A stretch of DNA of 50,085 bases from Caldifarciminota bacterium SM23_42 (GTDB taxonomy: Bacteria > Hydrothermota > Tepidihabitantia > SM23-42): assembly GCA_001303785.1 (NCBI GenBank), contig LJUJ01000015.1, positions 1 to 50,085 of the forward strand, given 5' to 3'. Positions 1 to 50,085 of this stretch are shown here, one piece after another (positions within the stretch are counted from its first letter, which is position 1; each line of letters opens with the position of its first letter). The position numbers and the translations under genes were made by a program. The notes under the pieces were generated by a model. It was not told the DNA's origin. It worked only from the letters and a program-made list of their open reading frames with translations, and ran no database searches.

Positions 1-741
1 ATTCACCCCTGCTTCGCCGACATGAACTGGGAGCATCTCACTCTGAAAATATCGACAAACGACCAAACGCAGGCGATAGCACTGCTGACAAAAGCGTTGT
101 ACAACGTGCAATATGACGCTACACGGACCGTCGAGGATTTCATCCGCGCGCACCCAGATCGCGAAAGCCGCCTGATGAGTCAGTTGTATGGCCACAAGAC
201 GACGCAGTACTATTTAACTGATGGTACTATCGAATATGGGTTTCAATTGTCGCTAACTCCGGAAATCATGACATTGTTGTTGCCGGCCACGGAACCGACC
301 CAACTCGTAGTGCCTATGCTTTGTCCGTATTGCGGTCAGGAGTGGCCCACCGGTAAAAAACCTCCCGAAGGGCTCCAACTGAAGCCCAAAGAGATCGTAA
401 CGATAGACTACACAGGTATTGTCATCGATTGCCGCGGCCTCAACATTACCCCCTCTCTTTTTCCAAGGATCTTAACCGAAACATTCAAAGAAGTGTATTC
501 TATCAACTTTACGGATACCCAGTATCTTGTTGAGCGGGGACTGGTAACATACATAAAGGGTGACGCATATGACAACGCACGAATAGGTTTCAATCCACTA
601 AGAATTGATGCATTAGCCACGGTGGGGGATAGACCGACAGATGTGAGAATCTCCTCGGCCGATGCGCAGCGTATTCATGGTTCGAAGAATAACCTGAGCT
701 TGCTTGAAGAATGCCGTGTCGTCATCATCTTTGGGCAGTAG
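1..741 (+). CDS. LPP20-like envelope protein, 5' end outside window
   Basis: The frame is open back to base 1 with no stop, so the gene probably begins upstream; the first internal ATG is at 22. The visible part is about 246 residues. Its middle contains a stretch beginning DYTGIVIDCRGL and continuing to PRIL..TFKEVY. I recognise this from uncharacterised LPP20/FlgP-like envelope proteins, in which a YTGLVIDARGL-type motif precedes a PRILDE..KEVY-type motif. An ordered N-terminal part (repeated aliphatic residues, then TTQYYLTDGTIEY) fits the same family. A C-P-Y-C motif near residue 110 is unusual and could bind metal or form a disulfide. The 3' end overlaps the next gene by 31 bp, which suggests co-translation. 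Function is unknown; the family assignment is moderate. Confidence 0.55.
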   Translation: MHPCFADMNWEHLTLKISTNDQTQAIALLTKALYNVQYDATRTVEDFIRAHPDRESRLMSQLYGHKTTQYYLTDGTIEYGFQLSLTPEIMTLLLPATEPTQLVVPMLCPYCGQEWPTGKKPPEGLQLKPKEIVTIDYTGIVIDCRGLNITPSLFPRILTETFKEVYSINFTDTQYLVERGLVTYIKGDAYDNARIGFNPLRIDALATVGDRPTDVRISSADAQRIHGSKNNLSLLEECRVVIIFGQ

Positions 742-1472
742 TACTCATTTTATCTGGCTGCGGTTCGTTTCTTCACCGTGCAGATAATTTCGAACAAGGT
801 CTGAATTCATATAACAACAAACAATACGACGAAGCGGTCAATCATTTCAAGGCCTACCATGATGAACATCCAACTCACGATTCAACTCTTTATTACTTAT
901 TTAACTGCTACAAGCAACTGAACAAATCACAAGAACAAATATTGGTCTTAGAGAAGCTGGTCAGTATAGGCGTTGATGATGAAAATGTCTATTTAAACCT
1001 TATATACTTTTATCGTAAACACGAAAGGTACAGCGATGTGTACAATTCGCTGTTGCGTTTTTCACCGTTGACGGAAGAGCATGAGATAAAATATTGGCCG
1101 TTAACGCGCGGATTTTTCGCCGAATTGATCTGCGGAGCAGTCGCTCATGATACAAAAACCGACCCCATGATATTCTGTGTCACAAGAGGTTATCTACCGC
1201 TATTCCCTGATGGTCAGCAATATCAAGATGACACTCTTACCCAGGCTAGCTTGATTATGCTTTTGGATCGACTGCTAGAACCGACGTATCCCAGGAATTT
1301 TCATCCCATGAAACACATTTCGACGAAATCGTATCTCTATCTACCTTACATGAGACTTGTCGATTCTGGTATCCTGCAATTCGATCCGTATCTCACGCCT
1401 GATGAATACGCACGGGTGTCCATGGCAACCCATGCGCTCGAGAAGCTACATAAACGAGGCCACCTTGATTAG
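711..1472 (+). CDS. TPR-containing lipoprotein
   Basis: This 253-residue protein starts with a short signal sequence that ends in a lipobox (L-S-G-C, Cys at residue 17), so it is probably a lipid-anchored periplasmic or outer-membrane protein. Residues 27-110 are helical and TPR-like: the pattern of FEQGLNSYNNKQYDEAVNHF followed by a DSTLYYLFNCYKQL block repeats with about 34-residue spacing. The C-terminal half is unlike any family I recognise. It begins within the end of the upstream gene and its own end overlaps the lptF start by 8 bp, so it belongs to the same transcription unit as the LPS export permeases. A role in envelope assembly is inferred from context only. Confidence 0.6.
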   Translation: MPCRHHLWAVVLILSGCGSFLHRADNFEQGLNSYNNKQYDEAVNHFKAYHDEHPTHDSTLYYLFNCYKQLNKSQEQILVLEKLVSIGVDDENVYLNLIYFYRKHERYSDVYNSLLRFSPLTEEHEIKYWPLTRGFFAELICGAVAHDTKTDPMIFCVTRGYLPLFPDGQQYQDDTLTQASLIMLLDRLLEPTYPRNFHPMKHISTKSYLYLPYMRLVDSGILQFDPYLTPDEYARVSMATHALEKLHKRGHLD

Positions 1473-2712
1473 ACTGGTAGACCGCTATTTACTCAAAGAA
1501 TTCATCCCACCATTCTTCTTCTCAACCATTGCGCTCACATTTATTTTGCTGATGAATGAACTGTTCCGCCTCATTGACCTGTTTGTCCGCAAAGGCCTAC
1601 CCGTTGCCATCGTCGGGCAGATTCTCATATATACACTTCCCTTGGTGTTGTCTTATACAGCACCCATGGCAATACTGGTAGCAATCGTAATGAGCTTTGG
1701 CCGTGCTGCCCAAGATAACGAAATCCTTGCCCTGAAGACGAGTGGACTATCATTCTTGTCGATTATGCGTACTCCGTTCATGCTAACTCTATTCTTCACA
1801 TTTTTCTTATTATTCTTCAACAACTACATATTACCCGAGTCAAACCACCGCGTGCGGAATCTAATGCTGGATGTAACACGGAAGCGACCAGCGGTGCGTC
1901 TACCCGAGGGCATCTTCACTGATGACTTTCCAGGTTATACAATATTCATAGGCAAGAAAGACGAAGGACGTTCAAAAATATACGACATCACAATCTACAA
2001 TGCTCGAGATGGCTTGCTGATAACTGCCCCGAGAGGCGAACTGAAAAGTTTTGAGCAGGACGATATTCTACGTTTCACTCTTTATGACGGCGAATTACAT
2101 CAACTCGTCGACAGCACAACATACCAAAAAACGCGATTCGACAAGCAAGTTCTTAACATGAACTTGGATACTGAGCTTGTAAGAAAAGAGCGTAGCTACC
2201 GTAATGAGAATGAGCTGAATATAAACGGGCTAGAGGAGGAAATCAACGAACAATTGCAGAAAATCGCCGAGCTCAGGCGCGAAATAGCTGAAATCGGCAA
2301 TACCGCAATCGATGATTATCTGCGCGGCAATGTCGCAAGCCTTGATCGCGCAATTTTCGAGATCGAAAAGAGATTCAAAACTCTCGACGGTACGGCCCGA
2401 AAATTATCACGCTATCAGGTTTCCTTCTACAAGAAATTCTCGCTCGCTTTTGCCTGCATTGTTTTTATAATCATTGGCGCTCCTCTCGGGTATCTCTTCA
2501 AGAGAGGTGGCGTTGGAGGCATCCTCCTCGGGGTGATGCTTTTTTCCTCGTATTATGTTCTGGTCATCGCCGGGGAGGAATTCGCTGACCGCAATAACTT
2601 TCCTGCTTTCTGGGGCATGTGGTTACCTAACTTCATTCTTCTCGCGGTTGGTTTCTATCTCTTTTTCGCGGCGGAGTTCGATCGCTCGCCAATTAGGAAA
2701 ATATTAAAATGA
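1465..2712 (+). CDS. lptF: LptF, LPS export ABC permease
   Basis: LptF/LptG (YjgP/YjgQ family) permeases form, with LptB, the inner-membrane ABC engine that extracts lipopolysaccharide for transport to the outer membrane. The 415-residue protein has N-terminal membrane segments, the conserved EILALKTSG coupling region, a periplasmic jellyroll-like middle, and C-terminal membrane segments after YKKFSLAFACIVF. I chose the TTG at 1465 because ACGAGG lies about five bases upstream and homology starts there (LIRLVDRYLLKEF). A longer ATG start at 1357 would add an unrelated extension inside the preceding gene. A predicted coiled-coil insert (about residues 250-300) is longer than in typical LptF. 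The stop overlaps the lptG start as ATGA. Confidence 0.9.
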   Translation: MIRLVDRYLLKEFIPPFFFSTIALTFILLMNELFRLIDLFVRKGLPVAIVGQILIYTLPLVLSYTAPMAILVAIVMSFGRAAQDNEILALKTSGLSFLSIMRTPFMLTLFFTFFLLFFNNYILPESNHRVRNLMLDVTRKRPAVRLPEGIFTDDFPGYTIFIGKKDEGRSKIYDITIYNARDGLLITAPRGELKSFEQDDILRFTLYDGELHQLVDSTTYQKTRFDKQVLNMNLDTELVRKERSYRNENELNINGLEEEINEQLQKIAELRREIAEIGNTAIDDYLRGNVASLDRAIFEIEKRFKTLDGTARKLSRYQVSFYKKFSLAFACIVFIIIGAPLGYLFKRGGVGGILLGVMLFSSYYVLVIAGEEFADRNNFPAFWGMWLPNFILLAVGFYLFFAAEFDRSPIRKILK

Positions 2713-3788
2713 ACATAATCCGCCGTTACGTTTTAAAGCACTTCGTACGCTATTGGGTCATCTGCCTCGGTATATCGATCTTTATCTACATTGTTATCAA
2801 CCTCTTTGATAACCTGGGCAAATTTCTTGCGAGAAACGCGAGTGCACTGGACATCATGATCTATTATCTGTATCTAATACCCTCCTATACAATATTGCTT
2901 GTCCCGGTTGCTTCGATGATTGCCGTATTCTTGGTATTTGGAATCATGGCGAAGAACCGGGAACTGCTTGTTTTGAAGACAAGCGGTTTCAGCATTAGCA
3001 CGCTTTTCTATCTGTTCATGATGACAAGTGTGGTTATCGCGATCGGGACTTTTGCCTTCCAGGAAACCGTTGGTGTCTGGGCGCAAGCACAGCTCATCGA
3101 GCATGAACAAGTCAGAATCAAACGGCGTCCAATAAGACAAACTTCTTGGCGCCGGAATTTCTTCTATTACGGCGAGAATAACTGGATATACTACGTGCGA
3201 AAGTTCGACGGAAGAATCAACACGATGGACAATGTGATCCTCTGGCAGACTACCCCTGACAATAAAATCAGACAACGCATCGATGCGCATCGCGGTACAT
3301 ACGACAGTATTTGGGTATTTGAGCAAGCTACCGTGCGGCAATTCGACACGCTAGACCAAGAAATCGTCACTAAGCATTTTATGCTCAAGATGCCCGAGCT
3401 GAAAGAGAAACCCCATGATTTGCTAAAGAAGATAAAACCCGTGGAAGAGATGAATTTCCTGGAAATTGCAGCATTTGTTAATAAAAGACAACGGGCGGGC
3501 CAGGATGTGGTCACCGAAGAGGTCGAGCTGAATTATCGCTTTTCTTACCCAATTATCACAGTTATATTGCTATTAATAACCCTACCCATTTCAGTAGTTC
3601 TTAGAAGGGGTGGTATCGCAATTGGCCTGGGTATTAGCATTGGTTTATCTTTTACCTATTGGGGAGTCATACAGTCGAGCCGAGCCTACGGCGTGGCTGG
3701 TGTGCTGAATCCAGTATTGGCCGCATGGTTACCAAATATCATATTCGGATTGTTAGGCGTAATATTGATACTGAAAGCCCCCAGATAA
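2709..3788 (+). CDS. lptG: LptG, LPS export ABC permease
   Basis: This is the partner permease of LptF, 359 residues, with the same topology: membrane segments near residues 14-35, 60-80 and 100-120, a periplasmic domain (about 130-260), and three C-terminal membrane segments ending in LLGVILILKAPR. The coupling motif RELLVLKTSGFS near residue 83 matches the LptF copy. Translation is coupled to lptF through a 4-bp ATGA overlap. Both permeases being encoded together is the normal arrangement, and it implies LPS or a related lipid in the outer membrane. The ATPase LptB and the periplasmic bridge proteins are not in this window. Assignment of F versus G rests on gene order and similarity. Confidence 0.9.
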   Translation: MNIIRRYVLKHFVRYWVICLGISIFIYIVINLFDNLGKFLARNASALDIMIYYLYLIPSYTILLVPVASMIAVFLVFGIMAKNRELLVLKTSGFSISTLFYLFMMTSVVIAIGTFAFQETVGVWAQAQLIEHEQVRIKRRPIRQTSWRRNFFYYGENNWIYYVRKFDGRINTMDNVILWQTTPDNKIRQRIDAHRGTYDSIWVFEQATVRQFDTLDQEIVTKHFMLKMPELKEKPHDLLKKIKPVEEMNFLEIAAFVNKRQRAGQDVVTEEVELNYRFSYPIITVILLLITLPISVVLRRGGIAIGLGISIGLSFTYWGVIQSSRAYGVAGVLNPVLAAWLPNIIFGLLGVILILKAPR

Positions 3789-3815
3789 AGAGAAAATCCC
3801 CTAATTCACGAAATC

Positions 3816-3844
3816 TTGACATCTCTATCAAAATAGGTTAGAAT
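3816..3844 (+). promoter_or_regulatory. accD promoter, leaderless type
   Basis: A perfect TTGACA (3816-3821) is followed by a 17-bp spacer and TAGAAT (3839-3844). Only six bases separate the -10 box from the accD ATG at 3851, so transcription should start on the A of the start codon. No Shine-Dalgarno sequence precedes the ATG. Confidence 0.8.
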
Positions 3845-3850
3845 ACGTTT

Positions 3851-4681
3851 ATGTGGTTCAAGAAAAAGATCAAAGCCAAACCCGAAGAGAAGCTAGAATT
3901 GCCAGATGGCCTTTGGGCCAAATGCGAGGCCTGTGGTGAAATTTTATACCGTAAAGAGTTGGAGAAGAACCTATGGATGTGTCCAAAATGCCATTTCCAT
4001 TTTCGGATCAGTTGCCGAGACTATATCGCGCTGTTGCTAGATGATGCAAAGCTTGACGAAGAGGACACTGATCTTGAACCATTGGATCCATTAGATTTTC
4101 CAAATTATAAGAGGAAATTGAAGGATGCTCAGCAGAAAATGCACATGAAGGATGCTGTGGTTTATGGTTTGACAAAAATCGGCGGCACCCCGACTATTTT
4201 CACGGCCATGGACTTCGGTTTCATGGGTGGCAGCATGGGTTCAGTAGTCGGAGAAAAGGTGGCACGCGCGATCCGGGCCGCTTACGAAAAGGAACTCCCA
4301 CTGGTTATTCTTTCAGCATCCGGTGGGGCACGTATGCAGGAAGGCATCTTTTCGCTAATGCAATTAGCCAAAACCTCGGCCGAATTGGCCTTGCTGAATC
4401 AGAAGCGCATCCCTTATATCTCGATTCTCACCCACCCGACTACCGCCGGAGTGATGGCTTCTTATGCATCCTTGGGCGACATAATCGTCGCTGAACCCGG
4501 TGCCTTGCTGGGGTTTACAGGCCCCAGGGTCATCGAGCAAACAATCGGTGGTAAATTGCCTCCTGGGTTTCAACGATCAGAGTTCATGCTAGAGCATGGG
4601 CTGGTTGATATCGTAGTTTCAAGGAAAGAATTGAGAAATACGCTGATAAGAATCCTGAATATTGTCTGGAAACATGGCTAG
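3851..4681 (+). CDS. accD: Acetyl-CoA carboxylase carboxyltransferase subunit beta
   Basis: AccD is the beta half of the carboxyltransferase that moves carboxyl from biotin to acetyl-CoA, giving malonyl-CoA for fatty acid synthesis. The 276-residue protein has the usual N-terminal zinc ribbon (Cys 25, 28, 44, 47) and then the crotonase-like core. The core includes FMGGSMGSVVGEK and the oxyanion-hole region SASGGARMQEG, and continues to the VIEQTIG..LPPGFQ..EF signature. Length is typical. The alpha subunit (accA) is not adjacent. The gene has its own strong promoter with no leader, and its end overlaps the next gene by 8 bp. Confidence 0.95.
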   Translation: MWFKKKIKAKPEEKLELPDGLWAKCEACGEILYRKELEKNLWMCPKCHFHFRISCRDYIALLLDDAKLDEEDTDLEPLDPLDFPNYKRKLKDAQQKMHMKDAVVYGLTKIGGTPTIFTAMDFGFMGGSMGSVVGEKVARAIRAAYEKELPLVILSASGGARMQEGIFSLMQLAKTSAELALLNQKRIPYISILTHPTTAGVMASYASLGDIIVAEPGALLGFTGPRVIEQTIGGKLPPGFQRSEFMLEHGLVDIVVSRKELRNTLIRILNIVWKHG

Positions 4682-5744
4682 ACTCCTTCTGGAGAATGTC
4701 ACGAAAATCTACGACCGCGACATATATGCGGCCAGAAACGTGTCCTTCACGGTGAAGCCCAAAGAATTCACCGTGCTCGTCGGCCCTTCGGGGTGTGGTA
4801 AGACAACGACACTGCGCTTAATCGCTGGCCTCGAAGAACTCACATCCGGCAAGATATATATCGACGACAAACTTGTCAACGAGATGTCTCCCAGGGATCG
4901 CGACGTGGCAATGGTTTTTCAAAACTATGCACTGTATCCACACATGAATGTATATGATAATATGGCATTTGGTCTGCGCATGCGCAAGCATCCAAAAGAA
5001 GAAATTAAGCATCGTGTCGTAGGCACCGCTGAAATATTGAGTATCGAAGATCTTTTGCACAGAAAACCCAGACAGCTTTCCGGCGGACAAAGGCAAAGAG
5101 TTGCTCTGGGAAGATCGATCGTGCGAAACCCTAAGATCTTTCTCTTTGATGAACCGCTATCTAACCTCGATGCAAAGCTGCGCGTTCAAATGCGTGCGGA
5201 GCTTGCCCGCCTGCACAAAAAACTACAGGCAACTATCGTTTACGTCACTCACGACCAGGTCGAAGCCATGACGCTTGGACAAAAAATCGTCGTACTGAAG
5301 GACGGCGAGGTACAACAGGTTGCAGACCCGATCACCCTATACAAAAAGCCCATAAATAAATTTGTGGCCGGTTTCATGGGTAGCCCACCAATGAATTTCA
5401 TCAAGGGTAAAATAAAGAAGGTCAACAAGAATGTGGGTTTCCACAGCGTCGGCCTGACTCTGCAGCTCAACAACAATTATAATAAGTTTTCTAACCGTTC
5501 AGTCATAATCGGCATCCGCCCCACCGATTTTTCAACGACACGAGGTTCACAGATAGAGATCACTATCGACGTAATAGAACCCATGGGTAATGAGCTTTTC
5601 GTTCACGGACGTTGCGGTGACATAATGATTTCTGCGCGTGTGCCTGAAGATACATCGCCTCGGGTCGGCAAGCCCTTCTTTCTGAAAATCAATCCAGACA
5701 GAATGTACATATTTGATGAAAAAACAGAAAAAGCTCTTAAATAA
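4674..5744 (+). CDS. MalK/UgpC-type ABC transporter ATP-binding protein
   Basis: This is the ATPase of a sugar- or glycerol-phosphate-type ABC importer, 356 residues. Visible motifs are Walker A GPSGCGKTT (near residue 37), the Q-loop in MVFQNYALYPHM, signature LSGGQRQRVALGRSI, Walker B FLFDEPLSNLD and the switch His in VTHDQVEAM. The C-terminal 120 residues form the regulatory OB-type (TOBE) domain typical of MalK, UgpC and MsmK. No permease or binding-protein gene is adjacent, so it may be a shared ATPase serving several importers, as MsmK does. ATG 4674 is preferred over 4662 because homology (LLLENVTKIY) starts there. It overlaps accD by 8 bp and the PBP gene by 29 bp. Confidence 0.88.
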   Translation: MARLLLENVTKIYDRDIYAARNVSFTVKPKEFTVLVGPSGCGKTTTLRLIAGLEELTSGKIYIDDKLVNEMSPRDRDVAMVFQNYALYPHMNVYDNMAFGLRMRKHPKEEIKHRVVGTAEILSIEDLLHRKPRQLSGGQRQRVALGRSIVRNPKIFLFDEPLSNLDAKLRVQMRAELARLHKKLQATIVYVTHDQVEAMTLGQKIVVLKDGEVQQVADPITLYKKPINKFVAGFMGSPPMNFIKGKIKKVNKNVGFHSVGLTLQLNNNYNKFSNRSVIIGIRPTDFSTTRGSQIEITIDVIEPMGNELFVHGRCGDIMISARVPEDTSPRVGKPFFLKINPDRMYIFDEKTEKALK

Positions 5745-7809
5745 ACGCATTCTGCGTTGGGCATTGATGGCCTTGATCCCACTATTCTTGGGATTACTAA
5801 TAGGTGGGTATTATGCAATCGTCAGTGACCTTCCACCTGCCGAATCAATCTCGTTCTTTGCGCCGCCGATATCAACCAAGGTCTATGATGACCAGGGTGA
5901 AATAGTCAGTCAGTTCTTCATCGAACGGCGAGAACTCACGAGCCTAGACCGGGTCCCGGCATACCTGAAAGACGGTTTCATCAGTATCGAAGACAAGCGA
6001 TTCTACAGTCACTGGGGAGTCGATATTCTGCGCTTTTTCAAATCTATTCTGATAAACCTTGTGAACATGAGAATCGTGCAAGGCGGTAGCACGATAACGA
6101 TGCAGCTCGCGCGCAACATGTTTCTGACCATGGAGCAAACGGTGATGCGGAAAATGAAAGAAATCGCGCTTGCAATACGAATTGAACGCGCCTACACGAA
6201 AGATGAGATACTCGAGATGTACCTCAACCAGATTAATTTCGGGCAAGGTCACTACGGGGTAGCTACGGCCGCGGAATACTACTTTGAAAAAGACGTCTCA
6301 GAACTAAACTTGATTGAATGCGCATTGCTGGTTGCGATCCCAAAGTCTCAGGAACGTTATTCTCCGTACAAGCACCCTGAACGGACAACGCAGCGTCGTA
6401 ATCTTGTCCTGAAGAAGATGCTCGAGAACAAATACATATCGGCTGAAGATTATGTTCAGGCAGTGAATGAACCACTTGGTGTCGTGGAACCAAAAAAGAC
6501 TAAACGTACCGGTGAATACTTTCTCGAAGAAATCAGAAGATATCTCGAGCTGAAGTACGGGCCAGAATTTCTCTATCGAAGCGGTGCCAACATCTACACG
6601 ACCGTTAACACGCGCATGCAGACTATCGCTGAAGAAGTCCTGGAAGAACATCTCCTCAAATTGGAAAAGGATTATAAGCTACCCAGAACCAAGGCAGAGT
6701 TTGATTCCGTCTCGCTGAGTGATACGGTGACTGCGATACCCTATTTGCAGGCGGCCCTGGTTTTACTGGATTATCAGACGGGTGAGGTGAAAGCATTGAT
6801 CGGCGGCCGGAATTTTTCTCAAAGTCAATTCAATCGAGCCACACAAGCCCGGCGTCAAGCCGGAAGTGCTTTTAAGATATTTGTGTGGACTACTGCCATT
6901 GATAATGGCTTCACCCCTACTGACATCGTTCTTGACCTGCCCATTGTGCTCGAAGTTCCTGGTATGGATAGTATCTATCGACCGTCTAATTACGACCGGA
7001 AGTTCTTGGGGCCGATTACGGTAAAGAATGCTCTCAAGTACTCAAGGAACCTTGTGGCCATTCGGCTCATCAGAAACATCGGGCCGGAACAAGTGGTCCG
7101 GTATGCCCATAATCTTGGTGTAGAATCACCACTTCTTCCGGTGGTATCCCTGGCTCTGGGTTCATGTGAGGTTACCCTCCTGGAAATGGTCAGCGCAGCC
7201 GGTACCATCGCCAATCTGGGTGAAAGTGTTGCGCCAATCATGATCAGAAGAATAACTGACAAAGATGGTACCTTGATTGAAATGAACGGTTCGCTTCCCG
7301 AGCAGAGAATATCGCCCCAGACGAGTTATGTGATGACGGAAATAATGAAAGCGGTCATCGACGGTGGTACGGGTTACCACGTTCGTGACTACTACAAAGG
7401 CACAGCCGCCGGGAAGACGGGCACGACCAATAATTATAGTGACGCCTGGTTTATCGGCTACACACCGAAGTACGCCTGCGGAATATGGGCCGGTTATGAT
7501 AACAACGACCGCATCTTCAAGGGCGCAACCGGCGGCGCAGTGTCAGCGCCTATCTGGGGAGACTTCATGGCACGCATCGATAGCCTACAGGACGAAGAAT
7601 TCAGTAAGCCTTCATCCGGGTTGGTCACGTGTCGCATATGTTCGCAGAGCGGACTCATGGCACGGGAATTTTGTCCCAACCCCGTTGAAGAAGTGTATGT
7701 CAAGGGAACTGAACCCAGTGACTCCTGCGACGCGCATATATTCAGAGAGAGATTTGAGTATCAAGACGATTTCGAAAGAATCAATGAATCGGCGATAGAT
7801 GGGTATTAA
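5716..7809 (+). CDS. mrcA: Class A penicillin-binding protein (PBP1A-like)
   Basis: This bifunctional peptidoglycan synthase of 697 residues has one N-terminal membrane anchor (about residues 14-36). The GT51 glycosyltransferase domain follows, with catalytic Glu92 in SIEDKRFYSHWG and the GGSTITMQLARNM motif. The transpeptidase domain has SAFK (Ser384, Lys387), SRN (443-445) and KTG (567-569), so all penicillin-binding motifs are intact. The C-terminal tail carries four Cys residues (CRICS, FCP, SC) that may form disulfides. It begins inside the end of the ATPase gene; ATG 5716 and a TTG one codon earlier are both possible starts. It polymerises and cross-links glycan strands at the inner membrane. 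Confidence 0.93.
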   Translation: MKKQKKLLNKRILRWALMALIPLFLGLLIGGYYAIVSDLPPAESISFFAPPISTKVYDDQGEIVSQFFIERRELTSLDRVPAYLKDGFISIEDKRFYSHWGVDILRFFKSILINLVNMRIVQGGSTITMQLARNMFLTMEQTVMRKMKEIALAIRIERAYTKDEILEMYLNQINFGQGHYGVATAAEYYFEKDVSELNLIECALLVAIPKSQERYSPYKHPERTTQRRNLVLKKMLENKYISAEDYVQAVNEPLGVVEPKKTKRTGEYFLEEIRRYLELKYGPEFLYRSGANIYTTVNTRMQTIAEEVLEEHLLKLEKDYKLPRTKAEFDSVSLSDTVTAIPYLQAALVLLDYQTGEVKALIGGRNFSQSQFNRATQARRQAGSAFKIFVWTTAIDNGFTPTDIVLDLPIVLEVPGMDSIYRPSNYDRKFLGPITVKNALKYSRNLVAIRLIRNIGPEQVVRYAHNLGVESPLLPVVSLALGSCEVTLLEMVSAAGTIANLGESVAPIMIRRITDKDGTLIEMNGSLPEQRISPQTSYVMTEIMKAVIDGGTGYHVRDYYKGTAAGKTGTTNNYSDAWFIGYTPKYACGIWAGYDNNDRIFKGATGGAVSAPIWGDFMARIDSLQDEEFSKPSSGLVTCRICSQSGLMAREFCPNPVEEVYVKGTEPSDSCDAHIFRERFEYQDDFERINESAIDGY

Positions 7810-7824
7810 ATTGCCCCTCGGGCT

Positions 7825-8325
7825 CTAAGCAGCCCACCTCATCAAGAGATACACCGAGTAGATAACCCCTAACACAATCAGCGTAGATAGTTCGCCTCTT
7901 AGATTGGTTAACTTATACTCTGCTCTGCGCTCAGGTTTTTTCCCTAAATATTGCTTTTCGCTCAGACTGATTAATGTATACATTACGATAAAGATACCCA
8001 AATACACTAGGCCCAACCACTGTGGTGGATTAAATAAAATGATCACCCCAAGCACGAGGAAAAAATTTCCCATGTATAAGGGATGTTTCAATAATCGATA
8101 GGGGCCATTTATAATTTTATACTTTGCATGGAACTCATGCTTGCGAGCCGCCGGACCAATATAGCCAGCTGCCCACATTCTCAACGCTGCGCCGACCAAG
8201 ACGAGAGAATGTGCTATGGGTGACATCTGTGGCCGCGCTAACCATGCGAGCGGGATAAAAAAAACGACGGCGATTGCCGCGCGATATCGATATAAATGTT
8301 TGCCTGTTTGAACGAGATTCTTCAC
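7825..8325 (-). CDS. ICMT/PEMT-family membrane methyltransferase
   Basis: The 166-residue protein has about four hydrophobic helices and the family's conserved GPYRLLKHPLYMGN block (near residue 94), which binds S-adenosylmethionine in isoprenylcysteine carboxyl methyltransferases and phospholipid N-methyltransferases. A Glu (ISLSEKQYLG) follows the last long helix as in relatives. In bacteria such proteins are usually of unknown substrate. The start is a GTG at 8325 only eight bases after the 3' end of the tRNA-Leu gene, with no Shine-Dalgarno sequence. It is therefore probably read from the tRNA promoter, and its 5' end would be made by tRNA 3' processing. Confidence 0.75.
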   Translation of the reverse strand: MKNLVQTGKHLYRYRAAIAVVFFIPLAWLARPQMSPIAHSLVLVGAALRMWAAGYIGPAARKHEFHAKYKIINGPYRLLKHPLYMGNFFLVLGVIILFNPPQWLGLVYLGIFIVMYTLISLSEKQYLGKKPERRAEYKLTNLRGELSTLIVLGVIYSVYLLMRWAA

Positions 8326-8333
8326 AAGAAAAA

Positions 8334-8417
8334 TGCCGGGAAGGGGATTTGAACCCCTATACCCTTGCGGGCGCTAGGTCCTGAACCTAGTGCGTCTGCC
8401 AATTCCGCCATCCCGGC
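8334..8417 (-). tRNA. tRNA-Leu (anticodon CAG)
   Basis: On the minus strand the 84-nt sequence starts GCCGGGA and ends TCCCGGC plus discriminator A, a perfect 7-bp acceptor stem. The anticodon stem CTAGG/CCTAG encloses loop TTCAGGA, giving anticodon CAG. A long variable arm (GCGCCCGCAAGGGT region) marks a class II tRNA, and the T arm is GGGG-TTCAAAT-CCCC. CCA is not encoded. Confidence 0.95.
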
Positions 8418-8464
8418 TTTAACGGATAACTGATACCAGATTACTGCTATCAGGTACAGTTCAT

Positions 8465-8492
8465 AGTATATCTACAAAGAAACTCAAGTCAA
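8465..8492 (-). promoter_or_regulatory. tRNA-Leu promoter
   Basis: On the minus strand TTGACT (8487-8492), a 16-bp spacer and TATACT (8465-8470) lie about 48 bp upstream of the tRNA. Nothing else lies between, so this probably drives tRNA-Leu and the ICMT-family gene. Confidence 0.65.
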
Positions 8493-8668
8493 CGAGCCAG
8501 AGAGACGATCGTATAGTATCCCTTCATTGTTCGAGTGAGTCGTGAGCCAGTCGAAGGGCGAATCGAGAACTGAGTAGCCGGATTATTACACTTGTCCACA
8601 GGATTTCAAACGTAGGGGAATGACGACGCAAACTCGTTTTTTTCACGAAATAATGGTACTGTTCGAGC

Positions 8669-8698
8669 TCCCCAGCACTTTCATGAAAGTGCTGGGGA
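8669..8698. repeat. Perfect 30-bp palindrome
   Basis: TCCCCAGCACTTTCA is followed directly by its exact reverse complement, with no loop; the centre is between 8683 and 8684. Neither side has a T-run, so it does not look like an intrinsic terminator. It lies between the tRNA-Leu promoter and the end of a decayed gene. Confidence 0.85.
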
Positions 8699-8774
8699 AC
8701 CGAGAACGAAATATGAAATCATTGCTTATAAGGAGAGTGACCACCTAAATCACTCCTGTGGTGAACCCTTTTTT

Positions 8775-9180
8775 TTATCTAACCTTTACCACTTTCTGCG
8801 TCACTACGTCATCAACTTCAATGAAGTAGACACCCTGGGTCATTTTGGCAGGATCGACCACCCTTCCCGTGATGTCAAAAACTTTACATTTCTTGCCCTT
8901 GGGTAATTGAAGAGGTTCACGGAAGGTGTTCGTGTTTCTCAATGGGTTTAACAATAGGTTGCTCCTCAACGCCAACCCACTGCACAGAATCTGTGAGCCA
9001 CGGTGTGAAATCGACGTAATTGCTAACTGTATCACCTAACCCCTCCTGGATTGGTTGAGTGATAACGACCCGATGGATCCCCCCACCAGTTAGAATCAGC
9101 GTCGACGGTAACACCGAATGTAGGTTACACGCCCCATAGCAATCTGTAAATGGTGAAAATCTGTCAAAAGGTCCTTTATT
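8775..9180 (-). pseudogene. Decayed beta-helix surface protein, 3' fragment
   Basis: Three minus-strand frames must be joined to read one protein. The first gives SNWWGDPSGRYHSTNPGG (about 9095-9045), a beta-helix signature. The second continues with LGDTVSNYVDFTPWL (about 9040-8990). The third ends in a Por/T9SS-like sorting domain with VFDITGRVVDP and GVYFIEVDD, terminating at 8775. In intact relatives these three blocks are consecutive, so at least two frameshifts have occurred, and the upstream two thirds of the gene is missing. The intact beta-helix gene 1 kb away (10142-11710) belongs to a similar class of protein but lacks the NWWGDPSG block. Confidence 0.75.
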
Positions 9181-9817
9181 TTTTCTTCGCAATGTAATCG
9201 ATATATACTTGTTTTATTTTCCTACCATACCATAGTTTTTCGATCAGCCTTTTCTCCTTGCGAATGATTTCGAAATTTCTGAAATATATATCGGCCTCAT
9301 TGTCTTTGAAGTGCGAAAACCGCTTACTCCTCAGGAGAAGAGTAAAATCATCTCTACGAAAAGGCTGCCTATCAGGATCATCCACAGATAGAAAATTCAC
9401 AAAGCAAAGTCCATGTGGCCTTAACACCCTTTGTATTTCACCCATGGCAACTGCAATATCGGGTTTAGTCATGAAGTCAATGGCATTATAAGAATAGACA
9501 AAACTGAACAATCTATTTTTAAACGGAATCTGGCGCATATCTCCCCGAATAATGTTTAATGGGATATCATTCTTTTTACAGAACCTATTGGCATTAGCTA
9601 GTGCCTTCTTCTCAAGTTCAATGCCATAGGTTTTATACCCATATTGATAGAATAGAAACAGCGGGGGAGACCGATCCTTGTGTGATCCTGCGCCACAATC
9701 CAAAATTGTTTTTTTAAGTCGAGTGGTATTACATTGCCTCAAAAACTCATAGAGAGGCGTTGCCCAAATAATATCCGGTGCAGAGAATAGTTTTTTTTTG
9801 AACTTTTTTTGTTTCAT
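9176..9817 (-). CDS. Class I SAM-dependent methyltransferase
   Basis: The 213-residue protein has a Rossmann-type methyltransferase core: motif I is ILDCGAGSH (near residue 38) and the acidic residue ending strand 2 is in YGIELE. Motif II/post-II follows as GDMRQIPF then FSFVYSYNAIDF, and there is a long C-terminal part rich in Lys and Arg. The substrate is unknown. The coding sequence is visibly richer in A and T than its neighbours and uses many AAA and TTT codons. It lies between a decayed gene and a gene-free stretch, which could mean recent acquisition. A promoter lies about 115 bp upstream (9933-9960). Confidence 0.75.
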   Translation of the reverse strand: MKQKKFKKKLFSAPDIIWATPLYEFLRQCNTTRLKKTILDCGAGSHKDRSPPLFLFYQYGYKTYGIELEKKALANANRFCKKNDIPLNIIRGDMRQIPFKNRLFSFVYSYNAIDFMTKPDIAVAMGEIQRVLRPHGLCFVNFLSVDDPDRQPFRRDDFTLLLRSKRFSHFKDNEADIYFRNFEIIRKEKRLIEKLWYGRKIKQVYIDYIAKKK

Positions 9818-10141
9818 TTAATAATCTAAAAAATAAAAATGCTCGTGATTATCGATATTTGCCCTGTGTCGAAGAAATCTTCTTTGTATCCACCGTAATG
9901 TGTAGCATGTATTTTCATTTTTACCCTATCCGATTATCCTGAATTTTGTGACAATGTCAAGCTGACGGTATCGAGTTCACCGGAATATCGTCCATCTCGC
10001 AAGGAGGTAATAGACAACAAACAGGCACAAAAAAGGAAAGCTCAATATTAGCATTTTGCAGAGCATTATAAATGCTAACTCTGGAATATATATATCGAAG
10101 TAGGTCGCGGTTTTGTAGCCCGCAGATCCTTTATACAATAG
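9818..10141. other. AT-rich gap without a gene
   Basis: This 324-bp stretch contains the promoter at 9933-9960 and the downstream region of the beta-helix gene. I see no open reading frame with recognisable features and no clear terminator. Confidence 0.5.
9933..9960 (-). promoter_or_regulatory. Putative promoter for the methyltransferase gene
   Basis: On the minus strand TTGACA (9955-9960), a 16-bp spacer and GATAAT (9933-9938) point towards the methyltransferase gene, leaving a leader of about 109 nt. Confidence 0.55.
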
Positions 10142-11710
10142 CTATTTGATTACAAAAAATTTCCCAATATGTATCTCGTTGGTCGACTCACTATGTATGC
10201 AGTAGAAATAAACGCCGCACGGAATCGTACTTGTATTTACTTCATATATGTCTTGTATAATCGAACCGGAGTCATGAATCAATCGCCCCGCGCTATTGTA
10301 TATTCGTATTACACTGCCCGGTGCAATTTTTCTGAATGATATCGTATTTTTCGCGATTATTGAGTACGTTTGTGATAAGTAGGCAGGAATTGAAGACTCG
10401 GTCTCTTTAACTCCTGTGTAGATTTCCTTAAAACCCTCCTGTATTTGCCAGCCGGGATTTGTGTTCTGGGACCACTCGTAGGCACCAACGTCCCATAAGG
10501 CATTCACTGGGCGAGACCACCAGTTGAAGTCGTCACTCGGCGCGTTGTACGCAGAAGTACCCGAATCGATAAGCGTAGCAGTATTCAGCGGATAGAGGTC
10601 AACAGCCCCAGGTGTGACGCTGGGATTTACAAATTCCTGCGCGGGCGGACTGCCCAGGGTCGAACCACTCACCTGTGACTGTCCATAGTGCCGGTTATAC
10701 GCCACACATCCTGGACCGATCCCGTCAGGCGCCTGAATCGCGCTCTGACCAAGATCATCCTGATAGCATGAATTGTTGATGCATACCATCTCGCCCGTGG
10801 CAATGTTCCAATCATCAAGCCTGAGACAAGTCGCGCTACAATGATAGATTGTATTGTTGCGTAAATAAAGGTCTTCCATGCCCCAACCGCCATAGTTACG
10901 CACGTTTATGCCAAAGACACACTCGAATACAATATTATTATCAATATCGGTCTGCCCTACAGCAAATATACCTTCAGAGCAATTCCATATGACATTACGC
11001 TGTACTATGTTATTGTCCGCGGCACTTGCCTGATCAGTCTTATACAAGACAATACCCGCTTCATCACAATTGTAGACAACATTGTCCTGAATAACATTTG
11101 AATACGTCCCACGTTTGAACTGAATTCCTTTATGCGGATGACAGTCATGCACCCAATTAAACTCAACAATACAATGATGCACTGGGGACAACCCGTCATG
11201 GTTGCCCAGATACATACCCTCACCAACATCGCTGATGTCATGTATATGGCAGTAGCGTACAGTCAAATACGAGAATGTATTGTTTCCTGGATTGGCGCTT
11301 ATGCCAACACCTGTGATATCATGAATATCTAAATCTTCGATAGTAAAATGGTGACTAGTCGTCCTGAATTTTATGCCGTCAACTCCGGAGCCAGTATTCG
11401 AACTGGTTATTTCAAAACCTCTGAACTCAATATAACTGGAATTGTAAACGTCGACAACGTTATCGTAGGCAGTACCGTTAATTACAACATTATCACTTTG
11501 CTCCGTTATGACGATCCAACTCACGGTAGTACCCGCTCTGTCCTGTATGTTCCAGTTCATATCGTACCACCCCGGAAGTACGAGCAAAGTATCTCCAGCT
11601 TGGAGCAAATTCGTATAATTCTGAATTTCTGATGCAGTACTCGCCGTGTAGGTATCTGCCCAAACAGATATGAACAAGAAAGGGGTACAGAAAATAATGA
11701 AATACTTCAT
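10142..11710 (-). CDS. Secreted right-handed beta-helix protein with sorting domain
   Basis: The 522-residue protein has a cleavable signal peptide (about residues 1-18, ending V-W-A). Next comes a parallel beta-helix (about 30-330) with many short turns of the form N.I..C.I..C, as in pectate-lyase, chondroitinase-B and NosD folds. The last 75 residues are a Por/T9SS-like C-terminal domain (IRIYNSAGRLIHD, then IPCGVYFYCI). The opening resembles the PL6 group, but I cannot identify catalytic residues with certainty, so enzyme or adhesin are both possible. It starts 26 bp after the thyX stop and is probably the last gene of the GGGP synthase-pur operon. Location is predicted to be the cell surface or outside. 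Confidence 0.75.
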   Translation of the reverse strand: MKYFIIFCTPFLFISVWADTYTASTASEIQNYTNLLQAGDTLLVLPGWYDMNWNIQDRAGTTVSWIVITEQSDNVVINGTAYDNVVDVYNSSYIEFRGFEITSSNTGSGVDGIKFRTTSHHFTIEDLDIHDITGVGISANPGNNTFSYLTVRYCHIHDISDVGEGMYLGNHDGLSPVHHCIVEFNWVHDCHPHKGIQFKRGTYSNVIQDNVVYNCDEAGIVLYKTDQASAADNNIVQRNVIWNCSEGIFAVGQTDIDNNIVFECVFGINVRNYGGWGMEDLYLRNNTIYHCSATCLRLDDWNIATGEMVCINNSCYQDDLGQSAIQAPDGIGPGCVAYNRHYGQSQVSGSTLGSPPAQEFVNPSVTPGAVDLYPLNTATLIDSGTSAYNAPSDDFNWWSRPVNALWDVGAYEWSQNTNPGWQIQEGFKEIYTGVKETESSIPAYLSQTYSIIAKNTISFRKIAPGSVIRIYNSAGRLIHDSGSIIQDIYEVNTSTIPCGVYFYCIHSESTNEIHIGKFFVIK

Positions 11711-11736
11711 TAACGACTTTTTTAAGACCGAAATAA

Positions 11737-13218
11737 TTAAGGAACTGGTACCTGCCTTACTTTCGGAAAACGACCATATAAACGTCGATAGACTTGAGGA
11801 TAGTCAGATTTCCCACCCAGGAGCAGGGTTGTAATGGGCAACGCACGCTTTGCCAAGGCTGACATTTTATGCGCCTTGTCTCGGATATCCCACTGAGCAG
11901 TCGGATCCTCGCGCAGCCGCGAAACGTGGTACAATTCCCTCAAGTTTACCTTCATGAGCACCCGGCGCCGGTGCGCATTGGTAAGGATGTAGCTGCCGAT
12001 ACCAGGTCGGGTATTCTCTATTTTGTAGTATAATTCGTCCACCCCCTTAATTAACTCAAGGAATCTTTCCTCTTCGTCGACCTCTTTAATCGATTCCGGC
12101 ACCGTGATCCCTAAGCGCGGGTCATAATCACTCCACGTGATAGATGCCATGCGATGACGCTTCAGCTGACCAAAACAGCCGCCTGACACCACAAGCGCAT
12201 AGCTGAGGTCTGCGTACTCAAATTCCCTGAGCACAACGTCATAGAGTTCAAGGTGCGCACATGCTTTCTTGAAAAGCTCTATTCGTTTCTTTTTTGACAT
12301 TTTCTTTACCGACCGTAGACACGAATCATAATTTCCATGCGAGGACTTGAAGACAAACGCAGCCAGAATTCTGCTATCGCCATCAGCAGTATGGCCAACC
12401 AATTCAACGTCCGAATCATTTCTCACGGTCTGCACGGCCAGCATTTTTCGACATTGTCTCTCTATTTCTCCATATGTTTTCTTGTCGTAATCATTGGCTT
12501 CGTAGAACAAAATAATCGAGGGTGCGACCCTCTTCACAAGCTTAAACAGCTTCTCGCCTAGCTCACGCACCTCGCCGAGCGGGTGTGAGGCAAACCTTCT
12601 TATCATTAACTCAATATTCCTGGCATTAACGGTCGCCCCAACCTGGGTCTGGGTTGCCAGAGAAAGGATATAGCGAGCATCTTCTTTGGCCAAATTTTCA
12701 AGAAGCCGCTTGTCCTGGCGTTCCTTGGTTAGTGCCGCTAATTTCTCAAAGTTGTGTTTCTTGATTTTATCAAACAGACGCACATATAATTCGTTCTGCT
12801 GCCGGATGATACTGCGGAATTCTTTGCGCAATTGTCTATCCTGCAATTCCCGGGGCACAAGATAATCGCCCTTCAGGGTCACGTAGCGTTGTGATTTCTC
12901 CGTATACGAGCATAATCGGAATCTCTCGAATTCTTCAATCGCCCTCCGTGAGATACCGATGATGTCGAAATTGAAAACCGCGTGCTCGGCAACAGAGTGA
13001 TGTCCCATCTCAAAAATAATCGTGCGATTCGATTTTCTTGCCCTTGCCACCTCGCGCCTTGATATTTCTCTTAAAACATCAACTGGTTTTGGACTTCGGC
13101 TTATGCGCGCGTACGCGGCCGATATCGACTCGGGGGTCAAAAGTGTTCTACGTTGCTTGTACTCCTTCAACGCATCAAGATCTACGTTGTAGCCGGCGAG
13201 TATCAAGCGCATCTTCAT
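11737..13218 (-). CDS. thyX: Tandem-domain flavin-dependent thymidylate synthase
   Basis: ThyX makes dTMP from dUMP using methylene-tetrahydrofolate, FAD and NADPH. Most ThyX proteins are about 220-250 residues; this one is 493 and holds two ThyX domains. Domain 1 (about 1-240) has GHHSVAEH (72-79) and the motif RFR..SYTEKSQRY (99-112), with the usual central His replaced by Phe100. It continues to NARNIELMIRR. Domain 2 (about 260-493) keeps RHR (354-356), but the Ser normally ten residues on is Asp364; it also keeps NLRELYHVSRL and AQWDIR. The active-site motif is thus split between the halves. Double-length ThyX is, as I recall, also known in chlamydiae. It shares ATGA with the upstream gene. 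Confidence 0.88.
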   Translation of the reverse strand: MKMRLILAGYNVDLDALKEYKQRRTLLTPESISAAYARISRSPKPVDVLREISRREVARARKSNRTIIFEMGHHSVAEHAVFNFDIIGISRRAIEEFERFRLCSYTEKSQRYVTLKGDYLVPRELQDRQLRKEFRSIIRQQNELYVRLFDKIKKHNFEKLAALTKERQDKRLLENLAKEDARYILSLATQTQVGATVNARNIELMIRRFASHPLGEVRELGEKLFKLVKRVAPSIILFYEANDYDKKTYGEIERQCRKMLAVQTVRNDSDVELVGHTADGDSRILAAFVFKSSHGNYDSCLRSVKKMSKKKRIELFKKACAHLELYDVVLREFEYADLSYALVVSGGCFGQLKRHRMASITWSDYDPRLGITVPESIKEVDEEERFLELIKGVDELYYKIENTRPGIGSYILTNAHRRRVLMKVNLRELYHVSRLREDPTAQWDIRDKAHKMSALAKRALPITTLLLGGKSDYPQVYRRLYGRFPKVRQVPVP

Positions 13219-14297
13219 CGATGCCCTCTATTGAATCTACCCGCTATGTCTCTGGCCACCTGTTTCAACGCAGGTAGCATCTTCTTGGCCGCCAAATGGT
13301 AGGCACTAAGATCCCTGCCCACCGGGTCAGGCACCTCATTATACCCAGTCTTACGCTTATATTCCCTGAGCATAAATGTCTTTACTACCGCATCCGGATT
13401 GATTTCAAGAACGGCTTCGTAGTTTTTGTACTCCATTACTAGAATCAGATCTGCCCAATCGACCAATTCTCTATTCAGTGATCTCGTTTGATGACGATCT
13501 ATAGAACCACCGTATTCTCTGACAACTTGCTTGGCATAATGTGCTGCTGTCAAACCACCCATCGCAATAGTCCCAGCAGACTGCACTTCGCAGTATTTTC
13601 GGTCAACCAGGGTCTTGAATATGCCCTCGGCCATCGGGCTTCGGCACGTGTTACCACTACACACGAAAAGCACATTGAACTTCAAATCCCTGGTAAGCAT
13701 TAACTTGCGGCCATAGACCTTCTCAATTTGGAGAATCGGAATCATTCCTTTGCGCTTTACCACAGGTGGGGTAGCCACAAGATCAACTACGGTAGAGGGC
13801 GTTGAGTATAGCATACCTCCATCAATGACCAAGGAAACCTCGGTGAAATGCTCAATGATATCATAGGGTGATGTTAATGATGGCTCGCCCGATATGTTGG
13901 CACTGGTCACGGCTAGAGGATTTTGGTATGTGTTCAACAAGCGGATCACGAAATCGTGCTGAGGAATACGAATACCTGCTTTATCTTCGACCAACGGCAG
14001 TGAAATACCTGCTCGTTTCTTCAATATTGCGGTCAGGGGTCCGGGTATGAAAAAATCGATAATTCGTCTCTTACTAATGACGACGTATTTCTCAACTGCA
14101 CTCTTAGGCATGAAAAAAGTAAATGGTTTATCTTTCCGATGTTTCAATCCGATGAGCCTGCTCACCGCGCCTTCATTTGCGCAATCAACCGCAAGGCCAT
14201 ATACAGTATCTGTAGGTATGGCAATGACCCCGCCTTTCTTAAGAGTCAATACTATGCGATTGATGGATTTATGGACCTCGTCGATTTTGATAATCAT
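13215..14297 (-). CDS. TsaC/Sua5 threonylcarbamoyl-AMP synthase fused to LMW phosphatase
   Basis: Residues 1-200 are a YrdC/Sua5-type L-threonylcarbamoyladenylate synthase, with IPTDTVYGLAVD near residue 27, PGPLTAIL near 85, and LAVTSANISGEPS near 129. It provides the activated intermediate for the t6A base of ANN-reading tRNAs. Residues 207-360 are a low-molecular-weight protein tyrosine/arginine phosphatase with the P-loop CSGNTCRS (Cys213, Arg219) and the general acid in VPDPVG (Asp324). Both active sites look intact. In Bacillus the equivalents ywlC and ywlE are near neighbours, so this is a fusion of a known gene pair. The stop overlaps the thyX start by 4 bp. Confidence 0.9.
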   Translation of the reverse strand: MIIKIDEVHKSINRIVLTLKKGGVIAIPTDTVYGLAVDCANEGAVSRLIGLKHRKDKPFTFFMPKSAVEKYVVISKRRIIDFFIPGPLTAILKKRAGISLPLVEDKAGIRIPQHDFVIRLLNTYQNPLAVTSANISGEPSLTSPYDIIEHFTEVSLVIDGGMLYSTPSTVVDLVATPPVVKRKGMIPILQIEKVYGRKLMLTRDLKFNVLFVCSGNTCRSPMAEGIFKTLVDRKYCEVQSAGTIAMGGLTAAHYAKQVVREYGGSIDRHQTRSLNRELVDWADLILVMEYKNYEAVLEINPDAVVKTFMLREYKRKTGYNEVPDPVGRDLSAYHLAAKKMLPALKQVARDIAGRFNRGHR

Positions 14298-14326
14298 AAA
14301 GAATCAAGAATCTGACTGAGTTTTTA

Positions 14327-14734
14327 TTATCTTGTAAGTTGTTTGTACAAACGACTGGCAAACAGCGCCGCGTTTTTGGCTCCTGACCGACCTATGCCAA
14401 AGGTTGCCACCGGCACCCCAGAGGGCATCTGGGCAATCGAAAGCAGTGAATCTAGCCCCCCCAGGGTTGATGCCGGAAGGGGAACACCAAGAACCGGGAT
14501 GTCAGTCATGGAAGCAATGAATCCGGGCAGATGTGCTGCTAAACCAGCGCCAGCAATGATTGCCACCACACCTTCATCCTTTGCCTTGGCGATCAATTCT
14601 CTGATCTTGTCCGGCTCGCGGTGGGCAGAATGAATGAATCTATCATACGGGACAGATTCTTTTTTTAATACTTCTTCAGCAACAGACATCGTCTCAATGT
14701 CTGATTTACTCCCCATGAACACCCAAATCTTCAT
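14327..14734 (-). CDS. purE: N5-CAIR mutase PurE
   Basis: PurE catalyses the carboxy-shift that gives carboxyaminoimidazole ribonucleotide in purine synthesis. Family blocks are GSKSDIETM (residues 8-16), SAHREPDKI (36-44), AGAGLAAHLPG (61-71) and the substrate loop GVPLPASTLGGLDSLLSIAQMP. At 135 residues it is about 25-30 shorter than usual: it stops right after the NAALFA helix and lacks the C-terminal helix. It overlaps purD by 4 bp (ATGA) and precedes the TsaC fusion by 29 bp. PurK is not visible, so the class (mutase or carboxylase) is inferred only from similarity to class I enzymes. Confidence 0.9.
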   Translation of the reverse strand: MKIWVFMGSKSDIETMSVAEEVLKKESVPYDRFIHSAHREPDKIRELIAKAKDEGVVAIIAGAGLAAHLPGFIASMTDIPVLGVPLPASTLGGLDSLLSIAQMPSGVPVATFGIGRSGAKNAALFASRLYKQLTR

Positions 14735-16017
14735 TTTCGCCTCTTCCGTTTCATTTTTTTCATGCCGGTATTACCAATATCCTTTCTATAATACATCCCC
14801 TTGAAACTTATCTTCTTAATCTCCTCGTAAGCCTTCTGCTTGGCAACTTTCAAATTATCATGTACCCTGACGACATTCATTACTCGACCTGATGCCGTGA
14901 CCAGCTTTGAATCTTCCATTCTAGTGCCGGCATGAAAGAGCAGTGTCCTGGAATCCAATTTCTGTTTGAACGAGATTTCTTCACCGATACGGTAATCTGT
15001 AGGATAACCGGCCGATGCCAGTACCACACAGAGTGACCACTGGTTCTTCGCCTTTAGAGGTTCGTCAGAGAGTTTTCCTTCGGCTGCCGCGACCATGGCA
15101 CTCAACAGATCACCTTCAACCAAGGGCAGAATCACCTGCGCCTCAGGATCCCCAAACCGGCAATTGAACTCTAAAACCTTGGGCCCGGTCGAGGTCAGAA
15201 TCAAACCTGCGTACAGAACGCCCTTATAATCCAAACCCTGATCCCGCATCGAGAGAACTGTCGGCTGAATTATCACGTTTTCAATAATATTTGATATACG
15301 CTTGTTCGTCGGATAAGGTGCATAAGCACCCATGCCTCCGGTATTCGGTCCGCGATTGCGGTCGTATAGCTTTTTGTGATCCTGCGCAGACGGCAGATAG
15401 GTGATCGAGACGCCATCCGTGAGCACAAACACCGACGCCTCTTGCCCGGTCAGAAACTCCTCCACCACTATGCGATTGCCGGCCTCGCCGAGTCTATGCT
15501 GCACCAGTATTTCGTCGATGATCTTCTCATACGCGCGTTTATTGTTAGCCGCGAATACGCCCTTTCCCCCGGCTAACCCGGATGCTTTCACGATTACCGG
15601 AAACTTGTTTACGGTCTTGGTGTATTTTAGAGCCTCGGAGGCGGTTTCGTAGATTTGAAACCTGGGTGCTGGGATGCCAAACTTGCCCATGAATTCGCGG
15701 GCGAATGACTTGTCCGCCTCGATGCGACTCGCGTTCTTGTTGGGCCCGAATATTTTGAGCCCGGCGTCTTCAAATTCATCAACGATACCCATGGCCAGGG
15801 GCAACTCTGGACCGACAACGGTGAAGTCAATTTTCTTCTCCCCGGCAAAGCGTAGCAAGCCCGGTATGTCTGACGCGAGGATATCAACACATGTAGCGAC
15901 TTCTGCAATGCCTGGATTGCCTGGTGCGACATAGGTTTTCCTAACTCTTTTTGCTTTACTCAATTTCCAGGCAAGGGCATGTTCTCGGCCACCTCCACCG
16001 ACAACCAAAATCCTCAT
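14731..16017 (-). CDS. purD: Phosphoribosylamine-glycine ligase
   Basis: PurD (GARS) joins glycine to phosphoribosylamine with ATP in de novo purine synthesis. The 428-residue protein shows the N-terminal GGGGREHALAWKL block and VGPELPLAMGIVDEF. The ATP-grasp core follows with VKASGLAGGKGV, DHKKLYDRNRGPNTGGMGAY and EFNCRFGDPEAQ, all typical. Length matches single-domain PurD. I chose ATG 16017, because GGAG lies six bases upstream, over the GTG one codon earlier. The start overlaps the stop of the GGGP synthase gene (TGATG). A strongly basic tail (KKMKRKRRK) at the C terminus is unusual. Confidence 0.95.
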   Translation of the reverse strand: MRILVVGGGGREHALAWKLSKAKRVRKTYVAPGNPGIAEVATCVDILASDIPGLLRFAGEKKIDFTVVGPELPLAMGIVDEFEDAGLKIFGPNKNASRIEADKSFAREFMGKFGIPAPRFQIYETASEALKYTKTVNKFPVIVKASGLAGGKGVFAANNKRAYEKIIDEILVQHRLGEAGNRIVVEEFLTGQEASVFVLTDGVSITYLPSAQDHKKLYDRNRGPNTGGMGAYAPYPTNKRISNIIENVIIQPTVLSMRDQGLDYKGVLYAGLILTSTGPKVLEFNCRFGDPEAQVILPLVEGDLLSAMVAAAEGKLSDEPLKAKNQWSLCVVLASAGYPTDYRIGEEISFKQKLDSRTLLFHAGTRMEDSKLVTASGRVMNVVRVHDNLKVAKQKAYEEIKKISFKGMYYRKDIGNTGMKKMKRKRRK

Positions 16018-16742
16018 CACAATCTCCTCATGATTCCTTCGAATTGCTCCTTGGACCGTTCAATAATGCTACCCAAAACTACAAAATCTGCGCCTGCGTC
16101 AAAGCTTTTCCTTACCTCGTCATAATCTCGGAGCCCACCGCCAACAATCAGCGGGATGTTGATGGTTTCCCTAACCTTCTTGACCATTCCGCTAGGTACG
16201 GGATTCTTGGCGCCACTTCCTGCCTCTAGGTAAATGTACTTCATGCCGAAATATTGACCAGCCAAAGCGTGCGCAACTGCGATTTCATACTTGGAACGGG
16301 GGATCGGTTTTGTATTCGAAATATACTCAACCGTCGTGCAGTTCCCAGATTCAACGAGTATGTAGCCGACAGGAATAACCTCGAGGTTACATTCTTTGAT
16401 GAGAAATACTGCCTTAACCTGCTCACCAATGAGGAACTCCGAATTTCGGCCACTCAATAGGGATAGAAAAAATATCGCGTCCGCGCGGGGACACACTTGA
16501 TGAGACCCACCCGGGAACAAAATGACCGGGCATTCTGTGTTGTCCTTGACAGCACATACGAATTTTTCAAAATGTGGCGACACCAGTAGTGAAGACCCAA
16601 TGAGGACTCCTTTTACACCATTATCACACACTTGTTTGGTCAATGTACCGACTTCTTCTACGGATACCCGATCCGGGTCGAAAAGAGCTAGAACCCCGGG
16701 CTTTGATTTTTCGAGATGGTCATAGACTGATTTGGATGTCAT
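16017..16742 (-). CDS. Geranylgeranylglyceryl phosphate synthase (PcrB/GGGPS family)
   Basis: This TIM-barrel prenyltransferase family joins sn-glycerol-1-phosphate to a polyprenyl diphosphate through an ether bond, the first committed step of archaeal lipids. The 241-residue protein has LFDPDRV near residue 21 and the GVLIGSSLL block. FPGGSHQVCPRADAIFFLS follows, then YIYLEAGSGAKNPVP (phosphate and prenyl binding) and IVGGGLRDYDEVR with AGADFVVLGSIIE. Length and the FPG..H motif resemble the longer bacterial/archaeal group II enzymes rather than Bacillus PcrB, but this needs a tree. It is first in a five-gene operon with purine, tRNA-modification and thymidylate genes. Product chain length and use cannot be read from sequence. 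Confidence 0.88.
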   Translation of the reverse strand: MTSKSVYDHLEKSKPGVLALFDPDRVSVEEVGTLTKQVCDNGVKGVLIGSSLLVSPHFEKFVCAVKDNTECPVILFPGGSHQVCPRADAIFFLSLLSGRNSEFLIGEQVKAVFLIKECNLEVIPVGYILVESGNCTTVEYISNTKPIPRSKYEIAVAHALAGQYFGMKYIYLEAGSGAKNPVPSGMVKKVRETINIPLIVGGGLRDYDEVRKSFDAGADFVVLGSIIERSKEQFEGIMRRL

Positions 16743-16750
16743 ACTCGCAG

Positions 16751-16778
16751 ATTATACTTGGCTGGACAGAAAAATCAA
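16751..16778 (-). promoter_or_regulatory. GGGPS operon promoter, short or no leader
   Basis: On the minus strand TTGATT (16773-16778), a 16-bp spacer and a perfect TATAAT (16751-16756) lie eight bases before the ATG at 16742. The mRNA leader would be zero to two nucleotides, and there is no Shine-Dalgarno site. Confidence 0.6.
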
Positions 16779-16855
16779 GGGGGAAAGGCCACATCCACTG
16801 ATCAGCAAACTCGCAGAACCCATGGCGGCTTCCCACGTGATGGCCACTACGCAAT

Positions 16856-16882
16856 TGACAAAAACAGGCTACATACTATAAT
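16856..16882 (+). promoter_or_regulatory. Promoter of the Asp-box protein gene
   Basis: TTGACA (16856-16861) and TATAAT (16877-16882) are separated by 15 bp, slightly short. A Shine-Dalgarno GGAGG sits at 16890-16894 before ATG 16899, so this gene has a short leader of about ten bases and canonical initiation. Confidence 0.65.
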
Positions 16883-16898
16883 ATCATTGGAGGATTAA

Positions 16899-18560
16899 AT
16901 GAAGACTACATTACCGTTACTTCTTATGCTGGCAACGATGTCCGTATTCAACCATACCGCTGCCTTTACCTGGTCGCGGGATTCGGCATATCTAAACATA
17001 AGAATAAATAACGACACAACGACCGAAGTCCAGAACGAGGAACAAATAGTCATGAATCCTAAGGATTCAATGAATCTGGTCGCGATATGGCGCGACTTTC
17101 GCATCGGCTATCGCCAGGTCACTTATGCGTATTCCTTTGACGGTGGTCTAACCTGGGGCCAGGATTTGTTTGTCGAACCACAGTACAACTGGGACAGCGA
17201 CCCGGGTTTAACCGTTGACACGTCCGGTAATTTCTATGCCGTAATACTCTCGTATAACAGCACTTATGAACCTAATGGATTATTCGTATACAAATCCACT
17301 GACGGTGGGGTAACCTGGACTGGGCCCGTAACCGTGATAAACAACGTCCCGAACGTGTTTGAGGACAAAGAGCTTATCGCCTGTGATCGCTCAGGCGGAC
17401 CCTACACAGACAACCTTTATGTCACGTGGACCAGATTCGGGGCAACCACAGAGATCATGATATGCCGATCGACCGATGGTGGCAACTCATTTGTCGGACC
17501 AGTCACGATCAGCGACGCTGGTGGCGTGCAGTGGCCAGTACCTTGTGTCGGACCTAACAGCGAGGTCTATGTCGCCTGGGTTGAGTATACTCCGGATCGT
17601 ATTCGCCTTGACCGATCCTATGATGGTGGGCAAACCTTTGGCAGTGATATAACTGTCCAAAATGTAAATGATGCATCCAGATACTTATACGGTGATATTT
17701 TGGTATTCTCTTTTCCAGCCATTGACATTGATATTACGGGTGGACCATACAACGGCCACATCTACATGGCGTACATGGATGATTCACCTAGTCTCACTGA
17801 TACCGATATTTACTTCACACGGTCAACCGACGGTGGTACAACCTGGAGCCAGAAGATACGCATCAATGACGACTCAATCAATAACGGCTGCGATCAGTTC
17901 CACCCATGGCTCACAGTCGCGCCGGACGGCAGCATCATCACGGTATTCCTTGACCGAAGAAATGATCCCACTAACCTACTCATGGATCTTTACATGACGA
18001 CCACGACAGATGGCGGTAATACATGGTCCCAGAATGAACGCATCTCCACGGTCTCCTGTGATCCAACTGCTGGCTCAGTACTGCAAGGTCACATAGATCA
18101 GCCGGGCATTCTAGCAAACCGGGCGGGTTTGATCGGAGAGTACATTGGGGTAACCTCCTCATCCATAAATGATATACATCAGATCTGGACTGACACACGC
18201 CTAGGCGATCAGGATGTTTTTGTGGGCGTCGCCGACACAAGCGGTACCGGGATCGACGAAACCTCTCCCGTTGTCGTGTATTCAGCGAAACTATCGGCAT
18301 CTCCGAATCCAGTTCACGACCAACTCATTATCAGCATTGATTTGACCGGGTATATTACAGAACCTTCGAGGGGAACCCTAACCTTACACGATGTCAGAGG
18401 TAGACTCGTCAAAAGCTTGACCATCAACGCATCCCCTGCGCCGCAAATGTTTTATTGGAGCCTCGACGACGAAGGCAGTAAGCAACTCAGCAAAGGCGTG
18501 TATTTCTGCCGTCTGAGTATCGCTGAGATCGTATTGTCCACAAAACTGATCGTCTTCTGA
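16899..18560 (+). CDS. Secreted Asp-box (BNR) beta-propeller protein with sorting domain
   Basis: The 553-residue protein has a signal peptide (about residues 1-22). A sialidase-like propeller follows, with at least five Asp-boxes of the form S.DGG.TW: FDGGLTW, TDGGVTW, TDGGNSF, TDGGTTW and TDGGNTW. The last 80 residues are a Por/T9SS-like C-terminal domain (LSASPNPVHDQLIISI, LHDVRGRLVKSL, SKGVYFCRL). Asp-boxes are structural, and I do not see the Arg triad needed to call it a sialidase, so it may be an exo-glycosidase, binding protein or adhesin. It should be exported and surface-attached or released. It is monocistronic, with its own promoter and GGAGG site. Confidence 0.78.
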   Translation: MKTTLPLLLMLATMSVFNHTAAFTWSRDSAYLNIRINNDTTTEVQNEEQIVMNPKDSMNLVAIWRDFRIGYRQVTYAYSFDGGLTWGQDLFVEPQYNWDSDPGLTVDTSGNFYAVILSYNSTYEPNGLFVYKSTDGGVTWTGPVTVINNVPNVFEDKELIACDRSGGPYTDNLYVTWTRFGATTEIMICRSTDGGNSFVGPVTISDAGGVQWPVPCVGPNSEVYVAWVEYTPDRIRLDRSYDGGQTFGSDITVQNVNDASRYLYGDILVFSFPAIDIDITGGPYNGHIYMAYMDDSPSLTDTDIYFTRSTDGGTTWSQKIRINDDSINNGCDQFHPWLTVAPDGSIITVFLDRRNDPTNLLMDLYMTTTTDGGNTWSQNERISTVSCDPTAGSVLQGHIDQPGILANRAGLIGEYIGVTSSSINDIHQIWTDTRLGDQDVFVGVADTSGTGIDETSPVVVYSAKLSASPNPVHDQLIISIDLTGYITEPSRGTLTLHDVRGRLVKSLTINASPAPQMFYWSLDDEGSKQLSKGVYFCRLSIAEIVLSTKLIVF

Positions 18561-18848
18561 ACGCCATAACCTTGAGGAACTTCGCTATCGACGGGTACAA
18601 ATACACCCAAACGGAAAAACCCATGTCCAGTCCGGTCGCTTGGTATGAGGCAAAATCCGAGCCCGTCATTCTCCCTACCAAATAAAATCAACATATAGAT
18701 TTCACATGTGATTTCGGTCAATAGTGCATGTCTATCGGTTCAGACTTACTGTTTTGATGTCAGATTTTCGAGTCTCCATACTGTTTTGCGGGTGAGTCGA
18801 GTTTGGAGCAATCCTTGACAAAAATAGAAATATGTATAGAATCATGAT
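18561..18848. other. Gap with a possible reading-frame relic
   Basis: Besides the promoter at its right end, this stretch contains a minus-strand frame (about 18721-18580). Its translation includes FFRLGVFVPVDSEVPQGYG and looks protein-like, perhaps a relic of an outer-membrane protein. I cannot assign it. Confidence 0.25.
18815..18842 (+). promoter_or_regulatory. Promoter of the cNMP-binding gene, leaderless type
   Basis: TTGACA (18815-18820), a 16-bp spacer and TAGAAT (18837-18842) are followed after exactly six bases by ATG 18849. No Shine-Dalgarno sequence is present. The unit probably continues through tRNA-Glu and the OmpA-family gene. Confidence 0.75.
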
Positions 18849-19364
18849 ATGAAAGAGCTGGAAAAAGTTAAGCTTTTCAGATATTTAACGCCTCAGGAAA
18901 TCAGCTGGATGCTCGTCAAATGGCGACCCAAAGAAGTTTCTGAGGGCTCGGTAATCATAAAAGAAGGTACTACCGGCGATGAGATGTACTTGATTGAGAC
19001 AGGGCGTGTTGAGATTCACCTTATACGTGGCGACGTTGTCTTATTATTGACCGAACTCCAAGAACCTGCCTTCTTCGGAGAAATGTCCATTTTGACCGAC
19101 AAACCGCGCTCGGCAACGGTCAAGGCTAAGACCGATGTGCGGCTCCTGGTGTTGAAAAAACAGGATTTCATGAATGTGGTCAATGAAAATCCCAAGGTTG
19201 CCGCGAAGTTCCTGCTGGCAATGGGTGAAGATTTGTGTAATCGAATAATTACAACCAATACTAACTTAGAAAATTATTTCCTTATAAATCAGGCAATAGT
19301 CGATAATAAGTCATTTCGAGATCTTTACATTCTGGCCCATAAGGCCCCATCGTCTAGTGGTTAG
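18849..19364 (+). CDS. Cyclic-nucleotide-binding domain protein
   Basis: The 171-residue protein is essentially one CAP-type cyclic-nucleotide-binding domain (about residues 5-125). It has EGSVIIKEGTTGDEMYLIETGRVEI and the phosphate-binding cassette FFGEMSILTDKPRSATVKA, with the Glu and Arg expected of a ligand-competent pocket. No DNA-binding helix-turn-helix follows; the last 45 residues are a helical tail. It may therefore act through protein partners. The reading frame runs 22 bp into the tRNA-Glu gene. Its final residues (KAPSSSG) and stop codon are encoded by the tRNA acceptor stem and D arm. It lies head to tail with an OmpA-family gene. Confidence 0.8.
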   Translation: MKELEKVKLFRYLTPQEISWMLVKWRPKEVSEGSVIIKEGTTGDEMYLIETGRVEIHLIRGDVVLLLTELQEPAFFGEMSILTDKPRSATVKAKTDVRLLVLKKQDFMNVVNENPKVAAKFLLAMGEDLCNRIITTNTNLENYFLINQAIVDNKSFRDLYILAHKAPSSSG

Positions 19365-19414
19365 GACATCACTCTTTCAAGGTGGAGACACGGGTTCGAG
19401 TCCCGTTGGGGCCA
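19343..19414 (+). tRNA. tRNA-Glu (anticodon TTC)
   Basis: Seventy-two bases with a perfect acceptor stem GGCCCCA/TGGGGCC, D arm CGTCTAGTGGTTAGG typical of tRNA-Glu, anticodon loop CTTTCAA (anticodon TTC) and T arm CGGG-TTCGAGT-CCCG. Discriminator is A; CCA is not encoded. The first 22 bases overlap the end of the upstream coding sequence. Confidence 0.95.
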
Positions 19415-19436
19415 TTAACCCAAAAAAGGAGAGGTT

Positions 19437-21488
19437 ATGAAAAAAACAATCGTTTTAGTAGCAATAATCCCCCTACTTGCCTTCAGTCAAGAAATATCAC
19501 TTTCCGGCAACCGGGGCATGTTCAGGGTGAAGTATGCTCAGCCGCATAAGATGGGTAAACTTTCTTTTCACCTCTCGGCGGTTGAGAGGTACCAGAACAA
19601 TCGAGTCTTTATTCAAGGAGATTCAACGACCGACCGAAGTCACTTCTTGCAGACCAGGGTCGGCATCTCGTACGCTATCAGTGACTTCATCGAAACGCGA
19701 TACCATATTGCTCCGTTTGGCAAGTATTACGAAGCCAATGATTACCCAATCCAGCGCAGTGATCCCAGCCCAGTCATCGGAATCAAGACCCACGAGATTG
19801 GTCTGAAACTGGGGTACCCGATTGTAGTGAATGATGTGACACCTACGATTTATGCGTTTGGCCTAGACGCCTATGTCAATTTCGGGCCAGCCCTTCCAAC
19901 CGAATGGTTCGGCAATTCTCAGGAGAAGGACCGAGCATTGTATGAGGATTTCTTCTTCCCACCGGATTCGATCAGAACAAACACATTGCCTCACATACCA
20001 CATGACCCAGATTTTGGATTCGACGCCCTGTTTGATTTCCACTCCGGAGCATTCGCAATACATCTCAATGCGGGTTATCTGATTACTGGAGAGGATAAGA
20101 ACCCAGGATACGTCACTGCCCAAGACTTCGCCCAACTCGAAAGGACAAACCTTCTACCTTACGGGCTGGGTATTGAGCTCATTCCCAATAGTGATCTGAG
20201 GGTACTTTTTGAAACTAGCGGCTACTCAACTCCTGATTTCGACTCGACAGTCTTATGGGTCACACCCGGCTTACGCTTCGGCGCGACAAATGTAAGTTTT
20301 GATTTGGGTGTTGAACTTGCCGTCGTAGGTGATTGGTTCTGGAAGCCATTCATCAACTTTTCTGGTGGTTATGATCTTGTTAAGAGACCTAAGGAGCTGA
20401 TTGCTCAAGTTTCAGGACAGGTAATCGATGCACAAACTAATATGCCTTTAGTCGCTACGATCACTTTCCCAGACGCACAGAGGGAAGCGCTTGCAACCTC
20501 GCCGCAGGGTACGTACAAGGTCTCTCTGACACCTGGTAGCTACCGTATCCGTGCTGATGCTGCTGATTACAGATGGCGCGAGCAAACTATTGTTCTCAAG
20601 GACGGAGATAAGATTACTCTCAACTTCCCGCTAAACAAGAAACCGGTAGCCAAGATAACCGGCAGGATATATGATTCCGAAACGAATAGACCGGTCGTTG
20701 CCAACATAATGTTTCCGCAGAGTGAATTCCCTAAGGCAGCATCAGATACTTCTGGTTTCTTCAACATAGATCTGGTACCTGGAACATTCAGGGTACGTGT
20801 TGAAGCCACTGACTATTTACCTGAGGAGAGGGTAATCGACTTGAAGGAAAATGAAACGCGGGTATTTGACGTCGCTCTTCACAAGGGTGGCATTCTCACT
20901 GGCAAAGTATCTGAATATGAAACCGGGAAGGCATTACTCGCACAAATCATCTTCGTTGATACACAGATTCCCAAGGCGACCACTGATGGGACGACCGGTA
21001 TATACAAAGTAGGTGTATCACCTGGCACTTATACGGTTAAGGTCGAGGCAGCTGACTACATACCGGAAACTACACCGGTTGTCATGGAAAGAGATGAGAC
21101 AAAAATTCAGAATTTCGTTTTAAAGCCCATCCCCAAGGTGGGTGAACGCGTCGTCCTCAGGGGAATAACTTTCGATTTCAATTCAGCGGTAATCAAACCG
21201 GCTTCCTATCCAGCGCTTGACGACGCGGCACGTGTGCTCAAGGCGAAGCCCGAGATGAGAATCGAAATCGGCGGTCATACTGACAGTATCGGCTCTGATT
21301 CGTACAACATGAAACTCTCAAACGAGAGAGCGAATTCAGTGCGGGAGTACTTGATGCAATACCACAGAATCGAACCTAACCGTCTGATTGCGGTCGGTTA
21401 TGGAGAAACACAACCGATTGCCGACAACCGAACAAGATCTGGCCGGGATATGAACCGACGCATTGAATTCAAGATCCTGAGTTGGTAA
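19437..21488 (+). CDS. OmpA-family outer membrane protein with three carboxypeptidase-regulatory-like repeats
   Basis: The 683-residue protein has a signal peptide (about 1-17, ending A-F-S). A beta-barrel-like region follows (about 18-320), then three tandem beta-sandwich repeats of about 75 residues starting SGQVIDAQTN, TGRIYDSETN and TGKVSEYETG. Each repeat ends in a PG.Y.V.V.A.DY strand, as in CarboxypepD_reg or PEGA domains. The C-terminal OmpA domain (about 570-683) binds peptidoglycan, with GGHTDSIGSDSYN and LSNERANSVREYL. It probably ties the outer membrane to the wall. AAAGGAGAGG precedes the ATG. The gene starts 22 bp after tRNA-Glu and ends at a strong terminator. Confidence 0.85.
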   Translation: MKKTIVLVAIIPLLAFSQEISLSGNRGMFRVKYAQPHKMGKLSFHLSAVERYQNNRVFIQGDSTTDRSHFLQTRVGISYAISDFIETRYHIAPFGKYYEANDYPIQRSDPSPVIGIKTHEIGLKLGYPIVVNDVTPTIYAFGLDAYVNFGPALPTEWFGNSQEKDRALYEDFFFPPDSIRTNTLPHIPHDPDFGFDALFDFHSGAFAIHLNAGYLITGEDKNPGYVTAQDFAQLERTNLLPYGLGIELIPNSDLRVLFETSGYSTPDFDSTVLWVTPGLRFGATNVSFDLGVELAVVGDWFWKPFINFSGGYDLVKRPKELIAQVSGQVIDAQTNMPLVATITFPDAQREALATSPQGTYKVSLTPGSYRIRADAADYRWREQTIVLKDGDKITLNFPLNKKPVAKITGRIYDSETNRPVVANIMFPQSEFPKAASDTSGFFNIDLVPGTFRVRVEATDYLPEERVIDLKENETRVFDVALHKGGILTGKVSEYETGKALLAQIIFVDTQIPKATTDGTTGIYKVGVSPGTYTVKVEAADYIPETTPVVMERDETKIQNFVLKPIPKVGERVVLRGITFDFNSAVIKPASYPALDDAARVLKAKPEMRIEIGGHTDSIGSDSYNMKLSNERANSVREYLMQYHRIEPNRLIAVGYGETQPIADNRTRSGRDMNRRIEFKILSW

Positions 21489-21498
21489 AACGATCTCA

Positions 21499-21526
21499 AA
21501 AAAAGGGGGCGGATGCCCCCTTTTTT
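21499..21526. terminator. Bidirectional intrinsic terminator
   Basis: GGGGGC (21505-21510), loop GGAT and GCCCCC (21515-21520) are flanked by an A-run on the left and TTTTTT on the right. It serves both the OmpA-family gene and the convergent GGDEF gene, whose stop codon touches the T-run. Confidence 0.92.
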
Positions 21527-24500
21527 CATACCTTTGCTCCAGCAATTTCTTGTTCGATTTTTTCCAAATACCGCAGATTACCTATTTTTTTGAATATCTG
21601 GTCGGCCTGGAGAAACATTTTTAACGATTCCTTCAATCTCCCCTCTTTCTTGAAGGCGATTCCTCTCAGATAATATATCTCCCCTGAAATTTTGTTTTCT
21701 GGCAGCGTCTTAACATAATTGAACGCTCTACTATAGTAATTGTGAGCCCTTGAGAAATTACGCGACGCAGCAAGGATTCGGGCGCGGTACATTAAATTAT
21801 ATATCTTGTAAAGCACATTGCTCTCTGTTTTCAGTTGCACGGTCATTTTTTTTGCCAACCTATCGGCCCTCTTGTATTGCCTGGCCCTCAGGTAGTACTC
21901 CATCTTTTCCATGAGGCAGTCAATATTCAAAAACTTCACATTTATCTGTTCTGCAACGCGCAAAGCCGTTTCGAGATGCACCCTGCCTCGTTTCGTACGT
22001 CCCTTGTCACGGTGCAGTTCACTTAAGCTTATACTAGCGAAAATTATACCCTCGTAGAATTTGATCTCCTTAGCAAGCCTCAAGGCCTGCTTGAAACTCG
22101 TCTGTGCTTGCTCATTCATCAAACGGCTGTAACCGATCATACCCAAATTATTGTACAGCAAGACAATGGTTCTCTTCGCACCAATCAGTTTAGCCTTAGA
22201 CAACGCTTCGAGGCAGTACGCCTCAGCCTTGGGTAGATCGTAATTCGCATACATGACCCCAAGATTGTTCAGAGTTATTAGAATCCCCTCCTGATAGCCT
22301 ACCTCCTGATATATGCTGAGTGCTCTGTTGAAAAACCTCTCGCTCATTCTTATGTTGAACTTTCCCTGATAGTTTAATCCCAGATCCACGTAGCAGGCAG
22401 CAATATTCTTCTTGTCACCGATCGATCTTCTAATCTTCAAACTCTTTTTGAAGCACTGTTCTGCACGGTTAAATTTTCCTAACCTCAAAAGTATAACACC
22501 GAGAATAACATAGGCGTCACCGAGAGTATGGCTGCTTATCTGTTTCTTCTTTCTCAACATATCCTCGCACTCTTCCTTAGCACGCTTGTACTGCCCCATT
22601 CTCGTGTAGAGCCATGCTAAAGCAGCCCTGAAGATACTAACCGCGCTGGTACCTTGCGTTATCCGCATACCCCGCTCATAGTACTTCAGGCTCCTTCTGT
22701 ACTCGCCAATCTTTTCGTAAACGTTACCAAGTTTTTCATACGCACGGTAAGCATTGGGATTGATCTCCAGACAAAAATGCAATTGTTCGACCGCTTTCTT
22801 GTAGTTACCGATTGATATATATATATCCGCAAGAGAGAGTCTTATCTGAAAAATCTCCTCGATGTTCTCTTCGTATTTTAGCGCAGTTTCGTAGAATGTT
22901 AGGGCCAAACTATGAGCGTAGTTATCACGTGCCTTCAAGGCGGCTTTTTTAGAGTAAACCAGCGCCTTTGCTCCATCACGCGCGAGTGCGAAGTGATGCG
23001 CCAACTGCTCATGGTAGTTCGAGATGACGCCATGAAACACTGTCTCAATTGCTTCGCCAACCATCCTGTGATATTGCAGTAAGTTTCCGCGCTTAATATT
23101 CTTATAGACAATCTGCCGAACAATGTCTTCGGAGAAGAAATAAGTATCGCTAGCTCTAGGCTTTATGCAACCCAACCTGCACAGTTCATCCAACGCCTCC
23201 ATGATCTGACCAACGTTTCGCTTACTAGCGATGGCAATAATGTCGGCACTGAATTCCTGCCCGAATACCGCAGCGATCTCAAGGAACTTCCTGACTTCAT
23301 GGTCCATCAATTTCAACTTTCTTTTTATCGTCTCTTCAATTGACGAAGGGATGGAACCCGCCATGCTTTTCACGAAGATCCATTGATGCCCATCCCAATA
23401 TAACTTCTTGCGACGGTGGAATTCAGTCAAGATTTCTTCAATAAAGAACGGATTACCGCCGCTTTCGTGATATATCACCTTCGATGCCGCACTCGGAAGC
23501 CCACCTGCTATGGCTTCAAGAAGCTGATTGGATTGCTCCTCGCTCAAGGGTGAGAGCGTTATCTGCGTATAAAGCCGCTCCCTGGCCCATATACCCCAAT
23601 AGTCGGAAAGGGGAGAGTTCTTTACTTCCTCTACACGATAAGTCCCAAATATTTTAACATTCGGACTCATACTTCGCATAAGGAAATCCAATAATTCACA
23701 ACTCGGCCGATCTACCCAATGTAGATCATCCATGAAGAGTATTGTAGTACCTGGGTAAACTGCCTCGGACAATTTCAAGAGGAATTCACTTACAGCATTG
23801 AACAGACGATACTTGTCTAGCTCTTCGGTTTGCACTACACGAAGTATTCCTTCCGCCGGCATCAGCTTGGTCAACTCAGATTGATATACTTCAGCCATCC
23901 TCTTAACGGTTTGCTGCACCAGCGCGAAATCTTTGTTGATCAGTTCACTGAACATGTTCTTAAATGGATGATATGCAACTGATGAAAGCGCCTCATACGC
24001 ATTGCCCCGCGCTATTACTTGGGTGTTTAGACGATCCTTTGTTTCTATGACAAGACGTGTTTTACCAATACCAACCTCACCAGCGATGAAAATCGTCTGG
24101 TGATCTTTGAGTTGGGTCAAACACCAATTAGTCTCATCATCACGGCCGATTGTCACCGGGGAAGGAATACGTAATCGTCTAATCGCTTCATGCTTCATGC
24201 CAATGCGGTTTTTCCCCTGCTTCTTAGCCTGATACATGAGACTGTCCGCTTGGCTCACCAGTCCCTCTGCCTTCGTAGCATCATCCGGGAAAACGGCAAA
24301 CCCTACGCTACAGTGTATCGTGTGTGTACGTAGTTCTATGGTATTAAGTGCCTTGATAATCCTATTACCGAGTTCCAATGCTCCCTTAGCATTACTATTG
24401 GGCATCAGCACAATAAATTCATCGCCCCCGTAGCGCACGATGCTATCAACTTCTCTGATGTTAGCGCGTAAAAATTCGGCGAACTTTGCCAATACTCTAT

Positions 24501-24675
24501 CACCTTCAAGGTGACCAAAATTATTGTTGATCTTGCGAAAATCGTCGATATCCAGAAGGATCAGTGTGAATTTTGTGTCGAAACGATTTGCCCGTTTAAT
24601 CTCATTTTCAATCCAATAATGCATGTAGCGCCGGTTGTAGCAACCGGTCAACTCATCACGATATATTTCCTTCAT
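21526..24675 (-). CDS. GGDEF - STAND ATPase - TPR signalling protein
   Basis: A 1049-residue fusion. Residues 1-165 are a diguanylate cyclase domain with an intact active site (GGDEF, 83-87) and a product-inhibition I-site (REVD, 74-77, five residues before it). Residues 170-520 are an AAA_16/STAND-type NTPase with Walker A GEVGIGKT (199-206) and Walker B TILFMDDLHWVD, then a winged-helix-like segment. Residues 560-1049 are TPRs, about a dozen, several with the N.LG..Y....Y..A pattern. The layout mirrors adenylate-cyclase/AAA/TPR proteins with the cyclase swapped for GGDEF. It likely converts a signal sensed by the TPR/ATPase part into c-di-GMP. No transmembrane segment is visible; it should be cytoplasmic. 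Confidence 0.88.
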   Translation of the reverse strand: MKEIYRDELTGCYNRRYMHYWIENEIKRANRFDTKFTLILLDIDDFRKINNNFGHLEGDRVLAKFAEFLRANIREVDSIVRYGGDEFIVLMPNSNAKGALELGNRIIKALNTIELRTHTIHCSVGFAVFPDDATKAEGLVSQADSLMYQAKKQGKNRIGMKHEAIRRLRIPSPVTIGRDDETNWCLTQLKDHQTIFIAGEVGIGKTRLVIETKDRLNTQVIARGNAYEALSSVAYHPFKNMFSELINKDFALVQQTVKRMAEVYQSELTKLMPAEGILRVVQTEELDKYRLFNAVSEFLLKLSEAVYPGTTILFMDDLHWVDRPSCELLDFLMRSMSPNVKIFGTYRVEEVKNSPLSDYWGIWARERLYTQITLSPLSEEQSNQLLEAIAGGLPSAASKVIYHESGGNPFFIEEILTEFHRRKKLYWDGHQWIFVKSMAGSIPSSIEETIKRKLKLMDHEVRKFLEIAAVFGQEFSADIIAIASKRNVGQIMEALDELCRLGCIKPRASDTYFFSEDIVRQIVYKNIKRGNLLQYHRMVGEAIETVFHGVISNYHEQLAHHFALARDGAKALVYSKKAALKARDNYAHSLALTFYETALKYEENIEEIFQIRLSLADIYISIGNYKKAVEQLHFCLEINPNAYRAYEKLGNVYEKIGEYRRSLKYYERGMRITQGTSAVSIFRAALAWLYTRMGQYKRAKEECEDMLRKKKQISSHTLGDAYVILGVILLRLGKFNRAEQCFKKSLKIRRSIGDKKNIAACYVDLGLNYQGKFNIRMSERFFNRALSIYQEVGYQEGILITLNNLGVMYANYDLPKAEAYCLEALSKAKLIGAKRTIVLLYNNLGMIGYSRLMNEQAQTSFKQALRLAKEIKFYEGIIFASISLSELHRDKGRTKRGRVHLETALRVAEQINVKFLNIDCLMEKMEYYLRARQYKRADRLAKKMTVQLKTESNVLYKIYNLMYRARILAASRNFSRAHNYYSRAFNYVKTLPENKISGEIYYLRGIAFKKEGRLKESLKMFLQADQIFKKIGNLRYLEKIEQEIAGAKV

Positions 24676-24684
24676 CTACAAACG

Positions 24685-24713
24685 ATTATATCCATTGAGT
24701 AAACCAAAGTCAA
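24685..24713 (-). promoter_or_regulatory. GGDEF-STAND gene promoter, near-leaderless
   Basis: On the minus strand TTGACT (24708-24713), a 17-bp spacer and TATAAT (24685-24690) lie nine bases before the ATG at 24675. The expected leader is about zero to three nucleotides, and no Shine-Dalgarno sequence is present. Confidence 0.7.
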
Positions 24714-24775
24714 CTAAAGCCTCATAATCTTGACCCGAGGGACGAAAAACATCATCAAACGGCTCATCCTATCCC

Positions 24776-24952
24776 AAATCCGAAATTCTAAATAGTAAAT
24801 CCAAAGCACCAAATTCAATACGGTTTTGGTCATTGGGGTTTAGAATTTATGATTTGTTTAGAGTTTCGTGCTTAGAATTTCGTATTTCCCGTGTTGGGTA
24901 ACTTTCAGGTTTACGAGAACGTGTTAAAAGCATAGATGTATGCCAACACGGG
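24776..24952. repeat. Nested inverted repeats in the intergenic gap
   Basis: AAATCCGAAATTCTAA (24776-24791) recurs inverted at 24872-24887 with one mismatch. Directly beside it, CCCGTGTTGG (24888-24897) is matched by its exact inverse CCAACACGGG (24943-24952), just after the efflux permease stop. The AT-rich part is full of AATTCTAAA-like words. Confidence 0.7.
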
Positions 24953-24953
24953 A

Positions 24954-26201
24954 TTATTCGTAGCGCAAAGCTTCGATCGGGTTTAGCCCGGCCGCACGGC
25001 GTGCCGGATAAATCCCAAAAAAGATGCCAACGGCTGCAGAAAACCCAAAGCCGAGTAAAATCATCCAAAACGCCACAGCAGCCTTGAGTGGTGATATGGT
25101 TGAGATCAGCGCTGCCAATAGCATACCCAAGACTATTCCAATTATGCCGCCAATCAGTGCAAGGATGATGGACTCAATAAGAAACTGCGAGAGTATATAC
25201 TGATTCGAGGCGCCGACTGCCTTACGGATACCGATTTCCCTCGTCCGCTCCGCGACCGAGACCAGCATAATGTTCATAATGCCTATTCCACCGACAACCA
25301 GGGAAATAGCGGCAATGGCGACGATCGCGATGAATCCTACCCGCGTGATATTTTGGTAGAGATCCATCAACATCTGCTGAGTATTTAACTCAAAATCATC
25401 TTCCCTGTCAAACCCAAGTCCGTGCCTACGGCGCATCAGCTCGCGTATGTCGTCAACCGCCGTCTCCATATTGCTTGATTTAGGCTTCACCGCAACCGAA
25501 TACCCACCATAGACGCGATCAAATATCGATGCCCTGCTTCTCGGGAAAAATTTCTCAAACACGGTATTGGGGATGAGGATAAAATCATCAAGGCTATTGC
25601 CAAGAAACTGCCCCTTTTCCTTAAACACTCCAATGACTCTGACCCGGTGTCCCTCAACCATCAAATCCTTACCAACAGGGGATTCATCCGGAAAGAGGTT
25701 AGCCGCGATGTATGAACCTATTATGCCCGAACTGCGTCGGTGCGTGATGTCATCCCTTGTGAAATCCCTACCGCTCTCCACCAGGTAGTTATTGACGTAT
25801 GAATAGTTCTCATCCGAACCCACTATTGATACATTACTGACTTCTTTATCCCTGTGCTTCAATGTGGTCAGCTGTCGGCTAGCCGTGGGAACCGCGATTT
25901 CAATCGAAGCCAATTTGCCTATTGCCTCGGCATCTTCCGGTAATAGGTCGGGGCGCTCGGCAAGTTTATCGAGATCACGATGCCCGGTTGAAATCCACGT
26001 AAATTTCTGAACATAGATTAAGTCTGACCCCAGGGCTTGGACCTGTTCACTAACCGTACGGTTCAGACCCTCGATTAAAGATAGTATTGCAATCACGGTA
26101 GTCACGCCGATGATAATACCAAGTGTCGTAAGGAAAGACCTGAGTCTGTGATTCTTGAAGGTCTGTAGTGAAAGCGCTATCTTGCCAAAAATGCTAGTCA
26201 T
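24954..26201 (-). CDS. MacB-type ABC exporter permease
   Basis: The 415-residue protein has the MacB/FtsX layout: one N-terminal membrane helix (about 20-42), a large periplasmic MacB_PCD domain (about 45-280), and three C-terminal helices (about 290-315, 335-370, 375-400). Between them is the conserved cytoplasmic signature RTREIGIRKAVGAS. Unlike E. coli MacB, the ATPase is a separate protein from the next-upstream gene. With the adaptor and TolC-type channel of the same operon it should form a tripartite, mechanotransmission-type exporter for a peptide, lipid or drug. The start overlaps the ATPase gene by 8 bp. The substrate is unknown. Confidence 0.9.
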   Translation of the reverse strand: MTSIFGKIALSLQTFKNHRLRSFLTTLGIIIGVTTVIAILSLIEGLNRTVSEQVQALGSDLIYVQKFTWISTGHRDLDKLAERPDLLPEDAEAIGKLASIEIAVPTASRQLTTLKHRDKEVSNVSIVGSDENYSYVNNYLVESGRDFTRDDITHRRSSGIIGSYIAANLFPDESPVGKDLMVEGHRVRVIGVFKEKGQFLGNSLDDFILIPNTVFEKFFPRSRASIFDRVYGGYSVAVKPKSSNMETAVDDIRELMRRRHGLGFDREDDFELNTQQMLMDLYQNITRVGFIAIVAIAAISLVVGGIGIMNIMLVSVAERTREIGIRKAVGASNQYILSQFLIESIILALIGGIIGIVLGMLLAALISTISPLKAAVAFWMILLGFGFSAAVGIFFGIYPARRAAGLNPIEALRYE

Positions 26202-26883
26202 TTTCGATCAACCCATCTCTTAGTTTTATTTTCTTCTTGGCGTGTGCGGCAACATTTGGATCGTGTGTAACCATGACGATCGTATTACCCTCATCCACGA
26301 GTTGATCAAATATCTCCATGATCTCCGCCCCGGTTTTCGAATCAAGATTACCGGTTGGTTCGTCAGCGAAAATCACTCTTGGATTGTTGATAAGAGCACG
26401 ACCAATAGCGACGCGCTGACATTCGCCCCCGGACATTTCGTTGGGACGATGTGACGCTCTATCGCCTAGACCGATTTTTTCCAAAATCTCTCGCGCGCGC
26501 GCTGCTCTATCCTGCTTCCTGATACCCGCATATATCAAAGGAAGGGCAACATTATCTATCCCGGTGAGCCTGGGCAAAAGGCTGAAACTCTGGAACACGA
26601 AGCCAAAGAATGTATTTCTTATGCGCGCCAGTTCCTGGTCTGTATAATTGGAAACCAGTTTGTCCTCGAGGTAATATTCGCCCGATGTCGGCGTGTCAAG
26701 ACAGCTCAGAATATGGATGAGCGTCGACTTACCCGAACCAGACGCGCCCATGATTGAAACATAATCATTGTTTCTAATTTCAAGACTCACCCCGCGCAGA
26801 GCTTCCACCGATACTTTGCCGCGCCAGTATGTTTTTGTTATATCGATCGCCCGACATATGGGTTTGTTCTTAACCATTGTCAT
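26194..26883 (-). CDS. MacB/LolD-type ABC exporter ATPase
   Basis: The 229-residue ATPase has Walker A GASGSGKST (near residue 41), a Q-loop in GFVFQSFSLLPRL, signature MSGGECQRVAIGRAL, Walker B VIFADEPTGNLD and the switch His in VMVTHDPNVAAHAKK. The LPRLT..DNV and EPTGNLDS wording is typical of the LolD/MacB/FtsE group. It powers the adjacent permease. The start shares ATGA with the adaptor gene stop. A second in-frame ATG two codons later is also possible; neither has a strong Shine-Dalgarno site, which fits translational coupling. Confidence 0.92.
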   Translation of the reverse strand: MTMVKNKPICRAIDITKTYWRGKVSVEALRGVSLEIRNNDYVSIMGASGSGKSTLIHILSCLDTPTSGEYYLEDKLVSNYTDQELARIRNTFFGFVFQSFSLLPRLTGIDNVALPLIYAGIRKQDRAARAREILEKIGLGDRASHRPNEMSGGECQRVAIGRALINNPRVIFADEPTGNLDSKTGAEIMEIFDQLVDEGNTIVMVTHDPNVAAHAKKKIKLRDGLIEND

Positions 26884-28031
26884 GTACGCTTTCGAAGTCT
26901 CCCGAATAGCCCGCGTGGTGGCCGCAGATTTTGTGATATGGAATCCTCCTCGGGTACTTCAAAACTCACTTTTTGACCATCCTTCAATTTTGACAGAACA
27001 CGATACGGGCCGATTATCACAGTATCTCCTTCTTCGACACCCGACACGACCTCAATATCTTTATCGCTTGATACACCGGTGGTGATCTCAGCAAGCTGTG
27101 CCTTTCCATCATTCACAACGAATGTGGTCTGCGCAGTCTTACTGTCAATCTTACGCTTACCCGAAGCCTGAATCGGGATAACCAAAACATCTACCTTTTC
27201 ATGTGTGGTAATGTCGGTCTGGACGTTCATGCCAGGTCTAAGGAACGGTGAGAATTCACCTAATTCAATCTCTACCTCAAAATCAGTTACTTTATCCGTG
27301 GTCAACTGGCTGGTTATCGGCATCAATCCAACCTTTATGACAACCCCCGGGAAGGTTGTGTCGGGTAGGGCGTCGGCAACGATCTCGGAAACCTGGCCTA
27401 TTTGCACGTCAGGCACATCGGTTTCATCGATCGTTACCACCGCAATCACGTTAGACATATCGGCGATAGTCATCATCACTGTACCCCCGTAGTTCAGGGC
27501 ACCCATTACCGCAGTTTCGCCCTCTTCAACATTGATCTTCATTATCCGGCCCGAAATCGGCGCGTAAATCTTTGTTTTTCTGAACGTATCCATCGCCTGC
27601 TCGTAGGATGCCTTTGACGTTTTGTAATTCAATTGGATGCGCTCGAAACTTTCATGAGATATTAATTCCTTCTCGAGTAGTTTTTGGGCGCGCTGCAAAT
27701 CCTGTTCAGCTTGCTCAAAGTTGGCGAGAGCGAGTTGCCTGGCGGCATTAGCCTGTACATCATCGAGTTCTATTACTAGTTGTCCCTTTGTCACGAAATC
27801 GCCTTCCTTACAGAGGATTTTTCTTACCCGGGCAATCGTTTCGGCCGATACATCTACCTGTGCTTTTGCCCGCAGTTGGCCGGAAGCAGATACCTTTGAG
27901 GTAATATTTCCCCTCTTAACCAACGCGACCTCAACCTCCTCGCCAGCATCCCGCTGACTCAAGTTTAGGATGACAATCACTGCAACCAAAATAACCACAC
28001 CGATTATAATCAACAATCTTTTTTTCTTCAT
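26880..28031 (-). CDS. Periplasmic adaptor (MacA/HlyD family)
   Basis: This 383-residue membrane-fusion protein has an N-terminal membrane anchor (about 6-24). A lipoyl/barrel-sandwich half-motif follows (SKVSASGQLRAKAQVDVSAE), then a short alpha-hairpin (about 95-150) that should contact TolC, the second lipoyl half (KIYAPISGRIMKINVEEGE), and beta-barrel and membrane-proximal domains. It links the exporter permease with the outer-membrane channel. ATG 28031 is preferred over a GTG one codon upstream because AAGGAG is then five bases away. The start overlaps the TolC stop as TGATG. Confidence 0.9.
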   Translation of the reverse strand: MKKKRLLIIIGVVILVAVIVILNLSQRDAGEEVEVALVKRGNITSKVSASGQLRAKAQVDVSAETIARVRKILCKEGDFVTKGQLVIELDDVQANAARQLALANFEQAEQDLQRAQKLLEKELISHESFERIQLNYKTSKASYEQAMDTFRKTKIYAPISGRIMKINVEEGETAVMGALNYGGTVMMTIADMSNVIAVVTIDETDVPDVQIGQVSEIVADALPDTTFPGVVIKVGLMPITSQLTTDKVTDFEVEIELGEFSPFLRPGMNVQTDITTHEKVDVLVIPIQASGKRKIDSKTAQTTFVVNDGKAQLAEITTGVSSDKDIEVVSGVEEGDTVIIGPYRVLSKLKDGQKVSFEVPEEDSISQNLRPPRGLFGRLRKRT

Positions 28032-29272
28032 CACGGCTCCTTGTTAAGGGTCAACGTACCCGAGAGATACGAGAAGGTAGCCTGCTGTGTATAGTAGCCG
28101 GTCAAGGCCGAGGTGTACGAGACCCGCGCATCGAAGATGGCCTTTTCTGCGGTCAAGAAATCCAAAAAGGATATTGCTCCCAGCGCGTATTGCTCGCGGG
28201 CAATCACCGCCGCCTCGTTGGCAGCATCATAACTCTTCTTGGCGAATTCCAAATTGTCCAGGGACTCGCGCAAAGAATAGTAAGTTGTGCGCAAGGCCTT
28301 CTCCGCCTCTAGCTCAGTCGCCCGCTCGGCATAAATACTACGCTGATAGTCTTTCTTCGCATTCAGATGCCTGAAGATAAGTGATTTTATCTCGAAAATA
28401 GGGAAACTCACGCTTATCCCATAGTTTGTTGTTGCATTATCCCGATAGTACTGGAAATCAAAAATTAGCGAATCACTATATACAGTACTACCGTAGAACA
28501 GTGAAATCCTTGGTAAAAAAGCGAGATACGATGATATGAGCCCCAACCTCGAAATACTCTTCAGTTCCTGAGCTATTTGCACGCTGTAGTTGACATCGTA
28601 TAAGATTGCAGTGAGGGAATCGAGGCTCGGTATTTCGGCAAATCCAGGATCGATTAACGTGTCGGTGGGATAAATGTCCGCCGCAGTATCCAAAATTGCC
28701 CTCAGTTCCTCTTGAGCAGAAATCTTCAGTGTCCTTGCTTTTGATTTGTCCTGCTGAGCGTTCAGGTAAAATACCTCACCTTGCAATAACTCGAGCTTCG
28801 ACGCGGCACCTAATTCGTACTTCGCCTCAACCAACTCCAAGTTCTCAAGTGCCCTTTCGATCGTAATCTCAGCTGAGCTCAGTAGCTCAAATGCGTTAAT
28901 CAAGTTGTAATAGGCAGTCTTGATACGTAAAACAAGGCTGGCTATCTCCTCTTGATGTTGAAGAACACTATTCGTCAACTGACCACGGGAAACGAATATG
29001 GAAGTGATGATATCGAGGTCAAACAGCGGCATGGTTAGATTCACAGAACCCTCGTAGCCGCTGCTGGTGAACCCCTGGTACTCACTCTTTGTGTAACTAG
29101 CCGCCACACGTGCGGTCGGCAACAGCTCGGTGAGGACCTCGTAGAATTGAATCCGTGATTTCTCTAAGGATACTTTTGATTCGCGGTAAATCGGACTATT
29201 TCCCAGTGCGAGATCAATCGCCTCATTCATTGACAGGGAATCAACCTGCAGGCATAAGAGAAGTAAAATCAT
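28031..29272 (-). CDS. TolC-family outer membrane channel
   Basis: The 413-residue protein has a very short signal sequence (about 1-11), then two outer-membrane efflux protein repeats made of long helices. MNEAIDLALGNSPIYRESKVSLEKS opens repeat 1. The second repeat near residues 330-395 (LRESLDNLEFAKKSYDAANEAAVIAREQYALGAISFLDFLTAEKA) carries the typical YelGaisfldfL.A motif. The trimer should form a periplasm-spanning tunnel for the co-encoded exporter. It is second in a five-gene operon behind a Yip1-like gene and overlaps the adaptor gene. Confidence 0.9.
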   Translation of the reverse strand: MILLLLCLQVDSLSMNEAIDLALGNSPIYRESKVSLEKSRIQFYEVLTELLPTARVAASYTKSEYQGFTSSGYEGSVNLTMPLFDLDIITSIFVSRGQLTNSVLQHQEEIASLVLRIKTAYYNLINAFELLSSAEITIERALENLELVEAKYELGAASKLELLQGEVFYLNAQQDKSKARTLKISAQEELRAILDTAADIYPTDTLIDPGFAEIPSLDSLTAILYDVNYSVQIAQELKSISRLGLISSYLAFLPRISLFYGSTVYSDSLIFDFQYYRDNATTNYGISVSFPIFEIKSLIFRHLNAKKDYQRSIYAERATELEAEKALRTTYYSLRESLDNLEFAKKSYDAANEAAVIAREQYALGAISFLDFLTAEKAIFDARVSYTSALTGYYTQQATFSYLSGTLTLNKEP

Positions 29273-29300
29273 ATCTTACTATTTAGACAGCACGCCTGCG

Positions 29301-29975
29301 CTACATCCCACGGCCGAAGATACTACTGATCCCGACACCGATAAATATCGAGATGATCCAAATCACAAATACCAGAACATAAGCATTCTTCTTCGCGATG
29401 CCATTGGTAATGTTGATACCCAGGGCGACTAGTATCATTTCCCACATAATGAAAAAGTCAAACCCAGCGAGCAGCTTATAAACAAATGTATCCTTGGCCA
29501 AGCCAGGTGCCAGAAGTGCTAGTGAAGTCGTTACGTAAGGCGATCTGGTAATAGCAATCAATATCAACTTCAGAATCGCAGAGGGCACCAAAACGAGCGA
29601 TGAAAAACATATGACCGAGAAGATCGTCTTGAAGCCACTCTCTCCTCCAAACAGCGGTACGAAAAGATTGATAATCAGAGCAAACAACAGCATGAGAACT
29701 GCGGTGAAAATAGTGGCACTGATCGCACTACCTAAAAATATAATGGGTCCAGATGTGAACTGCATTGCGCGCTCGATTTCTTCTTCCGATCTCCCCTGTT
29801 CTCTCAGTGTTTCTTGCTGACGCGCCATTATCTCATCTCGACTAAAATTGACCGTTAAGGCGGCGGTCAACGCGACAACAACTAACACGATGATAAAGGG
29901 GGTGACCCATTGCGGCTTTTCCTTGAGTGCAGCAAATGCCTTACTCGGGGCAAAGTATATGTCCATGATATTCAT
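29301..29975 (-). CDS. Yip1-domain membrane protein
   Basis: The 224-residue protein has five hydrophobic helices (near 24-44, 76-98, 112-138, 160-182, 196-216) and the Yip1-like opening MDIYFAPSKAFAALKEKPQWVTPFIIV, common in bacterial Yip1 proteins of unknown role. It is the first gene of the efflux operon, 28 bp before the TolC-type gene, and is preceded by AAGGAG. Its placement suggests an accessory role in exporter assembly or membrane organisation, but that is inference from order only. Confidence 0.75.
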   Translation of the reverse strand: MNIMDIYFAPSKAFAALKEKPQWVTPFIIVLVVVALTAALTVNFSRDEIMARQQETLREQGRSEEEIERAMQFTSGPIIFLGSAISATIFTAVLMLLFALIINLFVPLFGGESGFKTIFSVICFSSLVLVPSAILKLILIAITRSPYVTTSLALLAPGLAKDTFVYKLLAGFDFFIMWEMILVALGINITNGIAKKNAYVLVFVIWIISIFIGVGISSIFGRGM

Positions 29976-30117
29976 CCTCGCTCCTTTCGTCTATATAATA
30001 TTACGTATTAACTGAAGAATATGTTTCAGTCTAATATTAGCTGAGCGCTACTCAGGTTGTTGGAACCTAGTTTACACAGATTTTGTGTGATGTCAAGTCA
30101 TATTGCCACGAAATTCC

Positions 30118-30145
30118 TTGACAAGTTGGACGTGTCGTCTATTAT
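30118..30145 (+). promoter_or_regulatory. Promoter of the small membrane protein gene
   Basis: TTGACA (30118-30123), a 16-bp spacer and TATTAT (30140-30145) precede a leader of about 13 bases. That leader contains the strong Shine-Dalgarno GAGGAGG (30154-30160) before ATG 30165. Confidence 0.65.
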
Positions 30146-30164
30146 TAGAACACGAGGAGGAAAC

Positions 30165-30515
30165 ATGCTTAACAAGAAACGACTTTTGATCGCAACAATA
30201 TTCGGCGTGATCTCCGGGTTTGTATGCTGGGGTCTCGCATCGTCTGAAGGACCAACGCCTTGGTATTTTGCCATCTCAACCATACTCAGCCGTGCCCTGA
30301 TCGGTTTTGCCATCGGCATTAGCGTCTTCAAGATGAAATGGTGGCTGCATGGCATCATCATGGGATTCATCTTCAGCCTGCCTATGGCATTCCAAGGCTT
30401 TTATGTACCAGGCAAGGAAATGATGATCTTTTTTGGCAGTCTAATAATGGGTATCATCTACGGATTCTTTATCGAGCTATTCACTACGGTTGTCTTCAAG
30501 GCCGGAGCAAAATAG
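30165..30515 (+). CDS. Small four-helix membrane protein, unknown function
   Basis: This 116-residue protein is almost entirely hydrophobic, with helices near residues 8-25, 34-52, 58-76 and 85-110. I do not recognise the family. The start is fixed by the GAGGAGG site four bases upstream and by the promoter; longer in-frame starts would lie upstream of the predicted transcription start. It stands alone between the efflux operon (divergent) and the DUF554 gene. Confidence 0.65.
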   Translation: MLNKKRLLIATIFGVISGFVCWGLASSEGPTPWYFAISTILSRALIGFAIGISVFKMKWWLHGIIMGFIFSLPMAFQGFYVPGKEMMIFFGSLIMGIIYGFFIELFTTVVFKAGAK

Positions 30516-30715
30516 AAGAACTCTCTGTCGGATAATTATCCTAAACAATCATTTGTATTATTTTGTCACTTAGGCAATTGGCTAAATGATAAAACGATCA
30601 GCTGAAAAGTAACCAGGCTAGGATAATTTTGCTCTGGTTCAATTTACTTGAAAGGCGTTAGCTCGGCATCACCGAAAGAATTCAGTTCTCTTAACGAAAG
30701 GAGACAATCGCGCTT

Positions 30716-31402
30716 ATGATTGGCACCTATGTCAATACAATTCTTGTAATCGTTGGCAGTCTTCTAGGGTTGCTCTTGAAGAAAGGCCTCCCGGAAAGCA
30801 TCAAGAGGATAGTCATTATCGGCCTCGGCCTTTTCACCTGTATCCTCGGTGCAAAAATGGGCCTTGAGATGCAGAGACCTCTTGTTATCATTCTCAGTAT
30901 GATCCTCGGAGGTGTCATCGGCGAGATGCTGAAAATCGAAGATTTCCTTGAAAGTATTGGTGCACGACTCAAGCGTCTTGTCAAAGCCCATGGTGAAACT
31001 TCCTTTGCCCAGGGATTCGTCGTGGCCAGCCTTCTCTTCTGTGTTGGGCCCATGACCATTCTCGGTTCACTACAGGCTGGGTTGCAAAACAAACCAGAAT
31101 TACTTCTCGTAAAATCACTCATGGATGGTGTTTCGTCAATTATCCTGGCCTCGACCATGGGCTTCGGCGTAATTTTCTCGGCACTCACCGTACTCTTTGT
31201 ACAAGGCGGGCTCACCTTGCTTGCCCGACAGTTCAGTTTCCTGACCGACCCCGTTTACCTCAGTGATTTCACCAGTGTAGGCGGCATAATGATATTCGCA
31301 ATTGGTTTGAAACTACTGGGCATCAAGCCAATCAAAGTCGGTAATTTCTTGCCTGCACTGGTCATTGTAGTAATGCTCACTTTTATCGCTGGACTAATTT
31401 AG
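30716..31402 (+). CDS. DUF554 (YdfK/YqgA-type) membrane protein
   Basis: The 228-residue protein has about six or seven membrane helices and the DUF554 hallmarks: GTYVNTILVIVGSLLGLLL at the N terminus, GLGLFTCILGAKMGLEM, and FCVGPMTILGSLQAGL near residue 105. GGIMIFAIGLKLLGIK.IKVGNFLPAL follows near the C terminus. The family is common in bacteria and its function is unsettled; transport is often assumed. AAAGGAG lies at 30697-30703, twelve bases before the ATG, an unusually long spacing. The gene ends about 35 bp before the BtuB-like promoter. Confidence 0.85.
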   Translation: MIGTYVNTILVIVGSLLGLLLKKGLPESIKRIVIIGLGLFTCILGAKMGLEMQRPLVIILSMILGGVIGEMLKIEDFLESIGARLKRLVKAHGETSFAQGFVVASLLFCVGPMTILGSLQAGLQNKPELLLVKSLMDGVSSIILASTMGFGVIFSALTVLFVQGGLTLLARQFSFLTDPVYLSDFTSVGGIMIFAIGLKLLGIKPIKVGNFLPALVIVVMLTFIAGLI

Positions 31403-31436
31403 TGTATCCTTTCCTCTGATTACTCCTTTCTCTTTC

Positions 31437-31465
31437 TTGACAGATTCAACCACCTGCGGTATACT
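31437..31465 (+). promoter_or_regulatory. Promoter of the cobalamin riboswitch transcript
   Basis: Perfect TTGACA (31437-31442), a 17-bp spacer and TATACT (31460-31465) put the transcription start near 31472, exactly at the start of the riboswitch. Confidence 0.85.
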
Positions 31466-31470
31466 AACAC

Positions 31471-31687
31471 GGCTGGTGGATTCAAGGGAAGCGCCGTGAG
31501 AATCGGCCGCGGTCGCCGCCACTGTAACCTCTCCCTCTTTTTTGAAAAAGGGAACCCTTTTGGCAAGTATGAACGCCACTGCCCGCACCTACATGTAGGT
31601 GCGGGATGGGAAGGCAGCTAAAAGGGTGGGGAAGCCAGGAGACCTATCCTCAGCCACAATCAAGTCCTTCGGACGAAAGGAGGCTGC
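31471..31687 (+). promoter_or_regulatory. Cobalamin riboswitch
   Basis: Recognisable blocks in order are GGTGGATTCAAGGGAAG, GCCGTGAGAATCGGC then GCGGT, GCCACTGT (31518-31525), GGGAAGGC (from 31608), and AGCCAGGAGACC (31633-31644), the B12 box. A peripheral arm is a perfect 24-bp palindrome (31582-31605). The expression platform pairs CAGCC (31651-31655) with GGCTG (31682-31686), around an inner GTCC-TTCG-GAC hairpin. This pairing covers the GG of the Shine-Dalgarno AAAGGAGG (31676-31683), so regulation is probably at translation: bound cobalamin would hide the ribosome site of the receptor gene. Boundaries are approximate. Confidence 0.93.
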
Positions 31688-33679
31688 ATGCTGATTTTTC
31701 TCTTCCCGATTCTGATTAGCCAACCCATCTATGAATTAGAGGAAGTGGTAGTGACTGCCAATCGCTATCCGACACGGCTAGAAGACGTAGCAGTGGCGGT
31801 AATGATCATCGAGCGTGAGGATATTGAGAAGCTTGAGGCGCTGACCTTAGGTGAAGTGCTTAACGCCACAGCCGGTATTGACTTCAAGGATTATGGGACA
31901 CCAGGTGGCGTGACCAGTATCTCAACGCGGGGGATGCCTACCAACGGTACGCTGGTACTGCTCAATGGGCAGCCCCTGAATGCCATCACCAACGGTATAG
32001 CAGATCTAAGCGTAATTGATATTGATATGGTTGAACGGATAGAAATCGTTAAGGGACCCGTCTCCAGTGTATACGGTGCAAATGCTCTGGGCGGCGTGAT
32101 TAACATCATAACCGTAAGTGAAATAAAGACCCCAGAAGCCGAGCTGAAATTCTCGCCCGCGACGCACACAATTGACGACCCTTTCCAGAAAACTAATACC
32201 CATCTCCGACTGGGCATGCCATTGAACAATATATCATTCCACCTGACCGGCGCCTACACGCATGACAAGGGCTCCAGAAGCAATAGCGATCTGAAAAAAT
32301 ATCATTTCACCGGTGCAATCTCTCACAAAACTGACCGACTCGCTCTCCGTTCATCTCTATTCTACGATAATAAAGATTACGGGATTCCAGGTCCGCTGCC
32401 CCGCATTGACAGCACACGATCCATTCCACAATTTGGCGATAGCACAGCAACTTCGCTTTTCGATCAACAGAAAGACTACATACTGATCGGCAATATCGGC
32501 GTAGACCTGCATCTTTCCGATAATATCAATTACTACACAAGTATTTTTGCCAATCGACAGCGCACCGAATTCCACACAGTGTACCCGGGCATGATCGGTG
32601 ATACCGTAACCGAAGACTATGACTATCTAGTGCACAAGCTCGGGTTTAATACTATGATCACCTTAAACACAAGTCTGTGCGATTGCGCACTCGGGCTGGA
32701 TGCCAAGTATGACACGCTGCAGACAACCGTGAATTCAACCCTGGTCAACGATACAAGCTGGGATGCGAGCACATACGATTATGGTACCTGGGGCGAATTG
32801 AGACTCCACATCAATGATCGGATCTCCCTGAACTCCAGCATTCGCTACGACTACAATTCTCAGTTTGGTGGGTTCCTCTCACCCGGAGTTGGCCTGGTGA
32901 GTGTTCTGACCCCACGCTTATGGTTGAAACTATCTGCCGGCAAAACGTTCCGCGCGCCGACTTTCAATGACCTGTACTGGCCCCAGTATGGTAACCAGAA
33001 ACTCCAACCAGAAAATGGATGGGCGTACGAATTACGCGCTGAAACTTCTCCGCAGGCCACATTTTTTGGTGCGCTCTCGATATTCATGCGCAACATTGAT
33101 GACCGTATCGCATGGATGCCCGGCCCAGATGGTCTCTGGCGGCCGCAGAATCTGAATTATCTGAATTTGAAGGGTGTGGATCTTGAGATAAAACAGCACA
33201 TTTCTGACTTTATTGACTACAGCATTGAAGCAACCTATCTGAATGCTCAGCAAAAGAACGAAGAGATCATCTACAGCTTTTATGACTGGATGAACGATAC
33301 CAGCCTCACCATCGTTGAAGATATCGAAAGGCAGGCGGCATTCACGCCCAAATTCACACTATCCTCAAAGATGAATTTCTCCTTACCGGCAGGGATCAAC
33401 CTAAATATTGCGGGTAAATACTTATCCGAACGATCGAATTATTACCCAAATTATGATGATTATCCGAATGTGACCATGGATACTAAAAAGCTGGCTAGCC
33501 ACATCGTGATCAACACTGCTTTGACCAAAATGATCTACAGACATCTGACAATAACCGCAGGGATCAAGAATCTGACTAACACTGACTATGCCCTGCAATT
33601 CGGCAACACAATAGATGACCTTGATTATCCGATGCCCGGGCGGACCTACTTCATGAGGGTTTCGCTGCATTCACGGTAG
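31688..33679 (+). CDS. btuB: TonB-dependent receptor, probable cobalamin (BtuB-like)
   Basis: The 663-residue protein has a short signal sequence (about 1-12). A TonB-box-like ELEEVVVTANR stretch and a plug domain follow (about 18-150; ISTRGMPTNGTLVLLNGQPLN, RIEIVKGPVSSVYGANALGGVINIIT). The rest is a 22-strand-type barrel ending in the aromatic terminal strand MPGRTYFMRVSLHSR. The cobalamin riboswitch immediately upstream makes vitamin B12 or another corrinoid the likely substrate. No BtuFCD or TonB genes are nearby. The signal peptide is shorter than usual, but no better start exists because the riboswitch fixes the ATG. Confidence 0.88.
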   Translation: MLIFLFPILISQPIYELEEVVVTANRYPTRLEDVAVAVMIIEREDIEKLEALTLGEVLNATAGIDFKDYGTPGGVTSISTRGMPTNGTLVLLNGQPLNAITNGIADLSVIDIDMVERIEIVKGPVSSVYGANALGGVINIITVSEIKTPEAELKFSPATHTIDDPFQKTNTHLRLGMPLNNISFHLTGAYTHDKGSRSNSDLKKYHFTGAISHKTDRLALRSSLFYDNKDYGIPGPLPRIDSTRSIPQFGDSTATSLFDQQKDYILIGNIGVDLHLSDNINYYTSIFANRQRTEFHTVYPGMIGDTVTEDYDYLVHKLGFNTMITLNTSLCDCALGLDAKYDTLQTTVNSTLVNDTSWDASTYDYGTWGELRLHINDRISLNSSIRYDYNSQFGGFLSPGVGLVSVLTPRLWLKLSAGKTFRAPTFNDLYWPQYGNQKLQPENGWAYELRAETSPQATFFGALSIFMRNIDDRIAWMPGPDGLWRPQNLNYLNLKGVDLEIKQHISDFIDYSIEATYLNAQQKNEEIIYSFYDWMNDTSLTIVEDIERQAAFTPKFTLSSKMNFSLPAGINLNIAGKYLSERSNYYPNYDDYPNVTMDTKKLASHIVINTALTKMIYRHLTITAGIKNLTNTDYALQFGNTIDDLDYPMPGRTYFMRVSLHSR

Positions 33680-33907
33680 TTGCCACAGTGATTTTCTGAC
33701 ACTCAATCGAATATTGTCAAAAGTTACCAGAGAATATCGTAAAGCAATTCATCATGAAAGTTGTTATGGAATATCGGCTGAATATGCGGGTGAACGTTAA
33801 CAGAATATAGCCCTACCAGGAGGATCTACGACAGGTTGGAATGCGCTGCAGAAAATTTCGCACATCTTAAGATTTTTCCTACATCGAATTCGGCTTTCCC
33901 TGCATTA
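33680..33907. other. Gap before RNase P RNA
   Basis: I see no gene or clear structure in this stretch. Confidence 0.4.
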
Positions 33908-33936
33908 TTGACATCTTCAGCACGTGCGGATATAAT
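33908..33936 (+). promoter_or_regulatory. rnpB promoter
   Basis: Perfect TTGACA (33908-33913), a 17-bp spacer and perfect TATAAT (33931-33936): a consensus promoter with the start near 33943, at the first paired base of RNase P RNA. Confidence 0.92.
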
Positions 33937-33941
33937 ACCCT

Positions 33942-34312
33942 GTGGGGTAATCGGATAGTCGCTCCATGTGAGAGGAAAGTCCGGGCTTCACAGGGCAGGA
34001 TGCTTCCTAACCGGAAGGCTCGCACCATTGGTGCGGGAGGAAAGTACCACAGAAAACATACCGCTCCGCACCGCAAGTGCGCGGGTAAGGGTGAAAAGGT
34101 GAGGTAAGAGCTCACCGCTCTGATGGTGACATCAGAGGCATGGTAAACCCCATCCGAAGCAAAACCAAGCAGTTCCGGGCGAAGTGGCCCGCTTTTGTCC
34201 GGTGCATTTGCGCCGGTGGCCGGAACGGGTAGGTTGCGCAGAACCCAGTAGTGATACTGGGACAAGACAAATGACTATCTATTACAGAACCCGGCTTATA
34301 GATTACCCCACG
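33942..34312 (+). ncRNA. rnpB: RNase P RNA, type A
   Basis: The ends GTGGGGTAATC (33942-33952) and GATTACCCCAC (34301-34311) form stem P1. Conserved cores are GAGGAAAGTCCGGGCT (from about 33971) and ACAGAACCCGGCTTATAG (to about 34300). Between them are GGAGGAAAGTACCACAGAAAACATACCG and the AAGGGTGAAAAGGTGAGGTAAGAGCTCACC region. The length of about 370 nt and P-element order fit ancestral type A. It lacks any neighbour needed for function; the protein subunit rnpA is elsewhere. Confidence 0.96.
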
Positions 34313-34369
34313 TATTTCAATTCTAGATAGAACCAATGTGATAGGTGACTCGATCAAACAAAATCTTAT

Positions 34370-36064
34370 ATGAGCACATGGATAGCAAAAGACAATAACC
34401 GTACGGCAACCGATATAGAAATCCGGGGCAAGAAGATCCCGCACACAATAGTGCACATTCTGCAGAACCGCGGCTACGATACACCTCGTTTGATTGAGAA
34501 ATTCTTCGCACCGTCGCTCTCTGACCTTCACGACCCCTTCTTGATGAACGACATGGAGAAAGCGGTCGACCGCATCATTATGGCAATGAACAACAAAGAA
34601 AAAATACTCATTCACGGAGACTACGATACCGACGGTATAACCGGCGCAGCGCTGCTCATCAGCAATCTTAAGAAGCTCGGGCTCGATGTTAGTTATTACA
34701 TCCCAAACCGGCTCGAAGAAGGTTACGGTCTTTCTGCCAGTGGTATCAGTCGAGCGATAGAGGAGAAGTGCTCCCTGATTATCACCGTCGATTGCGGTAG
34801 TAGCGCGATCACGGAAGTCGAAAGCGCAAGCGAGAATCACATTGATGTCATCGTCTGCGACCACCACCGACCAAAGGAATCACTGCCCAACGCCTTTGCC
34901 ATGATCAACCCTAAGAGAACCGACAGTAATTACCCGTTTAAAGAGCTAGCCGGAGTGGGCGTCGCCTTCAAGTTGGTGCAGGCTCTTCATGAAAAATTAC
35001 GGCAGCCAAAGGAGGAAGCATACGAAGACCTGGATCTCGTCGCCTTAGGCAGCGTTGTTGACATCGTACCTCTAATCGATGAAAACCGCATCGTGGTCAA
35101 ATATGGAATCAGCAAAATACCCAAGAGCCAAAGAGTCGGATTCAAAGCTCTGCTTGAGGAAACCGGATTGTGCCACGGCGTAACATCTTACCATCTTGGT
35201 TTTGTAATCGGACCTCGAATAAACGCCTGTGGACGGCTACGTGACGCAAAGAGTGCCCTAGAGCTTCTCCTTACGCAAGACATGTCTCGTGCACGGGTAC
35301 TGGCACATAGTCTCTCCCTGGATAACGAAGCTAGAAAGGGGATTGAAGACACGATTTACAGGGAGGCGGAAGCGATTATCAAAACATCGGACGCTGATCA
35401 AGCCCGGGTCATAATCCTGGCAAAAGAAGGGTGGCATGAGGGAGTGCTCGGTATCGTTGCATCGAGAGTCAGCGCGGATCACTTCCGTCCCGCAATAGCA
35501 TTGTCCCTCAAAGATGACGTCGTAAAAGGCTCGGCTCGCTCCATCCCGGATTTTGATATCACCGAAGCGATTAGCAACTGTCAGCATCTTCTGAGTAAAT
35601 ACGGTGGGCACGCTCAGGCCGCTGGACTGGAGCTCAACAGGAAAGATCTTGATGCCTTCCGAGCATGTATGAATGAATACGCGCAGGGGGTCGAAAGTAA
35701 GACCTTTGTGAGAAAGACTCTCTATGACATGGAACTTGCTTGGTCTCAAATTACGAGCGAATTAGTCTATTTCCTAAAATACTTTGAGCCAACGGGTACG
35801 GCGAACCCGCAGCCCGTGTTTCTAGGCAAAGATTGTGAAGTAGTCGGCATACCCCGGGTGGTTGGTTCAAATCATTTGAAACTTTCTTTGAGACAACACA
35901 ACAAGGCCTTGCCGGCGCTCGCCTATGGCCGAGCCGATGAGATCCTGAACATTGAAGTCGGTAAGACGAGGGTCAATTGTCTCTATTCTATTGCTGAAGA
36001 TTCTTTCTTGGGCAAGAGGAAGACAATCCTGAAAATAAGGGAAATGGAGATAAACAGACCGTGA
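34370..36064 (+). CDS. recJ: Single-stranded-DNA-specific exonuclease RecJ
   Basis: RecJ degrades single-stranded DNA 5' to 3' in recombination and mismatch repair. The 564-residue protein has the DHH-family metal motifs GDYDTDG (Asp84, 86, 88), DCGSS (near 141), DHHRP (164-168), and GSVVDIVPL with RINACGR. It also has the DHHA1 motif KYGGHAQAAG (near 420) and a C-terminal OB domain with FEPTGTANPQPVF. Length is typical. The ATG at 34370 has no clear Shine-Dalgarno site. It starts about 58 bp after RNase P RNA and shares GTGA with pgeF. Confidence 0.94.
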   Translation: MSTWIAKDNNRTATDIEIRGKKIPHTIVHILQNRGYDTPRLIEKFFAPSLSDLHDPFLMNDMEKAVDRIIMAMNNKEKILIHGDYDTDGITGAALLISNLKKLGLDVSYYIPNRLEEGYGLSASGISRAIEEKCSLIITVDCGSSAITEVESASENHIDVIVCDHHRPKESLPNAFAMINPKRTDSNYPFKELAGVGVAFKLVQALHEKLRQPKEEAYEDLDLVALGSVVDIVPLIDENRIVVKYGISKIPKSQRVGFKALLEETGLCHGVTSYHLGFVIGPRINACGRLRDAKSALELLLTQDMSRARVLAHSLSLDNEARKGIEDTIYREAEAIIKTSDADQARVIILAKEGWHEGVLGIVASRVSADHFRPAIALSLKDDVVKGSARSIPDFDITEAISNCQHLLSKYGGHAQAAGLELNRKDLDAFRACMNEYAQGVESKTFVRKTLYDMELAWSQITSELVYFLKYFEPTGTANPQPVFLGKDCEVVGIPRVVGSNHLKLSLRQHNKALPALAYGRADEILNIEVGKTRVNCLYSIAEDSFLGKRKTILKIREMEINRP

Positions 36065-36675
36065 ATTGGTCTCTCGTTTCAGAAAACAAGAGTCACTATT
36101 TCCGATTTACGCGGAACGACTTCTCCACCATATACTCGACAAAGCATGAACAGGAATCTCTCCTCATAAACATGAAACCTATTTTCCTCAAGCAAATCCA
36201 TTCAAATATCATCGTCAACATCGACTCAGATAATAAACAAACCGGTGACGGACTCATTAGCACTAAGAACGCTTGTTTGGGAATCAAGATTGCCGACTGC
36301 TTACCAGTATATCTTCTTTCTGACAACAATATCGGTATATTACACTGCGGCTGGCGTGGCATCATTGGTGGAATAACCACCAAGGCAAAAGAAATGTTCC
36401 AGAACTTCTATTATGTTTTGGGTGCCTCAATTGGACCTTGCTGCTATGAGGTGAAGCAAGATGTTGTCGACCTGTTCAAAAAAAATTATGCAAATGCCAT
36501 TATCGTACGCAACAGCAAATACTACTTAGATCTCAAGTCGGCAGTGATCAAAGATCTCGGGCAAAAGGACATGCTTGGCACTCTTGATTTGTGCACGAGA
36601 TGCAACCCTCAATATTTCTATTCCAACCGACGCGGTGATCGGCAAAGAAATTACGCATTAGTTTCCCGAACTTAG
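36061..36675 (+). CDS. pgeF: Peptidoglycan editing factor PgeF (YfiH/laccase-domain)
   Basis: PgeF-family proteins hydrolyse wrongly inserted L-Ser from peptidoglycan precursors; relatives also act on purine nucleosides. Family motifs are KQIHSN (His at residue 47), IADCLPVYL (Cys near 80), HCGWRGI (near 95-101) and IGPCCYEV (near 124). The C-terminal block CTRCNP..FYSNRRG follows. All zinc ligands (His, Cys, His) seem present. At 204 residues it is shorter than E. coli YfiH (about 240), mainly because the N terminus is short. It starts with GTG inside the recJ stop, so the two are translationally coupled. Confidence 0.88.
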   Translation: MNWSLVSENKSHYFRFTRNDFSTIYSTKHEQESLLINMKPIFLKQIHSNIIVNIDSDNKQTGDGLISTKNACLGIKIADCLPVYLLSDNNIGILHCGWRGIIGGITTKAKEMFQNFYYVLGASIGPCCYEVKQDVVDLFKKNYANAIIVRNSKYYLDLKSAVIKDLGQKDMLGTLDLCTRCNPQYFYSNRRGDRQRNYALVSRT

Positions 36676-36683
36676 TCCCGTGA

Positions 36684-36712
36684 TTGACACGGACTCAGTT
36701 TGGTGCTAAAAT
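36684..36712 (+). promoter_or_regulatory. Clostripain-family gene promoter, leaderless type
   Basis: TTGACA (36684-36689), a 17-bp spacer and TAAAAT (36707-36712) are followed after six bases by ATG 36719. No Shine-Dalgarno sequence is present. Confidence 0.75.
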
Positions 36713-36718
36713 TACGGG

Positions 36719-38785
36719 ATGAAAATTATTCTCTTCTCTCTGACATTACCAGCTGTTCTGATTGGCCAGGAATGGACCATGCTCGTATACATGGCGGCGG
36801 ATAATGACCTTGCACAATGGGCCGATTCTGACCTTGTCGAAATGGAGCAGTTCGGTTCCAGCCAGGACATCAACGTGATCGTTCAAATCGATAAGCCGTC
36901 GGTTGGGGCAAGGAGATTACTCGTTCGACACGGCTCGTCTCAAGTACTCCAAGAATTGGGCCTAACCGACATGTGCTCATGGGAAACCTTGAGCGATTTT
37001 CTCTACTGGGGAATAACACTCTTCCCTGCTGAAAAGTATCTTGTAATCCTCTGGGATCATGGTAGTGGATGGACGGCAACACCGCGTAGGTCTTTCGGCA
37101 CGGACTGGTCGAGTGGCAATGTCTTGAGCATCGCCACGGGTGATTTCCAGCGAGCATTGAGCACTGCCTATGACTACACGCAAACACGCATCAACGTTTT
37201 TGCCTTTGACGCCTGCTTGATGCAACAAGTCGAAGTTGCCTTTGAAGTAGGAGAGCACGCCAAGATACTTCTCGCACCACAATCAATCATGCCGTTGCCC
37301 GGATTCAGATATGACGAGATACTAGAGGTACTACATTCTGAGCCGAGTATCGGTGAAACTCAACTGTCCCAAAGGATCGTACAAAGCACCGTTGACAACT
37401 ACACAGATTTTCAACCAATTGCCGTGTCGGCCGTACGGCTAGCAGGGTTAGAAAATATGAAAGAAAAAATGGTGCGGCTGAATAATCTCCTCTTGTCGGA
37501 ACTGCCCACCCAAGCCCTGGTCGATTTGCGGAGAACGGTGCAAACCATTCCGACAATCGGATGCACACCTGATACATCAGACGATTATGTTGACCTTGGA
37601 GATTTCCTTACCGGTATGACAACTGTTTTCGACTATGGTGAGGCCGACCTCCTACTCGACGCCTATGAGGGAGCAATAATCATTGCGGACTACTGGGGGC
37701 AGGAGTTTTCCGGAACAACGGGCCTAGCGGTCTGGTTTCCAGATAAGTACTTGCAGTTCAAACAGATCGTAGACCGTTACACGAATCTCAGCTGGGTTCA
37801 ATCGAGATGGCTAGAGTTCATAAACTGGTTCTATAATGCAGATGATGTGAGGCCCACCACCCCACACATGATTGCCAATGAACCCGGAGGTCACAATGAT
37901 TTTTCCCTCTACTGGTCAAAGGCGTATGATCTCGCTTCGGTTGAGTATGCAGTCGCAGAAGCCATGGATACAGTTCTAGCATTCAATGATGCTTGTGAGG
38001 ATTCGAGTCTGTGGAATTTCAACGGCTTCATGCTCAGCTCTGTAAACGCGCATTCTGGAAGCTATTCGTTCTTTTCGGGGAATGCGGCAAATCTAAGTAA
38101 CTACATTGAAACGAAGGATAACATCACTATCCAAAGTTTGGGAATACTTAGCATTTACCTTTACTACCGCACCGAAGATATGAGTGATTCCCTGATCATC
38201 CAGCATGGTTCGTTCCAGGACGTGCACTATGGTGTATCAGATGGATGGATCGAGAGGAGGGCAATACTACCTTCTGGCAGCTATCGATTACGCATCTCGT
38301 ATGTTACCAATAACTCCGTGAACATGGGCGGATGTTACATCGACGACATCAGGCTTTTTGACATGACCCACGGGCGCCTGATCAAGCAGAACCATCGGGA
38401 CACATCTCTCTACGTATACAATAAACTGCGGGGAGATTATCTCTACTCAGTTTGGGCCACGGACCGATACGATAACAAGAGTAACTTGAGCAATCTCACT
38501 TCCATCGCGATTCAACATTACGCCGAACCCTATTCCATTCCAAATCCCTTTCAGACCACGTGCTACATTGCCATTGATTATCCTGACACATTGAATCCCA
38601 GTGTCGAGATATACTCACTTCGAGGTGCGGCAGTTAAGAAATACAATGCCGATGACATCGTCAGCAACCGCATATTCTGGGACGGAAAAGATAACAATGG
38701 CTGTGAGGTCGGCTCGGGCATTTACTTCGTATTAGTCAAGGATAGGGGATTCGAGAAACTCGGAAGGATCGCGCGACAAAGATGA
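36719..38785 (+). CDS. Secreted clostripain-family (C11) cysteine protease with sorting domain
   Basis: The 688-residue protein has a signal peptide (about 1-16) and a caspase-like C11 domain (about 17-370). The catalytic His114 lies in LWDHGSGW and Cys166 in AFDACLM. The opening EWTMLVYMAADNDLA is the clostripain hallmark. Next is a jellyroll-like domain (about 420-560; WNFNGFMLSS, GGCYIDDIRLFD), then a Por/T9SS-like C-terminal domain (YSIPNPFQTT, VEIYSLRGAAVKKY, GSGIYFVLVK). It should be an exported Arg-type endopeptidase, surface-bound or released. The downstream isoaspartyl peptidase gene overlaps it by 4 bp. Confidence 0.88.
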   Translation: MKIILFSLTLPAVLIGQEWTMLVYMAADNDLAQWADSDLVEMEQFGSSQDINVIVQIDKPSVGARRLLVRHGSSQVLQELGLTDMCSWETLSDFLYWGITLFPAEKYLVILWDHGSGWTATPRRSFGTDWSSGNVLSIATGDFQRALSTAYDYTQTRINVFAFDACLMQQVEVAFEVGEHAKILLAPQSIMPLPGFRYDEILEVLHSEPSIGETQLSQRIVQSTVDNYTDFQPIAVSAVRLAGLENMKEKMVRLNNLLLSELPTQALVDLRRTVQTIPTIGCTPDTSDDYVDLGDFLTGMTTVFDYGEADLLLDAYEGAIIIADYWGQEFSGTTGLAVWFPDKYLQFKQIVDRYTNLSWVQSRWLEFINWFYNADDVRPTTPHMIANEPGGHNDFSLYWSKAYDLASVEYAVAEAMDTVLAFNDACEDSSLWNFNGFMLSSVNAHSGSYSFFSGNAANLSNYIETKDNITIQSLGILSIYLYYRTEDMSDSLIIQHGSFQDVHYGVSDGWIERRAILPSGSYRLRISYVTNNSVNMGGCYIDDIRLFDMTHGRLIKQNHRDTSLYVYNKLRGDYLYSVWATDRYDNKSNLSNLTSIAIQHYAEPYSIPNPFQTTCYIAIDYPDTLNPSVEIYSLRGAAVKKYNADDIVSNRIFWDGKDNNGCEVGSGIYFVLVKDRGFEKLGRIARQR

Positions 38786-39660
38786 GGAAAAGAATCGCCA
38801 TTATTGCACACGGCGGAGCCGGGGGTCTGAATTACCCGCGTCGGCGCAAGAGTGGTTTGAATAAGGCTGTTAAGGCCGGTTATGAAATCCTTCGTCAGGG
38901 AGGATCGAGCCTCGACGCGGTCGAGGCAGCAGCAATCATCCTTGAGGACACGAAGATTTTCAACGCGGGCACCGGCTCATATTTCAACCTGACGGGTGAT
39001 GTAGAGATGGACGCTTCGGTCATGACCAGCGAATTGAATTTCGGCGCAGTTGGTATCATCCGGGATGTAAGAAATCCGATAAGTGTAGCACGCATGGTGA
39101 TGGAGAAAACAGACCACCTCCTGCTATGTGGTGAGAATGCCATAAAATTCGCTCGTTTTATGGGTATGGGGTATCATGATCCCAAAACCAAGGAGAAAGA
39201 ACATATTTGGAGAAGGAAAAAAGCAAAGTGTGAAAGCAATTATTTCAAAAAGATCGGCGATTTCACCGATCTCTACGGTACAATAGGCGCGGTTGCGATT
39301 GACCAGCATGGATTAGTAGCAGTCGCGACCTCAAGTGGTGGAATAAACTTGAGGCTACCCGGACGAGTCGGCGACACTCCTGTTATTGGTGCGGGAACCT
39401 ATGCCGACCGGCACGGCGGAGCAAGCGCGACCGGGCACGGAGAGCAAATAATGCGCCACCTTATCGCCTTGCGTGCCGTGACGTTTATGGCCAAAATGCC
39501 AGCCAAACAAGCCGGCAAGAAAACAATCGATTACGCAACGAAATTTGGCTGCCGCTGCGGCATTATTGGTTTAAACAAGAAGGGGGAAGTCCTCTGTATC
39601 AATAACACCAAAGCAATGTCCTGGTGCTATATCAAGAACGGTAGACTGCGTTCTTTCTAG
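38782..39660 (+). CDS. Isoaspartyl peptidase / plant-type L-asparaginase
   Basis: This Ntn-hydrolase is made as a precursor that cuts itself before a Thr, which becomes the nucleophile. Thr167 in LYGTIGAVAID is that residue, splitting 292 residues into alpha (about 166) and beta (about 126) chains. Other family motifs are HGGAGG (10-15), SSLDAVEAA (42-50), FNAGTGSYFN (60-69), GDTPVIGAGTYAD and SATGHGEQIMR. It hydrolyses isoaspartyl dipeptides and asparagine. There is no signal peptide, so unlike its neighbour it is cytoplasmic; it may process dipeptides released by the secreted protease. Translation is coupled by ATGA. Confidence 0.9.
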   Translation: MRKRIAIIAHGGAGGLNYPRRRKSGLNKAVKAGYEILRQGGSSLDAVEAAAIILEDTKIFNAGTGSYFNLTGDVEMDASVMTSELNFGAVGIIRDVRNPISVARMVMEKTDHLLLCGENAIKFARFMGMGYHDPKTKEKEHIWRRKKAKCESNYFKKIGDFTDLYGTIGAVAIDQHGLVAVATSSGGINLRLPGRVGDTPVIGAGTYADRHGGASATGHGEQIMRHLIALRAVTFMAKMPAKQAGKKTIDYATKFGCRCGIIGLNKKGEVLCINNTKAMSWCYIKNGRLRSF

Positions 39661-39668
39661 ATGAATAA

Positions 39669-39696
39669 TTGACAACTTATAATCGTTGAGTATAAT
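39669..39696 (+). promoter_or_regulatory. Zinc-ribbon gene promoter, leaderless type
   Basis: Perfect TTGACA (39669-39674), a 16-bp spacer and perfect TATAAT (39691-39696) are followed after five bases by ATG 39702. No Shine-Dalgarno sequence is present. Confidence 0.85.
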
Positions 39697-39701
39697 TCCC
39701 C

Positions 39702-39899
39702 ATGGCAAAAATCGATAATGTCCTGTGCCCCGTCTGTTTATTCACCTCGAACTATATTAATTTAATAGTTACCGACGAGGAATTCTATGTATGTCCAAAA
39801 TGCAAAGCCACGTTCTCCTATGAAGAACTCATGCAGCTATATACCATCAGTCAGTTCACCTATGATATTAACAAACAAACACACAAACCAAATCCCTAG
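39702..39899 (+). CDS. Small zinc-ribbon protein, unknown function
   Basis: This 65-residue protein has two Cys pairs, CPVC (9-12) and CPKC (31-34), 18 residues apart, the layout of a rubredoxin-like zinc ribbon. A helix follows with FSYEELMQLYTISQF. It is short, but it is supported by a perfect -35/-10 promoter placed exactly for leaderless translation. I do not recognise a named family. It converges with the DUF4388 gene, 28 bp away, with no obvious terminator. Confidence 0.7.
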   Translation: MAKIDNVLCPVCLFTSNYINLIVTDEEFYVCPKCKATFSYEELMQLYTISQFTYDINKQTHKPNP

Positions 39900-39927
39900 A
39901 GAAAAGCCGTTGTTCTGAATCTTGAAT

Positions 39928-40890
39928 TCAGAAAAAGCCCTCGATTTCTTGAGGTGAGGGTATACGCTGGTGCTTGTAGAAAAAAATCTTGCGGTAATCA
40001 TCATCCCTTCGTTCGTACACTTCCCTGTAAAGGAAGTCAAAAGACAGTAATCTCTGGTTTGAGATAATGGCGCCCGCTACAAATTCTGCCAAGAGAATGC
40101 CGATCGTTATGACAACGGCAATAGGGGTAACTAACGATTTTATTGACACATCAATCTTGCGCCCCTTGACAGATGCAGGTTTTGCATAGGCCACTTCGAC
40201 CTGGCCCGTCGAAAGCAGGTGGTACAGACATGAATATGTATGAAATTTCCCCAACCCGGATATCTCAACAAGGTCGCTAACCGCCCGCCTTTCGTCGATC
40301 AGGGATAATATGCGGGCCTCGTCTTCCTTGGGCTGCAATTTCAATTCCGGACGGTCAATTCTTTTGTACACAATCTCGCTGGAATAAATAGATTTAGAAA
40401 TTCTTGGCCACTCGTCCAACCGGCGTGCTGATTCCAAGATTAAGGCTTCGGTGTTCATTCTTATTTTAATAACGCTCTTCGGGTAGATCAATCCACCCTC
40501 TTCAAACTTGAATTCCCCCCGATCCCACGTGAACAACTCATCCATCACTTCTTGTATCTTGAATTTTATCGTTCTCTCAATTTCCTCGATCGTCAGATAC
40601 TTATCTTCGATTATTATATTCATAATCGGTCTTTTTGTTTCATGGTGGATGTCTTCGATCATCTCAAACAGATTCTTACCAATCATGCCTGATTTCACCA
40701 AATAGGTTTCCAGCCTTTCGACGCGTTCGCCCAACTCGAAGAAAGCACCGGTGATATCGCCATCAATGAAACCAACATCGACGACCTCGGTGTCTTTCTT
40801 GATCTTCAGCACTCCCGTGATCCGCTCGCGAGATATCAGCTGCAAGACGCTGGTGATATTAAGACTCCTTAAATCACCCTCAATCGCCAT
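39928..40890 (-). CDS. DUF4388 (PATAN-like) membrane-anchored protein
   Basis: Residues 1-145 of 320 are a DUF4388 domain: GDLRSLNITSVLQLISRERITGVLKIKKD at the N terminus, then FIDGDITGAFF and a central VMDELFTWDRGEFKFEE, the usual DEL..W..G.F.F motif. Residues 180-235 form a winged-helix-like segment (ARILSLIDERRAVSDLVEISGLGKFHTYSCLYHLLSTGQVEV). One membrane helix lies near 250-275 and a charged tail follows. DUF4388 proteins in deltaproteobacteria and relatives are linked to gliding, polarity or two-component systems. It is second in a two-gene operon, overlapping the TPR gene by 11 bp. Confidence 0.8.
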   Translation of the reverse strand: MAIEGDLRSLNITSVLQLISRERITGVLKIKKDTEVVDVGFIDGDITGAFFELGERVERLETYLVKSGMIGKNLFEMIEDIHHETKRPIMNIIIEDKYLTIEEIERTIKFKIQEVMDELFTWDRGEFKFEEGGLIYPKSVIKIRMNTEALILESARRLDEWPRISKSIYSSEIVYKRIDRPELKLQPKEDEARILSLIDERRAVSDLVEISGLGKFHTYSCLYHLLSTGQVEVAYAKPASVKGRKIDVSIKSLVTPIAVVITIGILLAEFVAGAIISNQRLLSFDFLYREVYERRDDDYRKIFFYKHQRIPSPQEIEGFF

Positions 40891-42613
40891 GAGAACTCCT
40901 CATTGCTAGGAATGAATAGACATATGTCACTAGTGCAACACTCAGTGCGCCCGCCACGAAAATCGGTAATAGCGAAAGGCTCACCCACCCAGCTGGCTTG
41001 ATGAACATTGTCGGAAACATGAGCGGGGTATAGCCAAGCATTACTACGAACACAACCAAGAGTCCCACAAAATTCCTACCCATATAAATCAAACCTGCAC
41101 CCGGCACTGCAACGTTGACCAGGTACGCAATTAATGACCTCAGACGCCGCTTTCGGCTGCCCACAGAATGCTTCAGCAACGCCTCCATTTCCACATTTTC
41201 TGTCGACTTCAACTTTGTAAAACATTCTTTACACATTACCTCATCATCCATTTGCTCCTGACATTTCTTACATATCGCCCGACCACACGTTGTGCAATAA
41301 AATGGCGACGGGAACCTGAAGGGCAGAAAGGTGAGCACAAATATAATGATAAGGGGAAGAACAAGCATGGGATTGATGACCCCGAAGATAGCAAGTGGTT
41401 CAGAGAGTATTGCTTGATAGAAGTCGTTAGTTGAAGGTATAATATCCACTGGTTCACTCGAGGACGAAGAAAAATCATGCCGTCTAGCTTCGGCCATATA
41501 CCTTGATGACTCACTGTATTCGAGATTTCTCAACCTCAACAGTCCCATGTTAAAGAATGGCTCACCGCGATCCCCGGCACGCATCGCATAAGCATAAAGC
41601 GTTTCTGCCTTCGCTTCTTCCTCGTACACAAAATATATGTTGGCAAGATTATTCACCACCGCGATGTCTCGATGTCCCGTATAGTACATATCCTCGTACA
41701 AAGACATCGCTTTCTCAAATTTGCCTTGCTGCTTGAATGCATAGGCCAAGAATATTCTTTCGCTTTCACTACTAACACTATCAGGGTTAATATGTACATT
41801 GCTATCATAATGAACCATCTCGTACATATAGTAGTATTTTGAATTCTTCTTGAGAAAGCTGACAAAATGATTCAATGGCAACGAAAAAACGAATACTACA
41901 ACCATTGACAACAAAATCATTCTCAACCAGTTACGTTCGCGCATGTTGATGGTGAAAAGCAGCAGTAACATATAGCTGATGAATATCAAATAAAGGTTAC
42001 GAAATAACAACACCGGCGCGAGCAAGATTACTAATCCCATGATACCTTTGATTCTATTGTGTTCTTGAGGGTCAATCCGGTGACTAAACATCGGTAGATA
42101 ATATACTGTCTTGGTCGCCACGTATACAAATCCGCACATGAACAAAGCAAGCAAAATGAGCATCACTCCATTCGTCAGCAGAAAAATCTGACTTCTGAAG
42201 TCTGAAAAAACCGGCAGTGAAAATGCGGAAATCAGTGGATCAAGATTGCGCTGTATCACCGTGAGCGCAACGAAGGACAAGAAATTCTCGATTGCCGAAG
42301 AATCGAAATGGCTGGCCAGATGTAATTTGCTATTCGCCATTTCATGATTCTCGGCTTCCTTTGCTTCCCATCTTAGTACTGCCGAAAGATAGAAATTTCG
42401 CCTCAGTTTGATTCTCTTGAGTAGCGAATCAGCATACGGCGCGTCAGCACTGTTACGCCAGAACCACAACACGGTTGGATCATCCGAAAATTCGCGAACA
42501 TCATATCGGCCTTGGGCCAAGCCGAGGAAGACTGCCTCACTCCTAGGAGATTGGAGAAAGGTTTGGTAGCTAACGTCGAATTGGCACATAAAAACGAGGA
42601 TAATTGACAACAT
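40880..42613 (-). CDS. Polytopic membrane protein with TPR and zinc-finger domains
   Basis: The 577-residue protein has a signal-like N terminus, then membrane helices (about 145-170, 192-222, 230-255). TPR-like repeats follow (about 278-375; FLAYAFKQQGKFEKAMSLYEDMYYTG, VVNNLANIYFVYEEEAKAETLYAYAM), then a helix pair (about 405-430). Next is a B-box/treble-clef-like cluster CTTCGRAICKKCQEQMDDEVMCKEC (about 437-462), and three more helices end the protein. Six Cys fit two zinc sites on the cytoplasmic side. I do not recognise a named family. The gene is driven by a near-perfect leaderless promoter and co-expressed with the DUF4388 gene. Confidence 0.72.
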   Translation of the reverse strand: MLSIILVFMCQFDVSYQTFLQSPRSEAVFLGLAQGRYDVREFSDDPTVLWFWRNSADAPYADSLLKRIKLRRNFYLSAVLRWEAKEAENHEMANSKLHLASHFDSSAIENFLSFVALTVIQRNLDPLISAFSLPVFSDFRSQIFLLTNGVMLILLALFMCGFVYVATKTVYYLPMFSHRIDPQEHNRIKGIMGLVILLAPVLLFRNLYLIFISYMLLLLFTINMRERNWLRMILLSMVVVFVFSLPLNHFVSFLKKNSKYYYMYEMVHYDSNVHINPDSVSSESERIFLAYAFKQQGKFEKAMSLYEDMYYTGHRDIAVVNNLANIYFVYEEEAKAETLYAYAMRAGDRGEPFFNMGLLRLRNLEYSESSRYMAEARRHDFSSSSSEPVDIIPSTNDFYQAILSEPLAIFGVINPMLVLPLIIIFVLTFLPFRFPSPFYCTTCGRAICKKCQEQMDDEVMCKECFTKLKSTENVEMEALLKHSVGSRKRRLRSLIAYLVNVAVPGAGLIYMGRNFVGLLVVFVVMLGYTPLMFPTMFIKPAGWVSLSLLPIFVAGALSVALVTYVYSFLAMRSSHGD

Positions 42614-42619
42614 TGTAAA

Positions 42620-42647
42620 ATTATAGAAGAAATTTTATACTTGTCAA
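42620..42647 (-). promoter_or_regulatory. TPR-membrane protein promoter, leaderless type
   Basis: On the minus strand perfect TTGACA (42642-42647), a 16-bp spacer and perfect TATAAT (42620-42625) are followed after six bases by ATG 42613. No Shine-Dalgarno sequence is present. Confidence 0.88.
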
Positions 42648-42719
42648 TACTTAATCGATACTTAAGTTGTTTAAGAACCAAATATGTCGCTGTTAAACAC
42701 TATTTTTCAAGTACTTTTC

Positions 42720-42747
42720 TTGACTTTGGAGGCCAATTGAATATAAT
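42720..42747 (+). promoter_or_regulatory. Promoter of the 2-oxoacid oxidoreductase operon
   Basis: TTGACT (42720-42725), a 16-bp spacer and TATAAT (42742-42747) predict a start near 42754. The leader is about 60 nt and ends in AAAGGAGG before ATG 42817. Confidence 0.78.
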
Positions 42748-42816
42748 AGATAGGTTTACACTATCTAGATGCTGCAACAGGGCTCGTTGGAAAATGGTCT
42801 CAGAAAGGAGGAATTG

Positions 42817-43026
42817 ATGCCTCAAGTCAAGATTTTGGAGGAAGTTTGCAAAGGCTGCGGTTTATGCTGTGACGACGTCTGCCCAGTGGATATCTTAATC
42901 CTGGCGCCCGATAGAATCAACGGCAGCGGCTACCATCCGGCTGAAGTAACCGATAACGATAAATGTACTGGTTGTGGATATTGCTTCAAGATATGCCCAG
43001 AACCAGCAATCGAAATATTCAAGTAG
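42817..43026 (+). CDS. 2-oxoacid:ferredoxin oxidoreductase, delta (ferredoxin) subunit
   Basis: This 69-residue two-cluster ferredoxin has motifs CKGCGLC..VCP (residues 11-22) and CTGCGYCFKICP (near 50-61), each binding a [4Fe-4S] cluster. It carries electrons from the TPP subunit to free ferredoxin. ATG 42817 is chosen because AAAGGAGG lies six bases upstream; an in-frame ATG at 42769 would add an unrelated extension. It is the first of four coupled genes (delta, alpha, beta, gamma), the order typical of VOR/KOR enzymes. Confidence 0.93.
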   Translation: MPQVKILEEVCKGCGLCCDDVCPVDILILAPDRINGSGYHPAEVTDNDKCTGCGYCFKICPEPAIEIFK

Positions 43027-43036
43027 AGGGGGCACG

Positions 43037-44104
43037 ATGGCTGAGAAAAGACTGATGTATGGCAATCACGCGATAGTTGAGGGTGTTCTCGCAGCCGGAT
43101 GCCGTTTCTTTGCCGGATACCCCATTACGCCGCAGAATGAGATACCTGAATACATGTCTATTAGGATGAATGAAGTGGGTGGTGTGTTCATTCAGACCGA
43201 GAGTGAGATTGCCGCAATTAATATGCTATTCGGTGCCGCTGCGGCCGGCAAAAGGGCCATGACCTCTTCATCATCCCCGGGGATCAGTCTCATGCAGGAA
43301 GGGATTTCATACATTGCTGGTGCCGATATCCCGGTTTTGGTCGTAAACGTAATCAGAGGAGGCCCGGGTCTTGGCAACATTGCTCCAGCCCAGTCTGATT
43401 ACTATCAGGCGACACGAGGTGGCGGCCACGGCGACTATTTCACGATCACCCTGGCCCCTAATTCTGCACAGGAGTTGTTTGAATTTCCTAAGCTGGCCTT
43501 TGAGTTAGCTGAGAAGTATCGTAATCCGGCACTAATCTTAGCCGACGGACTACTCGGGCAGATGATGGAACCGGTTGAATTTTCCTACGACCCGGTTGAC
43601 CCGACCACGCTTCCCGAACCCTCGTATGCACTAAGCGGCTGCCAGGGAAGAGACCGGAGGGTTGTCCGTTCCTACGACTTAAAACCAGGAAAACTTGAGG
43701 AGTGGAACTGGCGACGTCATGCAAAATACCAACACATCATGGAGAAAGAACAGAGAGCGCAAGCCGCTGACTGTGACGATGCAGAACTCGTCATCGTCGC
43801 CTATGGAACAAGTGCCCGTGTCTCCAGTGCGGCAGCTAGGATGGCCCGTGAAAAGGGCTATAAGGTAGGATTGCTACGGCCTATAACCCTTTGGCCGTTT
43901 CCGAAAAATGCGCTCGCCGAACTATCCAATAAAGTCGAATACTTCTTAGTTGTCGAAATGAATCTAGGGCAAATGGTGGAGGATGTGAAACTGGCTACCG
44001 AATGCAAAAACAAAATTCATTTCCATGGTCGACCCGGAGGCGGCGTACCAACACCACACGAGATTTACGAGAAAATCGAGACAATTCTTGGAGGTTCCTC
44101 ATGA
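43037..44104 (+). CDS. 2-oxoacid:ferredoxin oxidoreductase, alpha subunit
   Basis: The 355-residue alpha subunit has the family opening GNHAIVEGVLAAGCRFFAGYPITPQNEI. ESEIAAINMLFGAAAAGKRAMTSSSSPGISLM and VNVIRGGPGLGNIAPAQSDYYQA follow, then a C-terminal domain II with VAYGTSARVSS and VEMNLGQMVEDV. It pairs with the beta subunit to bind TPP and the 2-oxoacid. The substrate (2-oxoisovalerate versus 2-oxoglutarate) cannot be fixed from sequence; the delta-alpha-beta-gamma layout is shared by both. The start is set at 43037 (MAEKRLMYGNHA) after GAGGGGG; upstream in-frame codons lie inside the ferredoxin gene. Confidence 0.92.
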   Translation: MAEKRLMYGNHAIVEGVLAAGCRFFAGYPITPQNEIPEYMSIRMNEVGGVFIQTESEIAAINMLFGAAAAGKRAMTSSSSPGISLMQEGISYIAGADIPVLVVNVIRGGPGLGNIAPAQSDYYQATRGGGHGDYFTITLAPNSAQELFEFPKLAFELAEKYRNPALILADGLLGQMMEPVEFSYDPVDPTTLPEPSYALSGCQGRDRRVVRSYDLKPGKLEEWNWRRHAKYQHIMEKEQRAQAADCDDAELVIVAYGTSARVSSAAARMAREKGYKVGLLRPITLWPFPKNALAELSNKVEYFLVVEMNLGQMVEDVKLATECKNKIHFHGRPGGGVPTPHEIYEKIETILGGSS

Positions 44105-44850
44105 AACAGATTTTCGGAAGGCCGGCAGGATTAACCGACGTTCTGCAAAGATACTGTCCAGGCTGCGGTCATGGTATTGTGCATCGCATTATTGGCGAAC
44201 TGTTGGTTAAACTAGGTATTCGAGAACGTGCAGTCGGTATCGCACCCGTAGGGTGTTCGGTATTCGCCGACGAATATTTCAACTGTGACATGATTCAACC
44301 TCCTCATGGTCGAGGTCCAGCAGTATCGACTGGGATCAAGCGTTCCAGACCCGACTGCATTGTTTTCAGCTATCAGGGCGATGGAGATCTCGCCGCAATC
44401 GGTACTGCAGAAATCATACATGCTGCATCACGCAACGAAAATATCACCGTTATCTTTATCAACAATGCCATCTTCGGTATGACCGGTGGTCAAATGGCTC
44501 CCACGACACTCCCGGGGATGAAGTCTACGACATCGGTTCAAGGCCGTAATATAAAGAAACAGGGTTATCCTATAAAGGTCTGTGAATTGCTTGCTGGACT
44601 TGATGGACCATACTATCTTGTAAGAACGTCGGTCCACGATCCTAAGAACATAATCAAAACCGAGAAAGCGCTCAAGAATGCTTTCGGCAATCAGATCGCG
44701 AAGAACGGATTTTCTTTGGTTGAGATACTCTCGATGTGCCCAACTAATTGGGGTATGACTCCCGTACAATCAAAAAGGTGGATCGGTGATACTATGATGA
44801 AGTATTTCCCCCTTGGAGAATACCGAAACCGGGCGAAGGAGGAAAAATGA
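44101..44850 (+). CDS. 2-oxoacid:ferredoxin oxidoreductase, beta (TPP) subunit
   Basis: The 249-residue TPP-binding subunit has YCPGCGHGIVHRII (near residue 18), whose Cys residues are part of the conserved CPGCGH motif. The TPP/metal motif is GDGDLAAIGTAEIIHAASRNENITVIFINNAIFGMTGGQ (Asp near 98, Asn-Asn near 123). APTTLPGMKS follows. It decarboxylates the 2-oxoacid and passes electrons to the ferredoxin subunit. It overlaps alpha and gamma by 4 bp each, so all four subunits should be made in step. The ATG 44101 is fixed by the overlap. Confidence 0.93.
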   Translation: MKQIFGRPAGLTDVLQRYCPGCGHGIVHRIIGELLVKLGIRERAVGIAPVGCSVFADEYFNCDMIQPPHGRGPAVSTGIKRSRPDCIVFSYQGDGDLAAIGTAEIIHAASRNENITVIFINNAIFGMTGGQMAPTTLPGMKSTTSVQGRNIKKQGYPIKVCELLAGLDGPYYLVRTSVHDPKNIIKTEKALKNAFGNQIAKNGFSLVEILSMCPTNWGMTPVQSKRWIGDTMMKYFPLGEYRNRAKEEK

Positions 44851-45380
44851 CCAAGGAAATAATTATTGCTGGCTTTGGCGGTCAAGGAATTGTATCTTCG
44901 GGTATCATTCTTGGCTACGCCGGGATGCTCGAGAATAAGAATGTTACCTTTTTCCCTTCCTATGGCGCAGAGATGCGTGGCGGTACTGCCAACTGCTCGG
45001 TAGTAATATCAAGTGAGCCTGTGGCGTCGCCCATCGTCGCTTATCCCGATATTTTAATTATCATGAATGAACCTTCCTTGGCACGATTTGAACCCATGTT
45101 GAAACCGGGGGGTATTTTCTTCTACAATAAGACCCTCATCAAGTCACACCCGAAACGAGACGATATCACTGTTCTTGCCATCGAAGCCAACGCGATTGCC
45201 GAAGAACTCGGGCAGGGCCGTATTGCCAATATGGTGATGCTCGGTGCGCTGGTCAAGAAAACCGATATACTCAAACTCGAAACACTGAAGAAGGCTCAGC
45301 GCGAAAGGTTTGTCAAGGCAAGTAGTGAGCAGCTATCTCTAAACGATAAGGCATTGGAACGCGGTTCTGAACTCTACTAG
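44847..45380 (+). CDS. 2-oxoacid:ferredoxin oxidoreductase, gamma subunit
   Basis: The 177-residue gamma subunit opens with IIIAGFGGQGIVSSGIILGYAG, the nucleotide-like CoA-binding glycine motif. SYGAEMRGGTANCSVVIS follows, then PDILIIMNEPSLARF and GRIANMVMLGALVKKT, all diagnostic. It completes the octameric or heterotetrameric enzyme that makes acyl-CoA and reduced ferredoxin, or runs in reverse for reductive carboxylation. It ends the operon; a 120-bp gap follows with no clear terminator. Confidence 0.93.
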   Translation: MTKEIIIAGFGGQGIVSSGIILGYAGMLENKNVTFFPSYGAEMRGGTANCSVVISSEPVASPIVAYPDILIIMNEPSLARFEPMLKPGGIFFYNKTLIKSHPKRDDITVLAIEANAIAEELGQGRIANMVMLGALVKKTDILKLETLKKAQRERFVKASSEQLSLNDKALERGSELY

Positions 45381-45500
45381 GTGGTTTATGATAAGAGACA
45401 CTAAGAATTTTTGTATCGACAGGGCGGAACTAAATAGTAACTCATTAATATGTTGATCTAGGATAGTTATTATTAGCCGTCTGTCTTATTCGCAAATATA

Positions 45501-47915
45501 ATGTTGGACGAAGTCCTGCCCTTGGTAAGGAAACCCATTCGCTACACTGGGGGCGAGTACAATATTACAATAAAAGCCGACCGAAAAGTTCACGTCGGGC
45601 TTATATTCCCAGAGATATATGAACTAGGAATGTCCAATCTAGGGATCAAGATTATTTATCATCTCTTTAACCGTGAGACAGGTGTTCAGTGTGAGAGAAT
45701 CTTCGCACCGTGGCCTGATTTTGGCGACAAACTAAGGGAGCTCAATATTACACCCTATGGTCTCGAGACCAAGAAACCAATCAACACCTTTGACCTGCTC
45801 GGCTTCTCGCTGCAGAGCGAATTGTGTTATACCACCGTGCTATATATCCTGGACCTCGCCGGCATACCATTTCGCACCGCTGACCGCAATTCACTTCATC
45901 CAATTCTCATCGCCGGTGGCCCCGCAACTCTTAATCCCAGACCGCTTTCCCGGGTCTTCGATGCGTTTGTAATTGGCGACGGCGAGCCAGTGGTGCCAGA
46001 AGTAACCAAGATACTGAGAGACATACCGCTGGAAAGAAAGGAAGAACGTCTTAGTGCATTATCACAAATCGAAGGTATCTGGGTACCAACACTACATGGA
46101 TACAACACAAGAGTCAAGAAACGCAACGTATCCACGCTTGACGAAGAGGCATTGCCTTTTCCCCCCATATTACCAATATGCGACATCACGCACGACCGCT
46201 ACGTAATTGAAGTAATGAGGGGCTGCACTTGGGGTTGTCGCTTCTGTCAAGCCGGCTATGCAAATCGGCCATTGAGAATAAGACCCGAGTCAGATATTCT
46301 AAGGGCAGTTGAAAAAGGAATCAGACAAACTGGCTGGGAAGAGGTTTCACTCCTGTCATTCTCGATCCTTGATTATCCCGACCTATTAAACCTGATCAGA
46401 AAGCTCAATGAAATCCTAAGGAAGAAACGGGTCAGCATATCACTACCCGCGATGCGCGGCGAGTTATTCACCGAAGACCTAGCAGTGCTCTTGAAGGAAA
46501 TCAAGAAAAGCGGACTGACCTTTGCCCCCGAAACTGCCAGCGAAGAGCTTCGCCGACGCTTGAACAAGTCTTTTTCAAATGAACGCATGATATCCTCAAT
46601 TGTAACTGCGCACCGTCTAGGGTGGAAACAAGTAAAGTTGTATTTCATGGTTGGCCTGCCTTTCGAAACCCACGCCGACATCGGCGAGATCAACCGACTC
46701 ACCGATACGATTCTAAGAACTTGCCCCCAGGGCAACGTAAAAATCTCTTTGAGTCCCTTTATCCCTAAACCACATACCCCCTTCGAATCTGTGGAATTCG
46801 CACCAATAGAAGACCTGCAAAACAAGATTGCGGTAATCAAAAATAAAAGAAGACGCCGATTGGAAATCAAGTATCAATCACCCGAGGTTTCATACATCGA
46901 AGCCGTCTTGTCCAGGGCGGATGAAAACGTATTCCCGGTGATTGAAACTGTATATCGGAAAGGCAGCAAATTCGAAGACTGGCGTGAGGGCTTTGACTTT
47001 TCATACTGGCAGGACTCTTTTCAGAAGCATGACATCGACCCGCACTGTTATTTAAGAACTCAAAAAGTGAACCCCTGGGATATCGTTGATGTTGGGGTCA
47101 GCAAAGACTTTCTGGGCAAAGAGTTTCATAGATCACGATCCGGCATAACAACTGAAAACTGCTTTCACGAGAATTGCGTTAATTGCGAAGCCTGTGGCGG
47201 AGACCAGCCCAAGTATTATCAAAGCAAGGACAAGTATATCGTGGCCGTGGAAGAGCACTACAAAAAGGGGCAACGCCTAAAATATCGCGTGAAATACACA
47301 GTGGGTGAATCTTACCGATATGCTTCACACTTGGATATTGCCAGAACCATCTATCGGGCTCTACGCAGATCTGCTCTGCCAATAGAATTCACCCAAGGAT
47401 TTTCCCCAATACCCAGGGTCTCCTTTTGCCCACCAAAGAGTGTGGGGCAAGTATCCAAAGGCGATTATTTTGACTTCTACCTCGACACCGATTATTTTGG
47501 TAATATCTCAAGAGAGTTGAATGCCCGGTTTCCACCCGGCATTAGGGTTTTGGACATTCGCGCCTTAGGGCCGAATACCCAGGCACTCACTAAATCAATA
47601 AACCTAATATATTACGAAGTCGACATTACATACAAAGAACTGAAGAAAAAAATAGACCCAACTTCTAGAAGCCCGGCTTATGTTATCACTCGATCCGGTA
47701 GGAAGAATGTTCTTGATGGTTTAGATTCAATATCGGTAAACAATGGCAACCTCACCTGCGGGCTTTACTATGGCCAGGGGCAGATAAATATATATGATCT
47801 GATCTCGTATTTAACAGATCTTCCCACGGATCAGGCCAAGAAATTTAAAGTAACAAGAACGACAATGTTCATCAAAAAGGAAGGTGAATTATACTCTCCT
47901 ATGGAGGTCAAGTGA
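45501..47915 (+). CDS. B12-binding-domain radical SAM protein fused to DUF2344
   Basis: This 804-residue protein belongs to the TIGR03960/TIGR03936 group. Residues 10-200 are the N-terminal domain (VGLIFPEIYELGMSNLGIKIIYHL, IAGGPATLNPRPL). Residues 230-470 are the radical SAM core with CTWGCRFC (Cys242, 246, 249). Residues 560-580 carry a four-Cys cluster (CFHENCVNCEAC), and residues 600-804 are DUF2344 (YRVKYTVGESYRYASHLDI, RRSALPIEFTQGFSPIPRVSF). The family is nearly always beside RNase E/G or ribosomal L21/L27 genes, and an RNA or ribosome role is suspected but unproven. The ATG at 45501 lacks a Shine-Dalgarno site. Confidence 0.92.
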   Translation: MLDEVLPLVRKPIRYTGGEYNITIKADRKVHVGLIFPEIYELGMSNLGIKIIYHLFNRETGVQCERIFAPWPDFGDKLRELNITPYGLETKKPINTFDLLGFSLQSELCYTTVLYILDLAGIPFRTADRNSLHPILIAGGPATLNPRPLSRVFDAFVIGDGEPVVPEVTKILRDIPLERKEERLSALSQIEGIWVPTLHGYNTRVKKRNVSTLDEEALPFPPILPICDITHDRYVIEVMRGCTWGCRFCQAGYANRPLRIRPESDILRAVEKGIRQTGWEEVSLLSFSILDYPDLLNLIRKLNEILRKKRVSISLPAMRGELFTEDLAVLLKEIKKSGLTFAPETASEELRRRLNKSFSNERMISSIVTAHRLGWKQVKLYFMVGLPFETHADIGEINRLTDTILRTCPQGNVKISLSPFIPKPHTPFESVEFAPIEDLQNKIAVIKNKRRRRLEIKYQSPEVSYIEAVLSRADENVFPVIETVYRKGSKFEDWREGFDFSYWQDSFQKHDIDPHCYLRTQKVNPWDIVDVGVSKDFLGKEFHRSRSGITTENCFHENCVNCEACGGDQPKYYQSKDKYIVAVEEHYKKGQRLKYRVKYTVGESYRYASHLDIARTIYRALRRSALPIEFTQGFSPIPRVSFCPPKSVGQVSKGDYFDFYLDTDYFGNISRELNARFPPGIRVLDIRALGPNTQALTKSINLIYYEVDITYKELKKKIDPTSRSPAYVITRSGRKNVLDGLDSISVNNGNLTCGLYYGQGQINIYDLISYLTDLPTDQAKKFKVTRTTMFIKKEGELYSPMEVK

Positions 47916-49387
47916 GAAAAAAAGACATAATCGTAAACATCTCAAACACCGAAGCAAGAATTGCAGTAATGCAGAATGGAAGTTTTGTAGAGTTCTATCT
48001 TGACCGTGCCGAACAAACAAGCTTAGTCGGCAATGTCTATAAAGGTAAGGTTTTGAATCTCATATCAGGGCTGAAAGCTGCATTTGTTAACATCGGTATT
48101 GAGAAGAACGGATTTCTGCCGCTAAACGAAATTCCCTTTGAAGAATTTTCTGAGCTCTTCGAGAGCGAAATAGAAATGGAGCATGAATACCGACCAGAAG
48201 AGATAAAGCTCAAGGAAAACCAAGAAATAATAGTCCAAGTAACTAAGGATTCATATGGAATAAAGGGCCCCCGTATTACCTCCTACATATCCATTCCGGG
48301 CAGATACGTGGTTTTATTGATAAACGCCAAGAACATCGGAATATCACGAAGGATTCGCCAACGGCGCGTACGTGAGATGCTATTCCGGACCGCGAAGCAT
48401 ATCAAACCCCAAGGCATGGGCATAATCATCAGAACGGCAGCCGCGCGTGCCAAGTCCGAAGAGATAAAAAAAGAGGTGGAAGTCCTAAGACGTGAGTGGG
48501 AGAAAAACCTACTGAAAGCAAAGGCGGCCGCGCCCATTCTCATTTACCAGGAACCGGATGCTCTAATTAAAACAGTCCGTGACATATTTAACAACGAAGT
48601 GAGAAATCTGATAGTCGATTCCAACCCGGTTTACGATAAAATCATCAGCTACCTCGGCAAAGTCTCCCCGCGCATGCGCTCGCGCGTCAAATTATACACC
48701 GACGCGCAACCCATATTCGAGAAATATTATATCGAGGAACAATTGAAGAGCATTCTCGAAAGGAAAATTTGGCTACCTAGTGGCGGGTATATTGTGCTCG
48801 ACCAAACCGAAGCGCTGGTGACCATTGACGTGAATACCGGCAAATCATCAAAAGAAAAACAGGCTGAGAAACTTGCCCTGTCCACCAATCTCGAAGCCTT
48901 GCGAGAAATCGTCCGACTGCTTCGCTTGCGGGACATTGGGGGCCTAGTGGTAGTGGACCTCATTGACCTTGCACGAAAAGAAAACATTGCCCGAATGCTG
49001 AGGGAATTCAAATCGCTGATTCGTGAAGACCGCGCACGTTATCGAATCGGTGCAATCAGTAAATTCGGACTGCTGGAATTCACCCGTGAGCGCTCACGAA
49101 CCAGTGTTACTTCAAGGCTCAGTGAACCCTGTCCCGTGTGCAGGGGAAGAGGAAGAACAATATCCCGCCAGAGCGCACTTGGCTATGTCGAACGTTGGTT
49201 CATTAACAATGGGAATAACATCCGGGGCAAGATGGTCGAGCTGCAGACGTCCCCACGTCTAGCCGACTTCCTCAGTCTACGGCACGCAGACACAATTGCG
49301 AATATCGCTAAGGAGTACAGCTTGATACTACACATTAAGGCCGATTACGCCTTCGCTGAAGGAGATTTCAAGGTAGTGGTACTATAA
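47912..49387 (+). CDS. rng: Ribonuclease E/G family protein
   Basis: The 491-residue endoribonuclease has an S1 RNA-binding domain (about 38-130; VGNVYKGKVLNLISGLKAAFVNIGIEKNGFLPL). The RNase H-like catalytic part carries metal-binding Asp306 (in VTIDVNTGKSS) and Asp349 (in VVVDLIDL), and the zinc-link CPVCRGRG (Cys407, 410). It lacks the long C-terminal scaffold of RNase E, so it is RNase G-like. It processes rRNA and mRNA from 5' monophosphate ends. The GTG start overlaps the radical SAM gene (GTGA), a conserved pairing. In many bacteria rplU/rpmA follow; here transketolase follows instead. Confidence 0.93.
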   Translation: MRKKDIIVNISNTEARIAVMQNGSFVEFYLDRAEQTSLVGNVYKGKVLNLISGLKAAFVNIGIEKNGFLPLNEIPFEEFSELFESEIEMEHEYRPEEIKLKENQEIIVQVTKDSYGIKGPRITSYISIPGRYVVLLINAKNIGISRRIRQRRVREMLFRTAKHIKPQGMGIIIRTAAARAKSEEIKKEVEVLRREWEKNLLKAKAAAPILIYQEPDALIKTVRDIFNNEVRNLIVDSNPVYDKIISYLGKVSPRMRSRVKLYTDAQPIFEKYYIEEQLKSILERKIWLPSGGYIVLDQTEALVTIDVNTGKSSKEKQAEKLALSTNLEALREIVRLLRLRDIGGLVVVDLIDLARKENIARMLREFKSLIREDRARYRIGAISKFGLLEFTRERSRTSVTSRLSEPCPVCRGRGRTISRQSALGYVERWFINNGNNIRGKMVELQTSPRLADFLSLRHADTIANIAKEYSLILHIKADYAFAEGDFKVVVL

Positions 49388-49411
49388 TTGAATTAAGAAA
49401 GGAATAACAAG

Positions 49412-50085
49412 ATGCGTGGATTCACGAAAGATTTCACTCAACGAGAAATTCAAAGCTTAGAAAATAGGGCAAGGCTGTGCCGTGGTGACATCATCAAGAT
49501 GACAAACATTGCCGGTTCTGGACATCCCGGGGGTTCTATGTCTTCGATCGACATTTACTTGACGCTCTTCTCCCGAGCCCGCGTCTCATCAGATAAACCT
49601 AACGATCCTAAACGAGACCGGATCATTGTTAGCCACGGGCACACTTCACCTGGTCTATATGCATGCCTTGCTAGTTTAGGTTTCATTGACCGCGACGATC
49701 TGTTAGCAAGTTTCAGAAAACTTGATGGCCCTTATGAAGGACATATTGAAAGAAATGTGCCCGGCGTTGAGTGGACGACCGGTAACCTCGGCCAGGGGTT
49801 GTCAGCCGGCTGCGGGTTTGCCTTGGCCGGACGCTTACTTGGCCTACATTACAACACATTTGTGATAATGAGTGACGGTGAGCAAGCAAAGGGTCAAGTA
49901 AGTGAAGCTCGGAGATTTGCCCGTAAATACAATTTGAATAGGCTGACCGTAATCATCGACCATAATCACATTCAAATCTCGGGGAGAACTGAGGATATCA
50001 TGCCCGTGAACATTAAGGAAAACTACCTCGCCGATGGCTGGCAGGTTTTGGAAATTTCGGGACATGATTTCCAAGAGATAAACGC
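49412..50085 (+). CDS. tkt: Transketolase N-terminal part, 3' end outside window
   Basis: The frame is open from ATG 49412 (AAGAAAGGA upstream) to the window end: 224 codons. It shows the transketolase/DXS opening GSGHPGGSMSSIDIYLTLF, DRIIVSHGHTSPGLYACLASLG and GVEWTTGNLGQGLSAGCGFALAGRL. The TPP motif starts MSDGEQAKGQVSEA and ends in IIDHNHIQISG, where the usual GDG is SDG. It transfers C2 units in the non-oxidative pentose phosphate pathway. Whether it is a full transketolase or a split N-terminal subunit (as in archaea and several anaerobes) depends on sequence beyond the window. Confidence 0.88.
   Translation, partial: MRGFTKDFTQREIQSLENRARLCRGDIIKMTNIAGSGHPGGSMSSIDIYLTLFSRARVSSDKPNDPKRDRIIVSHGHTSPGLYACLASLGFIDRDDLLASFRKLDGPYEGHIERNVPGVEWTTGNLGQGLSAGCGFALAGRLLGLHYNTFVIMSDGEQAKGQVSEARRFARKYNLNRLTVIIDHNHIQISGRTEDIMPVNIKENYLADGWQVLEISGHDFQEIN

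Follow-up and report, generated by a model that had tools for sequence, protein, structure and literature searches.

A TsaC/Sua5–phosphatase fusion protein in candidate division WOR-3/TA06 and Planctomycetota, with repeated decay of the TsaC half

What joins a tRNA-modification enzyme and a phosphatase in one polypeptide? The question is raised by a single open reading frame of the window (the whole stretch of 50,085 nucleotides analysed here), in which a TsaC/Sua5 (TC-AMP synthase) domain of the t6A pathway precedes a low-molecular-weight (LMW) phosphatase domain. Because both active sites are kept, a sequence-only reading had argued for a real link, for example phosphatase control of tRNA modification or removal of a phosphate by-product. 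The host lineage is candidate division WOR-3/TA06, and the closest named relatives are WOR-3 and TA06 genomes (L083–L086, 59–71% identity). The features of the locus are listed below.

13215..14297, minus strand: TsaC–LMW phosphatase fusion, 360 residues, ATG start, no internal stop
13746..14243, minus strand: TsaC/Sua5 (TC-AMP synthase) domain, residues 19–184 (Pfam PF01300; TIGR00057 over cut-off)
14136..14144, minus strand: KxR half of the catalytic tetrad, K52-H53-R54 (alignment; motif as named in the available part of PMC9654439)
13896..13904, minus strand: SxN half of the catalytic tetrad, S132-A133-N134 (alignment)
13680..13715, minus strand: interdomain joint, residues 195–206 (Pfam/NCBIfam borders; ordered in the predicted model)
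13272..13673, minus strand: LMW phosphatase domain, YwlE type, residues 209–342 (Pfam PF01451; YwlE among the best PDB matches)
13638..13661, minus strand: phosphatase P-loop C213-SGNTC-R219-S, position 5 = T217 (PX5 rule, from the available part of PMC8001253)
13326..13328, minus strand: general-acid Asp324 of the DP motif (read from the sequence)
14327..14734, minus strand: purE, upstream neighbour (TIGR01162 over cut-off)
14731..16020, minus strand: purD, upstream neighbour (TIGR00877)
11737..13218, minus strand: thyX-like gene, 4-base overlap with the fusion stop (TIGR02170 / PF02511)

According to profile matches, the minus strand carries pcrB, purD, purE, the fusion and thyX in this order. 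The ThyX-like protein (493 residues) has two Thy1 matches and is roughly double the ThyX profile in length.

The frame comprises an intact TsaC/Sua5 domain, a joint of about ten residues and an intact LMW phosphatase domain, as had been described. Both Pfam domains score over cut-off: Sua5_yciO_yrdC with 140.3 bits (cut-off 25.1) and LMWPc with 92.7 bits (cut-off 23.2). The joint lies between the end of the TIGR00057 match (residue 194) and the first phosphatase strand, which begins at residue 207. An AlphaFold2 model based on 12 aligned fusions has a pLDDT of 89.3 and a pTM of 0.86. The mean pLDDT in the blocks covering residues 191–210 is ~94–95, and the joint is accordingly predicted to be ordered. 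In this model the two domains are confidently packed together. Foldseek relates one half of the model to Sua5/TsaC and the other half to YwlE.

TIGR00057 (L-threonylcarbamoyladenylate synthase) matches the N-terminal half with 154 bits (cut-off 123.2), and the TsaC tetrad (K52, R54, S132 and N134) is complete in the alignment. The SUA5 domain (PF03481) was not found in the fusion protein by Pfam search. The fused TsaC is the only free TsaC/Sua5 of the genome. One further PF01300 match is located in a frame of 748 residues, which judging by its length is presumably HypF.

The active-site residues of the phosphatase half are present at the positions previously assigned to them (C213 and R219 of the CX5R P-loop and D324 of the DP acid). 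The best PDB match is 4egs, followed by the YwlE entries 4pic, 4kk3 and 1zgg; the YwlE structures align with a TMt of 0.85–0.90. The product that TsaC releases is pyrophosphate (PPi), and the substrates of LMW phosphatases are phosphorylated amino-acid side chains. It is therefore unlikely that the phosphatase half removes a phosphate by-product, and the idea found no support. Thr at position 5 of the P-loop gives YwlE and PtpB their specificity for phosphoarginine, whereas Ile at this position favors phosphotyrosine (PMC8001253, available part). The corresponding residue here is Thr217. Among 55 WOR-3 phosphatases the position is occupied by Thr in 32, Ser in 20, Cys in two and Leu in one, and never by Ile. 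In 55 Planctomycete proteins the distribution of T/S/I/L/R/M is 35/9/4/3/3/1; thus 11 of the 55 carry I, L, R or M, and Leu is also found in G104 and G129. These two Planctomycete fusions (L264 and L265, respectively) have the P-loop CLGNLNRS, in which Asn replaces the second Cys, and lie on a long branch. In G195 and G215 the second P-loop Cys is replaced by Asp. None of the proteins read, 55 from WOR-3 (seven of them unfused) and 57 Planctomycete fusions, has lost the catalytic Cys, the Arg or the DP acid. Judged by Thr217, the YwlE structures among its closest solved relatives and the McsA/McsB pair of the genome, the phosphatase half probably removes phosphate from protein arginines in the manner of YwlE. 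An assignment as ArsC was rejected, since the thioredoxin-type ArsC profile reaches 36.9 bits (cut-off 174.3). The second LMWPc protein of the genome (L002, G000:C53:4160-4534) is ArsC-like with 128.7 bits, likewise below cut-off; its neighbours are presumably the phosphate-transport genes PhoU/PstB.

A fusion confined to one genome, or an assembly error, is ruled out by relatives in WOR-3 and Planctomycetota. The 61 genomes of the WOR-3 class comprise 49 with a fusion-type protein, seven with an unfused phosphatase and five (G005, G014, G047, G057 and G058) in which no fusion-type match was found. With a fusion-type frame in 49 of 61 genomes the fusion is not a chance event. Of the 79 Planctomycetota genomes sampled, 57 encode both domains in a single frame covered by one match. 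Frames were selected by the P-loop motif; fused matches failing the motif (G011, G104 and G129) were read separately and keep Cys and Arg. The only fused match dropped is that of G013, which is cut by a contig end, and G150 was not counted because its apparent fusion is a free Sua5. In one Fermentithermobacillaceae protein (L103) a complete Sua5 including its SUA5 domain (PF03481) is joined to the phosphatase. The two genes were also said to be neighbours in Firmicutes; this was confirmed in Clostridia, where Sua5 and then the phosphatase are separate abutting genes in nine loci (L096–L100, L106, L112, L113 and L128). Altogether, 23 of the 80 loci compared have tsaC/Sua5 and the phosphatase either fused or side by side. 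The gene rpiB follows the fusion in 7/7 Planctomycete loci (L088–L094) and is also found after most Clostridial pairs. At L105:2148-5513 the order is purD-purE-tsaC-phosphatase-rpiB, all as separate genes, so that this locus unites the surroundings of WOR-3 and Planctomycetota in unfused form. No description of a TsaC–phosphatase fusion was found in the open-licence PMC literature.

If the phosphatase acts on arginine, McsB would be the opposing kinase. The genome encodes a McsB of 352 residues that adjoins McsA. Its NF002194 score is just under the cut-off (382.7 versus 385 bits), and McsA scores 104 bits (cut-off 210). Two Clp ATPases (807 and 809 residues) are present, and partial frames match ClpB/ClpA models under cut-off. 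The McsB family is almost universal in both groups, with 58/61 WOR-3 genomes (41/41 of good quality) and 248/254 Planctomycete genomes. Nothing beyond incidental mention of McsB in Planctomycetes was found in the open-licence PMC literature. In f5 genomes (L065–L067) mcsA-mcsB lies ~3–5 kb upstream of the fusion locus. Unfused WOR-3 genomes carry McsB too, and within WOR-3 McsB follows the lineage and not the fusion. In the first Planctomycete sample the fusion was present in 1/5 McsB-less and 56/74 McsB-carrying genomes (p = 0.020), which suggested that the fusion tracks McsB. This was not replicated at ≥90% completeness, where the fusion, its phosphatase apparently active, was retained in 4/6 McsB-less genomes versus 8–9/20 controls. 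Bacillus subtilis has both McsB (PF00217) and Clp_N (PF02861) proteins. The B. subtilis control was silent for both profiles, possibly because the control copy lacks the operon, and counts of McsB absence are therefore soft. L106 is the only Clostridial pair genome without a McsB match, and its phosphatase (L106:2618-3076) lacks the usual P-loop Cys. This locus is a single hint in favor of a phosphatase–McsB link.

The argument that both active sites are kept fails beyond the closest relatives. The phosphatase residues never decay. Of the 48 WOR-3 fusions that could be read, however, 16 have a broken TsaC tetrad and 32 an intact one (one further fusion-type protein is cut by a contig end), and 8 of 57 Planctomycete fusions are likewise broken. 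Intact and broken states were scored on the S/N pair of the tetrad. A separate TsaC/Sua5 accompanies 13/16 broken and 0/32 intact WOR-3 fusions (Fisher 2.9e-9), and 8/8 broken and 1/49 intact Planctomycete fusions (the exception is G113; Fisher 5.4e-9), both values being inflated by kinship among genomes. The WOR-3 table excludes G013, the seven unfused proteins and the five genomes without a match. On a phosphatase tree built without the TsaC columns, six independent pairs point the same way, none the opposite way and four are ties (p = 0.031). The broken state requires at least eight changes on this tree. In a new sample of 12 Planctomycete fusions, a second TsaC match was present in 5/5 broken and 0/7 intact cases; the second match of G346 is part of a frame of 827 residues and is possibly HypF. 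The KxR half is less strict. In G027, G040, G083, G094, G098, G100, G111, G144 and G156, R54 or K52 differs although the S/N pair is intact and a second TsaC is absent.

Decay is also seen close to the window genome. For the TsaC half this counts against the sequence-only reading, which had named loss of one catalytic set in close relatives as evidence against itself. Genus g12, which belongs to the same order, includes one intact fusion (G023) and two broken ones (G024 and G026). A separate Sua5 of 338 residues is encoded elsewhere in the genome of G024; none was found in G026 (84% complete). Wherever read, dead or missing TsaC halves are at the same locus beside purD. In f6, the unfused lineages G056 and G039/G041 are nested among dead-half proteins on the phosphatase tree. 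Thus, as far as can be read from the sequences, the TsaC half of f6 appears to have passed from intact to dead to gone. Because the TsaC half died repeatedly and the separate TsaC/Sua5 is mostly elsewhere, the phosphatase needs no active TsaC beside it.

The dead halves evolve faster than the phosphatase half yet are under purifying selection. Close relatives have dN/dS values of 0.10–0.38 in the dead N-terminal half (G151–G130, 0.10; G116–G084, 0.11; G029–G035, 0.15; G053–G059, 0.20; G031–G033, 0.27; G046–G051, 0.38). Intact pairs are mostly in the range of 0.06–0.22, with 0.28–0.37 in two pairs of very low dS. For G002–G007, G024–G026 and G023–G024 dS is saturated and the ratio hence uninformative, zero values being meaningless. 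Pseudogene debris is ruled out for the pairs with unsaturated dS. The best-preserved part of the dead halves is the C-terminal TsaC segment that runs into the phosphatase. Pfam gave a TsaC match in 0/9 f6 dead halves, which match TsaC by profile-profile comparison only (E = 1.1e-8). For the f5/f7 dead halves this comparison is weak (32%, E = 5e-4); their TsaC origin therefore rests on the adjacency to purD and the common C-terminal segment.

A second tie to t6A genes was observed in Clostridia. The order phosphatase-rimI-tsaD, mostly behind polA, is present in 17 loci found by the phosphatase motif alone. RimI was called by TIGR01575 over cut-off and TsaD by similarity; the gene downstream of rimI is taken to be tsaD. 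In four of these loci the phosphatase and RimI form one protein whose gene lies immediately before tsaD, and the other 13 are unfused. The fused cases are:

L104:3986-4888: phosphatase–RimI fusion, upstream of tsaD
L114:3998-4852: phosphatase–RimI fusion, upstream of tsaD
L127:384-1286: phosphatase–RimI fusion, upstream of tsaD
L139:4010-4864: phosphatase–RimI fusion, upstream of tsaD

As the phosphatase is found beside both TsaC/Sua5 and RimI-TsaD, it meets t6A genes from two sides. The proposed link thus stands insofar as the domain pair recurs in WOR-3, Planctomycetota and Fermentithermobacillaceae and has this second t6A tie.

We give slightly better than even chances to a bifunctional protein that arose from an old tsaC–phosphatase gene pair and combines TC-AMP synthesis with dephosphorylation of protein arginines, the two being linked through expression and packing. 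The N-terminal half would be the TC-AMP synthase of the genome for tRNA t6A37 and the C-terminal half a YwlE-type phosphatase that reverses phosphorylation by McsB. Expression, stability and a fixed packing would be common to the halves, not chemistry, and each half would work without the activity of the other. With such independence the fused TsaC site would be expected to decay once a second TsaC/Sua5 exists, the phosphatase and the inactive fold staying. That one half has died repeatedly speaks against shared catalysis, and catalytic coupling between the halves is probably absent. Alternatively, the phosphatase may target the t6A pathway itself, e.g. autophosphorylated TsaE (UbK/YdiB) or the TsaD–TsaB complex, and the fusion would place it there. 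Two unrelated gene contexts, TsaC/Sua5 and RimI-TsaD, favor this, as do the available parts of PMC6733980, according to which UbK autophosphorylates, its ATPase depends on autophosphorylation and a phosphatase "not yet identified" is speculated upon. On the other hand, the LMW phosphatase SP-PTP of Streptococcus pyogenes failed to dephosphorylate the UbK homologue SP-TyK (PMC8689070, available part), and it is the fused TsaC that dies and the phosphatase that stays. Phosphatase control of t6A is possible; as the reason for the fusion a target in this pathway is rather unlikely.

Operon drift would need no functional link at all: neighbors in tsaC-phosphatase-rpiB or purE-tsaC-phosphatase order would have fused by loss of a stop. 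The position of rpiB, the separate genes of L105 and the fusion of the phosphatase to RimI as well are in line with it, but the fusion is retained over most of two sampled phyla and the dead halves with unsaturated dS are under purifying selection, which makes mere drift improbable. The same selection, together with the preserved segment beside the phosphatase and the confident joint packing of the predicted model, would suit a TsaC half on which the phosphatase has come to depend for structure or sensing, whether the TsaC site is active or dead. Since the f6 lineages G056 and G039/G041 lost this half completely, it is dispensable, and such a need is hardly likely. Just as doubtful is a role of the fusion in switching between accurate translation and protein quality control, in which the TsaC half would sense t6A substrates or product and gate an arginine phosphatase opposing McsB–ClpC, or the phosphatase would reset the TsaE/TsaD side. 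In that case the dead TsaC halves would serve only as sensors or scaffolds and represent a pseudoenzyme of several origins.

In the preferred reading of two independent activities, the fusion would connect protein-arginine phosphorylation with an essential tRNA modification beyond Firmicutes, in most sampled WOR-3 and Planctomycetota. The lineages in which the TsaC half has died, several times over, and another TsaC has replaced it amount to a natural experiment, in which the purpose of the fusion can be told apart from its two activities. Furthermore, the RimI-TsaD link and the fusion together open a direct way to test whether a phosphatase acts in the t6A pathway.

Compared with known systems, the phosphatase half has the C-x4-C-R-S P-loop, Thr at position 5, the DP motif and the fold of YwlE/PtpB of the LMW-PTP family, and McsA/McsB are present in the genome. 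YwlE/PtpB, however, is a free enzyme of ~150 residues, whereas the domain described here forms the C-terminal part of a fusion protein and comes from outside Firmicutes. The best structural match (4egs) is the LMW phosphatase of T. tengcongensis, which was deposited under the name RpiB, i.e. that of a different neighbor gene, and is presumably a phosphatase–RpiB fusion. With TsaC/Sua5 (YwlC, YrdC) the N-terminal half has the PTDTVYG motif, the KxR-SxN tetrad and a TIGR00057 score over cut-off in common, but the place of the C-terminal SUA5 domain of Sua5 is taken by the phosphatase. Besides SUA5, only the HypF and TobZ fusions surfaced in term searches of two TsaC/Sua5 papers, among them PMC9654439. 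In HypF and TobZ (YrdC-like and Kae1-like domains) a TsaC-like domain is likewise joined to a second enzyme; the partner is a carbamoyltransferase there and a phosphatase here.
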